NCBI GenBank assembly: GCA_021734345.1
Contig: JAIPJC010000005.1
Coordinates: forward strand, 1-58,437
Source of the DNA: Kiritimatiellales bacterium
GTDB taxonomy: Bacteria > Verrucomicrobiota > Kiritimatiellia > Kiritimatiellales > Pontiellaceae
DNA length: 58,437 bases
Reading direction: 5' to 3'
Both the position numbers and the translations under genes were made by a program. This document shows, piece by piece, positions 1 through 58,437 of the stretch. Within the stretch, counting starts at the first letter, position 1. Each line of letters begins with the position of its first letter. Under the pieces are notes generated by a model. That model was given only the letters and a program-made list of their open reading frames with translations. It had not been told where the DNA came from and ran no database searches.

Positions 1-909
1 GATTACCCGGACGATATCGTGCATGCACCGGGATGTTGCACCAGCCCGGTGAACGAGAGGACGGTCGGCGGAATGTTCGAGGTCGGCACCTATGTCGACG
101 AGTGGGGGTGCATTTTTGAAAACCGGCAAAGCGGAATTGTCGGGGAAGTCAAAACCCCCATCGTCGAGGATTGGGAAGATACTAGTCGGGTGCATGTCCC
201 GGAAGAGGCACTCACGGTCAATATCGACCAGGTCAATGCATTCTGCCGGGAAACCCACCGGTTTGTGCTGGCCGGAGCCTGTCAGCGACCTTTCGAGCGG
301 TTGCAGTTTATTCGCGGAACCGAAAACCTGTATATGGATCTGGCTTTGGGCGACAAAGGATTGGATGCCTTTTTAAGGCGGATACACGAATTCCATCTCA
401 AGGAATTGGACGTGTGGAGCCGCACCGAAGTGGATGCGCTCTTTATCATGGACGATTGGGGCACCCAGAAAAGCCTCTTGATCAATCCGGAAATGTGGCG
501 GCAGCTTTTCAAGCCGCTTTACAAGGATTACATCGATCTCGCGCATGCCGCCGGAAAAAGAATGTTCATGCATTCCGACGGGTACATTGTAGATATCATT
601 CCCGACCTTGTTGAAATGGGGCTCGACGCGATCAATTCCCAGGTGTTCTGCATGGGGCCGGAATTGCTGGCGCGGTTCAAGGGGCAGATCACTTTTTGGG
701 GTGAAATGGATCGGCAGTACATTCTTCCCGCAGGCACCGAAGCGGATGTACGGGATGCCGTCTGCAAGGTGTACGATTGTTTGTGGGCCAACGGCGGGTT
801 GATTGCGCAGTGCGAATTCGGTCCCGGCGCGCAACCCGGAAACATCCGGACGATGTTTGAGGCATGGAACGAACTCAACGACTGCCAAGGCGCTTCAGGA
901 ATTGAATAA
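1..909 (+). CDS. Uroporphyrinogen decarboxylase (URO-D) family protein, 5'-truncated
   Basis: The reading frame is open from base 1. A GTG at 19 lies inside it, but the codons before it (DYPDDI) read as normal protein, so the true start is outside the window. The protein resembles the URO-D/MtaA/CmuA superfamily, TIM-barrel enzymes that decarboxylate uroporphyrinogen or transfer methyl groups to and from corrinoids. The segment FMHSDGYIVDIIPDLVEMG matches the family strand that carries the metal site, but the usual His-x-Cys-Gly of methyltransferase members is His-Ser-Asp-Gly here. The stop overlaps the next start (TAATG), so it is translationally coupled to the GH106-like gene. A role in sugar demethylation or a related C1 step is only an inference; true haem synthesis is unlikely in this context. 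Confidence 0.8.
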   Translation, partial: DYPDDIVHAPGCCTSPVNERTVGGMFEVGTYVDEWGCIFENRQSGIVGEVKTPIVEDWEDTSRVHVPEEALTVNIDQVNAFCRETHRFVLAGACQRPFERLQFIRGTENLYMDLALGDKGLDAFLRRIHEFHLKELDVWSRTEVDALFIMDDWGTQKSLLINPEMWRQLFKPLYKDYIDLAHAAGKRMFMHSDGYIVDIIPDLVEMGLDAINSQVFCMGPELLARFKGQITFWGEMDRQYILPAGTEADVRDAVCKVYDCLWANGGLIAQCEFGPGAQPGNIRTMFEAWNELNDCQGASGIE

Positions 910-3900
910 TGGAAACAACACGGTTTAAAAATCCTCCAGCCGAATTCCGGGGAGCTCCGTTCTGGGCATGGAATTGCGAACTCGATCAGGAAGAGCTGCT
1001 GCGGCAGATCGGCATTTACCAGGAGATGGGAATCGGGGGATTCCACATCCATTGCCGTACCGGTCTGGCAACCCCTTATTTGGGCGACCGGTTCATGGAT
1101 TGCGTAAAAGCGTGCGTGGATGAGGCCGGTCGACGTGGCATGCAAGCCTGGCTCTACGATGAAGACCGCTGGCCGTCCGGTTTCGGCGGCGGTCTGGTTA
1201 CGGAGAATCCGGAGTATCGGCTCAAATATATTCTATTCACCCAGACCCCCTACGGCGTGGGGACGTTACATGACTGCAATATTCCGTGTGCGGCTACTGT
1301 TCGCTCGGAAAACGGAACCTTGCTGGCCCGCTATGCCGTTAAGCTGGATGGGGAAGGCAACCTCGATGAATATCACCGCTTGTCCGTCGAGCAAGAAAAC
1401 CTTCCGGGAGCAACGATATGGTATGCCTATTTGGAGACACCGGCCCCTTCGGAGTGGTTCAACGGGCAAACCTATGTCAATACGCTCAAGAAGGAAGCAA
1501 CCGAGCGGTTTATCCAAACCACCCACGAACGGTACAAGGACGCGGTCGGTGATCGGTTCGGCAAGACGGTGGCGGGGATTTTCACCGATGAGCCCCAGTT
1601 CACCGGCAAGCAATTCTTCGCTACGCCGGAGGAAGGACGGGACTTGATTGTTCCGTTTACCGAGGAACTGTTGGAAGAGTTCAAGACGCGCTACGACTGC
1701 GACTTTCTGGAGAAGCTTCCCGAGCTGTTCTGGGAACTGCCCGCGCGCGCGCCTTCGGTTTACCGCTACCGCTACCACGACGTGGTGGCCGACCTTTTTG
1801 CGGAAAACTATTCGGGGGTCATCGGAGAGTGGTGCCGCCGCAACGGCTTGAAATTCACCGGCCACTTGATGAACGAACCTTCGCTGGAAAGCCAGACGGC
1901 TTCGCTGGGGGAGGCGATGCGCTCCTACATCCATTATGACGTTCCTGGAATTGATATCATCAACGACTACTTTGAATACACCTCCGCCAAACAGGCGCAG
2001 AGCGTCGCAAGGCAGCAAGGTTGCTCCGGAACGATGAGCGAGCTCTATGGAGTGACCAACTGGGATTATGATTTCAAGGGCCACAAGGCCCAGGGCGACT
2101 GGCAGGCGGCAATGGGAGTGGTGCTTAGGGTCCACCATCTGACATGGGTTTCCATGAAGGGCGAAGCCAAGCGCGACTATCCCGCCTCGATCGGCTACCA
2201 GTCTCCTTGGTATCGGCGCTATCCACTGGTCGAGGACCATTTTGCCCGCGTCAACCTAATGTTGACGCAAGGCAGGCCCGTGGTGCGGATTGGCGTGATC
2301 CATCCGGTGGAGTCCTATTGGCTGGCCTACGGGCCGGCCAGCCAAACCGGCGCGGAACGGGCCTATCGGGAAAAGCAGTTCGATGAACTCTGCCGCATCC
2401 TGCTGTTCGGCCTGGTGGATTTCGATTTCATTTCGGAATCGTTGCTGCCCAAGCAGTGCGATCCGGATCGAATCGGGGATTGCTTCCCGGTTGGGCAGAT
2501 GGAGTACGAGGTTGTTTTGGTGCCCGGGTTGCGAACGATTCGCGAGACCACGCTGGTTCGTTTGGAAAAATTTTCCGAGGCTGGCGGCAGGGTTCTTTTT
2601 GCGGGTGAAGTTCCGAGCTTGGTGGATGCCGTCCCTTCCGTCCGGCCGGCAGCGTTGGCCCGGAAAGCGGTTTGCTTCGGTTTTTCCCGGTACGAGATAC
2701 AGCGGAACATTGTCGGATTCCGGGATGTTTCCGTCGAAAACGAGGATGGAACATTGTCCGAGGATTTGATGTATCAACTTCGGCAGCAGGACGGCGAACG
2801 GATTCTTTTCCTTTGCAACACGCATCGGATGCAAACCAAAGCCAATCTGAAAATCGTTCTTGAGGGGGAATGGGTTTGCGAGGAAATGGATACGCTCAGT
2901 GGCGATATCAGAAAAGCATCATGCCGGTATGAAGGGGGACGCACGGTTTTGCGCCGTACATTGCCTCCGGCAGGTAGTCTGTTGCATTCCCTGAAACCGG
3001 GACGCGGCACATCCGCAGCCATTGGAAATACCGAGCTCCACTTTGATGAACAACGACTTCCTCCAGCGGAGAGCTATGCGATGGACGAACCGAACGTCCT
3101 GCTGCTCGACCAGTTCCGGTGGCAATGGAACGATGGTCCGGTGGAGTCGAAGGAAGAAATGCTGCGGATCGACAGGAAACTGCGAAAGCAGCTTGGACTC
3201 AAGCAGCGCAACGGGTTGGATTGCCAACCTTGGGCCGATATGACTCCGTCACCGGTTTTGGGCACGCTGGTCTTGTACGCGGAATTCGAGTCAGGGATTG
3301 AATTGACCGGTTGCGAACTGGCGTCCGAAGATGCGGGTCAATGGGAATTTTCGTTCAACGGCGAAGCGGTTGCAACAGGATCGTCCACGGGTTGGTGGGT
3401 GGATCGCTGCATCCGGAAAATCCCTTTGCCGGCAATCCGCAAAGGAACCAACACGGTTTGCTTCCGCATGCCGTACCATCGCAAAACCGATCTGGAATGG
3501 ATCTATTTACTCGGCAGGTTCGGCGTTTGCTTGAAGGGGGACCGCTGCGTACTGGCGGAGTTGCCCGCCACGTTGTCCTACGGCGATTGGATCTGCTGCG
3601 GATTCCCATTCTACGCCGGAAACATGGACTACAATATTCGCCTTCCGGAGGGGTGCCCTTCGGCGGTTCAGATTCCTTTTTTCAAAGGGGCGCTGGTCGA
3701 TTTCTTTTGGAATGGGAAACCGGCCGGATCCGCTGCCTTTCCTCCCTACGAAGTGCGTTTGCCGGCTTCCTGTTGCGGCGAAGGCGGTATTTTGACTCTG
3801 CGCGTTTATGGCAATCGGGTGAACGCCTTCGGCAGCATGCACAATACGGATACGCATCGCAACGATTGGGTGCGGTACGGCCCGCTGGGCTATCGCTCGG

Positions 3901-3992
3901 AAGGCAAGGACTGGGCGTACGAATATCAACTGCGCCCCATGGGGATTTTGACGGCACCTCGGTGTTGTTTCGGGAGCAACGAAAACAAATGA
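909..3992 (+). CDS. GH106-like glycoside hydrolase (putative alpha-L-rhamnosidase)
   Basis: This is a 1027-aa protein, the usual size for the family. The N-terminus has the pattern FRGAPFWAWNCELDQEELLR followed by GIGGFHIHCRTGL and WLYDEDRWPSGFGGG, which I recognise from proteins annotated as GH106 alpha-L-rhamnosidase or 'glycosyl hydrolase'. The rest reads as a TIM-barrel-like core followed by beta-sandwich domains. There is no signal peptide (METTRFKNPP start), so it is predicted cytoplasmic, unlike the neighbouring sulfatases. The start overlaps the previous stop (TAATG) and its own stop overlaps the next start (ATGA). The likely role is release of rhamnose or a related deoxysugar from imported oligosaccharides. 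The family call is moderately sure; the substrate is not shown by sequence. Confidence 0.78.
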   Translation: METTRFKNPPAEFRGAPFWAWNCELDQEELLRQIGIYQEMGIGGFHIHCRTGLATPYLGDRFMDCVKACVDEAGRRGMQAWLYDEDRWPSGFGGGLVTENPEYRLKYILFTQTPYGVGTLHDCNIPCAATVRSENGTLLARYAVKLDGEGNLDEYHRLSVEQENLPGATIWYAYLETPAPSEWFNGQTYVNTLKKEATERFIQTTHERYKDAVGDRFGKTVAGIFTDEPQFTGKQFFATPEEGRDLIVPFTEELLEEFKTRYDCDFLEKLPELFWELPARAPSVYRYRYHDVVADLFAENYSGVIGEWCRRNGLKFTGHLMNEPSLESQTASLGEAMRSYIHYDVPGIDIINDYFEYTSAKQAQSVARQQGCSGTMSELYGVTNWDYDFKGHKAQGDWQAAMGVVLRVHHLTWVSMKGEAKRDYPASIGYQSPWYRRYPLVEDHFARVNLMLTQGRPVVRIGVIHPVESYWLAYGPASQTGAERAYREKQFDELCRILLFGLVDFDFISESLLPKQCDPDRIGDCFPVGQMEYEVVLVPGLRTIRETTLVRLEKFSEAGGRVLFAGEVPSLVDAVPSVRPAALARKAVCFGFSRYEIQRNIVGFRDVSVENEDGTLSEDLMYQLRQQDGERILFLCNTHRMQTKANLKIVLEGEWVCEEMDTLSGDIRKASCRYEGGRTVLRRTLPPAGSLLHSLKPGRGTSAAIGNTELHFDEQRLPPAESYAMDEPNVLLLDQFRWQWNDGPVESKEEMLRIDRKLRKQLGLKQRNGLDCQPWADMTPSPVLGTLVLYAEFESGIELTGCELASEDAGQWEFSFNGEAVATGSSTGWWVDRCIRKIPLPAIRKGTNTVCFRMPYHRKTDLEWIYLLGRFGVCLKGDRCVLAELPATLSYGDWICCGFPFYAGNMDYNIRLPEGCPSAVQIPFFKGALVDFFWNGKPAGSAAFPPYEVRLPASCCGEGGILTLRVYGNRVNAFGSMHNTDTHRNDWVRYGPLGYRSEGKDWAYEYQLRPMGILTAPRCCFGSNENK

Positions 3993-5860
3993 GAAGAACA
4001 ATGTCGAAGCACGGTGGTTGCGCGATTGCTGCGGTAGTTGTCGCGTTTTCCAGTGGGGTCCCGTCGCATGCGATGGCGGATACGGTCGGATCGGTGCGGG
4101 TCCTGCCTAAGATGGAATGGGAGTGCGGCAGTACGGGATCGTTTACCGTTGTTTACACCGTGGGGCCGGATGGCGTACCCGCCGGGGGATCGGTCGGCAT
4201 TGCGTTCAAGCACGCCATTGAAATCGGCCTCGGAACGAATCCGGACGGTGTTGGCTATGTCAAGACGTTGCGTTCGTCCGGAGCGGAACTTCCGGTCCGG
4301 TTGAAAGGCGGACGGTTTGTCTATCCGGAGCAAGGTCAACCGGCCAATTCCAAACCACAGAATGCCATTGTGCGGAAGGCAGTTTTTGCGGATGTCGGAG
4401 ATTCCCCGCTGAAGCCCGGCGAAGAGGTGCGGTTTGTTTTTGGAGCGAACAGCAAGGGTATCGAACTGCCGCTCAATGTTTGCGTCGATCCGATCCGGGC
4501 CGTTGTCGATCCCGAAGGAGACGGCACCTATTCCATCGTGCCTTTTATTCCGTCATTCCGTTTGGTGGCACGACCGGCCGATCATTTATTTGTCACTATT
4601 CCATCCACCCGGAGGGTCGGCGAGTCTGCCGACATCTGTATTCGTGCTGAAGATCCGGCAAACAACCTGGCCACTTCCTTTAACGGAGAGGTTGTTCTGA
4701 CGGGAATGCCGGGTTGCGGCGCGTCCAAAGTCCAGATGAAAGCAGGACTGGGTCGCATCGATCTGCCTGTGAAGGGAACCGGCGTTGTGCGGGTGAGTGT
4801 TGGCGGGCACGGAATGAGCGCGTCAAGCAATCCCATGGTGATCCAGGATGCATCGGTGCCTTACGGGGTCTATTGGGGAGACCTTCACGGACATACGTTC
4901 GAATCGGACGGTCTGGGCGGCGATGCGGAATATTATTACCGCACCGCCCGTGATGCCGCCGATCTGGATGTCTGCGCCAGCGCGGACCACGGGCCGCGCA
5001 TGAAGTCGAAGGAGGCAACGCGCAAATTAAACGAGCCGGGACGGTTTGTAACGATATGGGGTTATGAATGGGCCGAGTCCCAGCCCGGACGGCTGGACTG
5101 GAATATTTATTTCCGCGATGAAGATGACCCGGTTCCGGCCGGATGGCCGCAAACCATCGAAGGATTCTGGTCCTCCATTGAAAAGCTCTACGGCGACAAT
5201 GCCGATAGGCGGGTCATTGTCGGGCCGCATATGTTCACGTATCCCACAAAATGCCGCCCGTGGTATGAAAATTGGAATGACCGCTACTGCCGCTTTGTCG
5301 AGATCTACTCAGAGCACGGTATGTCGGAATACAATGGCAACCCGCGCATGCTGGCCAAAGGAAACGTCCAGCCGGGATTCTTTATGCAGGATGGTTTGGC
5401 GGCAGGCTGCCACTTCGGAATCCTCGGATCCAGCGATACGCACGATAGCCGCGCCGGACGCGGCAGCAACTCGCTGATCCATCACGGCGGGCTGGTTGCC
5501 TTCCTGGCGAAAGATTTGACGCGCGAGAGTATTTGGGACGCATGGTGGAACCGCCGCTTTTATGCGGCATCCAATGAACGCATTTTCATCGATTTCAAAA
5601 TCAACGGGCACCTGATGGGTGAAGAGATAACGACGGATGGTGCTCCGCGCATTGCATACACGGTTTACGGATGCAGCAAGCCGTTCGATGTGATCCTGCT
5701 GCGGAACAACAAGGAACTGAAACGAACAACATCAACAGGCGGTAGCGTAACAGAGGATTTTAGCGATACCGGGTTTGACAGCTCCGCCAATTATTATCTG
5801 CGCGTAGTGGAGAGCGAAGGCGAATTTGCATGGAGCAGTCCGATCTGGGTGAACGAATAA
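3989..5860 (+). CDS. DUF3604 domain protein, secreted
   Basis: The frame is open far upstream, but the first start compatible with the end of the previous gene is ATG 3989, which overlaps its TGA. ATG 4001 is an in-frame alternative. The product is about 623 aa and starts with a signal peptide (MSKHGGCAIAAVVVAFSSG, then cleavage near SHAMA). A beta-rich N-terminal half is followed from about residue 290 by GVYWGDLHGHTFESDG and later SADHGPR, WGYEWAE and GSSDTHDS. These His/Asp-rich motifs are the PHP-like metal sites of DUF3604. The function of DUF3604 is not established. It commonly sits beside sulfatases in marine polysaccharide loci, which fits here. A metal-dependent hydrolase acting on the same glycan is an inference. 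Confidence 0.85.
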   Translation: MRRTMSKHGGCAIAAVVVAFSSGVPSHAMADTVGSVRVLPKMEWECGSTGSFTVVYTVGPDGVPAGGSVGIAFKHAIEIGLGTNPDGVGYVKTLRSSGAELPVRLKGGRFVYPEQGQPANSKPQNAIVRKAVFADVGDSPLKPGEEVRFVFGANSKGIELPLNVCVDPIRAVVDPEGDGTYSIVPFIPSFRLVARPADHLFVTIPSTRRVGESADICIRAEDPANNLATSFNGEVVLTGMPGCGASKVQMKAGLGRIDLPVKGTGVVRVSVGGHGMSASSNPMVIQDASVPYGVYWGDLHGHTFESDGLGGDAEYYYRTARDAADLDVCASADHGPRMKSKEATRKLNEPGRFVTIWGYEWAESQPGRLDWNIYFRDEDDPVPAGWPQTIEGFWSSIEKLYGDNADRRVIVGPHMFTYPTKCRPWYENWNDRYCRFVEIYSEHGMSEYNGNPRMLAKGNVQPGFFMQDGLAAGCHFGILGSSDTHDSRAGRGSNSLIHHGGLVAFLAKDLTRESIWDAWWNRRFYAASNERIFIDFKINGHLMGEEITTDGAPRIAYTVYGCSKPFDVILLRNNKELKRTTSTGGSVTEDFSDTGFDSSANYYLRVVESEGEFAWSSPIWVNE

Positions 5861-5882
5861 AGGGTTGAATGGGGAGCGTGAT

Positions 5883-7721
5883 ATGAAAATAGCAAAACTT
5901 TTCTATGCCGCGACCGTTTTGTCGCTGGCGGTGGGCGTCCAGGCGCAGGACGCCATGCCACGGCCGAATATTCTGGTGATCATGAGTGACGACCAGGGGG
6001 CGGGGGATGTCGGGTTCAACGGCAACCCATGGGCGCGCACGCCGGTGCTCGACAAGCTGGCGTTCCAGTCGGCGCAGTTCTCGAACTTCATTGCGGATCC
6101 GGCCTGCACGCCGTCGCGCGCATCCTTTCTGACCGGTCGCAACTACAATTCTACCGGCGTCTGGGGCGTCGGTCCGCGCGGCTATATCCGCCGCGATGAA
6201 ACCTTCCTGCCGGAATACCTGCGCCGCGCCGGATACCACACCGCCCATTTCGGAAAATGGGGCGAAGGCTGGACGCCGGACCAGCGCACCTACATGCGCG
6301 GCTACGAGGAAGCCGGTGCGCTCGGCGGTGGATACCAGCATGTCGATCCTTGGTTCGACATGACCGGAACCCTTGTGCAGAAAAAAGGGTGGACCGTCGA
6401 TTTGCTGGCCGACATGACGATCGACTTCATCCGTCGGCAAAGCAAATCCAATCAGCCATGGTACGCCATCACGGCCTACATCTCCCCGCATTCCCCGTGG
6501 GAGTGCGACCCCAAGTATTCCGATCCGTTGGAAAAGGAAGGCTACTCGAAGGCGCTCGCGGCGTTCTACGGCATGGTGCTTCAGATGGATACCGCGACCG
6601 GGCGGATTCTCGACGAACTGGAACGACTTGGACTGTCCGAGAATACGGTCGTCATTTTCGTCAGCGACAACGGCGCCACCCCGCATTGCGAGCGGGCCGG
6701 CGGAACGCCGGTCGACGGAGAAGACTGGGCGCGCCGCAATGCGCTGCACCTTCGCGGACAAAAATCCCAAGTGTGGGAAAACGGGATACACGTTCCATTT
6801 TGCGTGCGTTGGCCCGGCCATGTTCCGGCTGGCGTGCGCCAGCAGTTTGGTTCGTTCGAGGATATCCTGCCGACGATCCTCGATTTGGCGAACGTGCCGG
6901 ACTCGATTGTCCCGGAACATTTGCCGCTGGATGGCGTCAGCTTGAAACCGGTGCTGCTGAATCCCGCGGCACCGGAAAAAGATCGGTTCTACTTCCGCAT
7001 CCCCGTCGCCATGGAGGGTGCTCCGCCGTCGTATCCTGGCCTGATTATCGAAGATCCGACGCAATTGCGGTACGACCAGATCCATACCTGTGTTTATGGT
7101 CCGCGATTCAAATACCACAGCCTGCCCCAAGGTAAAGAGGCGTTGTACGACATGGAGAAAGATCCGGGAGAAACTTCCGATGTATCAGCGGAATATCCCG
7201 AGATTACACGCGAAATGGCCCAGAACTGTCGCGCGGAGTGGGATCGACTGATTAAAAGCGGGCGGGGATTCTGGATGCCGTCGATTCTGGTTGGCGATCC
7301 GCGCTATGAGGGAATGAAGCGGTGCTGGGCGCATCTGCCGCCGGATGTGGTGCCCTGCAATACCGCCCAGAAAGTGACCGGCACCGTGCGCTGCCCGTTC
7401 GAGGGACTGAAAGGCTTTTCCAAGGCCGGTGATTCGGCAACCTTCGCGCTCGATGTGCGCACGGCCGGAACCTACGAAGTAGCGATGACCGGCGACAAGC
7501 TGGACCAGTGCGGTCCGCTGGCGCTTGAAATCGGCGGGACAAAACTTGTGCCGAAGAAAGTATCGGAGAAAGAAATAAACTTCGGGACGGTGGATCTTCC
7601 TGTTGGAACAATGGATCTGGACGTTGCTGCAAAGGCGGACGGCGCCGCGCCCGGATTCATCAAGGAAATCTCCATTCTGCCCCATGGCAACCAGGGTGTG
7701 GTAAACGGGACCGATAAATGA
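5883..7721 (+). CDS. Formylglycine-dependent sulfatase, exported
   Basis: The 612-aa S1-type sulfatase hydrolyses sulfate esters using a formylglycine made from Cys75 in the CTPSRASFLTGR signature. Metal-binding residues are visible in MSDDQGAGD near residue 35, in FGKWGEG (equivalent to the family GKWH) and in SDNGATPH. The start is ATG 5883, with GGGGAG seven bases upstream; a TTG at 5865 in the same frame is less likely. The N-terminus is a Sec signal peptide ending near VQAQDA. After the catalytic domain, roughly residues 480-600 form an extra beta-rich C-terminal domain. The stop overlaps the next start (ATGA). The Cys-type active site needs a maturase not encoded in this window. The substrate is unknown, probably a sulfated algal glycan. 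Confidence 0.93.
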   Translation: MKIAKLFYAATVLSLAVGVQAQDAMPRPNILVIMSDDQGAGDVGFNGNPWARTPVLDKLAFQSAQFSNFIADPACTPSRASFLTGRNYNSTGVWGVGPRGYIRRDETFLPEYLRRAGYHTAHFGKWGEGWTPDQRTYMRGYEEAGALGGGYQHVDPWFDMTGTLVQKKGWTVDLLADMTIDFIRRQSKSNQPWYAITAYISPHSPWECDPKYSDPLEKEGYSKALAAFYGMVLQMDTATGRILDELERLGLSENTVVIFVSDNGATPHCERAGGTPVDGEDWARRNALHLRGQKSQVWENGIHVPFCVRWPGHVPAGVRQQFGSFEDILPTILDLANVPDSIVPEHLPLDGVSLKPVLLNPAAPEKDRFYFRIPVAMEGAPPSYPGLIIEDPTQLRYDQIHTCVYGPRFKYHSLPQGKEALYDMEKDPGETSDVSAEYPEITREMAQNCRAEWDRLIKSGRGFWMPSILVGDPRYEGMKRCWAHLPPDVVPCNTAQKVTGTVRCPFEGLKGFSKAGDSATFALDVRTAGTYEVAMTGDKLDQCGPLALEIGGTKLVPKKVSEKEINFGTVDLPVGTMDLDVAAKADGAAPGFIKEISILPHGNQGVVNGTDK

Positions 7722-8659
7722 GCAGGTATTGTAAAATGAACAAACCCATATGGATGGCCGTTGTGCTCGTAGGCAGCGCCTGTGCCACTGAAGCACTACT
7801 CGTTTCCGTCCAGCCGCAGCCGATCTCTCCGGTCACGCTGTCGTACGGGCCCGACGCGAGGAATACGCTCGATCTGTGGAAGGCGGGCGGCTCGAAACCC
7901 AATCCATTGCTGGTTTATATCCATGGCGGAAGCTGGACGGGCAACGACAAGAGCCAGGTTTTCCAATATGTTGATGTCACCAACTGGCTGGAAAAAGGAG
8001 TTTCGGTAGCATCCATCGACTACCGCTACAGCACGGACGCGATCCTGCCCGCGCCGGTGCATGACGCCGCCCGCGCCATCCAGTTCTTGCGGCGCAATGC
8101 GGCGGAACTGCACATCGATTCGTCGCACATCGCATTGATAGGGAGCAGTGCGGGTGGCTGTTCCGCGGTGTGGCTTCTTTTCCATGACGATCTGGCCGAT
8201 CCAACGGCTTCCGATCCGGTCCTGCGGGAATCCACGCGGGTACAAGGAGCCTGGGGGCAGATTCCGCAAACCTCGATCGATCCGGTTGTCCTGACCAATT
8301 GGATCGGTGAATTGGCGGCATCCCATCACATGATCTACCAGGCGGTCGGGGCGGCGAACTATGCCGCGATGATGGCGAATTATGCCCAATACAAGCCGTT
8401 GCTCGACGAATTCTCTCCCATCAACCACATGGATGCCGGCGATCCGCCGCTCTTCCTTACATATTCCGCCAACATGACGCTACCGCCAGCCACGCCGGCT
8501 GCCGCCATCCACCATGGAACGTTCGGCGTGAAGCTGAAGGAGAAGGCCGCCGCAATCGGATACGCCAAACTCGATCTGCTGATCAAAGGCACCTCGGTTC
8601 CGGAACATTATGCGACTGTGGAAGCGTTTCTTGATGCCATTCTGTTGGAGGGGAAATGA
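7718..8659 (+). CDS. Secreted alpha/beta-hydrolase (carboxylesterase-like)
   Basis: This esterase of about 307-313 aa belongs to the BD-FAE/carboxylesterase type. The oxyanion-hole motif HGGSW, the nucleophile elbow GSSAGG and a C-terminal His in VPEHYATVEAF supply the expected triad elements. ATG 7718 overlaps the sulfatase stop. ATG 7736 (MNKPIWMAVVLVGSACA) may be the true start, because it places a clean signal peptide at the N-terminus. The stop overlaps the next ATG. Between a sulfatase and an acetylesterase, it probably removes acyl groups such as acetyl or feruloyl-like esters from the polysaccharide. The exact ester is unknown. Confidence 0.85.
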   Translation: MSRYCKMNKPIWMAVVLVGSACATEALLVSVQPQPISPVTLSYGPDARNTLDLWKAGGSKPNPLLVYIHGGSWTGNDKSQVFQYVDVTNWLEKGVSVASIDYRYSTDAILPAPVHDAARAIQFLRRNAAELHIDSSHIALIGSSAGGCSAVWLLFHDDLADPTASDPVLRESTRVQGAWGQIPQTSIDPVVLTNWIGELAASHHMIYQAVGAANYAAMMANYAQYKPLLDEFSPINHMDAGDPPLFLTYSANMTLPPATPAAAIHHGTFGVKLKEKAAAIGYAKLDLLIKGTSVPEHYATVEAFLDAILLEGK

Positions 8660-10101
8660 ACCGGTTCGTCGTTGCGGTTTTACTGTGCAGCCTGGCACTG
8701 GCCGTCCGGGCGGAGTTGTGGCTTCCGTCCGTGTTCGGCAACGGCATGGTGTTGCAGGCCGACAGGCCGGTTCCCGTCTGGGGCGAGGCCGATGCCGGAG
8801 CTGAAGTTACCGTCGAGTTTGCCGGACAGAAGAAAACCGCGGTTGCCGATTCTTCCAAACAATGGAAAGTGGTTCTCGATCCGTTGTCCGTTTCTTCCGA
8901 ACCCCGGAAATTGAAAGTGAGTTCTCAAGTTTCAAGTTTCGAGTTTCAAGTTTCCATTGGCGAGGTTTGGGTGCTGGCGGGGCAGTCCAACATGGGATGG
9001 CCGCTGGCGAACTGCGACGGAGGGAAAGAAGCCGCTGCCGCAGCAAACTATCCATGGCTGCGGATCTTCAGCCAGTGGCCGAACCAAGGTGCCTGCGATG
9101 AGCCGGCGCGCGATGTGAAAGGCGGACAATGGAATGCCTGCACGCCGGAGCAGGCGGCCCGGCTATCCGGCGTCGGTTTCTTTTTCGCCCGTGCGCTTCA
9201 TCCGCATTTGGACGGCGTGCCGATCGCGCTGATCAATACGCAGATGGGCGGAACCTACGCGGAATGCTGGATCGATCTGCCAACCTTGGAAAAAACGCCA
9301 TCCGCCCTCCCGTATTTGGAAAAGGCGGCAAAGGAAATCAAGCCCGGCGAGTTCGATCCAAAAGGCTACTGGGGCGAAAACAATTTCCGTCGACCGGCGG
9401 CGCTGTACAACGGCAAGGTCGCGCCGCTGCAACCCTTCGCCGTGCGCGGCGTTCTTTGGTACCAGGGCGAAGGCAATTCGCAGAAATGGCTGGCCGCCGG
9501 ACATGCGGAAACGTTGACGGCCCTGGTTGAAAGTTGGCGGAGAGGATTCGATCAGCCGAAGCTCCCGTTCCTGATTGTTCAGCTCCCTCGGCATAATGCC
9601 GGGGCGGGCAACGACTGGCCTGCCGTGCGCGCCGCGCAGGCGCAGGTCGCCCGCGACGTGCCGGGTGTCGAGTTGGCGGTGACAATCGACTGCGGCTCCA
9701 ATACCCAGATCCATCCGCCGGACAAGGAACCAGTTGGCGAGCGGCTCGCCTTGTTGGCGCGGGCGAAAGTGTACGGCCAAGATATCGCATGCAGCGGTCC
9801 GGTTTTCCAATCATTGGAAAAGGCAGGCGATGCATTGCTCGTCCGGTTTGAATATTCAAACGGATTGTTTTTCAAGGGCGGCGCAGCGCAGGGGGTCGAG
9901 GTTTGCGGCGCGGATCGGAAGTTTGTTCCGGCGCAGGCGGAGATTCTGCCGGGCGGTGCCGTGAAGGTTTCCAGCCCGGAAGTCGGCGATCCGGTTGCGG
10001 TGCGCTACGGGTGGTTCAACTGGGGCGAAGCCAATCTGTTTAACGGTGCGGGCCTGCCTGCCGCACCGTTTTCAACGGAAGGCGTTGTGCGGGGGATTTG
10101 A
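8656..10101 (+). CDS. Sialate O-acetylesterase-like SGNH esterase, secreted
   Basis: The 481-aa protein has a signal peptide (MNRFVVAVLLCSLALAVRA), an N-terminal beta-sandwich beginning LWLPSVFGNGMVLQADRPVP, and an SGNH/GDSL hydrolase domain. The nucleophile is Ser111 in VLAGQSNMGW. The motif WYQGEGN follows, with a catalytic His in TQIHPPDKEPVGERLA near residue 353. The family removes acetyl groups from sugars, and in such loci usually acts on acetylated polysaccharide rather than sialic acid. The ribosome site GGAGGGG lies just before ATG 8656, which overlaps the previous stop. Between the two domains the coding sequence contains a 7-bp tandem repeat encoding VSSQVSSFEFQVS, described separately. 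Confidence 0.9.
   Translation: MNRFVVAVLLCSLALAVRAELWLPSVFGNGMVLQADRPVPVWGEADAGAEVTVEFAGQKKTAVADSSKQWKVVLDPLSVSSEPRKLKVSSQVSSFEFQVSIGEVWVLAGQSNMGWPLANCDGGKEAAAAANYPWLRIFSQWPNQGACDEPARDVKGGQWNACTPEQAARLSGVGFFFARALHPHLDGVPIALINTQMGGTYAECWIDLPTLEKTPSALPYLEKAAKEIKPGEFDPKGYWGENNFRRPAALYNGKVAPLQPFAVRGVLWYQGEGNSQKWLAAGHAETLTALVESWRRGFDQPKLPFLIVQLPRHNAGAGNDWPAVRAAQAQVARDVPGVELAVTIDCGSNTQIHPPDKEPVGERLALLARAKVYGQDIACSGPVFQSLEKAGDALLVRFEYSNGLFFKGGAAQGVEVCGADRKFVPAQAEILPGGAVKVSSPEVGDPVAVRYGWFNWGEANLFNGAGLPAAPFSTEGVVRGI
8925..8952 (+). repeat. Four tandem 7-bp units (TCAAGTT) inside the acetylesterase gene
   Basis: Units are TCAAGTT at 8925 and 8932, TCGAGTT at 8939 and TCAAGTT at 8946. They are read in frame as part of the linker just before the catalytic GQSNM. 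Seven is not a multiple of three, so gain or loss of one unit would shift the frame. A degenerate stretch just upstream (8911-8924) may be an older part of the same array. Confidence 0.9.
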
Positions 10102-10122
10102 GTGCGTAAAGGAGATGCAGCG

Positions 10123-11790
10123 ATGAGGAGCGGCAAGGAATCAAGACGGGATTTCCTGAAGGTTTCAGGTGCGGCCGGTGTGGTGCTTTCCGCTGTGCCT
10201 TGCCCGCTTTTCGGGATGAGCGTATCGCTCATAGGGAAGCCGGCAAGGCGTCCCAACATGATTTATCTTTTTGCCGACGAACACCGCTACCAGTCGATGT
10301 CCTTTACGGAAACGCCGCAGGTGCAGACACCGAACATGGCGCAGATGGCCCAGTCAGGGACATTGCTCGAATATGCTGTCAGCAACAACCCGGTCTGCGT
10401 TCCGCATCGGGCGATGCTGCTGACAGGGCGCTGGTGCTACAGCACCGGATTGCTGGAAAATAACGGCACGCTGGCACCGTGGGAACGGACCATCGGCCAT
10501 GTTTTCAAGGATGCGGGATATGCCACCGGCTACACTGGGAAATGGCATTTGGGCAACTATCCGGAGTTGGCGGGATTCGACGGGCACATGAATTGGGAGA
10601 ATACGGACGACCACTGGAATTCGAACTGGACGGATTTGCATGGCACGGGGCAGACGTACGATTGCCTGACCTACCAGCCGATAAAAATGACCGATCAGGC
10701 GCTGGACTTCATCGATGCGCATGCTGCCGGAAGCAATCCTTTCTTTCTGATGGTGTCGTGGAATCCGCCGCATGCAGTGTTCACGGACGCGCCCGACGAC
10801 AAGAAGGCGCTTTATCCCGATACGGCTGCGCTTCCGTGGCGCGCCAACGCGAGTTCAACCGGTACATGGTGGCCGAACTACCAAGGGTATCATGCGCACA
10901 TCACCGCCATCGATGAACAGCTTGGCCGCGTGTTTGCCAAGCTGGATGAGCGCGGAATTGCCGACGAAACCATCGTCGTTTATTCCTCAGACCACGGCTC
11001 GATGATGAAATCGCATGGCAGCACCAATAAGCGTCGCCCCGAAGAAGAATCCTGCCGCGTGCCGTTTCTGGTCAAGGGCCGCGGCATTCCGCAAGGCCAG
11101 GTGCAAAAAGAGCTTTTCGGATCGATCGACATTTTCCCGACCCTGTGCGGACTGGCCGGCATACCGGTGCCTGGTTCCGCTCAAGGACGGGATTTTTCGT
11201 CCTATCTGCGGGGAGGGCAGGGGCCGGTTCCATCCTCGCAGTTCCTGATGCACATTGCCAACAAGGGCATCGTAGACAATCTCGACACCTACCACACGCC
11301 GTTTTTCCGGGGCGTGCGCGGAGAGCGGTTCACCTACACGGTCACCATGAACGGCCCGTGGCAGCTGTTCGACAACGATGCCGATCCGCTCCAGATGACG
11401 AACCTCGTTTCCGATCCCGCGCACGATGCGGACCGCCTAGCCATGCAGGCCGAGTTGGATCACTGGATCAGTCTAGTTGAAGACCCATATATGCACACCG
11501 ACTACCACGCCATGCCGCTGACGGAGCGAATCTATCGGCAGGCATTGCTTCATGGCAACAGCGTGCGGCTCTATCAGTTCATGTCGCAGTTGAAACTCTC
11601 GCCCACGCAGGAAGATCAGCTCAAACCGATCGAACTGACCTATTATGGCACGGACAACCGGCCGCTTCCGGGTCTGACCTGGGCGGCGGCGGATGCGGCC
11701 TACCGGGCCGGAGTCAAAGCCATCCTGACACCGGAGCAGGTGGCCAAATTCGAAGCACTCGAAATCCTCGAGCAGAATGCATTAGGGTGA
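10123..11790 (+). CDS. Tat-exported sulfatase A of a sister pair
   Basis: This 555-aa sulfatase has a twin-arginine signal (SRRDFLKVSGAAGVVLSAVP), so it is probably exported folded. The catalytic formylglycine precursor is Cys92 in NPVCVPHRAMLLTGR. Further family residues are in LFADEHRYQSM, YTGKWHLGN and SSDHGSMMKSHG. I chose ATG 10123 because AAGGAGA lies seven bases upstream; a GTG at 10102 is in frame but would put a linker before the Tat motif. It has the same domain order as the next gene and very similar motifs, so the two are a local duplication. It sits four genes into the esterase/sulfatase run. Its specific sulfate position cannot be read from sequence. Confidence 0.92.
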   Translation: MRSGKESRRDFLKVSGAAGVVLSAVPCPLFGMSVSLIGKPARRPNMIYLFADEHRYQSMSFTETPQVQTPNMAQMAQSGTLLEYAVSNNPVCVPHRAMLLTGRWCYSTGLLENNGTLAPWERTIGHVFKDAGYATGYTGKWHLGNYPELAGFDGHMNWENTDDHWNSNWTDLHGTGQTYDCLTYQPIKMTDQALDFIDAHAAGSNPFFLMVSWNPPHAVFTDAPDDKKALYPDTAALPWRANASSTGTWWPNYQGYHAHITAIDEQLGRVFAKLDERGIADETIVVYSSDHGSMMKSHGSTNKRRPEEESCRVPFLVKGRGIPQGQVQKELFGSIDIFPTLCGLAGIPVPGSAQGRDFSSYLRGGQGPVPSSQFLMHIANKGIVDNLDTYHTPFFRGVRGERFTYTVTMNGPWQLFDNDADPLQMTNLVSDPAHDADRLAMQAELDHWISLVEDPYMHTDYHAMPLTERIYRQALLHGNSVRLYQFMSQLKLSPTQEDQLKPIELTYYGTDNRPLPGLTWAAADAAYRAGVKAILTPEQVAKFEALEILEQNALG

Positions 11791-11844
11791 CAACCAGCAA
11801 TCATGAACACGTATAAACAAGCGACACGGGAAGACGGCCCATCG

Positions 11845-13539
11845 ATGAACCAGAATACTTCAAGACGTGATTTCTTAAAGACGACCGGGATTGCCGGAGC
11901 AGTGGTTTCTGGTTTCCCCGGAAAGCTTTTCGGGAAAGATACGGTTCGATCAGGGAAGCCGAACATCGTTTATCTTTTTGCCGACGAGCATCGCTACCAG
12001 TCGATGTCATTCACCGATATGCCGGTGCTGCGGACGCCAAACATGGCGCGGATGGAGGCGGCAGGGACCTCTTTTAAGTATGCCATCAGCAACAATCCCG
12101 TTTGCGTGCCGCATCGTTGCATGCTTCTTTCCGGACAGTGGCCGCACCGGACCGGCGCGGTGGAAAATTCCGGAGGGCTGGCTCCATGGGACAGGACACT
12201 CGGCCATGTGTTTCACGATGCCGGCTATGCGACTGGCTACACGGGCAAATGGCATGCCGGTGCCTTTCCGGAACAGGCAGGGTTCGACTGGCATATGCTT
12301 TGGGAGAAAACGGACGATCACTGGAACTGCTCATGGACCGATCTGCACGGAACCGGCAAGACGGAAGAGTGCGAAGCGTATCAGCCGGTCAAGATGACCG
12401 ATCAGGCACTGGGATTTATCGATGCACATGACGGCGGTAGCCAGCCGTTCTTCCTGATGGTGTCATGGAATCCGCCGCATGCAAAGTTCACGGATGCGCC
12501 GGAGGATAAAAAGGCGCTCTATCCCGATGACTCGGCGCTGCCTTGGCGCGGCAATGCGGATGAACGAGGCAAAGCAAAATGGTGGCAGGATTATCAAGGT
12601 TATCATGCGCACATTACCGCGATCGATGGGCAGATTGGGCGGATTTATGAACGGCTGGAAAAGCTCGGCTTGAAGGATAACACGATTGTGATCTACAGCG
12701 CGGACCACGGCTCGATGATGAACTCGCACGGAATGGGCAATAAACGCCATGCAGAAGACGAATCCTGCCGCGTTCCATTCCTGATCACCGGCCCCGGAAT
12801 CCCGAAAGGACAGGTTCGGGAAGAACTGTTCGGGTCCATTGATATTTTCCCGACCCTGTGCGGGCTGGCCGGAATCCCGGCACCCGGTTTTTGCGACGGG
12901 CACGATTTCTCCGCCAATGTCTACAACCGGTCCGGCATCTGCGATCCGGAGTCGCAATTGCTGATGCACGTCGCCATGGCGAAGGCGTCGAAAAAGAACG
13001 GGATGATGCCGGCTCCGGAAGTGGTGGAAAAAAACACCGGCGCGCCGTTTTTCCGGGGAGTCCGCGGCAAGCGCTATACCTATACGGTTGGAACAAAGGG
13101 GGAGTCCCAGTTGTGGGACAATCAGGAGGATCCGTTGCAGATGGAAAATCTGATCCATGATCCTTCATGCGAAGAGGTGAAGAAAAAAATGCGTGCCGAG
13201 CTGGATGGATGGCTGGCCAAATCCGAATATCCTTTTCTGAACGAGGCCTATCGGCAGATGCCGCTGGCGCAGTCAATCCTTCAGCAGGCGGTCGACCGGT
13301 CAATGAACCTGCCGCTGCACCATGTGGTTACGAGACTCAAGCTTTCGCCGGAACAGTATGCCGCCATTCCGGAAATTCGCAGCCGCTATTACGGCGAAGA
13401 CGGCAAACCGAAGGATCGGACCGCTGGCAGGGTATCGTGGGAGCGGGCCGAGGAGTCGGTGACCAGTGATGTGCGAGGGATGCTCGATGCAGAACAGAAA
13501 AACCTGTTCGACAAAATGATGCAAGCAAAGGAAAAATAA
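11845..13539 (+). CDS. Tat-exported sulfatase B of a sister pair
   Basis: The product is 564 aa from ATG 11845, or 578 aa from ATG 11803. I prefer the downstream start because it gives a compact Tat signal (MNQNTSRRDFLKTTGIAGAV), but neither start has a strong ribosome site. The formylglycine precursor is Cys87 in NPVCVPHRCMLLSGQ. LFADEHRYQSMSF, YTGKWHAG and SADHGSMMNSHG match the preceding sulfatase almost residue for residue, with scattered differences, which indicates duplication and divergence. Together they may remove sulfate from two positions or linkages of one substrate. That division of labour is an inference. Confidence 0.92.
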   Translation: MNQNTSRRDFLKTTGIAGAVVSGFPGKLFGKDTVRSGKPNIVYLFADEHRYQSMSFTDMPVLRTPNMARMEAAGTSFKYAISNNPVCVPHRCMLLSGQWPHRTGAVENSGGLAPWDRTLGHVFHDAGYATGYTGKWHAGAFPEQAGFDWHMLWEKTDDHWNCSWTDLHGTGKTEECEAYQPVKMTDQALGFIDAHDGGSQPFFLMVSWNPPHAKFTDAPEDKKALYPDDSALPWRGNADERGKAKWWQDYQGYHAHITAIDGQIGRIYERLEKLGLKDNTIVIYSADHGSMMNSHGMGNKRHAEDESCRVPFLITGPGIPKGQVREELFGSIDIFPTLCGLAGIPAPGFCDGHDFSANVYNRSGICDPESQLLMHVAMAKASKKNGMMPAPEVVEKNTGAPFFRGVRGKRYTYTVGTKGESQLWDNQEDPLQMENLIHDPSCEEVKKKMRAELDGWLAKSEYPFLNEAYRQMPLAQSILQQAVDRSMNLPLHHVVTRLKLSPEQYAAIPEIRSRYYGEDGKPKDRTAGRVSWERAEESVTSDVRGMLDAEQKNLFDKMMQAKEK

Positions 13540-13540
13540 A

Positions 13541-15229
13541 ATGAAGCGATGGATAAATGTACTGTTTGCAACGTGGCTGGCCGGCATGGCGGCGGCATCG
13601 GACCGACCCAACATCCTGATCATCCTTGCCGATGATTCCGGCTATTCCGACCTCGGCTGCTATGGCGGCGAAATCGATACGCCCAATCTGGACAAGCTTG
13701 CGCATGGCGGCTTGCGGTTCCGTAATTTCTACAACAATGGACGGTGCAGCCCGACCCGCGCTTCGCTGATAACGGGGCGCGACAGCGCGTATGCCGGATT
13801 TGGCGCGGGTACGCTGGGTGGATGGAACCGCGAGATGAAACTGCCGGCCTACCGCGCGCGGTTGCCGTATGATCTTCCGACGATCGCCGAGGTGATGAAG
13901 GCGGCTGGCTACCATACGATGATGACCGGCAAGTGGCATCTCGGTGGCAGCCTGATGAAAGACGAGCCCAGGCGGCAGACGCTGTGGAAGCGGCTGCATC
14001 CCGGTTGGGAGCTGACGCCGGAAGAAATCGAAGCCGATTTCAACGGGCTGCCTCCCCAGCGTGGATTCGATGAGTTCTTTGGATTGATCGAGGGCGAGAC
14101 CCACCACTTCTTCACGCCGGACGACGAGCAGGAATATCTCGAAGGGAACGCACCGGCCAAGCTTTGGTTCGACAAGACCTACACGATGAACTGCTACTAT
14201 GAGCGGGAAGACCGTTATCCCTATACCCCCAACAACGGGAAAACCGCCAAGGCGTTTTATGCAACCGACGGCATGACGGACCGTGCGATTGAAATGCTCC
14301 GCAAGGCCTCGAAAGACGGCAAGCCGCCGTTCTTCATGTACATGGCCTACCGTGCGCCGCACCTGCCGTTGCAGGCGCCGCAGGAGCTGGTCGACAAGTA
14401 TCTTCCGCGCTACGGGGACTTGGCAAAAGTTGAAACCGGCAGGATCAATGGGCTTGTACGCGAAGGGTTGTGGCAGGCTGGAACCGGCTATCCCAAAACG
14501 TATGCAGATGGAGGGAAGGGCAAGAAGGCCGACGGTGCCCAACTGCGTTTCGCACTCCACGCGGCCATGGTGGAAAAAATCGATGAAAACATCGGACGGG
14601 TTGTCGAAACCTTGAAGGAAGCCGGACAGCTGGACCATACCTTGATCATCTATCTGTCCGACAACGGAGCGGCGTCGCATGCCGGGGATATGATGAACAA
14701 GCCATACCAGGGCTGCAAGGCGCTCATGTGGGAGGGCGGAACCAAAACGCACTGCATTGCGTACTGGCCCGGTGTGGTCAAGCCGGGGACGATCACAGAC
14801 AGCGTCGGTTGGGTGGGGGATTTCTTGCCGACGTGCCTGGACATCGCCGGAGGAACCTATCCGGCCGAGTTCCGCGGAACAAAAACCGCGCCGCTGGACG
14901 GGCGCAGTCTTTTGCCGATTCTCAAGGGCCGGAATCTGCCGGATCCGGAATATCTCTTTTCCAATGACAAGGGGCAGCAAGGCGTGATCTACAAGGGCCG
15001 TTGGAAGCTGCTGATCGAGCCGGGCTGGTACAAGCTGACGTCTAAAAAAGCGGGCATTGACTATGAGTTGTACGACTTGGAAAACGATCCGGCGGAAACA
15101 ACAAACCTCGCCGGGCAGAATCCCGAGTTGGTGCAGCAGCTTGCGAAGGCCTGCGAGGCGTGGCAGCAGCGCTGCGGCATCGTGGACTATGTCGAGATCC
15201 TGAAAATCCGGCCGGATCACATGAAGTAA
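13541..15229 (+). CDS. Arylsulfatase-like sulfatase, exported
   Basis: The 562-aa S1 sulfatase has a Sec signal peptide (MKRWINVLFATWLAGMAAA). Its signature is GRCSPTRASLITGR with Cys69 as formylglycine precursor. Metal and substrate residues lie in ILADDSGYSDLGCYGG, MTGKWHLGG and YLSDNGAASHAG. It differs clearly from the two Tat sulfatases upstream and looks like the common arylsulfatase A-like type. It starts one base after the preceding stop, with AAGGA in the end of that gene as ribosome site. It is part of the same run and probably the same transcript. Confidence 0.93.
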   Translation: MKRWINVLFATWLAGMAAASDRPNILIILADDSGYSDLGCYGGEIDTPNLDKLAHGGLRFRNFYNNGRCSPTRASLITGRDSAYAGFGAGTLGGWNREMKLPAYRARLPYDLPTIAEVMKAAGYHTMMTGKWHLGGSLMKDEPRRQTLWKRLHPGWELTPEEIEADFNGLPPQRGFDEFFGLIEGETHHFFTPDDEQEYLEGNAPAKLWFDKTYTMNCYYEREDRYPYTPNNGKTAKAFYATDGMTDRAIEMLRKASKDGKPPFFMYMAYRAPHLPLQAPQELVDKYLPRYGDLAKVETGRINGLVREGLWQAGTGYPKTYADGGKGKKADGAQLRFALHAAMVEKIDENIGRVVETLKEAGQLDHTLIIYLSDNGAASHAGDMMNKPYQGCKALMWEGGTKTHCIAYWPGVVKPGTITDSVGWVGDFLPTCLDIAGGTYPAEFRGTKTAPLDGRSLLPILKGRNLPDPEYLFSNDKGQQGVIYKGRWKLLIEPGWYKLTSKKAGIDYELYDLENDPAETTNLAGQNPELVQQLAKACEAWQQRCGIVDYVEILKIRPDHMK

Positions 15230-15243
15230 ATGGAGATGTAGGG

Positions 15244-17949
15244 ATGTTTAAAACCAAGGAGTTAGTTCGGAGCGCGATCATGGCGCTGGCAACCGCCGGA
15301 TACGCGACGGCGGCACCATGGTGGGATGATTTTCCCCGCATGATCAGCGACTCGACGATCAACGCGGTGAATACCGTCACCAACTACCATGGCAACCTTG
15401 GAATGAATGCCAATGGGCAGGATCCGGGTTGGGGCACGTTTTTCCAGGCGGACGGGATACAGAAAAATGCAGCGAAAATCGCATCGTTCCAAAATGCCGG
15501 AATAAAACAGATCGGCTATTTCGAAACCTATGGGCAAAGCTATTGCTTCGTGGCGGAGTTGGGGGCGTGGGATGAAACCCATTTGACTCCGGTGCTGCAT
15601 ACCCATTGGAACTGGCAGAACTATGCCGGTGGAACGATCCGCTGGCTCGGCGCGAAAAACTTTTTCGACGACGAGGATTTTGCCCGGCCCTACACCCGCA
15701 CGCATCCACGCTACGGCGGTCCGGCTATGACCTATCCAGACGGCACCGTCGCCACCGGCTACAACGGGCCGGACACCGATCCGCGCAACAGCCGGGTCTA
15801 CGACGCCAGCTGTTCAAAGGACATCCTCGGTAACCTATCCATCGACGATTACAAATATCCTGCCGGTCCGACCAATGGTCTGGTGTATATCCCTGCAGAC
15901 AACAAATATGCCGGTCTGATGATGTTCAAGAAGGATTCCGCCTGCCCGCTATGGACGGACTATACCTACGCTTCAACCTTACAGGCGGCGGACGCAGGCA
16001 TCGACGGCATGTGGAGCGACAACTACGGGCCATGGGATTCGCTTGGATACACTGTGATCCAGCGCGGATTCGGCGATTGGTCGGTCGCCCGCTTCCGCGA
16101 CTACCTAACGAACAGCTTCAGCACAGTGGAGCTTACGGGTCTTGGGATAACCAATGCCGCCGCATTCGACATCCGTGATTATCTGAAGGGCGTTGCGCTT
16201 GGCTGGGGGTGGAATGGAACCAGCCTGACGAGTGCGGTGTGGAGCCGTGCAGACTGGCTGGATGATCCGTTGTGGCGGGCCTATCTGATTTTCAAGCGGC
16301 AGGCCGGAACGGAAGAGCTGTCGAACTACTATAACGCCGTTAAATCGGCGGCGCTTGCTGGCGGGAAGACGGAGTTCTTGGTGGCCGGGAACGACATACC
16401 GGGTTTCAGCCTCGGCTGGTGTCGTGGCGATCTCGACATGGTCAGCACGGAGCTGGCGTTGGGATACAAGAACAGTAGCGGATCGGCGGGATTCACTGCG
16501 CCGCCGACCGGGCGCTATGCCCCGCTCTACAAACTGGCGCGCGAACACGCCCAGAGCCGCTTCGTCAACATATGGCTCTACAACGACTCCTACGAAATCG
16601 CGTTGTCGCACCCCGAGCTTTGCAAGGTGCTCTACTACGAAATGCTCGCAACGCACGCCATGCCGAAGTTCGATCCGGCCAGTACCCGGATCGCCGGCGA
16701 CGAAGCCACCAACGCCGGCTTTTTCGATTTTGTTTCGCAGGTCGCACCCGTGTATGGCGAACGTGTGCCGATCGAGGACATTGGCATCTACTATTCCTCT
16801 TCCTCCATTTTGCGGCAACTTACACCGAAGGGGTTTGCGGCCTTCAACGCCCAGCCGCACCAGTTCGGATTCTGGGGCTGGGCCACCGCGCTGGGCGAAC
16901 TGCATTACCAGTATCGTGCCGTTCCCGAATGGAAGCTGACACCTGAAATGCTCAGTACCTTGCGGCTGTTGGTGATTCCAAATGCCGACGTGCTCGATCC
17001 AGCGGATGTTGCCGTGCTGTCCCCGTGGGTCAATAGCGGTGGACGTTTGATCATCACCGGCAACAGCGGAAAATATCTTGGCGAGTCCGGCCATTTTGAT
17101 GTGAACACCAACGGCTGGTCGGCGGCCTCGCTCACCAACCACGCCAACGTGGTCTACCTTCCGAACAATATCGGCATGGATTACTATCTGGCCTACACGA
17201 ACCGTCCCGCTTCGTTGCAGCAGTTTTCCGATGCGATGGATTCGGCGCTGGCCGGTGCCGAGCCGGCTGGCATTGTGGATACGACGGCGTCCAGCCGGGC
17301 TGGCATAACCTTGTATAGCGATGCAACCGCCGGGAAGTTTTTCATCGACGTCGACAACTTCGATATCGATTTGAATACCTATGCCGTAAATGGAACCGGC
17401 TTGGTGGCAATTGAGGCGCTTTGCCCGGTTTGGCTTAGGGAGCAGCGGCTTCAACTCTCCGTCATGACTCCGCAGACCAATGCGCCGGGCATCGCGCTGG
17501 TTGCGGCTTCCAACGATACGATCAAAATAGAACTGGGGTCGGTCGACTATTATGCGGGTGTGGTCGTCGAGAAGGAAGCGAAGTGGGCGGGCTGGCAAGC
17601 TGCACATTTTACGACGGAAGAAATCACGGCTGGCTTGGCTAATGTCGGCGTGGATCCAGATGGCGATGCATTCAGCAATGAACAGGAATTCATCGCCGGT
17701 TCCGACCCGCGGAACAACGCATCGGTTTTCAATGTGCGGATTTCTCCAAGCACGGGGAACACCGGGGTGGAACTGGCCTTCGGCAGCGCAACCGGCCGCT
17801 ACTATACATTGTACTACAGCACCGATCTCGTAAACGGTGCGTGGGCGATATTGGGCACGAACATGCCAGGATCGGGTCTGCCGATGGCCGTGGACGATAC
17901 CAATCAATGGAGCCATGCCTATTACCGGCTGGAAGCGACACGGCCCTAA
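15244..17949 (+). CDS. Large secreted protein of unknown family, possibly a glycoside hydrolase
   Basis: The protein is 901 aa from ATG 15244, preceded by GGAG; the longer open frame from 15160 overlaps the sulfatase. There is a signal peptide (SAIMALATAGYATAAP). The first 550 residues are rich in Trp, Tyr and Asp (GYFETYGQ, GIDGMWSDNYGPWDS, VNIWLYNDSYEIA) and could be a TIM barrel. Residues around 570-620 (LLVIPNADVLDPADVAVL, then WVNSGGRLIITGNSGKYLG) resemble the glutaminase-like trimerisation domain of GH42-type enzymes. The C-terminus has a calcium-type repeat (DPDGDAFSNEQEFIAGSDP) and a terminal beta-domain (YYTLYYSTDLVNGAW) that recurs in the protein at 54165-55862. I do not recognise the catalytic family. 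Context suggests action on the same polysaccharide. Confidence 0.8.
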   Translation: MFKTKELVRSAIMALATAGYATAAPWWDDFPRMISDSTINAVNTVTNYHGNLGMNANGQDPGWGTFFQADGIQKNAAKIASFQNAGIKQIGYFETYGQSYCFVAELGAWDETHLTPVLHTHWNWQNYAGGTIRWLGAKNFFDDEDFARPYTRTHPRYGGPAMTYPDGTVATGYNGPDTDPRNSRVYDASCSKDILGNLSIDDYKYPAGPTNGLVYIPADNKYAGLMMFKKDSACPLWTDYTYASTLQAADAGIDGMWSDNYGPWDSLGYTVIQRGFGDWSVARFRDYLTNSFSTVELTGLGITNAAAFDIRDYLKGVALGWGWNGTSLTSAVWSRADWLDDPLWRAYLIFKRQAGTEELSNYYNAVKSAALAGGKTEFLVAGNDIPGFSLGWCRGDLDMVSTELALGYKNSSGSAGFTAPPTGRYAPLYKLAREHAQSRFVNIWLYNDSYEIALSHPELCKVLYYEMLATHAMPKFDPASTRIAGDEATNAGFFDFVSQVAPVYGERVPIEDIGIYYSSSSILRQLTPKGFAAFNAQPHQFGFWGWATALGELHYQYRAVPEWKLTPEMLSTLRLLVIPNADVLDPADVAVLSPWVNSGGRLIITGNSGKYLGESGHFDVNTNGWSAASLTNHANVVYLPNNIGMDYYLAYTNRPASLQQFSDAMDSALAGAEPAGIVDTTASSRAGITLYSDATAGKFFIDVDNFDIDLNTYAVNGTGLVAIEALCPVWLREQRLQLSVMTPQTNAPGIALVAASNDTIKIELGSVDYYAGVVVEKEAKWAGWQAAHFTTEEITAGLANVGVDPDGDAFSNEQEFIAGSDPRNNASVFNVRISPSTGNTGVELAFGSATGRYYTLYYSTDLVNGAWAILGTNMPGSGLPMAVDDTNQWSHAYYRLEATRP

Positions 17950-17977
17950 GGGCGTGCACATGAAGGTAGGGGAAACA

Positions 17978-18856
17978 ATGAAGAGGTGGTGCTCAATCGT
18001 GTCGACTTTGAACTTCAAATGGCTGATCGGTCTTTTATCCTGTCCTTTGCTTAACGCCGGTGCGGTCGCGGATCCGCAGGTGGTGCGCGATATCCGGTAT
18101 GGAGACCGGCATGAACAGCAATGTCTTGATCTATACCTGCCATCGGGCGGCACGCCGGACTCGTCCTTCCCGTGCCTGGTTTTTATCCATGGCGGGGGTT
18201 GGAGCACCGGAGACAAGAAGACAGTGGAAAACCTGCCGGTGTCCGAGTTGCTCGCGGCGGGATATGCCGTGGCCTCCATCAACTACGAACTCTCTTCCCG
18301 CACGAACCGGTGCTGGCCGCGCAATCTGGATGATTGCCGGCAGGCCGTCCGCTATCTGCGCGAACAGGCCAAAGACTACAGCCTTGATCCGGATCGGTTC
18401 GTGCTGGCTGGGGCATCGGCCGGCGGGCACTTGGCACTCATGACGGCCTACACCTGGGATGCGCCGGGATCTATCCGTGGGGTTGTTGCCTTTTTTCCGG
18501 TCTGCGATTTGACCCGAATCATGATGGCCCATCCCTCGGCGCACTGGGGGGATCCTTTCATGCCGCAGTCGTTTGCCGACCATCCCGAGCTATATGCACA
18601 AGGGTCTCCGATCAACCACGTCGGGCGCAATGTTCCGCCGACGCTGGTGTTCCACGGTACGGCCGACAACATCGTCGAGTTTGAGTTGCACTCCCAGGTT
18701 CTGGTTGAGCGGTTGAGGGACGTTGGCGTGGAGTCGCGGTTGGTAAAAGTCGAAGGTGCCGGACACTCGTTGCTGTGGGGGACCCGCACGGCAGAGGTGA
18801 CGCAGGGCATTCTTGGATTCATGTCGGAGAGAGTCGGAGTGATGTCCGAAAAATAG
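17978..18856 (+). CDS. Secreted alpha/beta-hydrolase (esterase) 2
   Basis: This 292-aa esterase has the carboxylesterase elements HGGGW (oxyanion hole), GASAGGHLAL (nucleophile Ser), PTLVFHGTADNIVEF (acid region) and GAGHSLLWG (His). The start is ATG 17978 with GGGGA five bases upstream; ATG 17960 is also in frame. A hydrophobic N-terminus (LNFKWLIGLLSCPLLNAGAVA) indicates export. It belongs to the same broad family as the esterase at 7718-8659 but is clearly diverged, which hints at different acyl groups or positions on the glycan. It follows the unknown 901-aa gene by 28 bases and precedes the GH78-like gene by 23 bases. Confidence 0.87.
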   Translation: MKRWCSIVSTLNFKWLIGLLSCPLLNAGAVADPQVVRDIRYGDRHEQQCLDLYLPSGGTPDSSFPCLVFIHGGGWSTGDKKTVENLPVSELLAAGYAVASINYELSSRTNRCWPRNLDDCRQAVRYLREQAKDYSLDPDRFVLAGASAGGHLALMTAYTWDAPGSIRGVVAFFPVCDLTRIMMAHPSAHWGDPFMPQSFADHPELYAQGSPINHVGRNVPPTLVFHGTADNIVEFELHSQVLVERLRDVGVESRLVKVEGAGHSLLWGTRTAEVTQGILGFMSERVGVMSEK

Positions 18857-18879
18857 CGACAGATGTAGAACGGAGATTT

Positions 18880-21621
18880 GTGAAAAAAGCAAAATGGATT
18901 TGGTGCGCGGGGCAGGATGTACACGGCTACAACCAGGCGGCGCTTTTCAAAAAGGAATTCAAGGCCGGTGTGGTCAAGAGCGCGATGTTGCGCATCACCG
19001 CCGACAGCCACTACCGCGTTTCGCTCAACGGGAAGTGGATCAACGACGGACCGGGCAAGGCCTATCCCGAGCATTGGATGTTCGATGTGTATGACATCAA
19101 GCCATGGCTGAAAAAAGGATTGAACCGGATTGAGATCACTGCCCGCTACTACGGCATCGGCACCTTCCACCAGATTCCGCAGCAGGCGGGGCTGCTGGCG
19201 GAAATCGAACTGGATGGACGGATCATTGGAACCGATGCTTCGTGGCAGGCCGCGAGGCTGGACGCGTTACGCAAGTGGTCGCCGAAGGTCAGCGTGCAGA
19301 TGGAGCCGGCAGAATCGGTAGACGCCCGGCTGACCGGGCGTCTGGATTGGCAACCGGCGCTCGAACTGTTCGCGGCGAACAAAGGGACGTGGAAGGATCT
19401 TTCGCCCCGCCGTTCCGCGCCGCTGACAAAAAAACGCTGCCGCCCCATCGCTCTCCACGGCGCCGTGAAAGTGAAACGGGCCCGGCAACGGGTCTGCGTG
19501 CCCGTCACGCAGATTGCCCAGCCGGGCCTGATAGAGGCCAACCACTACACCAGCCGTCCGGTCATCCTGGCGTCGGTTCTCACGCTTCGCAAAGAACAGT
19601 CCTGCGACTTTTCTTCCAGGGATTGGAAGGTTTCGGTCGATGGTGCTCCGGTCGCAGGAAAAACGACGCTAGCCGCCGGTCGGCATACAGCCCTTTTCTT
19701 CTGTGCCAGCTTCTACGGACACAACAAGGAACTTCCGTTTCCCTTCATCAATCTGCCGGGCGGCCACTGGGGCGCTTGGAAGGTGTTCGTGAAGGAAGAG
19801 TTTCTATTCTGCGACAACGACAGGATCTGGCTCTGGTTCAAGCATCCGAAGGCGGAGCAGGTAAAACAAAACTGGCTGGCCGCCATCGAGAAACTTTCCA
19901 ATGTGTGGAAAACCCCCGGCTACAACGTTCCCGCATTGGGGCGGCAAGTCGATCTTCCGAACGAACAGCTTTTCATGGAAGACTACACGGCGGACTTCGC
20001 CGCCCGGGAACCGGTCGGTTCCGCAAGCCGTTTGTTCGACGGCAAGATCGTCAAACCGTCCCGCGGATGCGATATCGAACTCTGCTACGACTTTGGCGAA
20101 CAGCGTTGCGGCTATTTGGATTTTTCAGTCAAGGCGCCAGCCGGAACGGTTGTCGACCTGCACATGGTCGAACACATCACGCCCGAAGGTGTAGTGCAGC
20201 ACACGGCGGAATTCAATCGCAACGGCATGCGCTATATCACCAAAACCGGCTCGAACCGATATACATCTCTCAAGCGCCGTTCCGGACGGTTTTTATTTGT
20301 TACCTTCCGCAACATGACCACGCCGGTGGAACTACTCAAGCTGGAGATGATCGAGTCGACCGCGGCGGTGAAGCCGGTCGAACGTTTCCGGTGCAGCGAC
20401 GGAAACCTGAACCGGATATGGGATGCTTGCGAGCGCACCCTGAAAATGGGGATGGAGGATGTCTTTACCGATTGTTCGCTCTACGAACAAACGCTCTGGA
20501 TCGGTGACGCCCGCAACGAAGCGCTCTATGCCTTCCAAATTTATGGGAACTACAGTGTGTCGGCGCGATCGTTGGAGATCGGCGCGCAGTCGCTGGAACG
20601 TTTTCCCATCGTTGGGTGCCAGGTTCCTTCCAGCTGGGACTGCCTGCTGCCGGCGTGGAGCTTCCTGTGGGGCATGCATGCGTGGGAGCACTACTTCCAT
20701 AGCGGCGACAAACGGTTCCTTAAAAAACTTTGGCCGGCCATGATGCAAAACATGAAAGGCGCTTTCGGGTTTATCGATGAGCGCGGCCTGTTCAGTGGGG
20801 AGCTGTGGAACCTGCTGGAATGGGCGCCGATGGACCAGGAGCATCCGACCGTCCTGCACAACAGCCTGTTGCTGGTGGGCGCGTTGCGGGCGGCCGAACA
20901 CGGCGCGGAAACATTGGGCGACGAAGCCGCGCTTCGGTGGCTCCAGACCCGGCGGCGGAAGTTGATCCGGGCGATCAATGCATGGTGGGACGGATCGAAG
21001 AAAAGCTATCCCGACGCCGTGCTCGAAGACGGGACGCCGAGTTCGAAAACCTGCCAGCACAATTCGGGATTGGCTGTGCTATGCGGAGTAATCGAACCGG
21101 AACATCTGGCGGATGCAAAATGCAACCTGCTCGATCCGCCGGAGGGCATGACGCGGATCAATTCGCCGTTTGCGGCGCAGTTCCATTTCGAGGCGCTGGA
21201 GATGCTGGACGAACCGGAAGCGATCATGGACTCGATCCGTAAAAACTATGTTCCCATGCTGGAAGCGGGCGCGACCACGGTGTGGGAAACCTTCCCGGGC
21301 AGCACCTGCTCGCCGCCGGGATTCCCGACGCGCAGCCACTGCCATGGCTGGTCGTGCGGGCCGTTGCAGTTCTTCAACCGGATCGTGCTGGGCATCCGGC
21401 AAACCGTGCCCGGCGGAAAAGCGTTTGAAATCAGTCCGTGGATTCGGGGCCTGCAACACGCGTCCGGTGCGATGGCGACCCCGAATGGAACGGTTCATGT
21501 GGACTGGAAGATCCGAGGTAAAATCTTGGCAGTTTGTGTGACTGCACCCATAGGCAGTAAAATATATTTTAAGAAGAACGATACCCATGAAGGACTCGAA
21601 GTAATAATGGAGAGAAGATGA
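18880..21621 (+). CDS. GH78-like alpha-L-rhamnosidase
   Basis: The product is 913 aa, starting at GTG 18880 with GGAGA four bases upstream; the open frame from 18775 overlaps the esterase. The N-terminus (KKAKWIWCAGQ) is a beta-sandwich opening typical of GH78, followed by jelly-roll domains with LNGKWINDGPGKAYPEHW. The (alpha/alpha)6 catalytic domain carries FTDCSLYEQTLWIGDARNEA near residue 535, the counterpart of the GH78 general-acid motif. Further motifs are SWDCLLPAWSF and TVWETFPGS. There is no signal peptide, so it is predicted cytoplasmic, working with the GH106-like enzyme. The stop overlaps the start of the HAD gene (ATGA). The substrate is probably alpha-rhamnoside, but it could be another deoxyhexoside. 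Confidence 0.87.
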   Translation: MKKAKWIWCAGQDVHGYNQAALFKKEFKAGVVKSAMLRITADSHYRVSLNGKWINDGPGKAYPEHWMFDVYDIKPWLKKGLNRIEITARYYGIGTFHQIPQQAGLLAEIELDGRIIGTDASWQAARLDALRKWSPKVSVQMEPAESVDARLTGRLDWQPALELFAANKGTWKDLSPRRSAPLTKKRCRPIALHGAVKVKRARQRVCVPVTQIAQPGLIEANHYTSRPVILASVLTLRKEQSCDFSSRDWKVSVDGAPVAGKTTLAAGRHTALFFCASFYGHNKELPFPFINLPGGHWGAWKVFVKEEFLFCDNDRIWLWFKHPKAEQVKQNWLAAIEKLSNVWKTPGYNVPALGRQVDLPNEQLFMEDYTADFAAREPVGSASRLFDGKIVKPSRGCDIELCYDFGEQRCGYLDFSVKAPAGTVVDLHMVEHITPEGVVQHTAEFNRNGMRYITKTGSNRYTSLKRRSGRFLFVTFRNMTTPVELLKLEMIESTAAVKPVERFRCSDGNLNRIWDACERTLKMGMEDVFTDCSLYEQTLWIGDARNEALYAFQIYGNYSVSARSLEIGAQSLERFPIVGCQVPSSWDCLLPAWSFLWGMHAWEHYFHSGDKRFLKKLWPAMMQNMKGAFGFIDERGLFSGELWNLLEWAPMDQEHPTVLHNSLLLVGALRAAEHGAETLGDEAALRWLQTRRRKLIRAINAWWDGSKKSYPDAVLEDGTPSSKTCQHNSGLAVLCGVIEPEHLADAKCNLLDPPEGMTRINSPFAAQFHFEALEMLDEPEAIMDSIRKNYVPMLEAGATTVWETFPGSTCSPPGFPTRSHCHGWSCGPLQFFNRIVLGIRQTVPGGKAFEISPWIRGLQHASGAMATPNGTVHVDWKIRGKILAVCVTAPIGSKIYFKKNDTHEGLEVIMERR

Positions 21622-22568
21622 ATTTTGATGATTTGATTGAATTGCAACAGACCTGCGATTCGACGTTTAAAAGGGGCGTGAATGGCGTGGTGTCGGTAAA
21701 AGCCACCGCCGACCGCAAGGTTGAGTTTGTTGCGTTTGAAAACGGGAAGATGCTGGCGTTGGTCAAGTCGGCGATGGGTTATCCGGCCTATTATCCGGTG
21801 CATGATGTGAAGATTGAAAAACCGCTCAAGGCAGTGCTGATGGATCTCGACGGCACGACCGTCCATAGCGAGCACTTCTGGGTTTGGATCATCGAGAAAG
21901 CCACCGCCAGCCTGCTCGGCGATCCGAAGTTCAAGCTCGAAGCCTGCGATGAGTCGCACGTTTCCGGCCACTCGGTTTCCGAGCACTTGCAATACTGCGT
22001 CGCAAAATACTGCCCGGATAAAACCGTCGAAGAGGCGCGGACGTGGTACTTCAAGCACACGAATCACGAGATGAACGAAATCCTCGAAGGCCGCGGGAAA
22101 AAAGGGGCGTTCACCCCGTCGCCGGGCATCAAGGAGTTTCTTTATGAACTCAAGGCGATGAAGGTGAAGATTGGCCTCGTCACCTCCGGCCTCTACGAAA
22201 AGGCGTGGCCGGAAATCCTCGATGCCTTCAAAACGCTCGGCATGGGTGATCCAGCGGCATTCTACGATGCCATCATCACCGCCGGCCACGCCATCCGTCC
22301 CGGCGAGCCGGGCACGCTCGGCGAGCTTTCACCCAAGCCGCATCCGTGGCTCTACGCCGAAACCGCGCGTGTCGGCCTCGGCATTCCATTCGAGGATCGC
22401 CACAGCGTCGTTGGCATCGAAGATAGCGGGGCGGGGGTCGTATCCATTCTGCTGGCGGGCTTCGCGCCGATCGGTATCGGGGGAGGCAATATCATCGACA
22501 GCGGCACCCGATCTCTCTGCACCCACTACGAGGAAAACTTTGAGCAGGTGCTCGGACGGTTGCGGTAA
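21618..22568 (+). CDS. HAD-superfamily phosphatase with extra N-terminal domain
   Basis: This 316-aa protein has motif I at residues 76-80 (DLDGT, nucleophile Asp76), a helical cap, motif II in GLVTSGLYEK and motifs III/IV in GIEDSGAGVVS. The order matches beta-phosphoglucomutase-like or phosphoglycolate-phosphatase-like HADs. The first 70 residues precede the HAD core and do not belong to it; they are a short beta-rich stretch of unknown function. No signal peptide is present. Translationally coupled to the GH78-like gene, it probably dephosphorylates or isomerises a sugar phosphate arising from the degraded glycan. The substrate is unknown. Confidence 0.87.
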   Translation: MNFDDLIELQQTCDSTFKRGVNGVVSVKATADRKVEFVAFENGKMLALVKSAMGYPAYYPVHDVKIEKPLKAVLMDLDGTTVHSEHFWVWIIEKATASLLGDPKFKLEACDESHVSGHSVSEHLQYCVAKYCPDKTVEEARTWYFKHTNHEMNEILEGRGKKGAFTPSPGIKEFLYELKAMKVKIGLVTSGLYEKAWPEILDAFKTLGMGDPAAFYDAIITAGHAIRPGEPGTLGELSPKPHPWLYAETARVGLGIPFEDRHSVVGIEDSGAGVVSILLAGFAPIGIGGGNIIDSGTRSLCTHYEENFEQVLGRLR

Positions 22569-22629
22569 ATCGGACACAAGATGATTTGAACCACTGCATA
22601 TTGTCTCGAACCTAAACAAACAGAAGACG

Positions 22630-23733
22630 ATGACGCCCAAACAACGACTGCTGGCCGCAATTAAAAATAAAATCCCGGACCACGTCCCGGCAGCACCGGA
22701 TATGTGGGAGATGATTCCGATTCGCCTGATGAACGGACGCCCTTCATGGGAAATGCTGCTTTTCAACGACCCGCCAGTTTGGAAAGCCCGCGCCGATGCC
22801 GCTAGGCATTTCGGGGTGGATGGATTTTTCGGACTGGGCATTCCGATGGAGTCAGATCCTCGCGAGGTGGTTGTCCATCAAAGTGAAAAACGAATCGTGA
22901 CCCAGTATTTGAGTGAAACAGACAACGGGCGTTCATGGAGCCCGACGTTGACGGTTTATACGCCGGATGAAGCCTCCGCTGCATTGGTGGCTCCTGCAAA
23001 GGTTGGGCTGCCTGCGGAGCCGGAACAGTGGATGGAAATCCGGCGCAACTACAATAAAACAGGGCGCGCATATTTTGAAGATGCCCGCGAATATGTTGGT
23101 GAAGACGGGTTGACCGGCCCGATGGTCTACCTGCCATGCATCTCTTCGCAGGAATGCGAGATATACCGTTACCATGATGATCCCGACGCTGTCCGCGAAG
23201 AGAAACGGCGGCAAGGAGAACAGGTGCTAAGGCTGACAGAGGAATTTCTTTCTTGGGAACCGGATATGCTTTTTATTGGGAACAGCGGATTAATGCTGTT
23301 CAATCCGGAACCGGTTTTCCGCGAGCTGAGTCTGGAATGGCTGAAAAAGATCACCGCGATGGCCAAGGCAAAGGGTGTGCCCACGCATATCCACTGCTGC
23401 GGACCGGAAAAGGCATTGGTGCGGATTGCCGCGGAAGAAACCGATTTGAGCTCGATCGAGCCGCTTGAAATTCCCCCGATGGGCGATTGCAATCTTAGGG
23501 AGATCAAGAAACTGTACGGTCGAAAGATTGCGCTTAAGGGTAATTTGCACACCACCCGGCTGATGCTGCACGGCTCGGTGCAGGAGGTTGCCGATGCTTG
23601 TCGAAAGGCGATCGATGATGCCGCCGAAGGCGGCGGATTTATCCTATCCACCGGCGACCAGACGCCGCGTGATACGCCGGAAAGAAACATCCGGATTATG
23701 CAGGAAGTAGCGGAAACATACGGGAGATATTAG
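22630..23733 (+). CDS. URO-D family methyltransferase-like protein 2
   Basis: The 367-aa protein is full length for the URO-D/MtaA superfamily. It opens with MTPKQRLLAAIKNKIPDHVP, a typical family start. The metal-site motif His-Cys-Cys-Gly in THIHCCGPEKA is of the His-x-Cys type used by corrinoid methyltransferases to bind zinc. GNLHTTRLML and STGDQTPRDTP near the end are the usual barrel-closing strands. There is no signal peptide. It lies 61 bases after the HAD gene and directly before a secreted unknown protein. Context inside a polysaccharide locus suggests a role on a methylated or other C1-bearing product. No corrinoid protein is encoded nearby. Confidence 0.88.
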   Translation: MTPKQRLLAAIKNKIPDHVPAAPDMWEMIPIRLMNGRPSWEMLLFNDPPVWKARADAARHFGVDGFFGLGIPMESDPREVVVHQSEKRIVTQYLSETDNGRSWSPTLTVYTPDEASAALVAPAKVGLPAEPEQWMEIRRNYNKTGRAYFEDAREYVGEDGLTGPMVYLPCISSQECEIYRYHDDPDAVREEKRRQGEQVLRLTEEFLSWEPDMLFIGNSGLMLFNPEPVFRELSLEWLKKITAMAKAKGVPTHIHCCGPEKALVRIAAEETDLSSIEPLEIPPMGDCNLREIKKLYGRKIALKGNLHTTRLMLHGSVQEVADACRKAIDDAAEGGGFILSTGDQTPRDTPERNIRIMQEVAETYGRY

Positions 23734-23734
23734 A

Positions 23735-24826
23735 ATGAAAAACCAATGGACAATCATAACAAGCAGGACGGTAGACATGCTCTTGGCTTTGCTGTTAACC
23801 GTCGCGACAGGAGTATGCGCAATGGAAAAAAAATCGTCGGAACAATCGGTTGGTCGACCGCCGCAGCATTTCAAGGAAGTAGGGGGCTCCAATTATGTGA
23901 TGTACAATGTAGGCAGCGAATATCTGTCCGGAGATTTGAATGCATGGTTCAAGCCCGGTGTGCTGCAGCCGGTCGTTGCGACTTTTCATCAACAGAAAAA
24001 AGAGGATGTGCGGGCGCAATTGCAAGCCATGCATGCCTCCGGCCAGCGCAAAATCGCCATTCTGATGTGGCATGACCACCTCACTCCCGCGCAGTTGGAA
24101 ACAGGAGGAATCTACGGACATGTCCTGGCGTCGAACGGCGGAGCATTGCTGCCGCAGCATGCGGAAAACCTGAAAGGCCTGCTGGCGCTGGTTCGGCAAA
24201 GCGGAGGTTTCAATGAACTGGTTTTCCGGTTCGCGACGCAGGGGGATGCATGGCCGGATCGGTGGGCGGAATGGAAGGAGGACCAGTACCGGGAAAATTT
24301 CGATTTTATCGTTTCGGTTCGGCAGCTGGTGAACGAGGCCATGAATGGGTCGGGGATGAAAGTCACTTTTGATCTGGGGGCGGAGTTGGGTGGAATAGAG
24401 GTCGGATGCACAGCCGAATATACCCGGCGGGTTTGGGAAGAATATGTCCGGCTCTTCGGCCCCGATGATACATTCGGCTTTTCGATTGCCGCACATCCCG
24501 GGCGTATTGCGCGGTGGATTGAAGTGTGCGACAAGACGGGAGTCCGTCCGTCCAGCTTTGCGCTTGATTTGTACGACTACATTCCGGAATGGATGCCGCT
24601 TATGGTTCCCGAGTTCCGCAAGGCCGGCATAGACGATCCGCAAATCATCGTGTTGGAAACCTATTACAACGACCCGCAAAGTCTCAAGGCGCTTCAGGAC
24701 GCCGCTGAAAAAAACAACATCGAGTACCTTTATCTCATGCAGTGGCCGCTCAAGCGGGGAGCTGCCGTGCCTCATTTCAGCAATGTTTTCAACGACCAGC
24801 AGTACTCCGCATACCTTGCCGATTGA
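23735..24826 (+). CDS. Secreted protein of unknown function
   Basis: This 363-aa protein has an N-terminal signal (VDMLLALLLTVATGVCAM). The pattern IAILMWHDHL, FNELVFRFATQGD, VTFDLGAELGGIEVG, PSSFALDLYDYIPEW and EYLYLMQWPL alternates short strands with charged loop ends, which looks like a TIM barrel of glycoside-hydrolase type. The Glu and Asp residues at the strand ends could be catalytic, but I cannot assign a family. It begins at the end of the URO-D gene and is the last gene of the plus-strand run. It converges with the AraC gene 23 bases later. Confidence 0.7.
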   Translation: MKNQWTIITSRTVDMLLALLLTVATGVCAMEKKSSEQSVGRPPQHFKEVGGSNYVMYNVGSEYLSGDLNAWFKPGVLQPVVATFHQQKKEDVRAQLQAMHASGQRKIAILMWHDHLTPAQLETGGIYGHVLASNGGALLPQHAENLKGLLALVRQSGGFNELVFRFATQGDAWPDRWAEWKEDQYRENFDFIVSVRQLVNEAMNGSGMKVTFDLGAELGGIEVGCTAEYTRRVWEEYVRLFGPDDTFGFSIAAHPGRIARWIEVCDKTGVRPSSFALDLYDYIPEWMPLMVPEFRKAGIDDPQIIVLETYYNDPQSLKALQDAAEKNNIEYLYLMQWPLKRGAAVPHFSNVFNDQQYSAYLAD

Positions 24827-24849
24827 GAGCCGCCTGCAAGATGGCGGTA

Positions 24850-25782
24850 TCACTCTGTGTGCGCGATTCGCCCGGCGCGGTAGGCGCTGGGAGGTTGCCC
24901 GATCGCTTTGCGGAAGGCGCGGGAAAAGTTGTGGACGTTGGTGAAGCCGAGCCGGTTGGCGATCTCGGAGATGTTGAGATCGGAATAGATCAGGAAGTCG
25001 CAGGCGGTGCGCATTTTTGCATCGAGATGGGCGGCGAGCGGACTTTGATTGAAGTGTTCCCGAAACAGCCGCCGGAAATGGGTCGAGCTGAGTCCGTGCT
25101 GGCGGGCGAGGGTTTCGATGTTGAGCTTGTCTTCGCTATGCAGCTGGATCTGCTGCATGGCGTTTTCGATGGTCCTCACATGATGGGAGTCGAGCAGGGA
25201 ATCGTTGTGGCGGCTGCCGATCAGGTGGCCGATCAGTTGAAGCGTCATTCCGGCGACGGGTAGATTGGATATCTGCGTTCGGTTGTATTCCAAAATAATG
25301 CGCCGCAAAAGCCCGGTTACATGGGCCGGATTAAAGCCCTCCAGTTTGCCGAACCAGTTTCCAATGATTGGATCGCCGACGGGCGGATGCATGCGTTCCG
25401 GCCAAGCCGAAAGATCGGTGGTTCCGCCGGGAATGCGGGCGCTCCAATGGCTTCGACGCGGATCATAGATCAGGTCGAAATGGATATATTGCAGCAGGTT
25501 TCCGGGAGCATCGCCCCGCATCTCGTGCAGCGTGTCTGGCGGAATCCAGAACAGGTCGCCCGCACCCGCGGCGTATCGTTCGGTGCCAATGGCAAACTCA
25601 CCGGTGCCTTCAAGTACGTTGACCAAAAGGAAGTCAAATAGCCTTCTAGGTTGAAGATGCCATGTCGGCCGCAGGGTTTCCTGCGCCTCCCGAACATAGG
25701 GATGCAACGCCGTTAATCGTTTCTGTGATGCCGCAACGGGCGCATTGTGAGGCAGTTCTCCGGGAATAGGATGATCGTCCAT
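24850..25782 (-). CDS. AraC-family transcriptional regulator 1
   Basis: The 310-aa regulator has an N-terminal cupin-like sensor domain (FDFLLVNVLEGTGEFAIG, then YAAGAGDLFWIPP). Its C-terminal AraC DNA-binding domain has two helix-turn-helix units, ETLARQHGLSSTHFRRLFRE and SEIANRLGFTNVHNFSRAF. Such proteins bind a sugar in the cupin and activate neighbouring catabolic genes. It lies convergent with the end of the polysaccharide locus and divergent from the desaturase. It is the only local regulator on that side and a candidate controller of the upstream locus. That link is an inference. Confidence 0.93.
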   Translation of the reverse strand: MDDHPIPGELPHNAPVAASQKRLTALHPYVREAQETLRPTWHLQPRRLFDFLLVNVLEGTGEFAIGTERYAAGAGDLFWIPPDTLHEMRGDAPGNLLQYIHFDLIYDPRRSHWSARIPGGTTDLSAWPERMHPPVGDPIIGNWFGKLEGFNPAHVTGLLRRIILEYNRTQISNLPVAGMTLQLIGHLIGSRHNDSLLDSHHVRTIENAMQQIQLHSEDKLNIETLARQHGLSSTHFRRLFREHFNQSPLAAHLDAKMRTACDFLIYSDLNISEIANRLGFTNVHNFSRAFRKAIGQPPSAYRAGRIAHTE

Positions 25783-25886
25783 GGCTTAATCCTTTGGTCG
25801 AAAAAGATACACTAAAGATCATTCGGGCCAAAGACAAGTCCAAGAGGAAGGGCGTATAAAACAACCATTAAAACGGAAAGATTGAT

Positions 25887-26933
25887 ATGAATCTGGAATT
25901 CACCCCCCGCGAAGAATTGTCGGAATACGAATGGAACCATGAAGGGCGCAATTGGAAACGGATGGGCATCGACAAGGAGGTTGTAAAACAGCTGTCGGAG
26001 CGCAGTACATGGAACGGCCTGTGGCGTGTTGGTCTGTTTCTATCGTTTCTCGTGGCGACGGCCGCGGCAACCATGCTGGCCGCGCAATACAGCCTATGGT
26101 TGGCGATCATCCCGCTCTACGGCTACTATTTTTTCTACGGCTTTTGGGTAGCCATCGGCCATGAGTTGCAGCACAGCACGGTATTCGCCAAAAACTTCGA
26201 CGGGGTAAGCGAGCCGTTTTTCTATCTGGTCCAGGCGTTGATGTGGAATAGTCCGACCTACGCCCGCAAGTCGCACCAGCTGCACCATCGATACACCATG
26301 GTGCGCGGCATCGATCCGGAAACAGACTGGCCGGAGGTCTTCGATACAAACTTTGTCCGCAAGCCGTTGCTCAGCTTCATCCAGTCCATCCTCGTCGTCG
26401 GAGCGGTCAGAAGTCTGTTCGACGCGATCCTCATGCAGATCCGCCGGGCGCTTGGAATAAAAGACCGCATGATGCGCGACCACTGCACCGAGAAGGAAAT
26501 CGCGGCCATCCGGCGCGAATCGTTAGGCATCCTGTTGTTCCATATGGCCGTCGTCGCCATCGCCATCGTGTTTGGCCGTTGGGAGCCGCTCGCCTTTATC
26601 ATGATCGCCTGGCAGATCGGTTCTCCCATCGAAGGCCTATGGCACAACACGGAGCATATTTCGCGGCTGTATAATGTAAACGACCAGCGGCTCTGCACCC
26701 GTTCGGTCAAGGTGGGGCCGTTGGTTCATCTGATCTACTGGGGACTTGACGACCACATCGATCATCACATCTATCCATTGGTGCCGTCGCGGAACCTGCC
26801 CAAGCTGCACAACCTGCTTCACAAGGAGCTGCCGGAGCCACTTGGCATGATGGATTGCTGGCGCGAAATATTCGCGGTCGCCAGAGAGAAGGATGTCCGG
26901 CCGAACAACGAGTTTGTGCCCTATGAATTTTAG
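25887..26933 (+). CDS. Membrane fatty acid desaturase
   Basis: The 348-aa integral membrane protein has the three histidine boxes of the desaturase superfamily: HELQHS, HQLHH and HIDHH, with a further NTEH. Hydrophobic stretches lie at about residues 45-95 and 205-235. The family uses O2 and a di-iron centre to introduce double bonds in acyl chains or to hydroxylate related lipids. It stands alone, divergent from the AraC gene, with a TATAAA-like box upstream. The oxygen dependence is notable if the host is an anaerobe. The substrate position is unknown. Confidence 0.9.
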   Translation: MNLEFTPREELSEYEWNHEGRNWKRMGIDKEVVKQLSERSTWNGLWRVGLFLSFLVATAAATMLAAQYSLWLAIIPLYGYYFFYGFWVAIGHELQHSTVFAKNFDGVSEPFFYLVQALMWNSPTYARKSHQLHHRYTMVRGIDPETDWPEVFDTNFVRKPLLSFIQSILVVGAVRSLFDAILMQIRRALGIKDRMMRDHCTEKEIAAIRRESLGILLFHMAVVAIAIVFGRWEPLAFIMIAWQIGSPIEGLWHNTEHISRLYNVNDQRLCTRSVKVGPLVHLIYWGLDDHIDHHIYPLVPSRNLPKLHNLLHKELPEPLGMMDCWREIFAVAREKDVRPNNEFVPYEF

Positions 26934-26968
26934 GGCCGTGGAAACATAACCATACCAGGGGAAATGAA

Positions 26969-28015
26969 ATGAAGAAGTTTGAACCAGACTACACGCACAT
27001 GGTGGATGCGGCATATAACCGCGAGGCGAAGCGGTTGCCGTTGTATGAGCATGGGTTCGACCCAGGCGTCGTCGAAATGATTATCGGCGAAGAGGTTCGT
27101 CCGTTGTTTTCCGGTAGTTATGCCGACAAGGTGGAGGCCTATCGCCGCATCTGCCGCTGCGGCATCCAACTTGGCTACGACTGCATCCCGTTCGAGATCT
27201 GCGTGACCATGGTGGTTCAGGAATGCCGGGGCCTGATGGGGCACGGCGACGTCCTGGTCAGTTCGATGGATGATTTGGAAGCATGGCCGTGGGAAGCGAA
27301 GCCGGCGGAGTACATCAGCCGCTTCAAGGAATACTTCGATGCGCTGCGCGCCGCGTTGCCGGATGGCATGAAGGCCATCGGCGGGGTGGGGAATGGGCTG
27401 TTCGAGACCGTGCAGGATTTTGTGCCGTTTCAGGAGCTGGCGTTTCTCCAGGTGGATGAACCAGAGGTGTATGGAGCGCTATGGAAGCGCGTTGGCGATT
27501 TGCAATATACGCTGTGGACGTGGATGCTCGAAAACTATGCGGATTGCTTCGCGGTCTGCCGCTTCGGCGACGACCTAGGCTTCCGGTCTTCCACCCTGAT
27601 CCAGCCGGATGAGATCCGGAAGCATGTGGTCCCGCAGTATAAACGGATTATCGATCTGGTGCATGCGCACGGAAAACCCTTCCTGCTGCACTCCTGCGGA
27701 AAGATCTACGACGTCATGGACGATCTCATCGAGGCAGGCATCGATGCCAAGCATTCCAACGAAGACGCCATCGATACCTTCGATGTCTGGGTCGAACGCT
27801 ACGGCGACCGTATTGGCAACTTCGGCGGAATCGAGATGAACATCATGACGCGCAACACGCCGGAGGAAGTCAAAGCCTACGTCCGCAACCTGCTGCCGAA
27901 GATCGAAGGGCACGGCGGTATTGCCATTGGAACCGGGAACCAGATTTCGCCCTACACCGAGCCGGCCAACTGGATTGCCATGACCGAAGCCGTTCGCGAA
28001 TGGCGGGGTGAATAG
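26969..28015 (+). CDS. URO-D family methyltransferase-like protein 3
   Basis: The 348-aa protein belongs to the URO-D/MtaA superfamily. The motif FLLHSCGKIYDVMDDLIEAG carries His-Ser-Cys-Gly, the zinc-type site of methyl-corrinoid methyltransferases, followed by DAKHSNEDAIDTF and the late GIAIGTGNQISPYTEP. There is no signal peptide. It follows the desaturase by 35 bases on the same strand, but the two need not be functionally related. Among the three family members in this window it looks most like a canonical zinc-containing methyltransferase. The methyl donor is unknown. Confidence 0.88.
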   Translation: MKKFEPDYTHMVDAAYNREAKRLPLYEHGFDPGVVEMIIGEEVRPLFSGSYADKVEAYRRICRCGIQLGYDCIPFEICVTMVVQECRGLMGHGDVLVSSMDDLEAWPWEAKPAEYISRFKEYFDALRAALPDGMKAIGGVGNGLFETVQDFVPFQELAFLQVDEPEVYGALWKRVGDLQYTLWTWMLENYADCFAVCRFGDDLGFRSSTLIQPDEIRKHVVPQYKRIIDLVHAHGKPFLLHSCGKIYDVMDDLIEAGIDAKHSNEDAIDTFDVWVERYGDRIGNFGGIEMNIMTRNTPEEVKAYVRNLLPKIEGHGGIAIGTGNQISPYTEPANWIAMTEAVREWRGE

Positions 28016-28035
28016 AGGCGGATCCGAAGGCCAAC

Positions 28036-28068
28036 AAAAAAGGGGCTTTCGCGTATCGCAAAAGCCCC
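28036..28068 (-). terminator. Rho-independent terminator after tRNA-Asp
   Basis: An 8+3 bp stem with one mismatch (GGGGCTTT.GCG pairing with CGC.AAAGCCCC, loop of three) lies at 28042-28068. On the minus strand it is followed by six T residues (28041-28036). It sits just downstream of the tRNA-Asp 3' end. Confidence 0.85.
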
Positions 28069-28074
28069 AAAAGG

Positions 28075-28151
28075 TGGCGAGAGTGGCGGGACTTGAACCC
28101 GTAACCTCCAGCGTGACAGGCTGGCGCTCTAACCAATTGAGCTACACCCCC
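28075..28151 (-). tRNA. tRNA-Asp (anticodon GTC)
   Basis: Read on the minus strand, the 77-nt sequence folds into a cloverleaf with acceptor stem GGGGGTG/CACTCTC (two G-U pairs) and anticodon stem CCAGC/GCTGG around loop CTGTCAC, which places GTC at the anticodon. The T-arm contains GGTTCAAGTCC, and the 3' CCA is encoded. Confidence 0.97.
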
Positions 28152-28219
28152 GTAAAAGGAAGCGACATAGTATTCATTCCATCATCTGTGGCAAGTGGAA
28201 TTTCCCACTTTTTTTTGTT

Positions 28220-29476
28220 TTATTCGCGGATCTGGCCTTTGCCGGTGATTACGAATTTATAGGTGGTGAGTTCTTCGAGTCCCATCGGCCCGCGCGCATG
28301 CAGTTTGTCGGTACTGATGCCGATCTCGGCACCCATGCCGAACTCCGCCCCGTCGGTGAAGCGGGTCGACGCGTTCACATAAACGGCGGGGGAGTCCACC
28401 TCGGCCAAAAAGGACTTTTTGGCTTTTTCATCCTGCGTGCTGATGGCGTCGGAGTGGCGCGATCCATACTTGTTGATGTGGGCGATGGCGGCATCGACAT
28501 CGTCGACCACGCGGACGGCAAGAATCATTTCGAGATATTCTTCATACCAATCCTCTTCCGTCGCAGGCTTGGCATTCGCAATAAGTGTGCAAGCGGTTTG
28601 GTCGCCGCGGATTTCGACGCCGCGTGCGGTAAGGATCACTGCCATTTTTGGCAGGAAGGCCGCGGCAACATCCTTATGCACCAGCAGGGTTTCCATGGCG
28701 TTGCAAACGCCGGGGCGCTGGCACTTGGCATTTTCGGAAATCCGCCAAGCCATGGCGAGATCGGCGGTGTAGTCGATATAGGTGTGGCAAACCCCTTTAT
28801 AGTGCTTGATCACCGGAACGTGCGCCATTTCAGTCACGGCGGTGATCAGGCTCTCGCCGCCGCGCGGGATGATCAGGTCGAGATAGTCGGTCATCTGGCA
28901 CATCACTTTGACGGCCTCGCGATCAGTGGTTGGGATTAGCTGAATGGAGTTTGGCGGCATGCCTTTTGCGCGGCCGCCTTTTTTCATCGCCTTGGCAATG
29001 GCCAGGTTGGAGTGGATCGCTTCCTTGCCGCCGCGCAGGATGACCGCGTTGGACGTTTTGAAGCAGAGTGCGGCGGCATCGCAGGTCACATTCGGGCGCG
29101 ACTCGAAAATGATACCAATGACGCCGATCGGCACGCGCACCTTCTTGATTTCCAGCCCGTTGGGCCGGTTCCAGTTGCTGATTTCCTCGCCAACGGGATC
29201 ATTCAGCACGGCGACGTCGCGCAGGCCTTTGATCATCGAATCAATGCGCGCATCGGTCAGTTCGAGGCGGTCGAGCATGGCGACCGACAATCCATTTTCC
29301 TTGCCGGCGGCAAGATCGATGGCGTTTTCGGCATGTATGAAGGCGCGCTGCGCGTCGAGTTCCGCCGCCATGGCGTCGAGAATGGCGTTTTTTTTGCGCG
29401 AGGAAAGCTTAGCCAGCTGGCGGCTGGCGGCCAGCGCATCCGCTCCGATCTTTAATACCTGTTCTTTTACATCCAT
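28220..29476 (-). CDS. proA: Glutamate-5-semialdehyde dehydrogenase (gamma-glutamyl phosphate reductase)
   Basis: The 418-aa enzyme reduces gamma-glutamyl phosphate to glutamate-5-semialdehyde with NADPH, the second step of proline synthesis. Clear family segments are VRVPIGVIGIIFESRPNVT, NAVILRGGKEAIHSN, IPRGGESLI, the catalytic Cys region KCQRPGVCNAMETLLVH and FGMGAEIGISTDKLHARGP. The length is typical. It lies 15 bases downstream of proB on the same strand, so the two form an operon. Confidence 0.98.
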   Translation of the reverse strand: MDVKEQVLKIGADALAASRQLAKLSSRKKNAILDAMAAELDAQRAFIHAENAIDLAAGKENGLSVAMLDRLELTDARIDSMIKGLRDVAVLNDPVGEEISNWNRPNGLEIKKVRVPIGVIGIIFESRPNVTCDAAALCFKTSNAVILRGGKEAIHSNLAIAKAMKKGGRAKGMPPNSIQLIPTTDREAVKVMCQMTDYLDLIIPRGGESLITAVTEMAHVPVIKHYKGVCHTYIDYTADLAMAWRISENAKCQRPGVCNAMETLLVHKDVAAAFLPKMAVILTARGVEIRGDQTACTLIANAKPATEEDWYEEYLEMILAVRVVDDVDAAIAHINKYGSRHSDAISTQDEKAKKSFLAEVDSPAVYVNASTRFTDGAEFGMGAEIGISTDKLHARGPMGLEELTTYKFVITGKGQIRE

Positions 29477-29491
29477 GTTTGGGCTCCCGTC

Positions 29492-30601
29492 CTAAAGTAT
29501 GACCATGTTGTCGCGATGGATCACCTCGCCAGCCGTGCCGGAGGTTTTCTTTCCCATGACTGCCGCGATATCGTTGCTCGAATATTCCACCAAACCGCGC
29601 GCAACCACGGCACCTGCCAGGTTTTGGATGTTGACCATGGCTCCAACCTGGAAATCCCCTTCGACGGATTTTACTCCAACGGGCAACAGGCTCTTGCCCT
29701 TGCCAAGGGCGGCGATTGCACCATCGTCGACGACAATTTGGCCTTCGACGCGGTTGAAGAAGGCGATCCAGCGCTTGCGCTTCGAAATGGTTCCGACCTT
29801 TGGAAAAAGCAGGGTTCCTTCGTCCAGGCCTTGGAAGATCCGGGTCAGCACGCCGGTTTTTCGGCCGTTGGCGATGACCACGGGAATGCCGTTATGCGCG
29901 GCAATCTGGGCGGATTGCAACTTGGAAGCCATGCCGCCCGTCGAAAGCTTGTCCTGCTTGTCGGCAACCAGCCCGAGCACGCCGGCATCGACCTCCTCGA
30001 TAAAGGATACCCGCCGCGTTTTGCCGTTGCCGTCCGGCTCGCGCAGCCCGTCGGTGGAGCTGAGCAGCACCAATGCGTCGGCATCGATCAGGATGGCTAC
30101 GAGCGCGGCCAACACATCGTTGTCGCCAAACTTGATCTCTTCGGTCGAGATGGCGTCGTTTTCGTTGATGATGGGAATGATGCGGTGGGCGATAAGATTC
30201 AGCAACGTGTTGCGGGCGTTGAGGTGGCGCTCGCGGTGCTTCAGGGCATCGTGGGTCAGCAGCACCTGCCCGATCTGGCATTTGTTATACCCGAAGAGGT
30301 GGTCGTACACGCTCATCAGCCGCATTTGGCCAACCGCTGCCGCCATCTGTAGGTCGGGAATGGCCGTCGGACGCGTCTTCATTCCGAGGGCGTCAAGCCC
30401 CGCGCCAATGGCACCGGACGTGACAAACGCCACTTCGCCGCCGTCGTTCTGGAGTTGCGCCAGCTCGCCGACCAGCAATTTGAGCCGGCGCGAGTCGGGC
30501 CGGCCGGTACTTTGCACCAGCACCTTGCTACCCGCCTTCACGACGATCCGCTTCGCGCTTTTCAGCGCAATCCTATGTTGCAGATTTTGTTTCATAGCCA
30601 C
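29492..30601 (-). CDS. proB: Glutamate 5-kinase
   Basis: The 367-369 aa enzyme phosphorylates glutamate with ATP, the first committed step of proline synthesis. The amino-acid kinase domain has RIVVKAGSKVL, VTSGAIGAG, INENDAIST and FGDNDVLAALVA. A C-terminal PUA domain follows (from about residue 275), as in the classic long form inhibited by proline. GTG 30601 has AAGGA eight bases upstream; ATG 30595 is two codons further in and equally possible. It is followed by proA. Confidence 0.98.
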   Translation of the reverse strand: MAMKQNLQHRIALKSAKRIVVKAGSKVLVQSTGRPDSRRLKLLVGELAQLQNDGGEVAFVTSGAIGAGLDALGMKTRPTAIPDLQMAAAVGQMRLMSVYDHLFGYNKCQIGQVLLTHDALKHRERHLNARNTLLNLIAHRIIPIINENDAISTEEIKFGDNDVLAALVAILIDADALVLLSSTDGLREPDGNGKTRRVSFIEEVDAGVLGLVADKQDKLSTGGMASKLQSAQIAAHNGIPVVIANGRKTGVLTRIFQGLDEGTLLFPKVGTISKRKRWIAFFNRVEGQIVVDDGAIAALGKGKSLLPVGVKSVEGDFQVGAMVNIQNLAGAVVARGLVEYSSNDIAAVMGKKTSGTAGEVIHRDNMVIL

Positions 30602-30710
30602 TCGATAGTTCCTTAAACAGGGGGACGTGCTACCACATTATGGCCGTATTGTCGAGGGTGCGGCCATCATTCATGTTTCCATCCGGATCAAGTTTCGTTA
30701 GGGTGCGGCC

Positions 30711-31271
30711 ATGAGAATTACCAGTGGAATACTGCGCAATCGCCGCTTCAACGTGCCGAAGCAGGAGGTGCGGCCGACGCAGGAGCGGGTGCGCGAGGCG
30801 ATCTTTTCATCGCTCGGGGGTACGTGCGAGGGCTTGACGGTGCTGGATTTGTTTGCCGGCGCGGGTGGCCTTGGGCTTGAGGCGTGGAGCCGCGGCGCGG
30901 AATCGGTGGTGTTTGTGGAGCAGAATCCCCATGTATGGAAAAACCTGCAACAGAATGTCCAGGCACTGGATGGCGATCTGCTGGGTGCGGCAAAGTGCAT
31001 CAAGGCCGATGCCATCCAATATCTGGGCAGGACGGGGGAGCGGTTCGATCTCATTCTGGCCGATCCGCCGTATGACCTGCCGGACGCCATGGTGCAAACG
31101 CTGGCGGGCATTGCGGAGCATTCGGTTTTGACACCGGACGGACTCCTGGTGTACGAGTTGCGCTCATCGGACGCATTCGAGGTTTCCAACGACTGGAAAC
31201 TGCTTCGCGACAAGGTATACGGGGATACGCGCGTCCTGATTTTAAAGCTGAACGACAAGGATGCACCATGA
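30711..31271 (+). CDS. rsmD: 16S rRNA (guanine966-N2)-methyltransferase
   Basis: The 186-aa Rossmann-fold SAM methyltransferase opens with MRITSGILRNRRFNVPKQ, a hallmark RsmD N-terminus, then RPTQERVREAIFSSL. The SAM-binding motif is LDLFAGAGGLGLEAWSRGA and the catalytic motif LILADPPYDLP. It modifies the small-subunit rRNA during ribosome assembly. It is divergent from proB and overlaps coaD by four bases, the common rsmD-coaD arrangement in bacteria. Confidence 0.97.
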   Translation: MRITSGILRNRRFNVPKQEVRPTQERVREAIFSSLGGTCEGLTVLDLFAGAGGLGLEAWSRGAESVVFVEQNPHVWKNLQQNVQALDGDLLGAAKCIKADAIQYLGRTGERFDLILADPPYDLPDAMVQTLAGIAEHSVLTPDGLLVYELRSSDAFEVSNDWKLLRDKVYGDTRVLILKLNDKDAP

Positions 31272-31759
31272 ATCAAGCGGCCATATGCGCGGGAACCTTC
31301 GATCCGATCACCATGGGGCACCTGGATGTGATCGAGCGTGCCTCGCGCATTTTTCCGCGCGTCGTGATCGGCGTGGCGACGAGTTCCGGAAAAAATCCAT
31401 TGTTCAGCCTTGAGGAGCGGATCGAACTGGTTCGCCAGTCCACCGCGCACATCGAAGGCATCGAAGTCGACAGTTTCAACAACCTGCTGGTCGATTTCGC
31501 CGAGTCCAAAGGCGTGCAGGTGATTGTACGCGGGATGCGGGCCTTTTCCGATTTCGAGTACGAATTCCAGATGGCGCTGACCAACCGCAAGCTCAAACCC
31601 GAGATCGAGACGGTGTTCCTGATGCCGAAGCAGGACTACAGCTACGTCAGTTCCAGCAACGTCCGCGAAGTGGCCCGGCTTGGCGGCGACACCTCCATGT
31701 TCGTGCCGCCGCCCGTCCAACAGGCGCTCACGGCCCAGCTGGGAAAAGCGTCCGCCTAG
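31268..31759 (+). CDS. coaD: Phosphopantetheine adenylyltransferase
   Basis: The 163-aa enzyme transfers AMP from ATP to 4'-phosphopantetheine, the penultimate step of coenzyme A synthesis. The nucleotidyltransferase motif is AGTFDPITMGHLDVIERA (TxGH at residues 15-18). VIVRGMRAFSDFEYEFQMAL and YSYVSSSNVREVARLGGD complete the signature. It overlaps rsmD by ATGA. Its stop shares the bases CTAG with the stop of the convergent gene. Confidence 0.98.
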   Translation: MNQAAICAGTFDPITMGHLDVIERASRIFPRVVIGVATSSGKNPLFSLEERIELVRQSTAHIEGIEVDSFNNLLVDFAESKGVQVIVRGMRAFSDFEYEFQMALTNRKLKPEIETVFLMPKQDYSYVSSSNVREVARLGGDTSMFVPPPVQQALTAQLGKASA

Positions 31760-32562
31760 AACGTCGCGGCCAGGCCAACGGCGCACCACGAAACGTCGCC
31801 GAGGCCCTCGCGCTCGACATCCGCCTGCGCCCAGCTGTGCGAAATCGATCCGACGAGATCAAGGCCGTGCATCAACGCAAGGCTCGCCCCGATGCCGATC
31901 TGGACGTTGTTGAGACCGTCGTGCGCAGCGGTGGAATAGCCAAAGTCGAAGGCCTGCAAAACATAGGGCTCAAGGGAGAGGCGCTCTTCCATGAATGTGA
32001 TTCCGGTCTTGAATGTAACCTCAAGCAATCCTCCGTCCGCTTCGGTTGAATAGACGTAGTCGACGGACGGGACAATATAGGGAACATTATTCAGGGCAGC
32101 TCCCGCCGCGAGTTCGTTATCGTCCGTGTGGTCCTCAAGGAATTCCAACCGGGCATAGCCCAGCGAAAGATCCAGCGGGCCGACCGCAACGCCATATTCG
32201 ATAAAGGCGTTCAGCTCCTTGTAGGATTCATCATCACCCACGGCATACCATATTCCGCCGGAAATCCCTTGCCACTCGATCACGCATTCGAGCGAGTAGA
32301 TTCCGCCACGGGTCAGGTTATCCCGCCCGGCCGTGACATACTTGCTCTGCCATTGCGTGGCCAGCGCAACGATCGGTCGATTGGTCGGCACCATATCTTC
32401 CCGGTGAATGGCGTCATGGCTGCCACTGGCATTTTTTCCGTCGAACAGTGCCGCGGAGTGGGTTGGCCCCTCGCTTCCTGCCGTTAGTTCTGTTTTTTCA
32501 TGTGCTTGGGAGCAAAAGACCATTCCAGCCGCCGCAATGGCGGAAACATACATGTTATTCAT
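31756..32562 (-). CDS. Putative outer-membrane beta-barrel protein
   Basis: The 268-aa protein has a signal peptide (MYVSAIAAAGMVFCSQA) followed by alternating polar/hydrophobic strands rich in aromatic residues. It ends in VGLAATF with a terminal Phe, the usual signal for outer-membrane barrel insertion. Segments such as LDLSLGYARLEFL, LNNVQIGIGASLALMHGLDL and LVGSISHSWAQA are typical of transmembrane strands. I do not recognise a named family; a small porin or adhesin-like barrel is possible. A GGAG ribosome site precedes ATG 32562. It lies just downstream of the DUF2946-like gene on the same strand and converges on coaD. Confidence 0.7.
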   Translation of the reverse strand: MNNMYVSAIAAAGMVFCSQAHEKTELTAGSEGPTHSAALFDGKNASGSHDAIHREDMVPTNRPIVALATQWQSKYVTAGRDNLTRGGIYSLECVIEWQGISGGIWYAVGDDESYKELNAFIEYGVAVGPLDLSLGYARLEFLEDHTDDNELAAGAALNNVPYIVPSVDYVYSTEADGGLLEVTFKTGITFMEERLSLEPYVLQAFDFGYSTAAHDGLNNVQIGIGASLALMHGLDLVGSISHSWAQADVEREGLGDVSWCAVGLAATF

Positions 32563-32623
32563 TTAAAAAATCTCCGTTGGGTAAATCGATTGTGTTCTGC
32601 CCTATGGCAGGAATCATGGGGGA

Positions 32624-33013
32624 CTACACAATCATCATCGGAGGGGCGCGGGCCGGGGGTGCGGCCGCTCGACAGATTTTAAAGAATGGGGGGAAATCAA
32701 TGCGGGTCGATTCCTTCGTGTAGGTGGGGGCAAGAACGATAGAGCTATCGCACGAGTCGACCTGAATCAAAAAAAGTTGGCAAAGGGCGCAGGCGTCTTT
32801 TGAACGAAGGGTCTGCATTGGCCGGGATTCCGAATGCGAGTCCGGTTGTCCGCCATGTCCGCAATACCCGCTGGTACGAGACGATTCCAAGCCATGCCCG
32901 GAAAACCCAAGATGCAAAAGTGGTAATAGAACCACCATCAGGAAGTACAACACCGCTAAACTGGTTTGTTTCGCTTTCAAGCGTGAGCAATACATCTGAA
33001 TGTCGCGGGGCAT
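32624..33013 (-). CDS. DUF2946-like small secreted or membrane protein
   Basis: The product is 129 aa (or 123 aa from the internal ATG at 32995). It has one hydrophobic N-terminal segment (LAVLYFLMVVLLPLLHLGF), a His/Gly/Ser-rich middle (GYCGHGGQPDSHSESRP), a CALC motif and a C-terminal ARAPP. That order, membrane anchor then His-rich stretch, CxxC and terminal R(A/G)PP, is what I know from DUF2946-type proteins, some of which lie near copper or metal-handling genes. The function is unknown. It precedes the barrel protein by 61 bases and may form an operon with it. Confidence 0.5.
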   Translation of the reverse strand: MPRDIQMYCSRLKAKQTSLAVLYFLMVVLLPLLHLGFSGHGLESSRTSGYCGHGGQPDSHSESRPMQTLRSKDACALCQLFLIQVDSCDSSIVLAPTYTKESTRIDFPPFFKICRAAAPPARAPPMMIV

Positions 33014-33081
33014 TCAAGACCAAATTAGTGCTAAACGCCCTATCGACGGGATTGATGACGAACATTCGAGGGAAAACCCGG

Positions 33082-33110
33082 TTGATTTCCCGAAATGAAG
33101 CGTGTAGCTT
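33082..33110 (+). promoter_or_regulatory. Possible sigma-70 promoter for the tRNA-Ser/tRNA-Gly pair
   Basis: TTGATT at 33082-33087 and TAGCTT at 33105-33110 are separated by 17 bases, and the tRNA-Ser begins 20 bases after the second box. The -10 match is weak, so this is tentative. Confidence 0.3.
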
Positions 33111-33129
33111 TCCCGACTTGCCCAATTTA

Positions 33130-33219
<90 letters not shown>

Positions 33220-33241
33220 GTTTTTGGGCTGAACATTTTAC

Positions 33242-33316
33242 GCGAGCGTAGCTCAGTGGTAGAGCTCTACCTTGCCAAGGTAGATGTCGAGAGTTCGAAT
33301 CTCTTCGCTCGCTCCA
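33242..33316 (+). tRNA. tRNA-Gly (anticodon GCC)
   Basis: The 75-nt cloverleaf has acceptor stem GCGAGCG/CGCTCGC, anticodon stem CTACC/GGTAG around TTGCCAA (anticodon GCC), T-loop GTTCGAATC and encoded CCA. It follows tRNA-Ser by 22 bases, so both are probably on one transcript. Confidence 0.97.
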
Positions 33317-33320
33317 TTTA

Positions 33321-33354
33321 AAGCCCGGCCTGCATGTGCAGGCCGGGCTTTTTT
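33321..33354 (+). terminator. Rho-independent terminator of the tRNA operon
   Basis: A near-perfect GC-rich hairpin (arms AAGCCCGGCCTGCA and TGCAGGCCGGGCTT, 33321-33350) runs into a T tract ending at 33354. It begins five bases after the tRNA-Gly. The A residues on the other side could let it also serve the cupin gene on the minus strand. Confidence 0.92.
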
Positions 33355-33356
33355 GT

Positions 33357-33686
33357 TTACGACTCGGAACGGATCATGGTGAGCAGCATCTTGAAGGGCT
33401 GGTCGGCGGCCTGCACATCGTGCGGAATGTTGGCAGGCATGATGATCATTTCGCCTTCCTTCACGGTTTGGAGCTCTCCGGCAATGATGAATGCGCCTTC
33501 GCCTTCGACCACTTGAACCACGGCATCGAACGGCGAGGTGTGCTCGCTCAACCCTTGCCCCTTGTCGAACGAGAACAGCGTGATGTTGCCCGTCGCTTTT
33601 TTAAGCAGGGTCTTGCTGACCACCGCGCCGTCGGCATAGGCGATCTCTTTTTTGAGGTTCAGGGGTTTTCCTTTTAAATCGTTCAT
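33357..33686 (-). CDS. Small cupin-domain protein
   Basis: The 109-aa single-domain cupin starts at ATG 33686 with AGGAGA six bases upstream. The two cupin motifs are visible: GQGLSEHTSPFDAVVQVVEG with a metal-ligand His and Glu region, and GEMIIMPANIPHDVQA with the second-motif His. Proteins of this size are often annotated as cupins in anaerobe redox operons. The function is unknown; it may sense or bind a small molecule or metal. It is the last gene of the three-gene set with the ferredoxin and DUF4405 genes, ten bases after the ferredoxin stop. Confidence 0.88.
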   Translation of the reverse strand: MNDLKGKPLNLKKEIAYADGAVVSKTLLKKATGNITLFSFDKGQGLSEHTSPFDAVVQVVEGEGAFIIAGELQTVKEGEMIIMPANIPHDVQAADQPFKMLLTMIRSES

Positions 33687-33696
33687 GGGGATTCTC

Positions 33697-34506
33697 CTAT
33701 CTTGCAAGTTGTACGGTTTTCAACAGTTCGCCATCGAGGCCGATGGTGACTTCTTCGATGACGAGGTCGGTGCGGCCGCTGGCTTTATAGGCCTGTTGGG
33801 TGATGGACGTCAACCCGCCGCAACAGGGCACCGACATGCGGACGACGATCACTTTCGGAATGTTGTTCTGCGCCATGATGGCAGCGAGTTTCTCGACATA
33901 GCCCTCGGTGCGATCGAGTTTGGGGCAGGCGACGACGAGCGAACGGCCGCGGACGAAGCGCCAGTGGACATCCGGCGAGGCGATCGGCGCGCAGGTGCTG
34001 AGCACCACGAGCTCCTTGCCATCGAAGAACGGGGCGGTTGGCGGAACGAGGTGCAGTTGGATGGGCCATTGCTCCAGATCCGATTTGATGACCTGTCCGC
34101 CGCCGGCCACCGAAGTCGTGGCGGTTTTCGGGGCCTCCTTTTTCTGCGCCGTGCGAACCTGCATGCCGGGGCAGCCGCCCATCGCCGACCGGGGAGCCGC
34201 GGCCTTTGCCTTTGCTTCATGGATTTCCGCCGCGCCGAGCATTTTTTTGACGGCCTCTTCGCCGCCGAGCTTGCGGACGTGTTCGATCGTTGCGGTTTCG
34301 TCGAAGGCTTCGGATTCGCGTTCGACGATTTGCAGTGCGCCGGTCGGGCAGGTGCCGACGCAGTCGCCGAAGCCGTCGCAAAATTGTTCCTTCACCATTT
34401 TCGCCTTGCCGTTGACGAGCTGAAGCGCGCCTTCGGCGCAGCCGACGATGCAGTCGCCGCATCCGTTGCAGAGGGCTTCGTTGATTTCGATAATCTTGCG
34501 TTTCAT
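33697..34506 (-). CDS. Ferredoxin-type 4Fe-4S protein
   Basis: The 269-aa iron-sulfur protein has a complete 4Fe-4S motif near the N-terminus (CNGCGDCIVGC). A second motif, CDGFGDCVGTCP, has its second Cys replaced by Phe. The remainder is a mixed domain with further Cys (GGCPGM, STCAPIAS, VACPKLD, SVPCCGG). The overall layout matches a family of anaerobe ferredoxin-like proteins in which the degenerate second motif is common. It is probably an electron carrier or redox sensor. A ribosome site AAGGAG precedes ATG 34506. It lies between the DUF4405 membrane gene and the cupin gene, all on the minus strand. Confidence 0.9.
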   Translation of the reverse strand: MKRKIIEINEALCNGCGDCIVGCAEGALQLVNGKAKMVKEQFCDGFGDCVGTCPTGALQIVERESEAFDETATIEHVRKLGGEEAVKKMLGAAEIHEAKAKAAAPRSAMGGCPGMQVRTAQKKEAPKTATTSVAGGGQVIKSDLEQWPIQLHLVPPTAPFFDGKELVVLSTCAPIASPDVHWRFVRGRSLVVACPKLDRTEGYVEKLAAIMAQNNIPKVIVVRMSVPCCGGLTSITQQAYKASGRTDLVIEEVTIGLDGELLKTVQLAR

Positions 34507-34624
34507 GTTGCGCTCCTTGTTCTGAATTATTGGACGCAGTATGCCATTAAACCAAAACGCGTTCCTTGACCGGAGTCAAGAAACGCATTTTTCCTGGATT
34601 TCCGAGGAATGGAAGAACGAATTG

Positions 34625-35455
34625 CTATTGGGCCTGCAACTGCCGAATCACCTCGTAGAGCCCATGGGGATCCATGTTGTTGTTTTCGGCGATCTCTTTG
34701 ATGGAGGTCTCTGCGGCGGCCTCGATTCCGAGTCCTTTAAGGCCGTCGATGATGGACGGGACATCCAGACCGTACTCCGCGCAGACGCCCGCGAGCGCCT
34801 TGCGGCCAAAGCCCATCCCAGGACTTTCCGGCATGGATTTCACTTCCCCTTCCTTGGGCGGTTCGGGCTGGAAGATGCTGTAGACCTGTTGCGGGGTCAT
34901 GCCGTTTGCCGTGGCGATTTCGGCCAGTGTAGCTTCGGGACTGACCGACTTCAGTTTTGCTTTTTCCAGCTTGTCCAGCGCGTCGTCCAGGTCTATGCCG
35001 GTGCGTTTGCAGAAGGATTGAAGCGGGGAGGTTTCGGCGTGTCCGTAGGGCGGCTCGCCATACTTGTTGGAAGCCTTCTCCTTGAGTGATTCCCCGAAGG
35101 TCTGGATTGCATTGACCGGCGGCAGGCTGAACAGGGTCATGACGGTGATGAAAAGCGTGATGGCCAGAGAAATATTGAAATCGACCGTGAACATCTTGAA
35201 TTCCTTCGCCTTGTTCTTGAGGTAGGCCATGATCGGCTTCCAGTTCAGCACGGTATGGATGATGCCCGCGATGATGAAAAGGAATCCGAGATTGGTGTGC
35301 AGCGCGCCCCATTCCTCCTTGCCGAGTCCCCAGCAGTCCCAGTTGGCCCAGAAGGCCACCTTGCCCTGCGGGGTAATGTAGAGAATGATGCTGGTTATGG
35401 TCAGCAGGACGAACGACAGCAGGCTGGTGAGCGACGTAACTTTTCTAAGCGACAT
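34625..35455 (-). CDS. DUF4405 membrane protein with duplicated C-terminal domain
   Basis: The 276-aa protein has three hydrophobic segments (about residues 8-28, 52-70 and 92-112). The second, HTNLGFLFIIAGIIHTVLNW, carries two His and is the DUF4405 core, resembling the b-type haem-binding helices of small cytochromes. The soluble C-terminal half consists of two similar 50-residue units, one starting LQSFCKRTGIDLDDALDKL and ending TPQQVYSIFQ, the other LAGVCAEYGLDVPSIIDGL ending DPHGLYEVIRQ. With the ferredoxin downstream it may pass electrons across the membrane; that is an inference. Confidence 0.85.
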   Translation of the reverse strand: MSLRKVTSLTSLLSFVLLTITSIILYITPQGKVAFWANWDCWGLGKEEWGALHTNLGFLFIIAGIIHTVLNWKPIMAYLKNKAKEFKMFTVDFNISLAITLFITVMTLFSLPPVNAIQTFGESLKEKASNKYGEPPYGHAETSPLQSFCKRTGIDLDDALDKLEKAKLKSVSPEATLAEIATANGMTPQQVYSIFQPEPPKEGEVKSMPESPGMGFGRKALAGVCAEYGLDVPSIIDGLKGLGIEAAAETSIKEIAENNNMDPHGLYEVIRQLQAQ

Positions 35456-35479
35456 ATATTGCCTTTCCCTTCAATGATG

Positions 35480-35505
35480 AAAAATCACCGGTGCCCGCCC
35501 GGTGA
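35480..35505 (-). terminator. Probable intrinsic terminator after the lipoprotein gene
   Basis: TCACCGG and CCGGTGA arms (35485-35505) with a seven-base loop are followed on the minus strand by five T residues. It sits about 100 bases past the lipoprotein stop and 25 bases before the DUF4405 start, separating the two units. Confidence 0.65.
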
Positions 35506-35601
35506 CGATCCGTGTTTGCAATTAGAACACGGGCCGGGCTCCGTTCGTCACATTTTTTGAGCGGATCAGTCGTTTTTTGCACTGATGCGGGCGATGTCTG
35601 G

Positions 35602-36825
35602 TCAGAATTTCCCGTTGCCCTGCAGTACGGCAATTTCCTTGAGGACATCCGCCGTTGGGTCAATGGAGCGAATCTGCTGTATGACGCCCGGAATCTGGTT
35701 GCTCTGCCCGGATTCAAGGAGTTGCCGGGCCTGGTCGGCCAGTTCCTGAAGTTGTTTTTCCTTACGCTCGGCCTCTGTCACTGGTTTTGCGGCAGGTTTG
35801 GCTACTGCCTGTGCTACAGGCTTCGCAGGTGTAGGGGCGACCGTAGGAGTGGATGTCGGTGCAGCCGCAGGTTTTGGTGCTGGTGTTGGTGTTGGTGCCG
35901 CTTTTGCCGCGGGGGCCGGAGCGGTCGCGGGGGTGGGTTTCGGCGTAGTCTGGGCCGCGGGCTTCGGAGTGGGGGCAGGAGCTGGTTTGGCCGCCGGGGC
36001 GGGCGCCGCTTTTGCCGCAGGTGCTACCGGGGCGGGTGTTGGTGCCGCTTTGGCCACCGGCTTTTCGACCGGCACGGCGTAGAACGCCGGCATTTCCAGC
36101 GGGATTGTTGCTTCGATGCTGCGCTGGATATCGTCGGTTCCGGCAAACAGCCATATCTTTTCAATGTAGTGGGCCACGGCGCCGCAGCGCCGGGATTCGA
36201 AAAGAATGTTGCCGGTGCTGTTGTCTACCGCGTAGTAGGTGAACTCGCACGAGGCGTTCAGAAAGTCCGTATGGTTGAAAAACCGGTCTTTGCGGCTGAG
36301 GTTCGTTCCGAGTATGTCCAGCAACACATACAGGGTTACCTCTTCGCCCTTTGGCGCAATGATCACCCCGGCGTGCCGTAGTGTCATTTCCATGCAGGAA
36401 ATAAAGTAGGCGGCATCGCGGTCGGTGTTGGCGGTTCCACTGTAGAAGGTCATGTCCGGGCGGTAGCGGAAATTTGTCCCGAAGGTCGCGGCTCGCCGAG
36501 TCTCGGCTGTTCGCGAGTTGAAGGCGCCGCTATAATCATCCGACGAATCCTGATAGCTAGCTGAAAGCCCGATATCCTGCAGACCGCCAAAGTTGGCGTT
36601 CCCGCTGCCGTAGGTGGTCGTGAATTCACTCACAATCCGGACGGTTTTACCCTTCAGCTCATGTACGTCCATTTGCTCAAGGGACTTGTAGGTGGACGCC
36701 GCGACCAGCCGTTGCTCTTCGTCGAAACGTTTGCCGCCGCCGTGGCTGGGCATCCCGCGGAAGGACGCGCACCCGCTTACCATGAACAACATACCGGAAA
36801 CCAAGAAAACATGCTTAATCGACAT
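35602..36825 (-). CDS. Lipoprotein with Ala/Pro-rich linker
   Basis: The 407-aa protein starts at ATG 36825 with GGGAG upstream. The signal peptide ends in the lipobox VSGC (Cys22 in FMVSGCASF), so it should be lipidated. Residues 30-255 form a globular domain with SLEQMDVHELKGKTVRIVSE and LYVLLDILGTNLSRKDRF. Then about 100 residues are almost only Ala, Pro, Thr, Val and Lys, a flexible spacer. A short helical C-terminus (KQLQELADQARQLLESGQ) ends the protein. I do not recognise the globular domain; repeated pattern and size suggest an envelope-spanning or peptidoglycan-reaching lipoprotein. Confidence 0.85.
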   Translation of the reverse strand: MSIKHVFLVSGMLFMVSGCASFRGMPSHGGGKRFDEEQRLVAASTYKSLEQMDVHELKGKTVRIVSEFTTTYGSGNANFGGLQDIGLSASYQDSSDDYSGAFNSRTAETRRAATFGTNFRYRPDMTFYSGTANTDRDAAYFISCMEMTLRHAGVIIAPKGEEVTLYVLLDILGTNLSRKDRFFNHTDFLNASCEFTYYAVDNSTGNILFESRRCGAVAHYIEKIWLFAGTDDIQRSIEATIPLEMPAFYAVPVEKPVAKAAPTPAPVAPAAKAAPAPAAKPAPAPTPKPAAQTTPKPTPATAPAPAAKAAPTPTPAPKPAAAPTSTPTVAPTPAKPVAQAVAKPAAKPVTEAERKEKQLQELADQARQLLESGQSNQIPGVIQQIRSIDPTADVLKEIAVLQGNGKF

Positions 36826-36969
36826 TAATAATCTCCCTCGTGAAAAAAGCCGTACCTTTCCTTTGTTCAATGTGAACGTAAAGGAAAATTGCGGGGTTTG
36901 TTTTGGCCCCAATCCGCTATTGCGACCCGGGAAATGGAGCCATTGCTGATCAGACGGGCGTCGTTCCGC

Positions 36970-38613
36970 CTACTGGACACTCATCGTCCACGTCTTGTAT
37001 CCACCGCTGAGATTGCGGCACCGGAATCCATTCTGTGACAGGATCCGGCAGGCGAGGTAGCCGCGCAGTCCTACTTGGCAGAAGACCAGCCATTCCGTCT
37101 CTTTGGAGAGCTGGCCAAGGTTGTCGCGCAGGTCGTCCACGGGAATATTAATCGCGCCGGGAATGGTTCCTAGGGAGACTTCCCGCGGCGTGCGCACGTC
37201 GAGCAGCTTTTGCCCGGCAGCGGGATGCTGTAGATCGTCCACGTGGCAGAGGGCGACGTCGCCGCGCAGGGCGTTGGACGCCACGAAGCCGGCATAGTTG
37301 ACCGGATCCTTGGCCGAGCCATAGGGCGGAGCATAGCAGAGTTCCATATCCTCCAGATCGAAGACCGTCAGCCCGGCGCGTATCGCCACGGCGATCACAT
37401 CGATGCGCTTGTCGATGCCGTCGGCGCCGACAGCCTGCGCTCCGAGGATTCTTCCCGTGTCTGGAACAAAGAGCAGCTTGAAGCTCAGTGGATGGGTGCC
37501 GGGATAGTAGGACGCGTGGCTCATGGGATGGACATAAATCTTTTCGTAGGGGAGTTCCAGGCGACGGGCGGCCTTCTCGCTCAGGCCGGTCATGCCGATG
37601 GCGAGGTCGAACACCTTGCAGATGGCGGTGCCTTGCGTCTGGTTGTAGACGGTGTCGCGGCCAAAAATATTCTCGGCCGCAATACGACCCTGGCGGTTGG
37701 CCGGACCAGCCAGCGGCACCAGCGCGGGAAGGCCGGTTACATAGTCGGCCACTTCCACGGCATCGCCGACGGCGAAGATGGCCGGATCGGAAGTGCACAT
37801 ATGCCCGTCGACCTTGATCCCGCCGGTTTTCCCCAACTCCAATCCCGCCTCGGCGGCCAGTTTGGTTTCCGGTTTTACGCCAATGGCAAGGATTGCCACA
37901 TCGACCAGCAGCGGTTTTCCGTCGCTGAGTTCGATCTCCAGTTGTCCGTCCACTTCGGCAAACGCCGTGACGGAGGTTTTAAGGCGGAGGTCGATGCCAT
38001 GCTTGATCAATTCCTGATGAAGGGGGGTGACCATTTCGGGATCGGCCGGAGCCATAACCTGCGGTGCCAATTCGATCAGGCAAACCTGCATTCCGCGCTC
38101 GACCAAGGCCTCGGCCATTTCAAGCCCGATATAGCCGCCGCCAATGATTGCGGTGGTTTTTGTGCCATCCAATCGCTGGATGATCGTGTCCATGTCCTGC
38201 AAGTTGCGAAGGGTCAGCACCTTCGGGCTTTCAATGCCAGGAATCGGCGGGCGCAGCGGCTCTGCACCGGGGCTGAGCACGACGGCATCGTAGGTCTCGC
38301 GGTATTCCTTGCCGTTCGCCAAATTCCGGGCCACCACTTCCTTTTTTTCGCGGTCGATGGCGATGATTTCGGTTTGGGTGCGGATATCGATCTTGAAGCG
38401 GCGGCGCATCATCTCCGGCGACGTGACCAGCAGTTTTTCGCGTTCGCCGATGACTCCGCCGATGTGGTAGGGCAGGCCGCAGTTGGCGAACGAAATATCA
38501 GGTCCACGCTCGAAGAGGATGATCTCCGCGGTTTCGTCGAGCCGCCGCGCCCGCGCCGCCGCGCTTGCGCCACCCGCGACGCCTCCAATGATGAGTAGCT
38601 TTTCAACCTTCAT
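36970..38613 (-). CDS. CoA-disulfide reductase-like flavoenzyme fused to rhodanese
   Basis: The 547-aa protein is a FAD and NAD(P)H-dependent disulfide oxidoreductase. It opens with IIGGVAGGASAAARARRL (FAD dinucleotide fold). The catalytic single Cys45 is in SFANCGLPYH, as in CoA disulfide and CoA-persulfide reductases. The NAD fold is TAIIGGGYIGLEMAEAL, and the second FAD motif is PAIFAVGDAVEV. The C-terminal 90 residues are a rhodanese domain with the active Cys near 512 in VFCQVGLRGY. Fusions of this type (CoADR-RHD) act on persulfides, polysulfide or elemental sulfur. It lies 70 bases downstream of an ArsR regulator on the same strand. Confidence 0.93.
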   Translation of the reverse strand: MKVEKLLIIGGVAGGASAAARARRLDETAEIILFERGPDISFANCGLPYHIGGVIGEREKLLVTSPEMMRRRFKIDIRTQTEIIAIDREKKEVVARNLANGKEYRETYDAVVLSPGAEPLRPPIPGIESPKVLTLRNLQDMDTIIQRLDGTKTTAIIGGGYIGLEMAEALVERGMQVCLIELAPQVMAPADPEMVTPLHQELIKHGIDLRLKTSVTAFAEVDGQLEIELSDGKPLLVDVAILAIGVKPETKLAAEAGLELGKTGGIKVDGHMCTSDPAIFAVGDAVEVADYVTGLPALVPLAGPANRQGRIAAENIFGRDTVYNQTQGTAICKVFDLAIGMTGLSEKAARRLELPYEKIYVHPMSHASYYPGTHPLSFKLLFVPDTGRILGAQAVGADGIDKRIDVIAVAIRAGLTVFDLEDMELCYAPPYGSAKDPVNYAGFVASNALRGDVALCHVDDLQHPAAGQKLLDVRTPREVSLGTIPGAINIPVDDLRDNLGQLSKETEWLVFCQVGLRGYLACRILSQNGFRCRNLSGGYKTWTMSVQ

Positions 38614-38643
38614 ACATAACCTTTCCAGTCATATTCTATTAAT

Positions 38644-38663
38644 ACATAATTATAATCTAATGT
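38644..38663. promoter_or_regulatory. Possible operator between arsR-type gene and CoADR-like gene
   Basis: An imperfect 20-bp inverted repeat with ACAT and ATGT ends lies in a very AT-rich 70-bp intergenic stretch containing TATAAT. Its location directly before the CoADR-like start fits an ArsR-family binding site, but half-site agreement is only partial. Confidence 0.3.
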
Positions 38664-38683
38664 AGTGTGCAAAAAAAAGGACG

Positions 38684-38983
38684 CTAGCCCTGAAAGTTCA
38701 AAAATTCGCGCAGATGCTTGTGCATGCAGTCGAATAGTTTAAGCAGGTCGCGGTTGTTCAGGTTGCAATACTTCTGCGTGCCCTCCTTGCGGATCTCCAC
38801 CAGCTTCTGCTGGCAAAGGATTTTCAACTGCTGCGACATCATCGACTGGCTGCATCCCAGTTCTTCATAAAGCTGGGTGATGGTTTTTTCGCCCGAGGCC
38901 AGCACCTCGATCACCCCCAGTCGCACAGGGTGGGCCATGGCCTTCAAGACATTCGTTGCCACTTCGCGTTCGTCGCTGTTCAT
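38684..38983 (-). CDS. ArsR-family transcriptional regulator
   Basis: The 99-aa winged-helix repressor has KAMAHPVRLGVIEVLASGEK, the recognition helix region GCSQSMMSQQLKIL and wing region VEIRKEGTQKYCNL. I chose ATG 38983 because GGAGG lies just upstream; an ATG at 39010 is also in frame. It has four Cys residues (GCSQ, LCQQ, YCNL, DCMH), so control by metal, redox or sulfane sulfur is conceivable. It directly precedes the CoADR-rhodanese gene, its likely target, and follows the pseudouridine synthase gene. Confidence 0.93.
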   Translation of the reverse strand: MNSDEREVATNVLKAMAHPVRLGVIEVLASGEKTITQLYEELGCSQSMMSQQLKILCQQKLVEIRKEGTQKYCNLNNRDLLKLFDCMHKHLREFLNFQG

Positions 38984-39008
38984 ATCGCCTCCATGCGAAA
39001 TTAAAATC

Positions 39009-39036
39009 ATGGTATTTCCGTGTACAGTCTAGTCAA
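39009..39036 (-). promoter_or_regulatory. Possible promoter of the ArsR-family gene
   Basis: On the minus strand TTGACT (39036-39031) and TACCAT (39014-39009) are 16 bases apart, a fair sigma-70 match, 26 bases before the chosen ATG 38983. The first box touches the end of the upstream gene. Confidence 0.35.
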
Positions 39037-39974
39037 ATCCGCATGATTTTATCGGCGGATGGGTTGAACTTTTCCCAGCGGGTTTCTTCGCGCTCCAGCA
39101 AAGAGCGGAACTTGGTCGGGGGATCGATGGAGATGTTCATTATCCTCCCGTCGGTCGGATGCGGGAAACGCAGGGACATCGCCGCCAGAAATAGCCCTTT
39201 GCCCTTCAACACTCGGCCCGCCGACCCATATTTCTGGTCGCCAACGACCGGGTGCCCGATCATCGCCATGTGGATGCGCAGCTGGTGCGTTCTTCCCGTG
39301 ACGGGAAACAAATCCACCAACGTAAGCCGCCCGCTGCGCAGCGAGGGTATCGACCGGACGGGTTCGTACCGGCTCTGCGCCGACTGTCCATCGACCGGTT
39401 CGTCCACCTGGCCCGGCGAATGAAGTTCGCCCATCACCACTGCGCAATAGCGTTTATGGATGGCCCGCGCCTCGAACTGCTGGCCCAAGAATACCTGTGC
39501 GCCCGCGGTTTTGGCAACCAGCAGCAGGCCGCTGGTGGAATAGTCGAGCCGATGCACCGGTCGCGGCCAGTCCAGCGCATCGGGTAGCAGGGAGGGCGCA
39601 AGGCTGCCGGCCAACGCATTTTCGACCGTCTTGAATTTATTCCCGCTCACCTCGATGCCTGCCGGCTTGTTGATCACCGCCAGATATTCGTCTTCGAAAA
39701 CCACCTCGAGCGGCAAACGATATACCTTTGGAACCTGTTGTTGCAGCTCCACCCGTTCCATCGCCTGACCCGTCTGCACCCAGTCGCCGCTTCCCGCTGG
39801 CGCGCCATCGATGAAAAACCCGCCCCGTTTGATCGTCTTGGCCATGGCCTTGCGCGAAGGGATCGTCGGGAACGCCGTGCGGGCATAGTCGGAAAACCTG
39901 ATCCCGCTTATGCCTTCAGGAACGGTATGGGTTTCCTTGATGGCCGGGACGATTGAAAGCGCGTCCGGGTTCAA
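39033..39974 (-). CDS. RluA-family pseudouridine synthase
   Basis: The 313-aa enzyme has an N-terminal S4-like RNA-binding stretch (SRKAMAKTIKRGGFFIDG, about residues 40-80) and a catalytic domain with RPVHRLDYSTSGLLLVAKT, in which the Asp of HRLD is catalytic. VTGRTHQLRIHMAMIGHPVV is the second family signature. It converts uridines in rRNA or tRNA to pseudouridine; the exact target site is not clear. The first possible start is TTG 39974, overlapping the preceding stop as TTGA. It sits in a minus-strand run with the CoA-binding protein upstream and the ArsR gene downstream. Confidence 0.93.
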   Translation of the reverse strand: MNPDALSIVPAIKETHTVPEGISGIRFSDYARTAFPTIPSRKAMAKTIKRGGFFIDGAPAGSGDWVQTGQAMERVELQQQVPKVYRLPLEVVFEDEYLAVINKPAGIEVSGNKFKTVENALAGSLAPSLLPDALDWPRPVHRLDYSTSGLLLVAKTAGAQVFLGQQFEARAIHKRYCAVVMGELHSPGQVDEPVDGQSAQSRYEPVRSIPSLRSGRLTLVDLFPVTGRTHQLRIHMAMIGHPVVGDQKYGSAGRVLKGKGLFLAAMSLRFPHPTDGRIMNISIDPPTKFRSLLEREETRWEKFNPSADKIMRI

Positions 39975-40345
39975 AATTGGCCCGTATTCAGCAAGACCAG
40001 CGTACAGGCTTCTTCGGAGGGAATGCCTTGATCGTTGAGTGCGCTTTTCAACGATGGATTTTCGGTGCCGGGATTGAAGATCACCCGCGCTGGATTCAGG
40101 GCGATGATGGCGTCGGCTAGTGGCGTCGAAAGCGCGGCGGAAACATACACGGTGAGCGTATCCACGTGTTTATCGATATCCGCCAGCGAAGCCACAACGG
40201 GCAGACCCTCGATTTCGGGAATGGCCGGGTGAACCGGAATCACCTCGTGCCCATGTTCCAGCAGCAGCTTGATCGCCTTGTTGGAATAGCGCTCCGGCTT
40301 CGGGCTTGCGCCCAGAACCGCCACGGTTTGTTTTGATCCAGCCAT
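39971..40345 (-). CDS. CoA-binding domain protein (Rossmann fold)
   Basis: The 124-aa single-domain protein starts at ATG 40345 with a strong AGGAGG site upstream. It begins TVAVLGASPKPERYSNKA, the nucleotide-binding loop of the CoA_binding family (as in succinyl-CoA ligase domains), then GHEVIPVHPAIPEIEGLPV. The end LNPARVIFNPGTENPSL holds the other conserved strand. Such stand-alone proteins bind CoA, but their role is unknown. It overlaps the pseudouridine synthase gene by four bases. Confidence 0.93.
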   Translation of the reverse strand: MAGSKQTVAVLGASPKPERYSNKAIKLLLEHGHEVIPVHPAIPEIEGLPVVASLADIDKHVDTLTVYVSAALSTPLADAIIALNPARVIFNPGTENPSLKSALNDQGIPSEEACTLVLLNTGQF

Positions 40346-40634
40346 CGTGAAACCTCCTGTACCTCTACTACTTGTCCCACCATGGCAAACGTATCGTGAC
40401 CACGCCACCCTTATCTTGTTGTTGCCGAGTGCCGTCGGAAATGGAACTCATTGGAGGAATGCATTAAAATATACCGTGGATGCCTCCCGCGAAGAAAAAT
40501 ATGTTTCCGAATTAAGGCAATCAAAATCGACGATAGTGATATTTTTTTGGAGATTGATTTGGGTCAGTCACTGAATGTAGGAGTTAACGGGTCTATGATT
40601 CTCGATACCGTGGCGCCTTAACAGTCACCAGTCT
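40346..40634. other. Intergenic region without recognised features
   Basis: This 289-bp stretch separates the divergent CoA-binding gene and the beta-helix protein gene. It presumably holds both promoters and is AT-richer than its surroundings. I see no clear terminator, RNA gene or repeat in it. Confidence 0.5.
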
Positions 40635-42236
40635 ATGAAAACAACAATCGCTTCGATCCGATATGTCCCATTGCTAACTATTGCCGTTCTTACGGCGTTA
40701 TGCGGTCAGCCAATAGTCAGTCGCGCTGCGCGCGGAAACACGTCAAGCCCGTCGATTACATCCGACCTGTATGGCGGCAATGTGCAAATGGCTGTTCAAT
40801 CTGCGGTCACTTCCGGCGTGCCGCTGACTCTGCGGCCGGGCGAGGTGGCGCAAGTCACCGTGACTGGAATGTTCACCAGCCTCGCTTCGGCCATGGACTC
40901 CATGGCGGGATGGATTATTCCGGACAACGCCTCCGTCACCATTCACTTGGGATCGGGAACTGTAGTTTCAACTCAAAGCATAAATCTGCGACACACCTTT
41001 GGTGCCAACATTCGCATTCGCGGCGCCTCTCCTGCCGTGACTACGGCCTCGCTGGCGGAGGCGCCCGTAAGGCAGGCCGACGGCGGCTGGGCGGTGAAGC
41101 TGACTCTGGCCAAGGCGGCGGGGATCGGCGCGGCCGACTACATGATCGTGCGTGATCCCGTGGGCAACGATCTTTCATCGCTCTACGCGGGGGTATGGAA
41201 GATTTTGGACATCACCGGGAATATCGCCACACTCCGCAGCACGGTCGCCAGCGCCCGGCTGGCGCAAGCCTCAATGACCAATGCCAACGTGACCGTTTTA
41301 AAAACCGTCCTGTCTTTCACGGGCGCCAATGGAATCAATGTTGCGGGCAGCATCGGAGATTTGGATGCCGTCGCGGTGGTGGGCGACCAAACGGCCGGCG
41401 GCATCGGCATCATTTCGGGCCGCATGATTCAAGCTGGAACCGCGCAGGGGCGCATCCACCTCGGTTCAGCGGTGGGGGTTGTTGGATTCAACGTCGGCAT
41501 CGCCGGTCAATACGGCTCCACGGTGGACGCACCGAAAGTTGCGGTTTCCGGCTGCACCGTCTATGGCCTTCTGGCGCAGCATGGCGGCACCATTTTCGCC
41601 AATGAAGGGATTGTCAGCGGCAACACGGGCAATGGCATCGCGGCGAGCAATAATGGCGACATCAGTTTTGAAAGTGGTTTGGCGGCCGGTAACGGCTTGA
41701 ACGGCATCTACGCCTTTGCGGGCGGTTCGATTCTCGCCAAGAACGGGCGCGCACTTGCCAACGCCGGCAACGGCATACAATCGAGTTATGGCGGGGCAAT
41801 CCGCCTGCACGGCACGGCCAAGGTCAGTTCGTCCAATTATAATGGCGGCGCGGGTTTTGCGGTTCATCAAGGCAATCTGTATTCCGAGGACACGGTGGCC
41901 TATTCCAACGATGGCGATGGCTATTTCAGCGATGGCGGTGCGATCACGGCCAATCGCGCGCGCGCGTCTGCGAATCGCGGCGATGGTTTTGAGGCCATTG
42001 ACCACGGCAGTATTGAAGCGCAAAAGAGCCGAGCCGATGGCAACCGCCGCTCCTTTTCGGCTTCCGGATTGAGCTTCATCGACGCCAGTGGATCCTCCGC
42101 ACAGTCGTTTTTCGCCGAAACTAAAGCGTTGATCTATGCCACAGACGCCGTCAGCGCGACGGCCGACACGGAATTGGTCGCCACACCTGGCTTTACATTG
42201 GATGCCAGCGGCCGCCGATTGGTGCTCGGAAACTAA
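40635..42236 (+). CDS. Secreted right-handed beta-helix repeat protein
   Basis: The 533-aa protein has a signal peptide (LLTIAVLTALCGQPIVSRA). From about residue 230 it shows repeating 20-25 residue turns rich in Gly, Asn and small residues (GCTVYGLLAQHGGTIFANEG, GNTGNGIAASNNGDISFESG, GNGLNGIYAFAGGSILAKNG), the signature of a parallel beta-helix. Such helices occur in polysaccharide lyases, epimerases and adhesins. No catalytic motif is obvious, so a structural or carbohydrate-contacting role is equally possible. It stands alone on the plus strand. Confidence 0.82.
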   Translation: MKTTIASIRYVPLLTIAVLTALCGQPIVSRAARGNTSSPSITSDLYGGNVQMAVQSAVTSGVPLTLRPGEVAQVTVTGMFTSLASAMDSMAGWIIPDNASVTIHLGSGTVVSTQSINLRHTFGANIRIRGASPAVTTASLAEAPVRQADGGWAVKLTLAKAAGIGAADYMIVRDPVGNDLSSLYAGVWKILDITGNIATLRSTVASARLAQASMTNANVTVLKTVLSFTGANGINVAGSIGDLDAVAVVGDQTAGGIGIISGRMIQAGTAQGRIHLGSAVGVVGFNVGIAGQYGSTVDAPKVAVSGCTVYGLLAQHGGTIFANEGIVSGNTGNGIAASNNGDISFESGLAAGNGLNGIYAFAGGSILAKNGRALANAGNGIQSSYGGAIRLHGTAKVSSSNYNGGAGFAVHQGNLYSEDTVAYSNDGDGYFSDGGAITANRARASANRGDGFEAIDHGSIEAQKSRADGNRRSFSASGLSFIDASGSSAQSFFAETKALIYATDAVSATADTELVATPGFTLDASGRRLVLGN

Positions 42237-42377
42237 CTGATTGGCTCAAGCGGTCGCCTCCCGCGGTACAGGAGCTGGGAATTCTTCTTCCTAAAAATAC
42301 AAATAGATAGAGCGCCGGATTAAATCAGCCACTCAGAAATATATTGCCCCGTTGGCGGGCGGCATGCATAAAGCGGC

Positions 42378-43826
42378 ATGCTTTCCTTTTCAATTGCACC
42401 GATTCTGGATGGGCTGATCCATCTGGTTGCCTTCTTTCTGGAATGCTTTGCGTTCTACCTGCTGCTTCGCGTGATCTCCCGAAACCGCTTTGAACACGGG
42501 GTCTGGCGGACCATCGCGGTGGTGGCCCTGCTGGCGCTTGCCCGGATCTATTGCCTGCCGGCCATGCTTGGGCACCTTCCCGCCATGGACGGCAAGGCCG
42601 GGTGGGCGCTTCCGGGGGCGGTTCTTGCGGTACTGCTTTTCCCAGCCATCCGGCTGCTCCTCAAGACCGGATGGTTGGCAACGGCGATTGCCGCGGTGGC
42701 CATCGTTCCCTTGGTGCTTGCGACGAACCATTATGCAAGGGTGTTTTCAGCCGACATGATGCCGGACGGGCCAACCTTTGCGGAATATACCGGTCTGGCG
42801 AACAAGACCATCGCGGAAGCCCAAGCCAAGGATCTCAAGGCGAGCAATGTGGACGTGGCGACCATTGTGCGCGCCGGGCTCGATGCCGTTGCTTCGTTGA
42901 CGGAAAAGCAGGAACTCGACGCGATGAAAACGGATTTTGCTCGCGGCATGGAACTTTTCGCCGAGCGCAAGGCGTGGATGGACAGTTTGACTCCGGAGGA
43001 ACGGCAGGCCTACCGCGAGGAGATGTCCGCTTTCATGGCGGAGCAAGGGCTGGCCGAAGACCGCTATGCGTTGTCCGCCATCCAGCAGGTCAATCCAACC
43101 AACCTGGTTTTGCTGGTGTCCATGTTTGCCGAGCTCCAGGCCGACAACCCCCGCCGCGAAGAAAACATACGTTCCATTCCCGAATCGTTGGCGTCCATCG
43201 CCGGAAACCTAACGGGGTTTACGCCGAGCGACGCGGATATGGCCATGTTGCGCAGCATCACCGCACTGCTCTCGTCCGACGAAGGTGCCGCCGCCATCGC
43301 GCGGGCCCGGGCGGATTTGCAGGCGATAGCGGGGGAAAATGGCCTGGCTGGCGCCACGCTAGCCGCGCTCCTACAGGTGGAATCCGGGTTGCCCGTCAAG
43401 TTGCTGCTGGGCGACGGGCCGGTCGATGAACCGGTTCTTCCGGAAGCATCGCCTGTCTCGACAAATGTAGTGCCGTCCATCGTCGCTCCGGCGCAAACCG
43501 AAGAACTCCAGGTTGTTGAAGCATCGGCGCCCGCTCCCCAGACCGATCCGTTTGTGGTGGTTCCGTGCGATTTTGGAAGCGTGCGCATCCCCGACAACCT
43601 GTATGGGGAGGGCCGATGGACTGCGGCGGTGCAGGAACTGAAAATCAAGGGGTTCGGCGCACTGGGCCGCGAAATCGTTATCCTTTGCGAGGATGGAACC
43701 ATGATCCGGAACAAGGATGCGTGGTCGGTCGACTATGCCGGAAACACCTATCGCTTTCGCGTGGACCATGTTGAAAAAAACAAAGTGATGCTCATCGCCG
43801 AAGGTCTCGATCCGATAAAACCCTAA
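42378..43826 (+). CDS. Membrane protein of unknown function
   Basis: The 482-aa protein has three hydrophobic segments in the first 115 residues (ILDGLIHLVAFFLECFAFYL, then TIAVVALLALARIYCLPAML, then WLATAIAAVAIVPLVLA). A mostly helical, charged region follows (about 135-320), then a Pro/Val-rich linker and a compact C-terminal domain of about 90 residues (FVVVPCDFGSVRIPDNLYG to IAEGLDPIKP) that looks like a small beta-domain. I do not recognise any family. It ends convergent with the secreted unknown gene. Confidence 0.75.
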   Translation: MLSFSIAPILDGLIHLVAFFLECFAFYLLLRVISRNRFEHGVWRTIAVVALLALARIYCLPAMLGHLPAMDGKAGWALPGAVLAVLLFPAIRLLLKTGWLATAIAAVAIVPLVLATNHYARVFSADMMPDGPTFAEYTGLANKTIAEAQAKDLKASNVDVATIVRAGLDAVASLTEKQELDAMKTDFARGMELFAERKAWMDSLTPEERQAYREEMSAFMAEQGLAEDRYALSAIQQVNPTNLVLLVSMFAELQADNPRREENIRSIPESLASIAGNLTGFTPSDADMAMLRSITALLSSDEGAAAIARARADLQAIAGENGLAGATLAALLQVESGLPVKLLLGDGPVDEPVLPEASPVSTNVVPSIVAPAQTEELQVVEASAPAPQTDPFVVVPCDFGSVRIPDNLYGEGRWTAAVQELKIKGFGALGREIVILCEDGTMIRNKDAWSVDYAGNTYRFRVDHVEKNKVMLIAEGLDPIKP

Positions 43827-43852
43827 AAACAAACCGGGGGGATTGCATTGGA

Positions 43853-44803
43853 TCAGTTTTTGGCGAATTCGTGGACGAGGGAGCCGATCGACGCCCGGAC
43901 ATCTTCCAGCGTACCGACGGGAACGAACATTCGGTAGTTGTATTTTCCGCTGGCAACGCCCTTGTCGTCCTGGACGCGGAAGACGCAGTTCCACTTGACC
44001 ACTTTTTCATTCTTGAAGTTGAACCGCCCGTAGCCCGCCTGCTTGTATTCCGGCGACGGCTGGTCGGGGGAAAATATGCCCATGGCGTGGCTGCCGTCTT
44101 CGGTGGCGAGGATGATCGGGCAGTTTTGCTCGCCCGGGCCTTCGTCCAACACTTCCAGCGTGCCGGATTCCGGCAGGACTTTCCAAAACCGGTTGAACTC
44201 GGGAGGCATGTATCCGGTCAGCGCTTCAAACTGGGCGTAGGTATGCATTTCGCCAGCGGGCACGGCATAGGTAACCTCGTATTCGATGACGTTGGGCAAA
44301 GCCTTGTGTCCGATGTGGACATGCTTCGCAACGAGATGCTCCGACAAGACGGTGGTATTGAGCGCCGGGCGGCCGGATGACTTTTCGCCGGGAGCGAGCC
44401 AGAAGGCCATCTGCGTGACCGTTCGCAGATCCGCCCCGTCGGCGCGGAAGCGAAGCAGCTTGCTGGTCGACGTTTCGCCGAGTCCGTCCTTCCGCGAACC
44501 GGCCTCCGTCGGGTTGTAGCGCTCGGCCCAGAACTCGCCGGATTCACCGCAGTTAAAGCTGGCGGCGGACTGGAGTTGCCGTCCGTGGTCGTGGCTGTCG
44601 ATAAACTCCTTGCCGCCCCACGTCAGCGAGTGGATCGCGCCGGCCAGGCGGTCGGTGGTGGTGATGACAATCTCCGACGAGCCGGCTTTTCCCCGGATGA
44701 CGCCATTGCCGCTCGGCGGCGGTTCATCCGCCAGGCTGCGGCAGCAAGCCAGCACGGCAAGTCCTACGATGAGATGGCGATAAGTGTTTTTTTGATGATG
44801 CAT
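43853..44803 (-). CDS. Secreted or lipid-anchored protein of unknown function
   Basis: The 316-aa protein has a hydrophobic N-terminus (HLIVGLAVLACCRSLA) that could be a signal peptide or, through VLAC, a lipobox. The remainder is beta-rich with SLTWGGKEFIDSHDHGRQLQ, FWAERYNPTEAG and YEVTYAVPAGEMHTYAQFEA. This resembles the galactose-mutarotase-like supersandwich that binds sugars, but the family is not certain. It is the last gene of the GH31-sulfatase-sulfatase operon, 36 bases after the preceding stop, which points to a role in the same glycan breakdown. Confidence 0.75.
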   Translation of the reverse strand: MHHQKNTYRHLIVGLAVLACCRSLADEPPPSGNGVIRGKAGSSEIVITTTDRLAGAIHSLTWGGKEFIDSHDHGRQLQSAASFNCGESGEFWAERYNPTEAGSRKDGLGETSTSKLLRFRADGADLRTVTQMAFWLAPGEKSSGRPALNTTVLSEHLVAKHVHIGHKALPNVIEYEVTYAVPAGEMHTYAQFEALTGYMPPEFNRFWKVLPESGTLEVLDEGPGEQNCPIILATEDGSHAMGIFSPDQPSPEYKQAGYGRFNFKNEKVVKWNCVFRVQDDKGVASGKYNYRMFVPVGTLEDVRASIGSLVHEFAKN

Positions 44804-44839
44804 ATGGTCCTGCTCCCGGTTGCCCGACGCACTTCGTAT

Positions 44840-46348
44840 TTATTCCTCAGCATTCTTGGCCGTCTTCGACTGGTCTTCCGGTTCGGTCTGCCACCATTTC
44901 GATTCGTCGTAGGCCGGGTTCTTCGTCGGGAATTGCGCCCCGGTGTCTTTCCACCAGGCTTCAAGCGCGGTTTGTAGTTCCTTCACCCGTTCCGGCTGTG
45001 CGGCGGCGAGATCGTGCGTTTCGCAGGGATCCGCATCGAGGTTGTAGAGCTCCGTGCGCGAACCCACCACCAGCTTGCCAAAGGGAATGTTTTTATCGGG
45101 AGGGGTCTGGCCGGTTGCATCCAGGAAGTCTCCAAAGTAGTGGATCAGTTTCCAGCCGTCCTTGATCATGAAGCTGCACGGCGTCCGGCCATAGTTTACG
45201 GTATAGGTCGGGACATGCCAGTAAAGCGCGCGGGGCTTGAGCGTGCCGGAACGTGTCAGCAACGGGAGGATGCTCTCGCCATCGAGCTTGTGACCGGTGG
45301 GAATGGTGCCGCCAGCGATGGCGGCGAAGGTCGGATACCAATCCACGGTGTGCGTGGGAATGGCGCAGGTGGTTCCCGCGGGCACATGGCCCGGCCAGCG
45401 TACCACCAGTGGAACGCTGACGCCGCCGTCGTAGGGCGCACCTTTGGCCATCCGCTTCGGGGACATGTCGGCCACGCGGTTCATCCCGCCATTGTCGCTC
45501 GTGAAGATGACGACGGTATTGTCCGCGAGACCGAGTCCATCCAGCTTTGCCAGCACGCGACCGACACTCTCGTCGAGGTGCTCGATCATGGCGTAGTAGT
45601 CGGCGGTAGGGATTTCCTTGAACCAGCCCTTGGGAGTGCTGCTTTTTTTAAACCCTTTGGCCACGTATTGATCAACGAGCGCCTTGGGCGCTTCCAGCGG
45701 GGCGTGCGGCGAGAAATGCGCGACGTAGGCGAAAAACGGATGGTTCCTGTTCTGCTCGATGAAATCCAGCATGTCATCCGTGATGGCATTCACCGACTTG
45801 TCCGGCTCCACACCTTTCTTCGTTCGGCAGTCGCCCACATAGTCGAAGCCGTAGGCATCGAAGTAGCCGGGCCGGTTTTTCAGCCGTGCGGCGAAAGGGT
45901 TGTTGGCCACGTGCCATTTGCCGCTGATGCCGGTGGCGTACCCGGCATTCCGAAGCCTCATCGCCAGATCTCCCGTTTGCGGCGGAAGCTCGCTCCCCGG
46001 TGCCGGTACGAGCGGCGCGAACGCCGGCTCATTCTCGTTAAGTACCTTGTGGACGCCGGTCCGGGCACCCCACTGGCCGCTGAGCAACGCGGCGCGCGTA
46101 GGCGAACATTGCGGTTCGGCGTAGGCGTGCGTGAAGCGCATGCCCTGAGCCGCCAAGCGGTCGATGTTCGGCGTGGAAACGTCCTTGTTCCCTTGGCATC
46201 CAACGCCGTTCCAGCCGAGATCGTCCGCAAGGATAAAGATGATGTTCGGGCGGGGGGAAAGACCTGTCCCTTCCGCGTCCCGATGCAACAGGCACATGCC
46301 CGCTACAAGGGAGAGAAACCATGCCGATGCCCGTATCCTTGTCCTCAA
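44840..46348 (-). CDS. Arylsulfatase-type sulfatase, exported
   Basis: This 502-aa S1 sulfatase has Cys81 in EPQCSPTRAALLSGQ as formylglycine precursor, metal residues in ILADDLGWNGVGCQG, ISGKWHVAN and TSDNGGMNRV. The only start in the open frame that keeps the signal peptide is TTG 46348 (RASAWFLSLVAGMCLLHRDA); no ATG fits. It lies 48 bases downstream of another sulfatase and upstream of the secreted unknown gene. It probably removes sulfate from the substrate of the GH31 enzyme. The sulfate position is unknown. Confidence 0.92.
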   Translation of the reverse strand: MRTRIRASAWFLSLVAGMCLLHRDAEGTGLSPRPNIIFILADDLGWNGVGCQGNKDVSTPNIDRLAAQGMRFTHAYAEPQCSPTRAALLSGQWGARTGVHKVLNENEPAFAPLVPAPGSELPPQTGDLAMRLRNAGYATGISGKWHVANNPFAARLKNRPGYFDAYGFDYVGDCRTKKGVEPDKSVNAITDDMLDFIEQNRNHPFFAYVAHFSPHAPLEAPKALVDQYVAKGFKKSSTPKGWFKEIPTADYYAMIEHLDESVGRVLAKLDGLGLADNTVVIFTSDNGGMNRVADMSPKRMAKGAPYDGGVSVPLVVRWPGHVPAGTTCAIPTHTVDWYPTFAAIAGGTIPTGHKLDGESILPLLTRSGTLKPRALYWHVPTYTVNYGRTPCSFMIKDGWKLIHYFGDFLDATGQTPPDKNIPFGKLVVGSRTELYNLDADPCETHDLAAAQPERVKELQTALEAWWKDTGAQFPTKNPAYDESKWWQTEPEDQSKTAKNAEE

Positions 46349-46396
46349 TTGGCAACCCCGTTGGTTATCTATATCGCATTAATTTTGGAAACAGGC

Positions 46397-48436
46397 TCAC
46401 GGCTTGGCGCCGGACATTGCAATTTCGGAGAACCAGGTTTCGGTCTTGTTGCAATTATAGCCAACGAACCCGATCTGCTGCATGGGGCGGCGCAACGGAG
46501 CGGTAAGGGTCTGCCCGTTGATGTCCATGCAAACGGTTTGCGAATCGAGGTTGACGGTAACGGTGACATCGTATCCCGGCTTGCGGCTCAACCCGGCTTT
46601 CTGGCGGATGATATCCTTTTCCGATCCGCCGAATTGTCCGTACAGCACGATCATTTCTCCGGGGCCGGCGTAGATGCCGCATTTGACGAGGTCTTCGGGA
46701 TTGCTTCCATCCCCGAAACAAATCAGCCCGTTCGAAGCGCCTGATTTTGCTGTTTTTACGTGGGTCTTGAAAACCAGCTCCCGCTGCCCTTTTAAGTTTT
46801 CCGGCAGCGGCTTAAGTGCATACCCCAGCGGATTGCCGACAAGCCGGTATCCATCGCCGCTTTTGGAGAGGTCTCCGCCCGAAACCGCGAATCCGGAATT
46901 TTCCGTCGGGTTTTTGATATCCGTCGGATCCTCTGGAACCTTGTACTGCTGCCGTAGGCGGTCCAGCTCCTTTTTCAGCTCCTGCACTTTGGACGCATAT
47001 TCAGGATTGCCGTACAGGTTGTTCATTTCGGACGGATCCCGTTCGATGTCGTAGAATTCCCACTCTTCGTTGTTCGGCACATTTTTTCCGTAGAACCGGA
47101 TCAGCTTGTAGCGCAGTCCCGTCACCCCTTCGTGGCGGCGTACGCTGTGGGTGCCGGGATATTCGTAGTAATGATAGTAAAGCGAAGTGCGCCAATCGTC
47201 GGGTGTCTTTCCCTTAAGCAACGGAACCAGGCTCTTCCCCTGCATGTCGTCGGGAATCGGTGCGCCAGCAAGGTCAAGGAAGGTTTCGGCAAAATCGACG
47301 TTTTGCGCAAGGTTCGTGTTGACCGATCCAGGCTTGATCTTGCCCGGCCACCGGGCCAGTAGCGGCGTGCGGAACGATTCTTCGTACATGAACCGCTTGT
47401 CGAACCACCCGTGCTCGCCCAGATAGAACCCCTGGTCGGAGGAATACATCACGATGGTGTTGTCGTCCAACCCCAGATCCTTGAGTGCCTGAAGCACGCG
47501 TCCCACGCTTTCATCCACCGACCAGACACAGCGGAGATAATCCTTCATGTACGTCTGGTATTTCCACTTCACCAGATCCCGTCCCTGCGGGTTGTGCTGC
47601 TTAAACCATTTGTTGCGCGCGGCGAACTGCCCACCAGGGACTTCATATTTCTCGCCGATCTTCAAGTCGCCGGCCATGGTCATGGTCTTGTCGATCGACA
47701 TGTCCTGCTCATGCGCGGCCGTAGTGCGGGTGGCATAGTCATCAAACAGGTTGGCCGGTTCTGGAATTTCAACATCCTCGTACCGACCCATGTCCTGGAC
47801 GTTCGGTATCCAGGTGCGATGCGGCGCCTTCTGGTGGATCATCAACATGAACGGTTTTTTCGGATCCCGCTTGTTCGTCAACCAGTCCAGCGCCTTGTCG
47901 GTGATGATGTCGGTGACATATCCGGTACTTTTGGTCTTCCCTTCCTCCGAAACAAACGCCGGATCATTGTATTCGCCCTGTCCCGGCAATACATCCCAAT
48001 AATCGAAGCCCTGCATTTTCCCGTTCAGGTGGATCTTCCCGACCATCACGGTCTGGTAGCCGTTTTTCTGCAGGATTTTCTGGAACTGCTCCTGGTCGTG
48101 GTTGAAAGCATCCCGGTTGTCGAGCTTCCCGTTCATATGGCTGAACTTGCCGGTCAGCAGCGTGGCGCGGCTCGGCGCGCAGATTGAATTGGCGACATAG
48201 CAGCGGTCGAACCGCATGCCTTCGCGCGCCAGCCGGTCGATGTTCGGCGTCGGGTTCAACGCCTGCAGCCGCCCGCCGTATGCTCCGATGGCCTGGAACG
48301 CATGGTCGTCCGCAAAAATCCAGACGATATTGGGACGGGCAGGGGAAGCATCGGCCCCGGCCAAAACCCGCTCTGGCAGAACCATGCCTACCGCAAACAA
48401 AAGCAACCAACCCGCCGTCCATATCCGTATCTTCAT
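46397..48436 (-). CDS. Sulfatase with C-terminal beta-sandwich domain
   Basis: The 679-aa protein starts at ATG 48436 with AGGAGA upstream. It has a signal peptide (WTAGWLLLFAVGMVLPERVLA) and an S1 sulfatase domain with Cys86 in NSICAPSRATLLTGK, IFADDHAFQAIGAYGG, MVGKIHLNG and SSDQGFYLGEHGW. From about residue 520 a second domain follows (GQRELVFKTHVKTAKSG, then CMDINGQTLTAPLRR) that looks like a concanavalin/LamG-type beta-sandwich and may bind carbohydrate. It is 82 bases downstream of the GH31 gene in the same operon. The sulfatase identity is certain; the accessory domain call is moderate. Confidence 0.93.
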   Translation of the reverse strand: MKIRIWTAGWLLLFAVGMVLPERVLAGADASPARPNIVWIFADDHAFQAIGAYGGRLQALNPTPNIDRLAREGMRFDRCYVANSICAPSRATLLTGKFSHMNGKLDNRDAFNHDQEQFQKILQKNGYQTVMVGKIHLNGKMQGFDYWDVLPGQGEYNDPAFVSEEGKTKSTGYVTDIITDKALDWLTNKRDPKKPFMLMIHQKAPHRTWIPNVQDMGRYEDVEIPEPANLFDDYATRTTAAHEQDMSIDKTMTMAGDLKIGEKYEVPGGQFAARNKWFKQHNPQGRDLVKWKYQTYMKDYLRCVWSVDESVGRVLQALKDLGLDDNTIVMYSSDQGFYLGEHGWFDKRFMYEESFRTPLLARWPGKIKPGSVNTNLAQNVDFAETFLDLAGAPIPDDMQGKSLVPLLKGKTPDDWRTSLYYHYYEYPGTHSVRRHEGVTGLRYKLIRFYGKNVPNNEEWEFYDIERDPSEMNNLYGNPEYASKVQELKKELDRLRQQYKVPEDPTDIKNPTENSGFAVSGGDLSKSGDGYRLVGNPLGYALKPLPENLKGQRELVFKTHVKTAKSGASNGLICFGDGSNPEDLVKCGIYAGPGEMIVLYGQFGGSEKDIIRQKAGLSRKPGYDVTVTVNLDSQTVCMDINGQTLTAPLRRPMQQIGFVGYNCNKTETWFSEIAMSGAKP

Positions 48437-48518
48437 CTCTGATCTCCTAATCTTTGGTGTGTTTTTACGACAACCCGCAGCAAACTCCATACACCACCGT
48501 CTTTAATTTTAAAAGGGC

Positions 48519-51185
48519 TTAGAACTCGAATCCGACCACGAGCGGCTTGTCCGAAGCAAAACCGGGAACTGAAAATTCCACGACATCGCCCGCTTCCATG
48601 CCCGGGACCGCGCCGGGACCCGTGAACGGGAATACGCGTCCTTCCGCTGGTTTCAGCACTTTGAATCCGGTCTGGACTTCCTTCCCGTTCACGCTGAACC
48701 GCACGGGCGTTTCGCCCGCCGGGACGTGCAGGCGCAGCGTCCAGTTGCGCTTGAAGTCCTTCGGAAGGAAGCCGCCTTCCGAAGGATCGATCCGCAACGT
48801 GGTTTTTCCTTTTTCCGTTTCCATGGCCACGCGCGTCCGGCTGAACCCTGCCTTGAGATAGCCGTTCGAAAGGCCGTCGTCCTCGTAGATTTCCCGCTGG
48901 GTTTTCCCGGCCTTCGGAACAAAGGCATCCACCGTCAGGCTGTCCCAAACCGGCGTGCCGGAAGACATGCGCAGCGGTGTTGTGAAGACCATGCCGCCTT
49001 CGCGCACATACATCGGCGTGTGCTCCAGATCGGAAACGACCGTGATCGTCTTCGGGCCTTCCAGCGTTTTGCCGGTCCAGGCGTCCTGCCAGCGCCCGGG
49101 CGGGAGCCAGAGCGAGCGGGTTTGGTGTGTCGTATCGCTGGTCTGGTCGGCCAGTCCCATGAACAGGTTGCACTCTCCGCCGCCCTTCTGGGCAAACTCC
49201 AGCTTGATCGGATAGGACTTCCCGGCTTCCAGCTTGATCCGGGCCTTGGTCAATCCGATCTCCTTGCGGGTTCTCAACACATCCTTGCGAGTGATCAGTT
49301 CGGTATCTCCGATCCACAGCTTGGAGCCGTCTTTGGACGACATCCCGAATTCGTATTCCGCGGTTTTTTCCACCGGCCCGATCATGCCGGTCCAGCGCAC
49401 TGAAACCCCGGTCATGGGCAGTCCTTGCGGACGTTTTTTCCAGTCGTAGAATAACTTTTCGTCGGTGCGCACCAGCTTCGGTTCCCCGGCCAGTTTTTCA
49501 TTGTCGAAATATTCCGCCCGCAAGCCCGGCTTCCCGTCCGGCGTCTTGAGTAGGGACGTCGGAATGGGGTCGAGCCCGCTGTAGCATTGGGGGGCAACCA
49601 GCAGATCCTCGCCGAAAAGATACTGGAGTCCGTCGGCGGCTTCCGGATATTGCGGCCACTGGGCGTCGCAACGCTGCAGGAGCGGGGTTCCGTCGTCGTA
49701 GGTGCGGCGGGCGGCGGTGTAGATGGTCGGCAGCAACTGGTAGCGCAAGCTGGTATATTCGCGGCAGATGTCCTCGGCCTCTTTGCCGTAGGCCCAGGGA
49801 TAGTGCACCGTTTTCGGATAGCTATGCAGGCGGGGCAGCGGCGAAAAGACGCCGAACTGGAGCCAGCGCGTAAACAGTTCGGGTGTCGGCAGCAGGACGT
49901 GTCCGCCCAAGTCCTCGTTGATATATGGCATCATGCGGTCGATGCCGCTATCGACGCCGTTTTCGATGCCCGACCGCAGCTCCTCCCAGAACGCCAGCGT
50001 ATCGCCCGTCCACCAGATCGGATAGCGGTGCGCCGCCGGGTGGCTTGGGGTAAGCCGCATCCCCGCCCAGATTCCATCCACGTTGGACATGATCAGCGGA
50101 CGCCGGTCGGGACGGTTCTTGAGCGTCATGTCGTGGTAGACCACCATGCCCCAGAACTCGATGGTCAGCCCGTCCGGCGCCTTCAGGTGCTTGCCCCAGT
50201 TCTTGTCGTACCACCAGGCGTCGGCCCCGATGTCCAGCAGGCTATCGACGCCCGCCTGGCGATAGGCCAGCTCCTTCGGATCCAGCGGTCCGGGCGTCTG
50301 CGCTTCGGGATGGTCGTTGTACATGACCCGCACATTCTTCCCATGCGCACGGGCGAGATAGCGTTCCATGTCGGGGAACAGATTGGTGTTCACCCCGTAG
50401 CCGCTTGACGCCCCGACGCGCCAATCCGTATCGCACACCAGTACGTCCAGCGGAAATCCCTTTGCCCGGAATTCATCCATCAGATCCAGCGACTCCTGCT
50501 CCGAGTAGGGCCAGAAACGGCTGAACCACAGGCCGAATGCAAACAGCGGCGGCATCGGGACGGGGCCGGTCAGCTTCAGGAATTCCTGCCGGAACGCCGT
50601 ATAATCGCTGCCCGCCGGAACAAAGAGATACAAATCCCGGGCCTGGTTCGCCGTATCCCACCCGGACGTTTCCTTGTTTTCAACACAGGTGGCCGGGGCG
50701 ACGGCCGCACCCCAGGCGGGCGGAACCAGCCGGGGCATATCCGGCATCACCCAAACCTTGGACATGGCGGCGGGTGTCGGCAGAAAGTCCGCCTTCAAAT
50801 CGTCCTTGGAAATGGTATGGAGCACTTCGCCCGCAGGATTGCGCAGCTGGATTCCTTCCAAGCCGCGGGTCCTCTCCGGAATTTCGATCTGATAGGCGGA
50901 CGACGTCAGCAACACCTTGCCGTCCTTTTTTTCGACCTTCAGCGGAATGCCGGCCCAGTCGCGGTTCACCACGGTCAGCGTATTCCGGTCCTCGAAGCCC
51001 TCCGGCCCTTTTTGCTCGATGCGCACCAGCGTTGGCGATAGCGCCTGCACCCGCACATTGCCCACGATGGATTCGCCCGCGACTGCCGCCTGGGAACCGG
51101 CTATGAGCACAATACCAAGGAAGGGCAGGAGGTGAATAGTCCGCGAACGGCGCGAGGTGGTTGGCTTGGTCGTAAAACATTTCAT
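48519..51185 (-). CDS. GH31 glycoside hydrolase with PA14 domain
   Basis: The 888-aa exported enzyme starts at ATG 51185 with AGGAAA upstream and has a signal peptide (LLPFLGIVLIAGSQAAVA). The GH31 (alpha/beta)8 barrel spans about residues 200-530. Motifs include LWFSRFWPYSEQESLDL, the nucleophile Asp327 in DAWWYDKNWGKH and the general acid Asp395 in IWWTGDTLAFWEEL. A PA14 domain (about 550-680, GLRAEYFDNEKL) follows, then C-terminal beta-sandwiches. GH31 with an inserted PA14 is known among alpha-xylosidase-like and alpha-glucosidase-like enzymes. The substrate here is probably a sulfated alpha-glycan, inferred from the two downstream sulfatases. Confidence 0.93.
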   Translation of the reverse strand: MKCFTTKPTTSRRSRTIHLLPFLGIVLIAGSQAAVAGESIVGNVRVQALSPTLVRIEQKGPEGFEDRNTLTVVNRDWAGIPLKVEKKDGKVLLTSSAYQIEIPERTRGLEGIQLRNPAGEVLHTISKDDLKADFLPTPAAMSKVWVMPDMPRLVPPAWGAAVAPATCVENKETSGWDTANQARDLYLFVPAGSDYTAFRQEFLKLTGPVPMPPLFAFGLWFSRFWPYSEQESLDLMDEFRAKGFPLDVLVCDTDWRVGASSGYGVNTNLFPDMERYLARAHGKNVRVMYNDHPEAQTPGPLDPKELAYRQAGVDSLLDIGADAWWYDKNWGKHLKAPDGLTIEFWGMVVYHDMTLKNRPDRRPLIMSNVDGIWAGMRLTPSHPAAHRYPIWWTGDTLAFWEELRSGIENGVDSGIDRMMPYINEDLGGHVLLPTPELFTRWLQFGVFSPLPRLHSYPKTVHYPWAYGKEAEDICREYTSLRYQLLPTIYTAARRTYDDGTPLLQRCDAQWPQYPEAADGLQYLFGEDLLVAPQCYSGLDPIPTSLLKTPDGKPGLRAEYFDNEKLAGEPKLVRTDEKLFYDWKKRPQGLPMTGVSVRWTGMIGPVEKTAEYEFGMSSKDGSKLWIGDTELITRKDVLRTRKEIGLTKARIKLEAGKSYPIKLEFAQKGGGECNLFMGLADQTSDTTHQTRSLWLPPGRWQDAWTGKTLEGPKTITVVSDLEHTPMYVREGGMVFTTPLRMSSGTPVWDSLTVDAFVPKAGKTQREIYEDDGLSNGYLKAGFSRTRVAMETEKGKTTLRIDPSEGGFLPKDFKRNWTLRLHVPAGETPVRFSVNGKEVQTGFKVLKPAEGRVFPFTGPGAVPGMEAGDVVEFSVPGFASDKPLVVGFEF

Positions 51186-51407
51186 TGGGTTTCCTTTCAA
51201 GTTGTAAACCGTGGTTCAGCCCCACAAGTTCGTCCTGGATTCAGACGAATGCGGGGAAATTGATACCGGGAAAAGCCGCCGGGACGCAAGGGCAATATCC
51301 CATGAACACCCTTATCGATTCGTCAAGCAACGTTTCGTCGCCGCCGAGCTGGACAGGCAGCGTCCTAAATGCGGCAAGCCTTGTACGGATCGCCAACGCA
51401 GACAGCA

Positions 51408-52244
51408 TTAGCCGGGTTTTTTGTAGTGCCGTGGTGTTACGCCCGTCGCGTTCTTGAACGCCTTGGAGAAGGCGTCGGCGTTTTCATATCCAAGTTCTTC
51501 GGCGATTTCCTGCAACGTCCAGCTGGTATGCATCAACAGGGCCGTCGCCGCGTTGATCCTGAGTCGCGTGAGATATTTTTTGGGAGATTGATACGCACTC
51601 CCCTTGAACAGGTTGTAGAGCGTTCCCCGGCTTATGGTGAAGTGCCGGGCGATCTCCTCCACATCCTGGATTCCCTGGAACTGCTCTTCCATGTATTGCA
51701 CAACGCGCAACAACCGGGGATCCGGCAGGGATCCTGGATCCTGGCGGCTGTTGGCAACCAGGCATTCCAGCAGAAACGTTGCAAACAGATCGCACAGGTC
51801 GGTGGTTTGTTCTTTCGGAGCATTTGCGACCAAATTGAAAAATGCCTTCGTTATTTCGATTATTTCCGCTCCGTTGCACAGGTGGAGCCCTATGCACGCT
51901 TTCGGAAACAGGCGCATCCATTGGGGGAGCACATCGGCAGAGAAATAGAAGACGAATATTTCCAGCGTACGGTCGTCTGTTTTGACAAAGTCGTATGGCT
52001 CGTCCGGCCACCGGACGGCAACAGTGCCCGGACGCAGCAACATGTCCTGCTTGCAATGCGTGAAATGGGCCTCGCCGACAACCGGTATTACGATCGAAGG
52101 ACATTCGCAGACGACGTTGCGTATGTCCATTTGCGCTTCGCGCACCGCCCGGTAGGCCTTCGTCATCCTTGCGCCCGGCCTGGGAACGATCCCGATGTTT
52201 TCGCAATAACGGTCGATGTAATGGGCGTGTGCGGTTTTTTTCAT
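51408..52244 (-). CDS. AraC-family transcriptional regulator 2
   Basis: The 278-aa regulator has an N-terminal sensor domain of about 170 residues (LLRPGTVAVRWPDEPYDFV, FFVFYFSADV-like strands). Its C-terminal AraC domain has EEIARHFTISRGTLYNLFKG and QEIAEELGYENADAFSKAFK. It lies upstream of the GH31-sulfatase operon on the same strand, with 222 bases between, and divergent from the beta-strand-repeat genes. It is the natural candidate to control either, probably in response to an oligosaccharide. Confidence 0.93.
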   Translation of the reverse strand: MKKTAHAHYIDRYCENIGIVPRPGARMTKAYRAVREAQMDIRNVVCECPSIVIPVVGEAHFTHCKQDMLLRPGTVAVRWPDEPYDFVKTDDRTLEIFVFYFSADVLPQWMRLFPKACIGLHLCNGAEIIEITKAFFNLVANAPKEQTTDLCDLFATFLLECLVANSRQDPGSLPDPRLLRVVQYMEEQFQGIQDVEEIARHFTISRGTLYNLFKGSAYQSPKKYLTRLRINAATALLMHTSWTLQEIAEELGYENADAFSKAFKNATGVTPRHYKKPG

Positions 52245-52597
52245 GAATCAATGATCCCTATATTTACCGACCGGATAAATCCAGGCGACCAAAAGCTACG
52301 GGACATGTCTGTGGAATACCATGCCTCCTGCATATCAAAACCTCTAGCCGGTCGCCAAGATCCGATTTGCGCGAAGAGAAAGGGATTCTCCTAGGACGGC
52401 AAGGTTTGCCGGTTCGCCGGCCAGCCGCCCAGCAGATTACAAATGGTGAACAAATCATCATGTAATTGTACAAAAATGCTTTAATGTTGAACAGGACTGC
52501 CTTTGTCGTTTTTGCCCCCGGTGGTATAAATTTTTCGTTAAGGAAACTCCTGCGGATTTGCATGGGCGTTTATTGGAACACAAAACGAGGAAGAAAA
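52245..52597. other. Intergenic region between AraC gene and beta-strand-repeat genes
   Basis: This 353-bp stretch separates divergent genes. TATAAA at 52525-52530 may be a -10 box for the plus-strand gene, but no good -35 partner is visible. An AT-rich segment near 52430-52500 may contain the regulator's binding site. I see no RNA gene or insertion element. Confidence 0.45.
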
Positions 52598-54142
52598 ATG
52601 AAGAAGAAAATCATGGGCGTATTGGCAGGTATCGGACTGTGCCTCTCGGCACAGGCGGCGGATTCGGCGTGGACGCTGGATGGCAACGGGAACTGGAATG
52701 TGAACGCGAACTGGGACGGGAACTATCCTGGAGCCGTCAGTCCGAGCACCACCAGTCCAGATACGGCGTATTTCACCAACTCGATCACGGCGGATCGCAC
52801 GATCACGATCCCCAGCAGCTACAACATCGGCAGCATTGCATTCGGGAACACCAGCGCCAACGCCTATATAGTCGGTGCGCAGGCTCTCCGGGTTATCTAC
52901 CTGAGCAACGGCGGCGTCATCCAAAGTCTTGCCGGAACAGGTATCCACAATGACCAGATCGGTTCAAAGCTTGCCCTCGTAGGCGATGGCGGCTCGTACA
53001 CCTTCCGCAATGATTCCACCGTCGGAGGACTGCTGATCAACAAGGCGGTGAGCGGCTCTTCCACGGCTGGGAACACGACCACCCTCTATCTGGATGGTTC
53101 ATCCACGGTTACCAGCATAGGCGGCCAGAACACGGCGGTCGGTGCGGCCATCGATGACGGCGGCAATGGAGGCAAACTGGCGGTGGTCAAGAACGGAAAC
53201 GGTTTGTGGACTCTTTCCGGCAACAATACCTTTACCGGCGGCCTCGCCGTCAATGCCGGAACCATTCGCTATTTTGGTAACGGCTCAACCTGTCTGGGCG
53301 CGGGATCCGTCACGATCGCCGACGGGGTCACCTTCAACAAGGCCAACAACAGCACCGTGCTCGTCAATAACCAGATGATCGTAAACGGCAATTTCGAGTT
53401 CAAGGGCAACAGCGACAACAACGACTGGAGCGGAGCGATGGATCTCGCGGCCGGGACGCGGACGATCACGGCGAATGCGAACCTGACGGTTTCCGGCGGC
53501 ATTTCCAACGGCGGCCTGACCAAGGCGGGTTCCGCGGTGCTGACCCTCTCTGGCGCGAACATCTACAGTGGCGGCACCACCGTTTCCGGCGGGACGTTGC
53601 TGATCAATGGCGACAACTCCGGCGCGACGGGCGCGGTGACGGTGGATGCCGGCGGAGTCCTGGGTGGAAGCGGCATCATCGGCGGCGCGGTGACGGTCAA
53701 TGCGGACGGGACGCTCTCGGCCGGCAACAGCCCCGGCACGCTGGCTTTCAACGACAACCTGACGCTGTCCACAGGCTCGACCAACATCATGGAGATCTCC
53801 GACACGGCCTACGACATCCTGACGGGCGACGGTGCAAACGCACTGGTAGTGGCCGGTGAGACGGTCTTCGACTTCACCCTGTTCAGCGGCGGAGTCACCA
53901 ACGGCTACTCCATCGCGTTGGCCGACATGTTCGTCAACTGGGCGTCGGTCGACCTGACTGGCGCAACCTATTCGGCCGCGGGCCTTGGCGCAGGACAGTC
54001 GCTTGACCTCACCGGCGGCAACCTGACCGTCATCCCGGAACCGGCCACGCTGGGCCTGGTGAGGCCTGGTGATCGCATTGGGCGCCGGGCTCGTGTGGGT
54101 TCGCCGCGTGTTCATGGTGTAGTGGTTTTTGTGTGCAGGTAA
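52598..54142 (+). CDS. Autotransporter-associated beta-strand repeat protein with PEP-CTERM anchor out of frame
   Basis: The 514-aa product starts at ATG 52598 with GAGGAAG upstream and has a signal peptide (KKKIMGVLAGIGLCLSAQAA). The body is Gly/Asn/Thr-rich beta structure with repeat units at about residues 195-225 (VVKNGNGLWTLSGNNTFTGG) and 305-335 (KAGSAVLTLSGANIYSGGTT), matching the autotransporter-associated beta-strand repeat. The C-terminus has VIPEPATLGLV, the PEP-CTERM signature, but then reads RPGDRIGRRARVG instead of a membrane helix. A 10-bp tandem duplication causes this. Removing one copy restores GLVIALGAGLVWVRRVFMV and a stop at 54120-54122, giving a 504-aa exosortase-type substrate. 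As written, it would lack an anchor. Confidence 0.88.
   Translation: MKKKIMGVLAGIGLCLSAQAADSAWTLDGNGNWNVNANWDGNYPGAVSPSTTSPDTAYFTNSITADRTITIPSSYNIGSIAFGNTSANAYIVGAQALRVIYLSNGGVIQSLAGTGIHNDQIGSKLALVGDGGSYTFRNDSTVGGLLINKAVSGSSTAGNTTTLYLDGSSTVTSIGGQNTAVGAAIDDGGNGGKLAVVKNGNGLWTLSGNNTFTGGLAVNAGTIRYFGNGSTCLGAGSVTIADGVTFNKANNSTVLVNNQMIVNGNFEFKGNSDNNDWSGAMDLAAGTRTITANANLTVSGGISNGGLTKAGSAVLTLSGANIYSGGTTVSGGTLLINGDNSGATGAVTVDAGGVLGGSGIIGGAVTVNADGTLSAGNSPGTLAFNDNLTLSTGSTNIMEISDTAYDILTGDGANALVVAGETVFDFTLFSGGVTNGYSIALADMFVNWASVDLTGATYSAAGLGAGQSLDLTGGNLTVIPEPATLGLVRPGDRIGRRARVGSPRVHGVVVFVCR
54053..54072 (+). repeat. Perfect 10-bp tandem duplication causing a frameshift
   Basis: GGCCTGGTGA occurs at 54053-54062 and again at 54063-54072 with no difference. 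It lies immediately after the Pro-Glu-Pro codons of the preceding feature. It shifts the reading frame by one base, so the hydrophobic helix and terminal Arg residues are read out of frame. Confidence 0.95.
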
Positions 54143-54164
54143 AAAACAAACGGGAGGAACGGAA

Positions 54165-55862
54165 ATGAAAAAGATAGTCATGGCAGTAGCAATCGCGATG
54201 GGTTTGTCTCTCGCGGCACAGGCGGCCAGCGATAGCTGGAACGTGGATGCGGATGGCAGTTATACGAATACCGCCAATTGGCTCGGTGGAGTTGTCCCCG
54301 GCGTTGCCAACGGCACCACCACCTCGGACGAGGCGGCGTTTTCATACGCCCTCACGTCGAACTGCACCGTTACGTTGCCCAGCATCTATGCCATTGGCAC
54401 CATTACCTTCGGCAACACCTCCACCAACGGCTACCTGCTTACCGGTTCAACGTTCCGCATCAATAACGGCGGCGTGATCCAAACCCTGGCCGGCACGGGC
54501 AACCACAACGACACCATTGCGTCGACCATCAACCTGCGGGGTCTGGGCAACAGCGTTATCACCATCCGCAACGATTCCGTCGGAAACACGGCCGGACTGG
54601 TGATTAGCGGTGCCATCAACTCCACGGTCCCTGCCGGAAAGACATTCACGCTTGTTCTGGACGGTGTCAGCACGGCAGCCGGCATTGGTGGAACCACAAG
54701 AAACAACACCATTTCCGGCGTTGTCGGCGACGATGCCGACGGCACGGTTGCCGTGGTCAAGAACGGGACGGGCCTTTGGACGCTGACCGGCAACAACGCC
54801 TTCGAAGGCGGCCTGACGGTCAATGCCGGAACCATCCGCTACTTCGGAGCCGGCAACACGTGCTTCGGGCGGGGAACCGTTACCATCAACGATGGCGTCA
54901 CCTTCAGCAAGGCCAACAGCAGCGTAGTGGTCGTAACCAACCAGATGGTGGTGAACGGCGATTTCACCTTCGCAAACAACAATACCGGCAACGATTGGGC
55001 CGGGGCAATGGATTTTGCCGGCGGCGACCGCAAGATTACCGCAAACGCGAACCTGACCATTTCCGGCGCCATCACCAACGCGGAACGCCTGACCAAGGCC
55101 GGGTCGGCCATCCTGACGCTTTCCGGGGCGAACACGTTCACCCAGCTTTTGGTGTCCGCAGGCACTGTTATCGCGGCTGGCGATGGAGTGCTGGGCACCG
55201 GACGGGTTTCGCTGATCAACAGCGGATCGCTGGTGCTTACCAATGGCGTGTTGAACGACTATATTGCCGACACGGCGGATCTGGCGATGGCGACCAATTC
55301 CACTGTCACCCTAGCGCTGGACTTTTCCGGCACCGACACCGTACACAGCATTTCGCTGGACAGCGGGGCCACCACGCTCCCGGCCGGAACCTACGGCGCG
55401 GCGGATCTCACCGGACTGGGCACGGCAACCTACACGGGCACCGGTTTCCTGACGGCGACTTCGGGCGGCAGTGGATACGATACGTGGGCGGGTAGCTGGG
55501 GCTTGTCTCTGGGCGCTCCGACCGACGACTACGACAACGACGGCCTGCTCAACATCTACGAGTATGGGCTCGGTGGCGACCCGACCAATGGAAACAGCCA
55601 AGGGAATGCTCCGGTATTCGGTACGCAGACCCTCGGCGGAACCAACTACTTCGGCTACATCTATCCGCAGTTGAAGGATACGAATAGCGGCATCAGCTAC
55701 ACGCTGGCGCTCACCTCCGATCTTGTAAACGGGCCTTGGACGACCAATTCGGGGTACATCGTATACGGAACGAACGTGATGGGTTCCGGTGATTTCGACT
55801 ACGTCACCAACGTTACCACCACGGTGGCAGGCCAGAAATTCATCCGGCTGATCATCGAATAG
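54165..55862 (+). CDS. Autotransporter-associated beta-strand repeat protein, paralogue with calcium-type C-terminus
   Basis: The 565-aa protein starts at ATG 54165 with a GGAGG site and has a signal peptide (VMAVAIAMGLSLAAQAAS). Residues 20-330 parallel the preceding gene closely (NNGGVIQTLAGTGNHND, VVKNGTGLWTLTGNNAFEGG, LTKAGSAILTLSGANTFTQL), so the two are tandem duplicates. The C-terminus differs: there is no PEP-CTERM, but a calcium-type motif (DDYDNDGLLNIYEYGLGGDP) and a terminal beta-domain with YTLALTSDLVNGPW, related to the end of the 901-aa protein at 15244-17949. It is probably a secreted or surface structural protein. A strong terminator follows. Confidence 0.88.
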   Translation: MKKIVMAVAIAMGLSLAAQAASDSWNVDADGSYTNTANWLGGVVPGVANGTTTSDEAAFSYALTSNCTVTLPSIYAIGTITFGNTSTNGYLLTGSTFRINNGGVIQTLAGTGNHNDTIASTINLRGLGNSVITIRNDSVGNTAGLVISGAINSTVPAGKTFTLVLDGVSTAAGIGGTTRNNTISGVVGDDADGTVAVVKNGTGLWTLTGNNAFEGGLTVNAGTIRYFGAGNTCFGRGTVTINDGVTFSKANSSVVVVTNQMVVNGDFTFANNNTGNDWAGAMDFAGGDRKITANANLTISGAITNAERLTKAGSAILTLSGANTFTQLLVSAGTVIAAGDGVLGTGRVSLINSGSLVLTNGVLNDYIADTADLAMATNSTVTLALDFSGTDTVHSISLDSGATTLPAGTYGAADLTGLGTATYTGTGFLTATSGGSGYDTWAGSWGLSLGAPTDDYDNDGLLNIYEYGLGGDPTNGNSQGNAPVFGTQTLGGTNYFGYIYPQLKDTNSGISYTLALTSDLVNGPWTTNSGYIVYGTNVMGSGDFDYVTNVTTTVAGQKFIRLIIE

Positions 55863-55888
55863 GCGGAAGCTGAACAATGTGGGTCATG

Positions 55889-55920
55889 CAGGCCGGGCAA
55901 TCCATGCCCGGCCTGTTTTT
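55889..55920 (+). terminator. Rho-independent terminator
   Basis: Arms CAGGCCGGGCA (55889-55899) and TGCCCGGCCTG (55905-55915) form an 11-bp perfect stem with a five-base loop, followed by five T residues. It lies 27 bases after the stop of the second beta-strand-repeat gene. The stem core is almost identical to that of the terminator at 33321-33354. Confidence 0.93.
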
Positions 55921-55978
55921 ATGTGGATCGGTTAAATTACAATGATCTAGTTCTTAAAAACTGAGGAACTTGATGCTC

Positions 55979-56037
55979 GGATCTTGCTAGCGGCGTTTCG
56001 CTATCGCTCGACGTTACGGGTCGAAGACCGCAGATCC
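55979..56037. other. Nested inverted repeats in the 5' leader of the GH2 gene
   Basis: Three nested pairs are visible: GGATCT/AGATCC (55979-55984 with 56032-56037), GCGG/CCGC (55990-55993 with 56028-56031) and TCGAC/GTCGA (56008-56012 with 56020-56024). A separate hairpin GGCTCC/GGAGCC lies at 56114-56130 just before the ribosome site. The whole 230-bp region from 55921 has no convincing gene. It could be a mobile short repeat or a structured leader; I cannot tell which. Confidence 0.45.
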
Positions 56038-56150
56038 CTTTTCCTTTGTTGCAAGATTCTTGATGGGACGGCTTTTTGATGCAATCGTGCCTTCGGTTTT
56101 TTCGAGTCTAGTGGGCTCCAGCCGGGAGCCTTAAAACAAGGATGCTTTTT

Positions 56151-58437
56151 ATGGGAACGAAACATGTGATCACGCTGTCGGCCTGGGTTTTTTTTGGAGC
56201 CGCGTTGGTTAGCGCGGCAGATTCGACCAACGTTGCGCCGCGGTTTGTCCCTCCGCTGGACACGCCCCGCAACCGGCTGTTTAATGACGGCTGGCTTTTT
56301 CAGCGCGGTGATGCGGACGGCGCGGAGGTTGTGACGTTTGATGATGCGAGCTGGCGTCCGTTGTGTCTTCCGCACGACTGGAGCGTTGAGCCGATCCCTT
56401 CTACTGCATCGGCCTTGCCGGTACTGGAGCCGGTTCCGGGCGAGTGGCGTTATACGGTCGGCGACTCCGACGAGTATGCCGACATCGGGTTTGATGACTC
56501 CGGATGGCAGAAGATCACGCTACCTTTGCAGATACCGGGAACCCGGCCCAAAACCTACTACTGGTTCCGCCGGGAGTTTCTGGTTCCGCCGGAGCTGGCC
56601 GGTCAAGACGTGATTTTCAATCTCGGGTGCATTGACGATTGCGACGAGTTTTACGTCAACGGCGAAAAGATCGGCGATACCGGCGTGATGCCGAAGAATC
56701 AGCCGCAAGGGAACTGCATGCCGGCCTTCACGGAAACCCGAAAATATACCGTTTCGGCGCGGTTACTGAAACCCGGCAAGAACCTGCTCGCTGTTTGCGT
56801 CTACAACAACAAGGGCGCGGGCGGGTTTATTGCTTCGAAGGGCAGGGAGGCTGATTCTGTCGAAGTCGTCGGCCCCTTCAACCGCAAGGCGATCGGTGGA
56901 ACGCGCAGCGGGTATACGGTTGGCGGAACGGGCTGGTACCGCAAGCATTTCAAGGTCGATGCCGCCGACGCGGGCCGGCATTTCGAAATTTGTTTTGGCG
57001 GCGTTTATATGAACAGCGATGTCTGGATCAACGGGGAGCACCTCGGATTCCTTCCCTACGGCTACACCAGTTTCTATTATGATCTCACCCCGCACATCAA
57101 ACCCGGCGCGGAGAATGTCATCGCCGTCCGCGTGCGCAATGAAGGGGTCACCAGCCGCTGGTATCCCGGCAGCGGAATTTACCGCAACGTCTGGCTGACG
57201 AAGACCGATCCCGCCCACGTCCGCCGCTGGGGTGTGCAGATCCTGACGCCGGAAGCCGATGAGAAGAAAGCCGACGTCATTCTGAACACGATGATCGACG
57301 GGAACTTCAAAACCGGCGAACTGCGGATTCAACTGATCGACGAACAAGGTAAAACCGTTTCCGAAGGAAGCACAAAAGTGACTGCCGAAACGACTCCGCT
57401 CACGTTGACGGTGCAGAATCCAAAGCTCTGGTCGGTGGACCATCCGTATCTTTATACGGCGAAGGTGCAGCTGGTTCGCGGCAAAGACGTGATCGACGAA
57501 GTTGAAGAAACGTTCGGCATTCGCACGATTGCCTATTCGGTCGAGAAGGGCTTTCAGCTGAACGGCAAGACGATCAACATGTGGGGCGGCTGCGTCCACC
57601 ATGACAACGGACTGCTGGGTTCGGCGGCCTTTGACCGCGCCGAATACCGCAAGCTGGAGATCATGAAGCAGAACGGCTACAACGCGGTGCGTGGATCGCA
57701 CAACCCGATGAGCGACGCGTTCTACGACGCCTGCGATCGGCTCGGCCTGCTGGTGATGGACGAGGTGTTCGACATGTGGGATGTGCAGAAGACCCCGCAG
57801 GATTACGGCGGCGAAACGTTTAAAAAATGGAACGCCCTCGACATCGAATTGTGGTTAAGGCGGACGCGGAACCATCCGAGCATTGTCATCCGGAGTCTCG
57901 GCAACGAAATCGGGAACCGCGAGAAAAGCGAGGACGGCCTGTACAACATTTTGGCGGGCCTGAAAACGGAAGTCGAAAAATGGGATCCGACCCGTCCCGT
58001 AACCGGGGGAACGGCGCAGGCCTTTGACCAGCACAAGTATCTCGGCCTTTACGACGTCAAAGGCTACAACTACCGGGAAGACAAGATTGATGCGAATTAC
58101 AAAATCCATCCCGAATGGATTGTCATCTGCACAGAATCCATGCCCAGCGGAAACGCCCAGCTGAACACCTGGAACTTCGTCAATGACCGCCCGTGGGTCA
58201 CCGGCTCGTTTGTCTGGAGTGCGTTCGAATACATCGGCGAAAGCTGGTCCGGACAGGTGATGCTCAACGGCGAAGAAGCCGGATGGCCGTCCTACGCCGC
58301 CGCCTGCGGACTGATTGATATTACCGGCATTCCCAAAGGCGGGCAGCTTTTCCGCAACGTCATCAACGGTGCCAGCGATATGGAAATTCTGGTGCTTGAA
58401 CCGCCGCCCGCCGGACGTTCCTATCAGAACAAGCCCT
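56151..58437 (+). CDS. GH2 beta-galactosidase-like enzyme, 3'-truncated by window end
   Basis: The frame is open to the last base (762 codons visible). ATG 56151 follows AAGGA at eight bases; ATG 56142 is also in frame. A signal peptide is present (VITLSAWVFFGAALVSAA). The GH2 order is clear: sugar-binding domain, Ig-like domain (WYPGSGIYRNVWL) and catalytic barrel with GGCVHHDNGLLG, general acid Glu586 in SLGNEIGN and nucleophile Glu662 in VICTESMPS. The N-terminal domain is interrupted: LPHDWSVE (residues 73-80) and GPFNRKAIGG (241-250), which are adjacent in normal family members, are separated by about 160 residues that look like another jelly-roll (DDSGWQKITLPLQIPG, YYWFRREFLVP). The exact glycoside is unknown. 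Confidence 0.92.
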   Translation, partial: MGTKHVITLSAWVFFGAALVSAADSTNVAPRFVPPLDTPRNRLFNDGWLFQRGDADGAEVVTFDDASWRPLCLPHDWSVEPIPSTASALPVLEPVPGEWRYTVGDSDEYADIGFDDSGWQKITLPLQIPGTRPKTYYWFRREFLVPPELAGQDVIFNLGCIDDCDEFYVNGEKIGDTGVMPKNQPQGNCMPAFTETRKYTVSARLLKPGKNLLAVCVYNNKGAGGFIASKGREADSVEVVGPFNRKAIGGTRSGYTVGGTGWYRKHFKVDAADAGRHFEICFGGVYMNSDVWINGEHLGFLPYGYTSFYYDLTPHIKPGAENVIAVRVRNEGVTSRWYPGSGIYRNVWLTKTDPAHVRRWGVQILTPEADEKKADVILNTMIDGNFKTGELRIQLIDEQGKTVSEGSTKVTAETTPLTLTVQNPKLWSVDHPYLYTAKVQLVRGKDVIDEVEETFGIRTIAYSVEKGFQLNGKTINMWGGCVHHDNGLLGSAAFDRAEYRKLEIMKQNGYNAVRGSHNPMSDAFYDACDRLGLLVMDEVFDMWDVQKTPQDYGGETFKKWNALDIELWLRRTRNHPSIVIRSLGNEIGNREKSEDGLYNILAGLKTEVEKWDPTRPVTGGTAQAFDQHKYLGLYDVKGYNYREDKIDANYKIHPEWIVICTESMPSGNAQLNTWNFVNDRPWVTGSFVWSAFEYIGESWSGQVMLNGEEAGWPSYAAACGLIDITGIPKGGQLFRNVINGASDMEILVLEPPPAGRSYQNKP

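Follow-up and report, generated by a model that had tools for sequence, protein, structure and literature searches.

An exact 10-bp tandem duplication lies inside the PEP-CTERM sorting signal of a PATR-repeat gene in the window (the whole stretch of DNA that was analysed, 58,437 bases, which is contig C146 in full), and in the sequence as given the sorting signal is lost. The probable explanation is a recent frameshift, private to this lineage. The gene as written occupies 52598..54142 on the plus strand, from a start ATG at 52598-52600 to a stop TAA at 54140-54142, and encodes 514 amino acids with a signal peptide-like start, PATR repeats, a PEP motif and an out-of-frame tail. Its body matches the PATR profile PF12951 (5.1e-16) and TIGR02601 (1.3e-17), and a putative N-terminal signal peptide, MKKKIMGVLAGIGLCLSAQAADS, was judged by eye. 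The gene order around it runs from a glycoside hydrolase family 31 (GH31) protein carrying a PA14 domain (48519..51200, minus strand), which lies beyond a divergent AraC-family regulator (51408..52244, minus strand; HTH_18, 1.5e-21). These are followed by the PATR gene with the broken tail, a twin PATR-repeat gene (54165..55862, plus strand) that lacks a PEP-CTERM tail and ends in a 130-residue C-terminal module, and a glycoside hydrolase family 2 (GH2) protein (56142..58436, plus strand) truncated by the contig end at 58437.

The duplication consists of GGCCTGGTGA present twice, head to tail, at 54053..54072 on the plus strand (copies 54053-54062 and 54063-54072), and is as perfect as an earlier note on this DNA had claimed. 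There are exactly two copies, the repeated bases do not extend further on either side, and no homopolymer or multi-copy tract occurs at the site. Scanning the window for exact tandem duplications with a unit of 8 to 15 revealed none besides this one. The same note placed the duplication directly after the PEP codons; it is near them, but the PEP codons lie at 54035-54043, and three codons, Ala-Thr-Leu, intervene. Folded as DNA, without a control, the site gave hairpins in both the one-copy and the two-copy forms, and these were not used.

Upstream of the duplication, the frame runs for 488 codons without a stop and reaches the Ile-Pro-Glu-Pro codons that start the sorting signal (54032..54043, plus strand), the same IPEP as is found in the tails of intact paralogues. 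With one copy removed, the tail is VIPEPATLGLVIALGAGLVWVRRVFMV in a protein of 504 amino acids, and the frame across the site reads IPEPATLGLVIALGAGLVWVRRVFMV, giving the hydrophobic helix, Arg-Arg and stop that had been proposed. This one-copy tail scores 22.2 bits against the PEP-CTERM model TIGR02595 (cut-off 16). With two copies, the tail as written is VIPEPATLGLVRPGDRIGRRARVGSPRVHGVVVFVCR* in a protein of 514 amino acids, and it has no match to TIGR02595, so that the protein does not carry a PEP-CTERM signal in frame. The helix is lost as well: the best 15-residue Kyte-Doolittle mean falls to 1.01 in the two-copy tail, compared with 1.51 to 2.55 in 33 intact tails. The remainder of the former tail (54073..54132, plus strand), with its hydrophobic stretch, Arg-Arg and stop TAG, is now out of frame, and the old frame is still open.

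The machinery that would act on such a signal is encoded in the same genome. The exosortase gene that was to be looked for is present, with one above the cut-off, at positions 5428-6213 of contig C170 (G000:C170:5428-6213), scoring 172.9 bits against PF09721 and 147.4 bits against TIGR02602 (cut-off 105.55). Directly after it lies a DUF3485 gene, which we take to be EpsI-like. The best NCBIfam score of this exosortase (L001) is to exosortase A, at 154 bits, below that model's cut-off of 208. Together, the profile score of the one-copy tail, an intact paralogue tail and the exosortase bear out the description of the site as a destroyed PEP-CTERM anchor.

The intact paralogue is found in the same genome on contig C85 (L037). 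Its tail, VIPEPATLGLVIALGSGLVWVRRVFMV, differs from the one-copy tail by a single substitution, and 9 of the 27 codons differ between the two, 8 of them synonymously; among the 17 codons downstream of the duplication, 7 are changed, 6 of these synonymously. Silent changes are not in excess everywhere, since synonymous changes fail to dominate in three of the other comparisons (synonymous to nonsynonymous codons 7:7 for L026, 5:6 for L032 and 5:9 for L036, against 9:4 for L039 and 10:4 for L025). The gene order on C85 matches that in the window, with an AraC-type regulator, which there carries an IclR C-terminal domain, a PATR gene with an intact PEP-CTERM tail, a PATR gene without one, and GH2. 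Because the one-copy tail passes TIGR02595, the L037 tail is intact in a like gene setting and an exosortase is present, the ancestral state was very probably a single copy, and the sorting signal that the duplication breaks is very probably a real one.

At both loci, the AraC-type regulator and GH2 enclose two adjacent twins that are related in the body but differ in the tail, which is PEP-CTERM in one and the 130-residue module in the other. The twins of the window (52598-55862) share 51% identity over 393 aligned residues (residues 1-385 of the first gene), and those on C85 (L037 1009-4341) share 76% over 396. Since both loci have twins with different tails, PEP-tailed and PEP-less forms coexist without a switch. 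The module, which makes up the final 130 residues of the window's twin (55470-55859, plus strand), has no match in Pfam at E up to 5. It is present in 25 of 28 genomes of the genus, with 37 matches in the window's own genome and, where 150 candidates were scored in each, at least 110 in G005 and at least 139 in G021. Among 18 frames at the loci examined, leaving out the window copies and one truncated frame, 0 to 4 residues follow the module in 14, and 9, 14, 17 and 283 residues follow in the other four. The last of these is at L074 from 5338 onward (contig C122 of the same genome), where the module is internal, unlike in most. A single-sequence structure prediction of the module failed (mean pLDDT 35). 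It looks like a lineage-specific C-terminal module that perhaps serves sorting or attachment, a candidate domain that may merit more attention than the frameshift itself.

The PEP tails that were read in related genes are all intact. Among the genes fetched by whole-protein similarity, which are part of all such matches, 19 have a PEP tail, and every one of these tails is intact: six in the same genome (L032, L033, L036, L037, L038 and L039) and 13 in other genomes (L003 to L007, L009, L011, L020 and L025 to L029), six of the foreign frames being truncated at the locus start. Without its tail, the protein still finds 17 of the 19 through the body alone, at E up to 0.01, and misses L020 and L029. 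Counting every PEP tail read except that of the window, 33 of 33 are intact (20 from the same genome and 13 foreign), a set obtained from 38 rows by leaving out the window, its copies L002 and L024, and the chance PEP strings L018 and L062. As 14 of the 20 own tails come from stretches selected with PEP-CTERM models or from contigs that appeared in tables of this kind, and these models favour intact tails, the 33-tail set is biased towards intact tails; the 19-gene set was not chosen by its tails.

The earlier note had suggested a comparison with related genomes. The exact repeat is absent from the 27 other genomes of the genus (28 searched, including the window's own), and 19 comparable tails are intact, but a close orthologue was not found, the best match outside the genome having 47% identity over about 207 residues and shorter ones up to 50%. 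When up to two mismatches were allowed, the repeat matched in two of the 28 genomes, at the window's own site and at one place in G016; the latter was rejected as the same repeat, because it lies opposite a long open frame and outside any PEP tail. The species is represented by no second genome among those searched. A search of genome contigs returned three distant loci, and a search of viral contigs for an exact 26-base stretch returned no match, both being searches that may omit the window's own genome. The words private and recent accordingly rest on paralogues and distant relatives.

These comparisons also bear on a phase switch, in which gain and loss of a 10-bp copy would toggle the PEP-CTERM signal and the surface protein would be either sorted by exosortase or released. 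A change of one copy would switch the frame, a perfect adjacent repeat can in principle revert, and the pieces flanking the duplication are undamaged. A switch should, however, show a multi-copy tract, other copy numbers in relatives or mixed alleles, whereas the site has two copies only and no repeat tract, the 33 other PEP tails read are all intact, and the exact repeat is missing from the 27 other genomes, with the near match in G016 in no PEP tail. Nor would a switch be needed for both forms to exist, since a PEP-less twin stands at the locus already. We regard this reading as very improbable. Among the three options that had been offered, recent inactivation and assembly error remain, while the phase switch has gained no positive evidence.

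The background rate of such duplications was estimated in a sample of 513,344 bases from this genome, made up of the window and 41 hand-picked stretches; the sample is not random, because the stretches surround matches to PEP-CTERM models or to the protein body, or come from contigs that had turned up in previous searches. Exact unit-10 duplications numbered two in this sample, against one in three order-3 Markov replicates (0.33 each). The model is rough, as its counts disagree with those observed for unit 8 (10 simulated, 3 observed) and unit 9 (3 simulated, 12 observed). Under it, one such duplication in an 80-base tail has a probability of about 5e-5, leaving uncounted that removal of one copy restores the motif. 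On the Markov control and the restored motif, a chance repeat was rejected.

The same sample has five exact tandem duplications that change the frame, with a unit of 8 or 10, a count that covers units from 8 upwards; a further 50 cases have a unit of 7. A long frame is broken at the window site only. The other four fall within open frames of 451, 578, 634 and 1703 residues. Omitting one copy at three of them extends another frame to 140-323 residues, in every case less than the frame that is open there anyway. These four break no evident frame, which speaks against frame noise across the assembly but leaves room for a single local error.

Such an error is the main rival to a recent private frameshift. 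It would be an artefact of assembly or consensus, in which two contig ends or strain variants were merged without collapse of their 10-base overlap; the real gene would then have one copy and a working signal. The draft, at 84.83% completeness and 2.3% contamination, is split into 176 contigs that total 3,247,271 bases, the repeat has exactly two copies and no microhomology, both flanks, each in its own frame, make up an intact gene, and the 19 comparable tails are all intact. Against an artefact, no long frame is broken by the other four frame-changing duplications (unit at least 8) of the hand-picked 513-kb sample, and the junction contains no N and lies 4.4 kb from the contig end. An artefact is possible, but we consider it unlikely. 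In a draft assembly of this kind, the duplication may be absent from the cells themselves.

A perfect short duplication without microhomology also has the look of a footprint of element excision, and the repeat could be a 10-bp target-site duplication left after a mobile element had gone; it is perfect, short and free of microhomology. Within the DDE_Tnp_1 family, the family covered by the search, a single transposase (IS4-type) was found in the genome, and the 3.5 kb examined at its locus contain no pair of 12-base terminal repeats bordered by an exact target duplication of 7-13 bp. This origin is the least probable of those considered.

A recent private frameshift therefore remains the reading that we prefer as probable. 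The ancestral gene would have encoded an exported PATR-repeat protein with a normal PEP-CTERM signal, beside glycoside hydrolase genes. Within that signal, one 10-bp tandem duplication would have shifted the frame by one base, so that a charged run of 26 residues replaces the membrane-spanning helix and Arg-Arg. The exosortase would then be left without this substrate, and the protein would be released or degraded rather than sorted. On this account the mutation would be real in cells, recent and private to the lineage. Simple slippage events often have flanking microhomology, and its absence at the repeat counts against the frameshift. The observation is sound, and the biology is ordinary.

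If real, the duplication would constitute a naturally occurring allele that costs an exosortase substrate its sorting, next to a twin protein without such a signal. It also illustrates that a frameshift in the tail hides a PEP-CTERM substrate from a profile search. A true phase switch, with an exosortase sorting signal that is phase-variable, would matter more. In the literature collection searched, no paper combines PEP-CTERM, exosortase and frameshift, and none joins PEP-CTERM with Kiritimatiell or with Pontiella; one paper contains PEP-CTERM, exosortase and phase variation, as separate matters.

The PEP motif, helix and basic cluster form the architecture described by Haft and others (PMC1569441). 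PEP-CTERM/exosortase (EpsH) sorting (TIGR02595, TIGR02602) is alike in the motif, helix and basic cluster of the one-copy reading and the paralogues, and in the exosortase; unlike that system, the window's helix and basic end are out of frame, and the protein as written fails to qualify. In a study of Xenorhabdus lrp mutants, spontaneous inactivation by tandem duplication is reported, and the authors conclude that the mutants are not phase variants (PMC6786866). As here, a direct duplication within a coding sequence breaks a gene, but that study describes three tandem duplications of 26-116 bp in cultured variants, whereas the present case involves 10 bp in one assembly. Tandem-repeat phase variation (PMC12817950) is alike in that repeat copy number alters a gene; there, promoter repeats of 54-57 bp occur in several copy-number states across strains, whereas here a single state, two copies, is seen in one genome.
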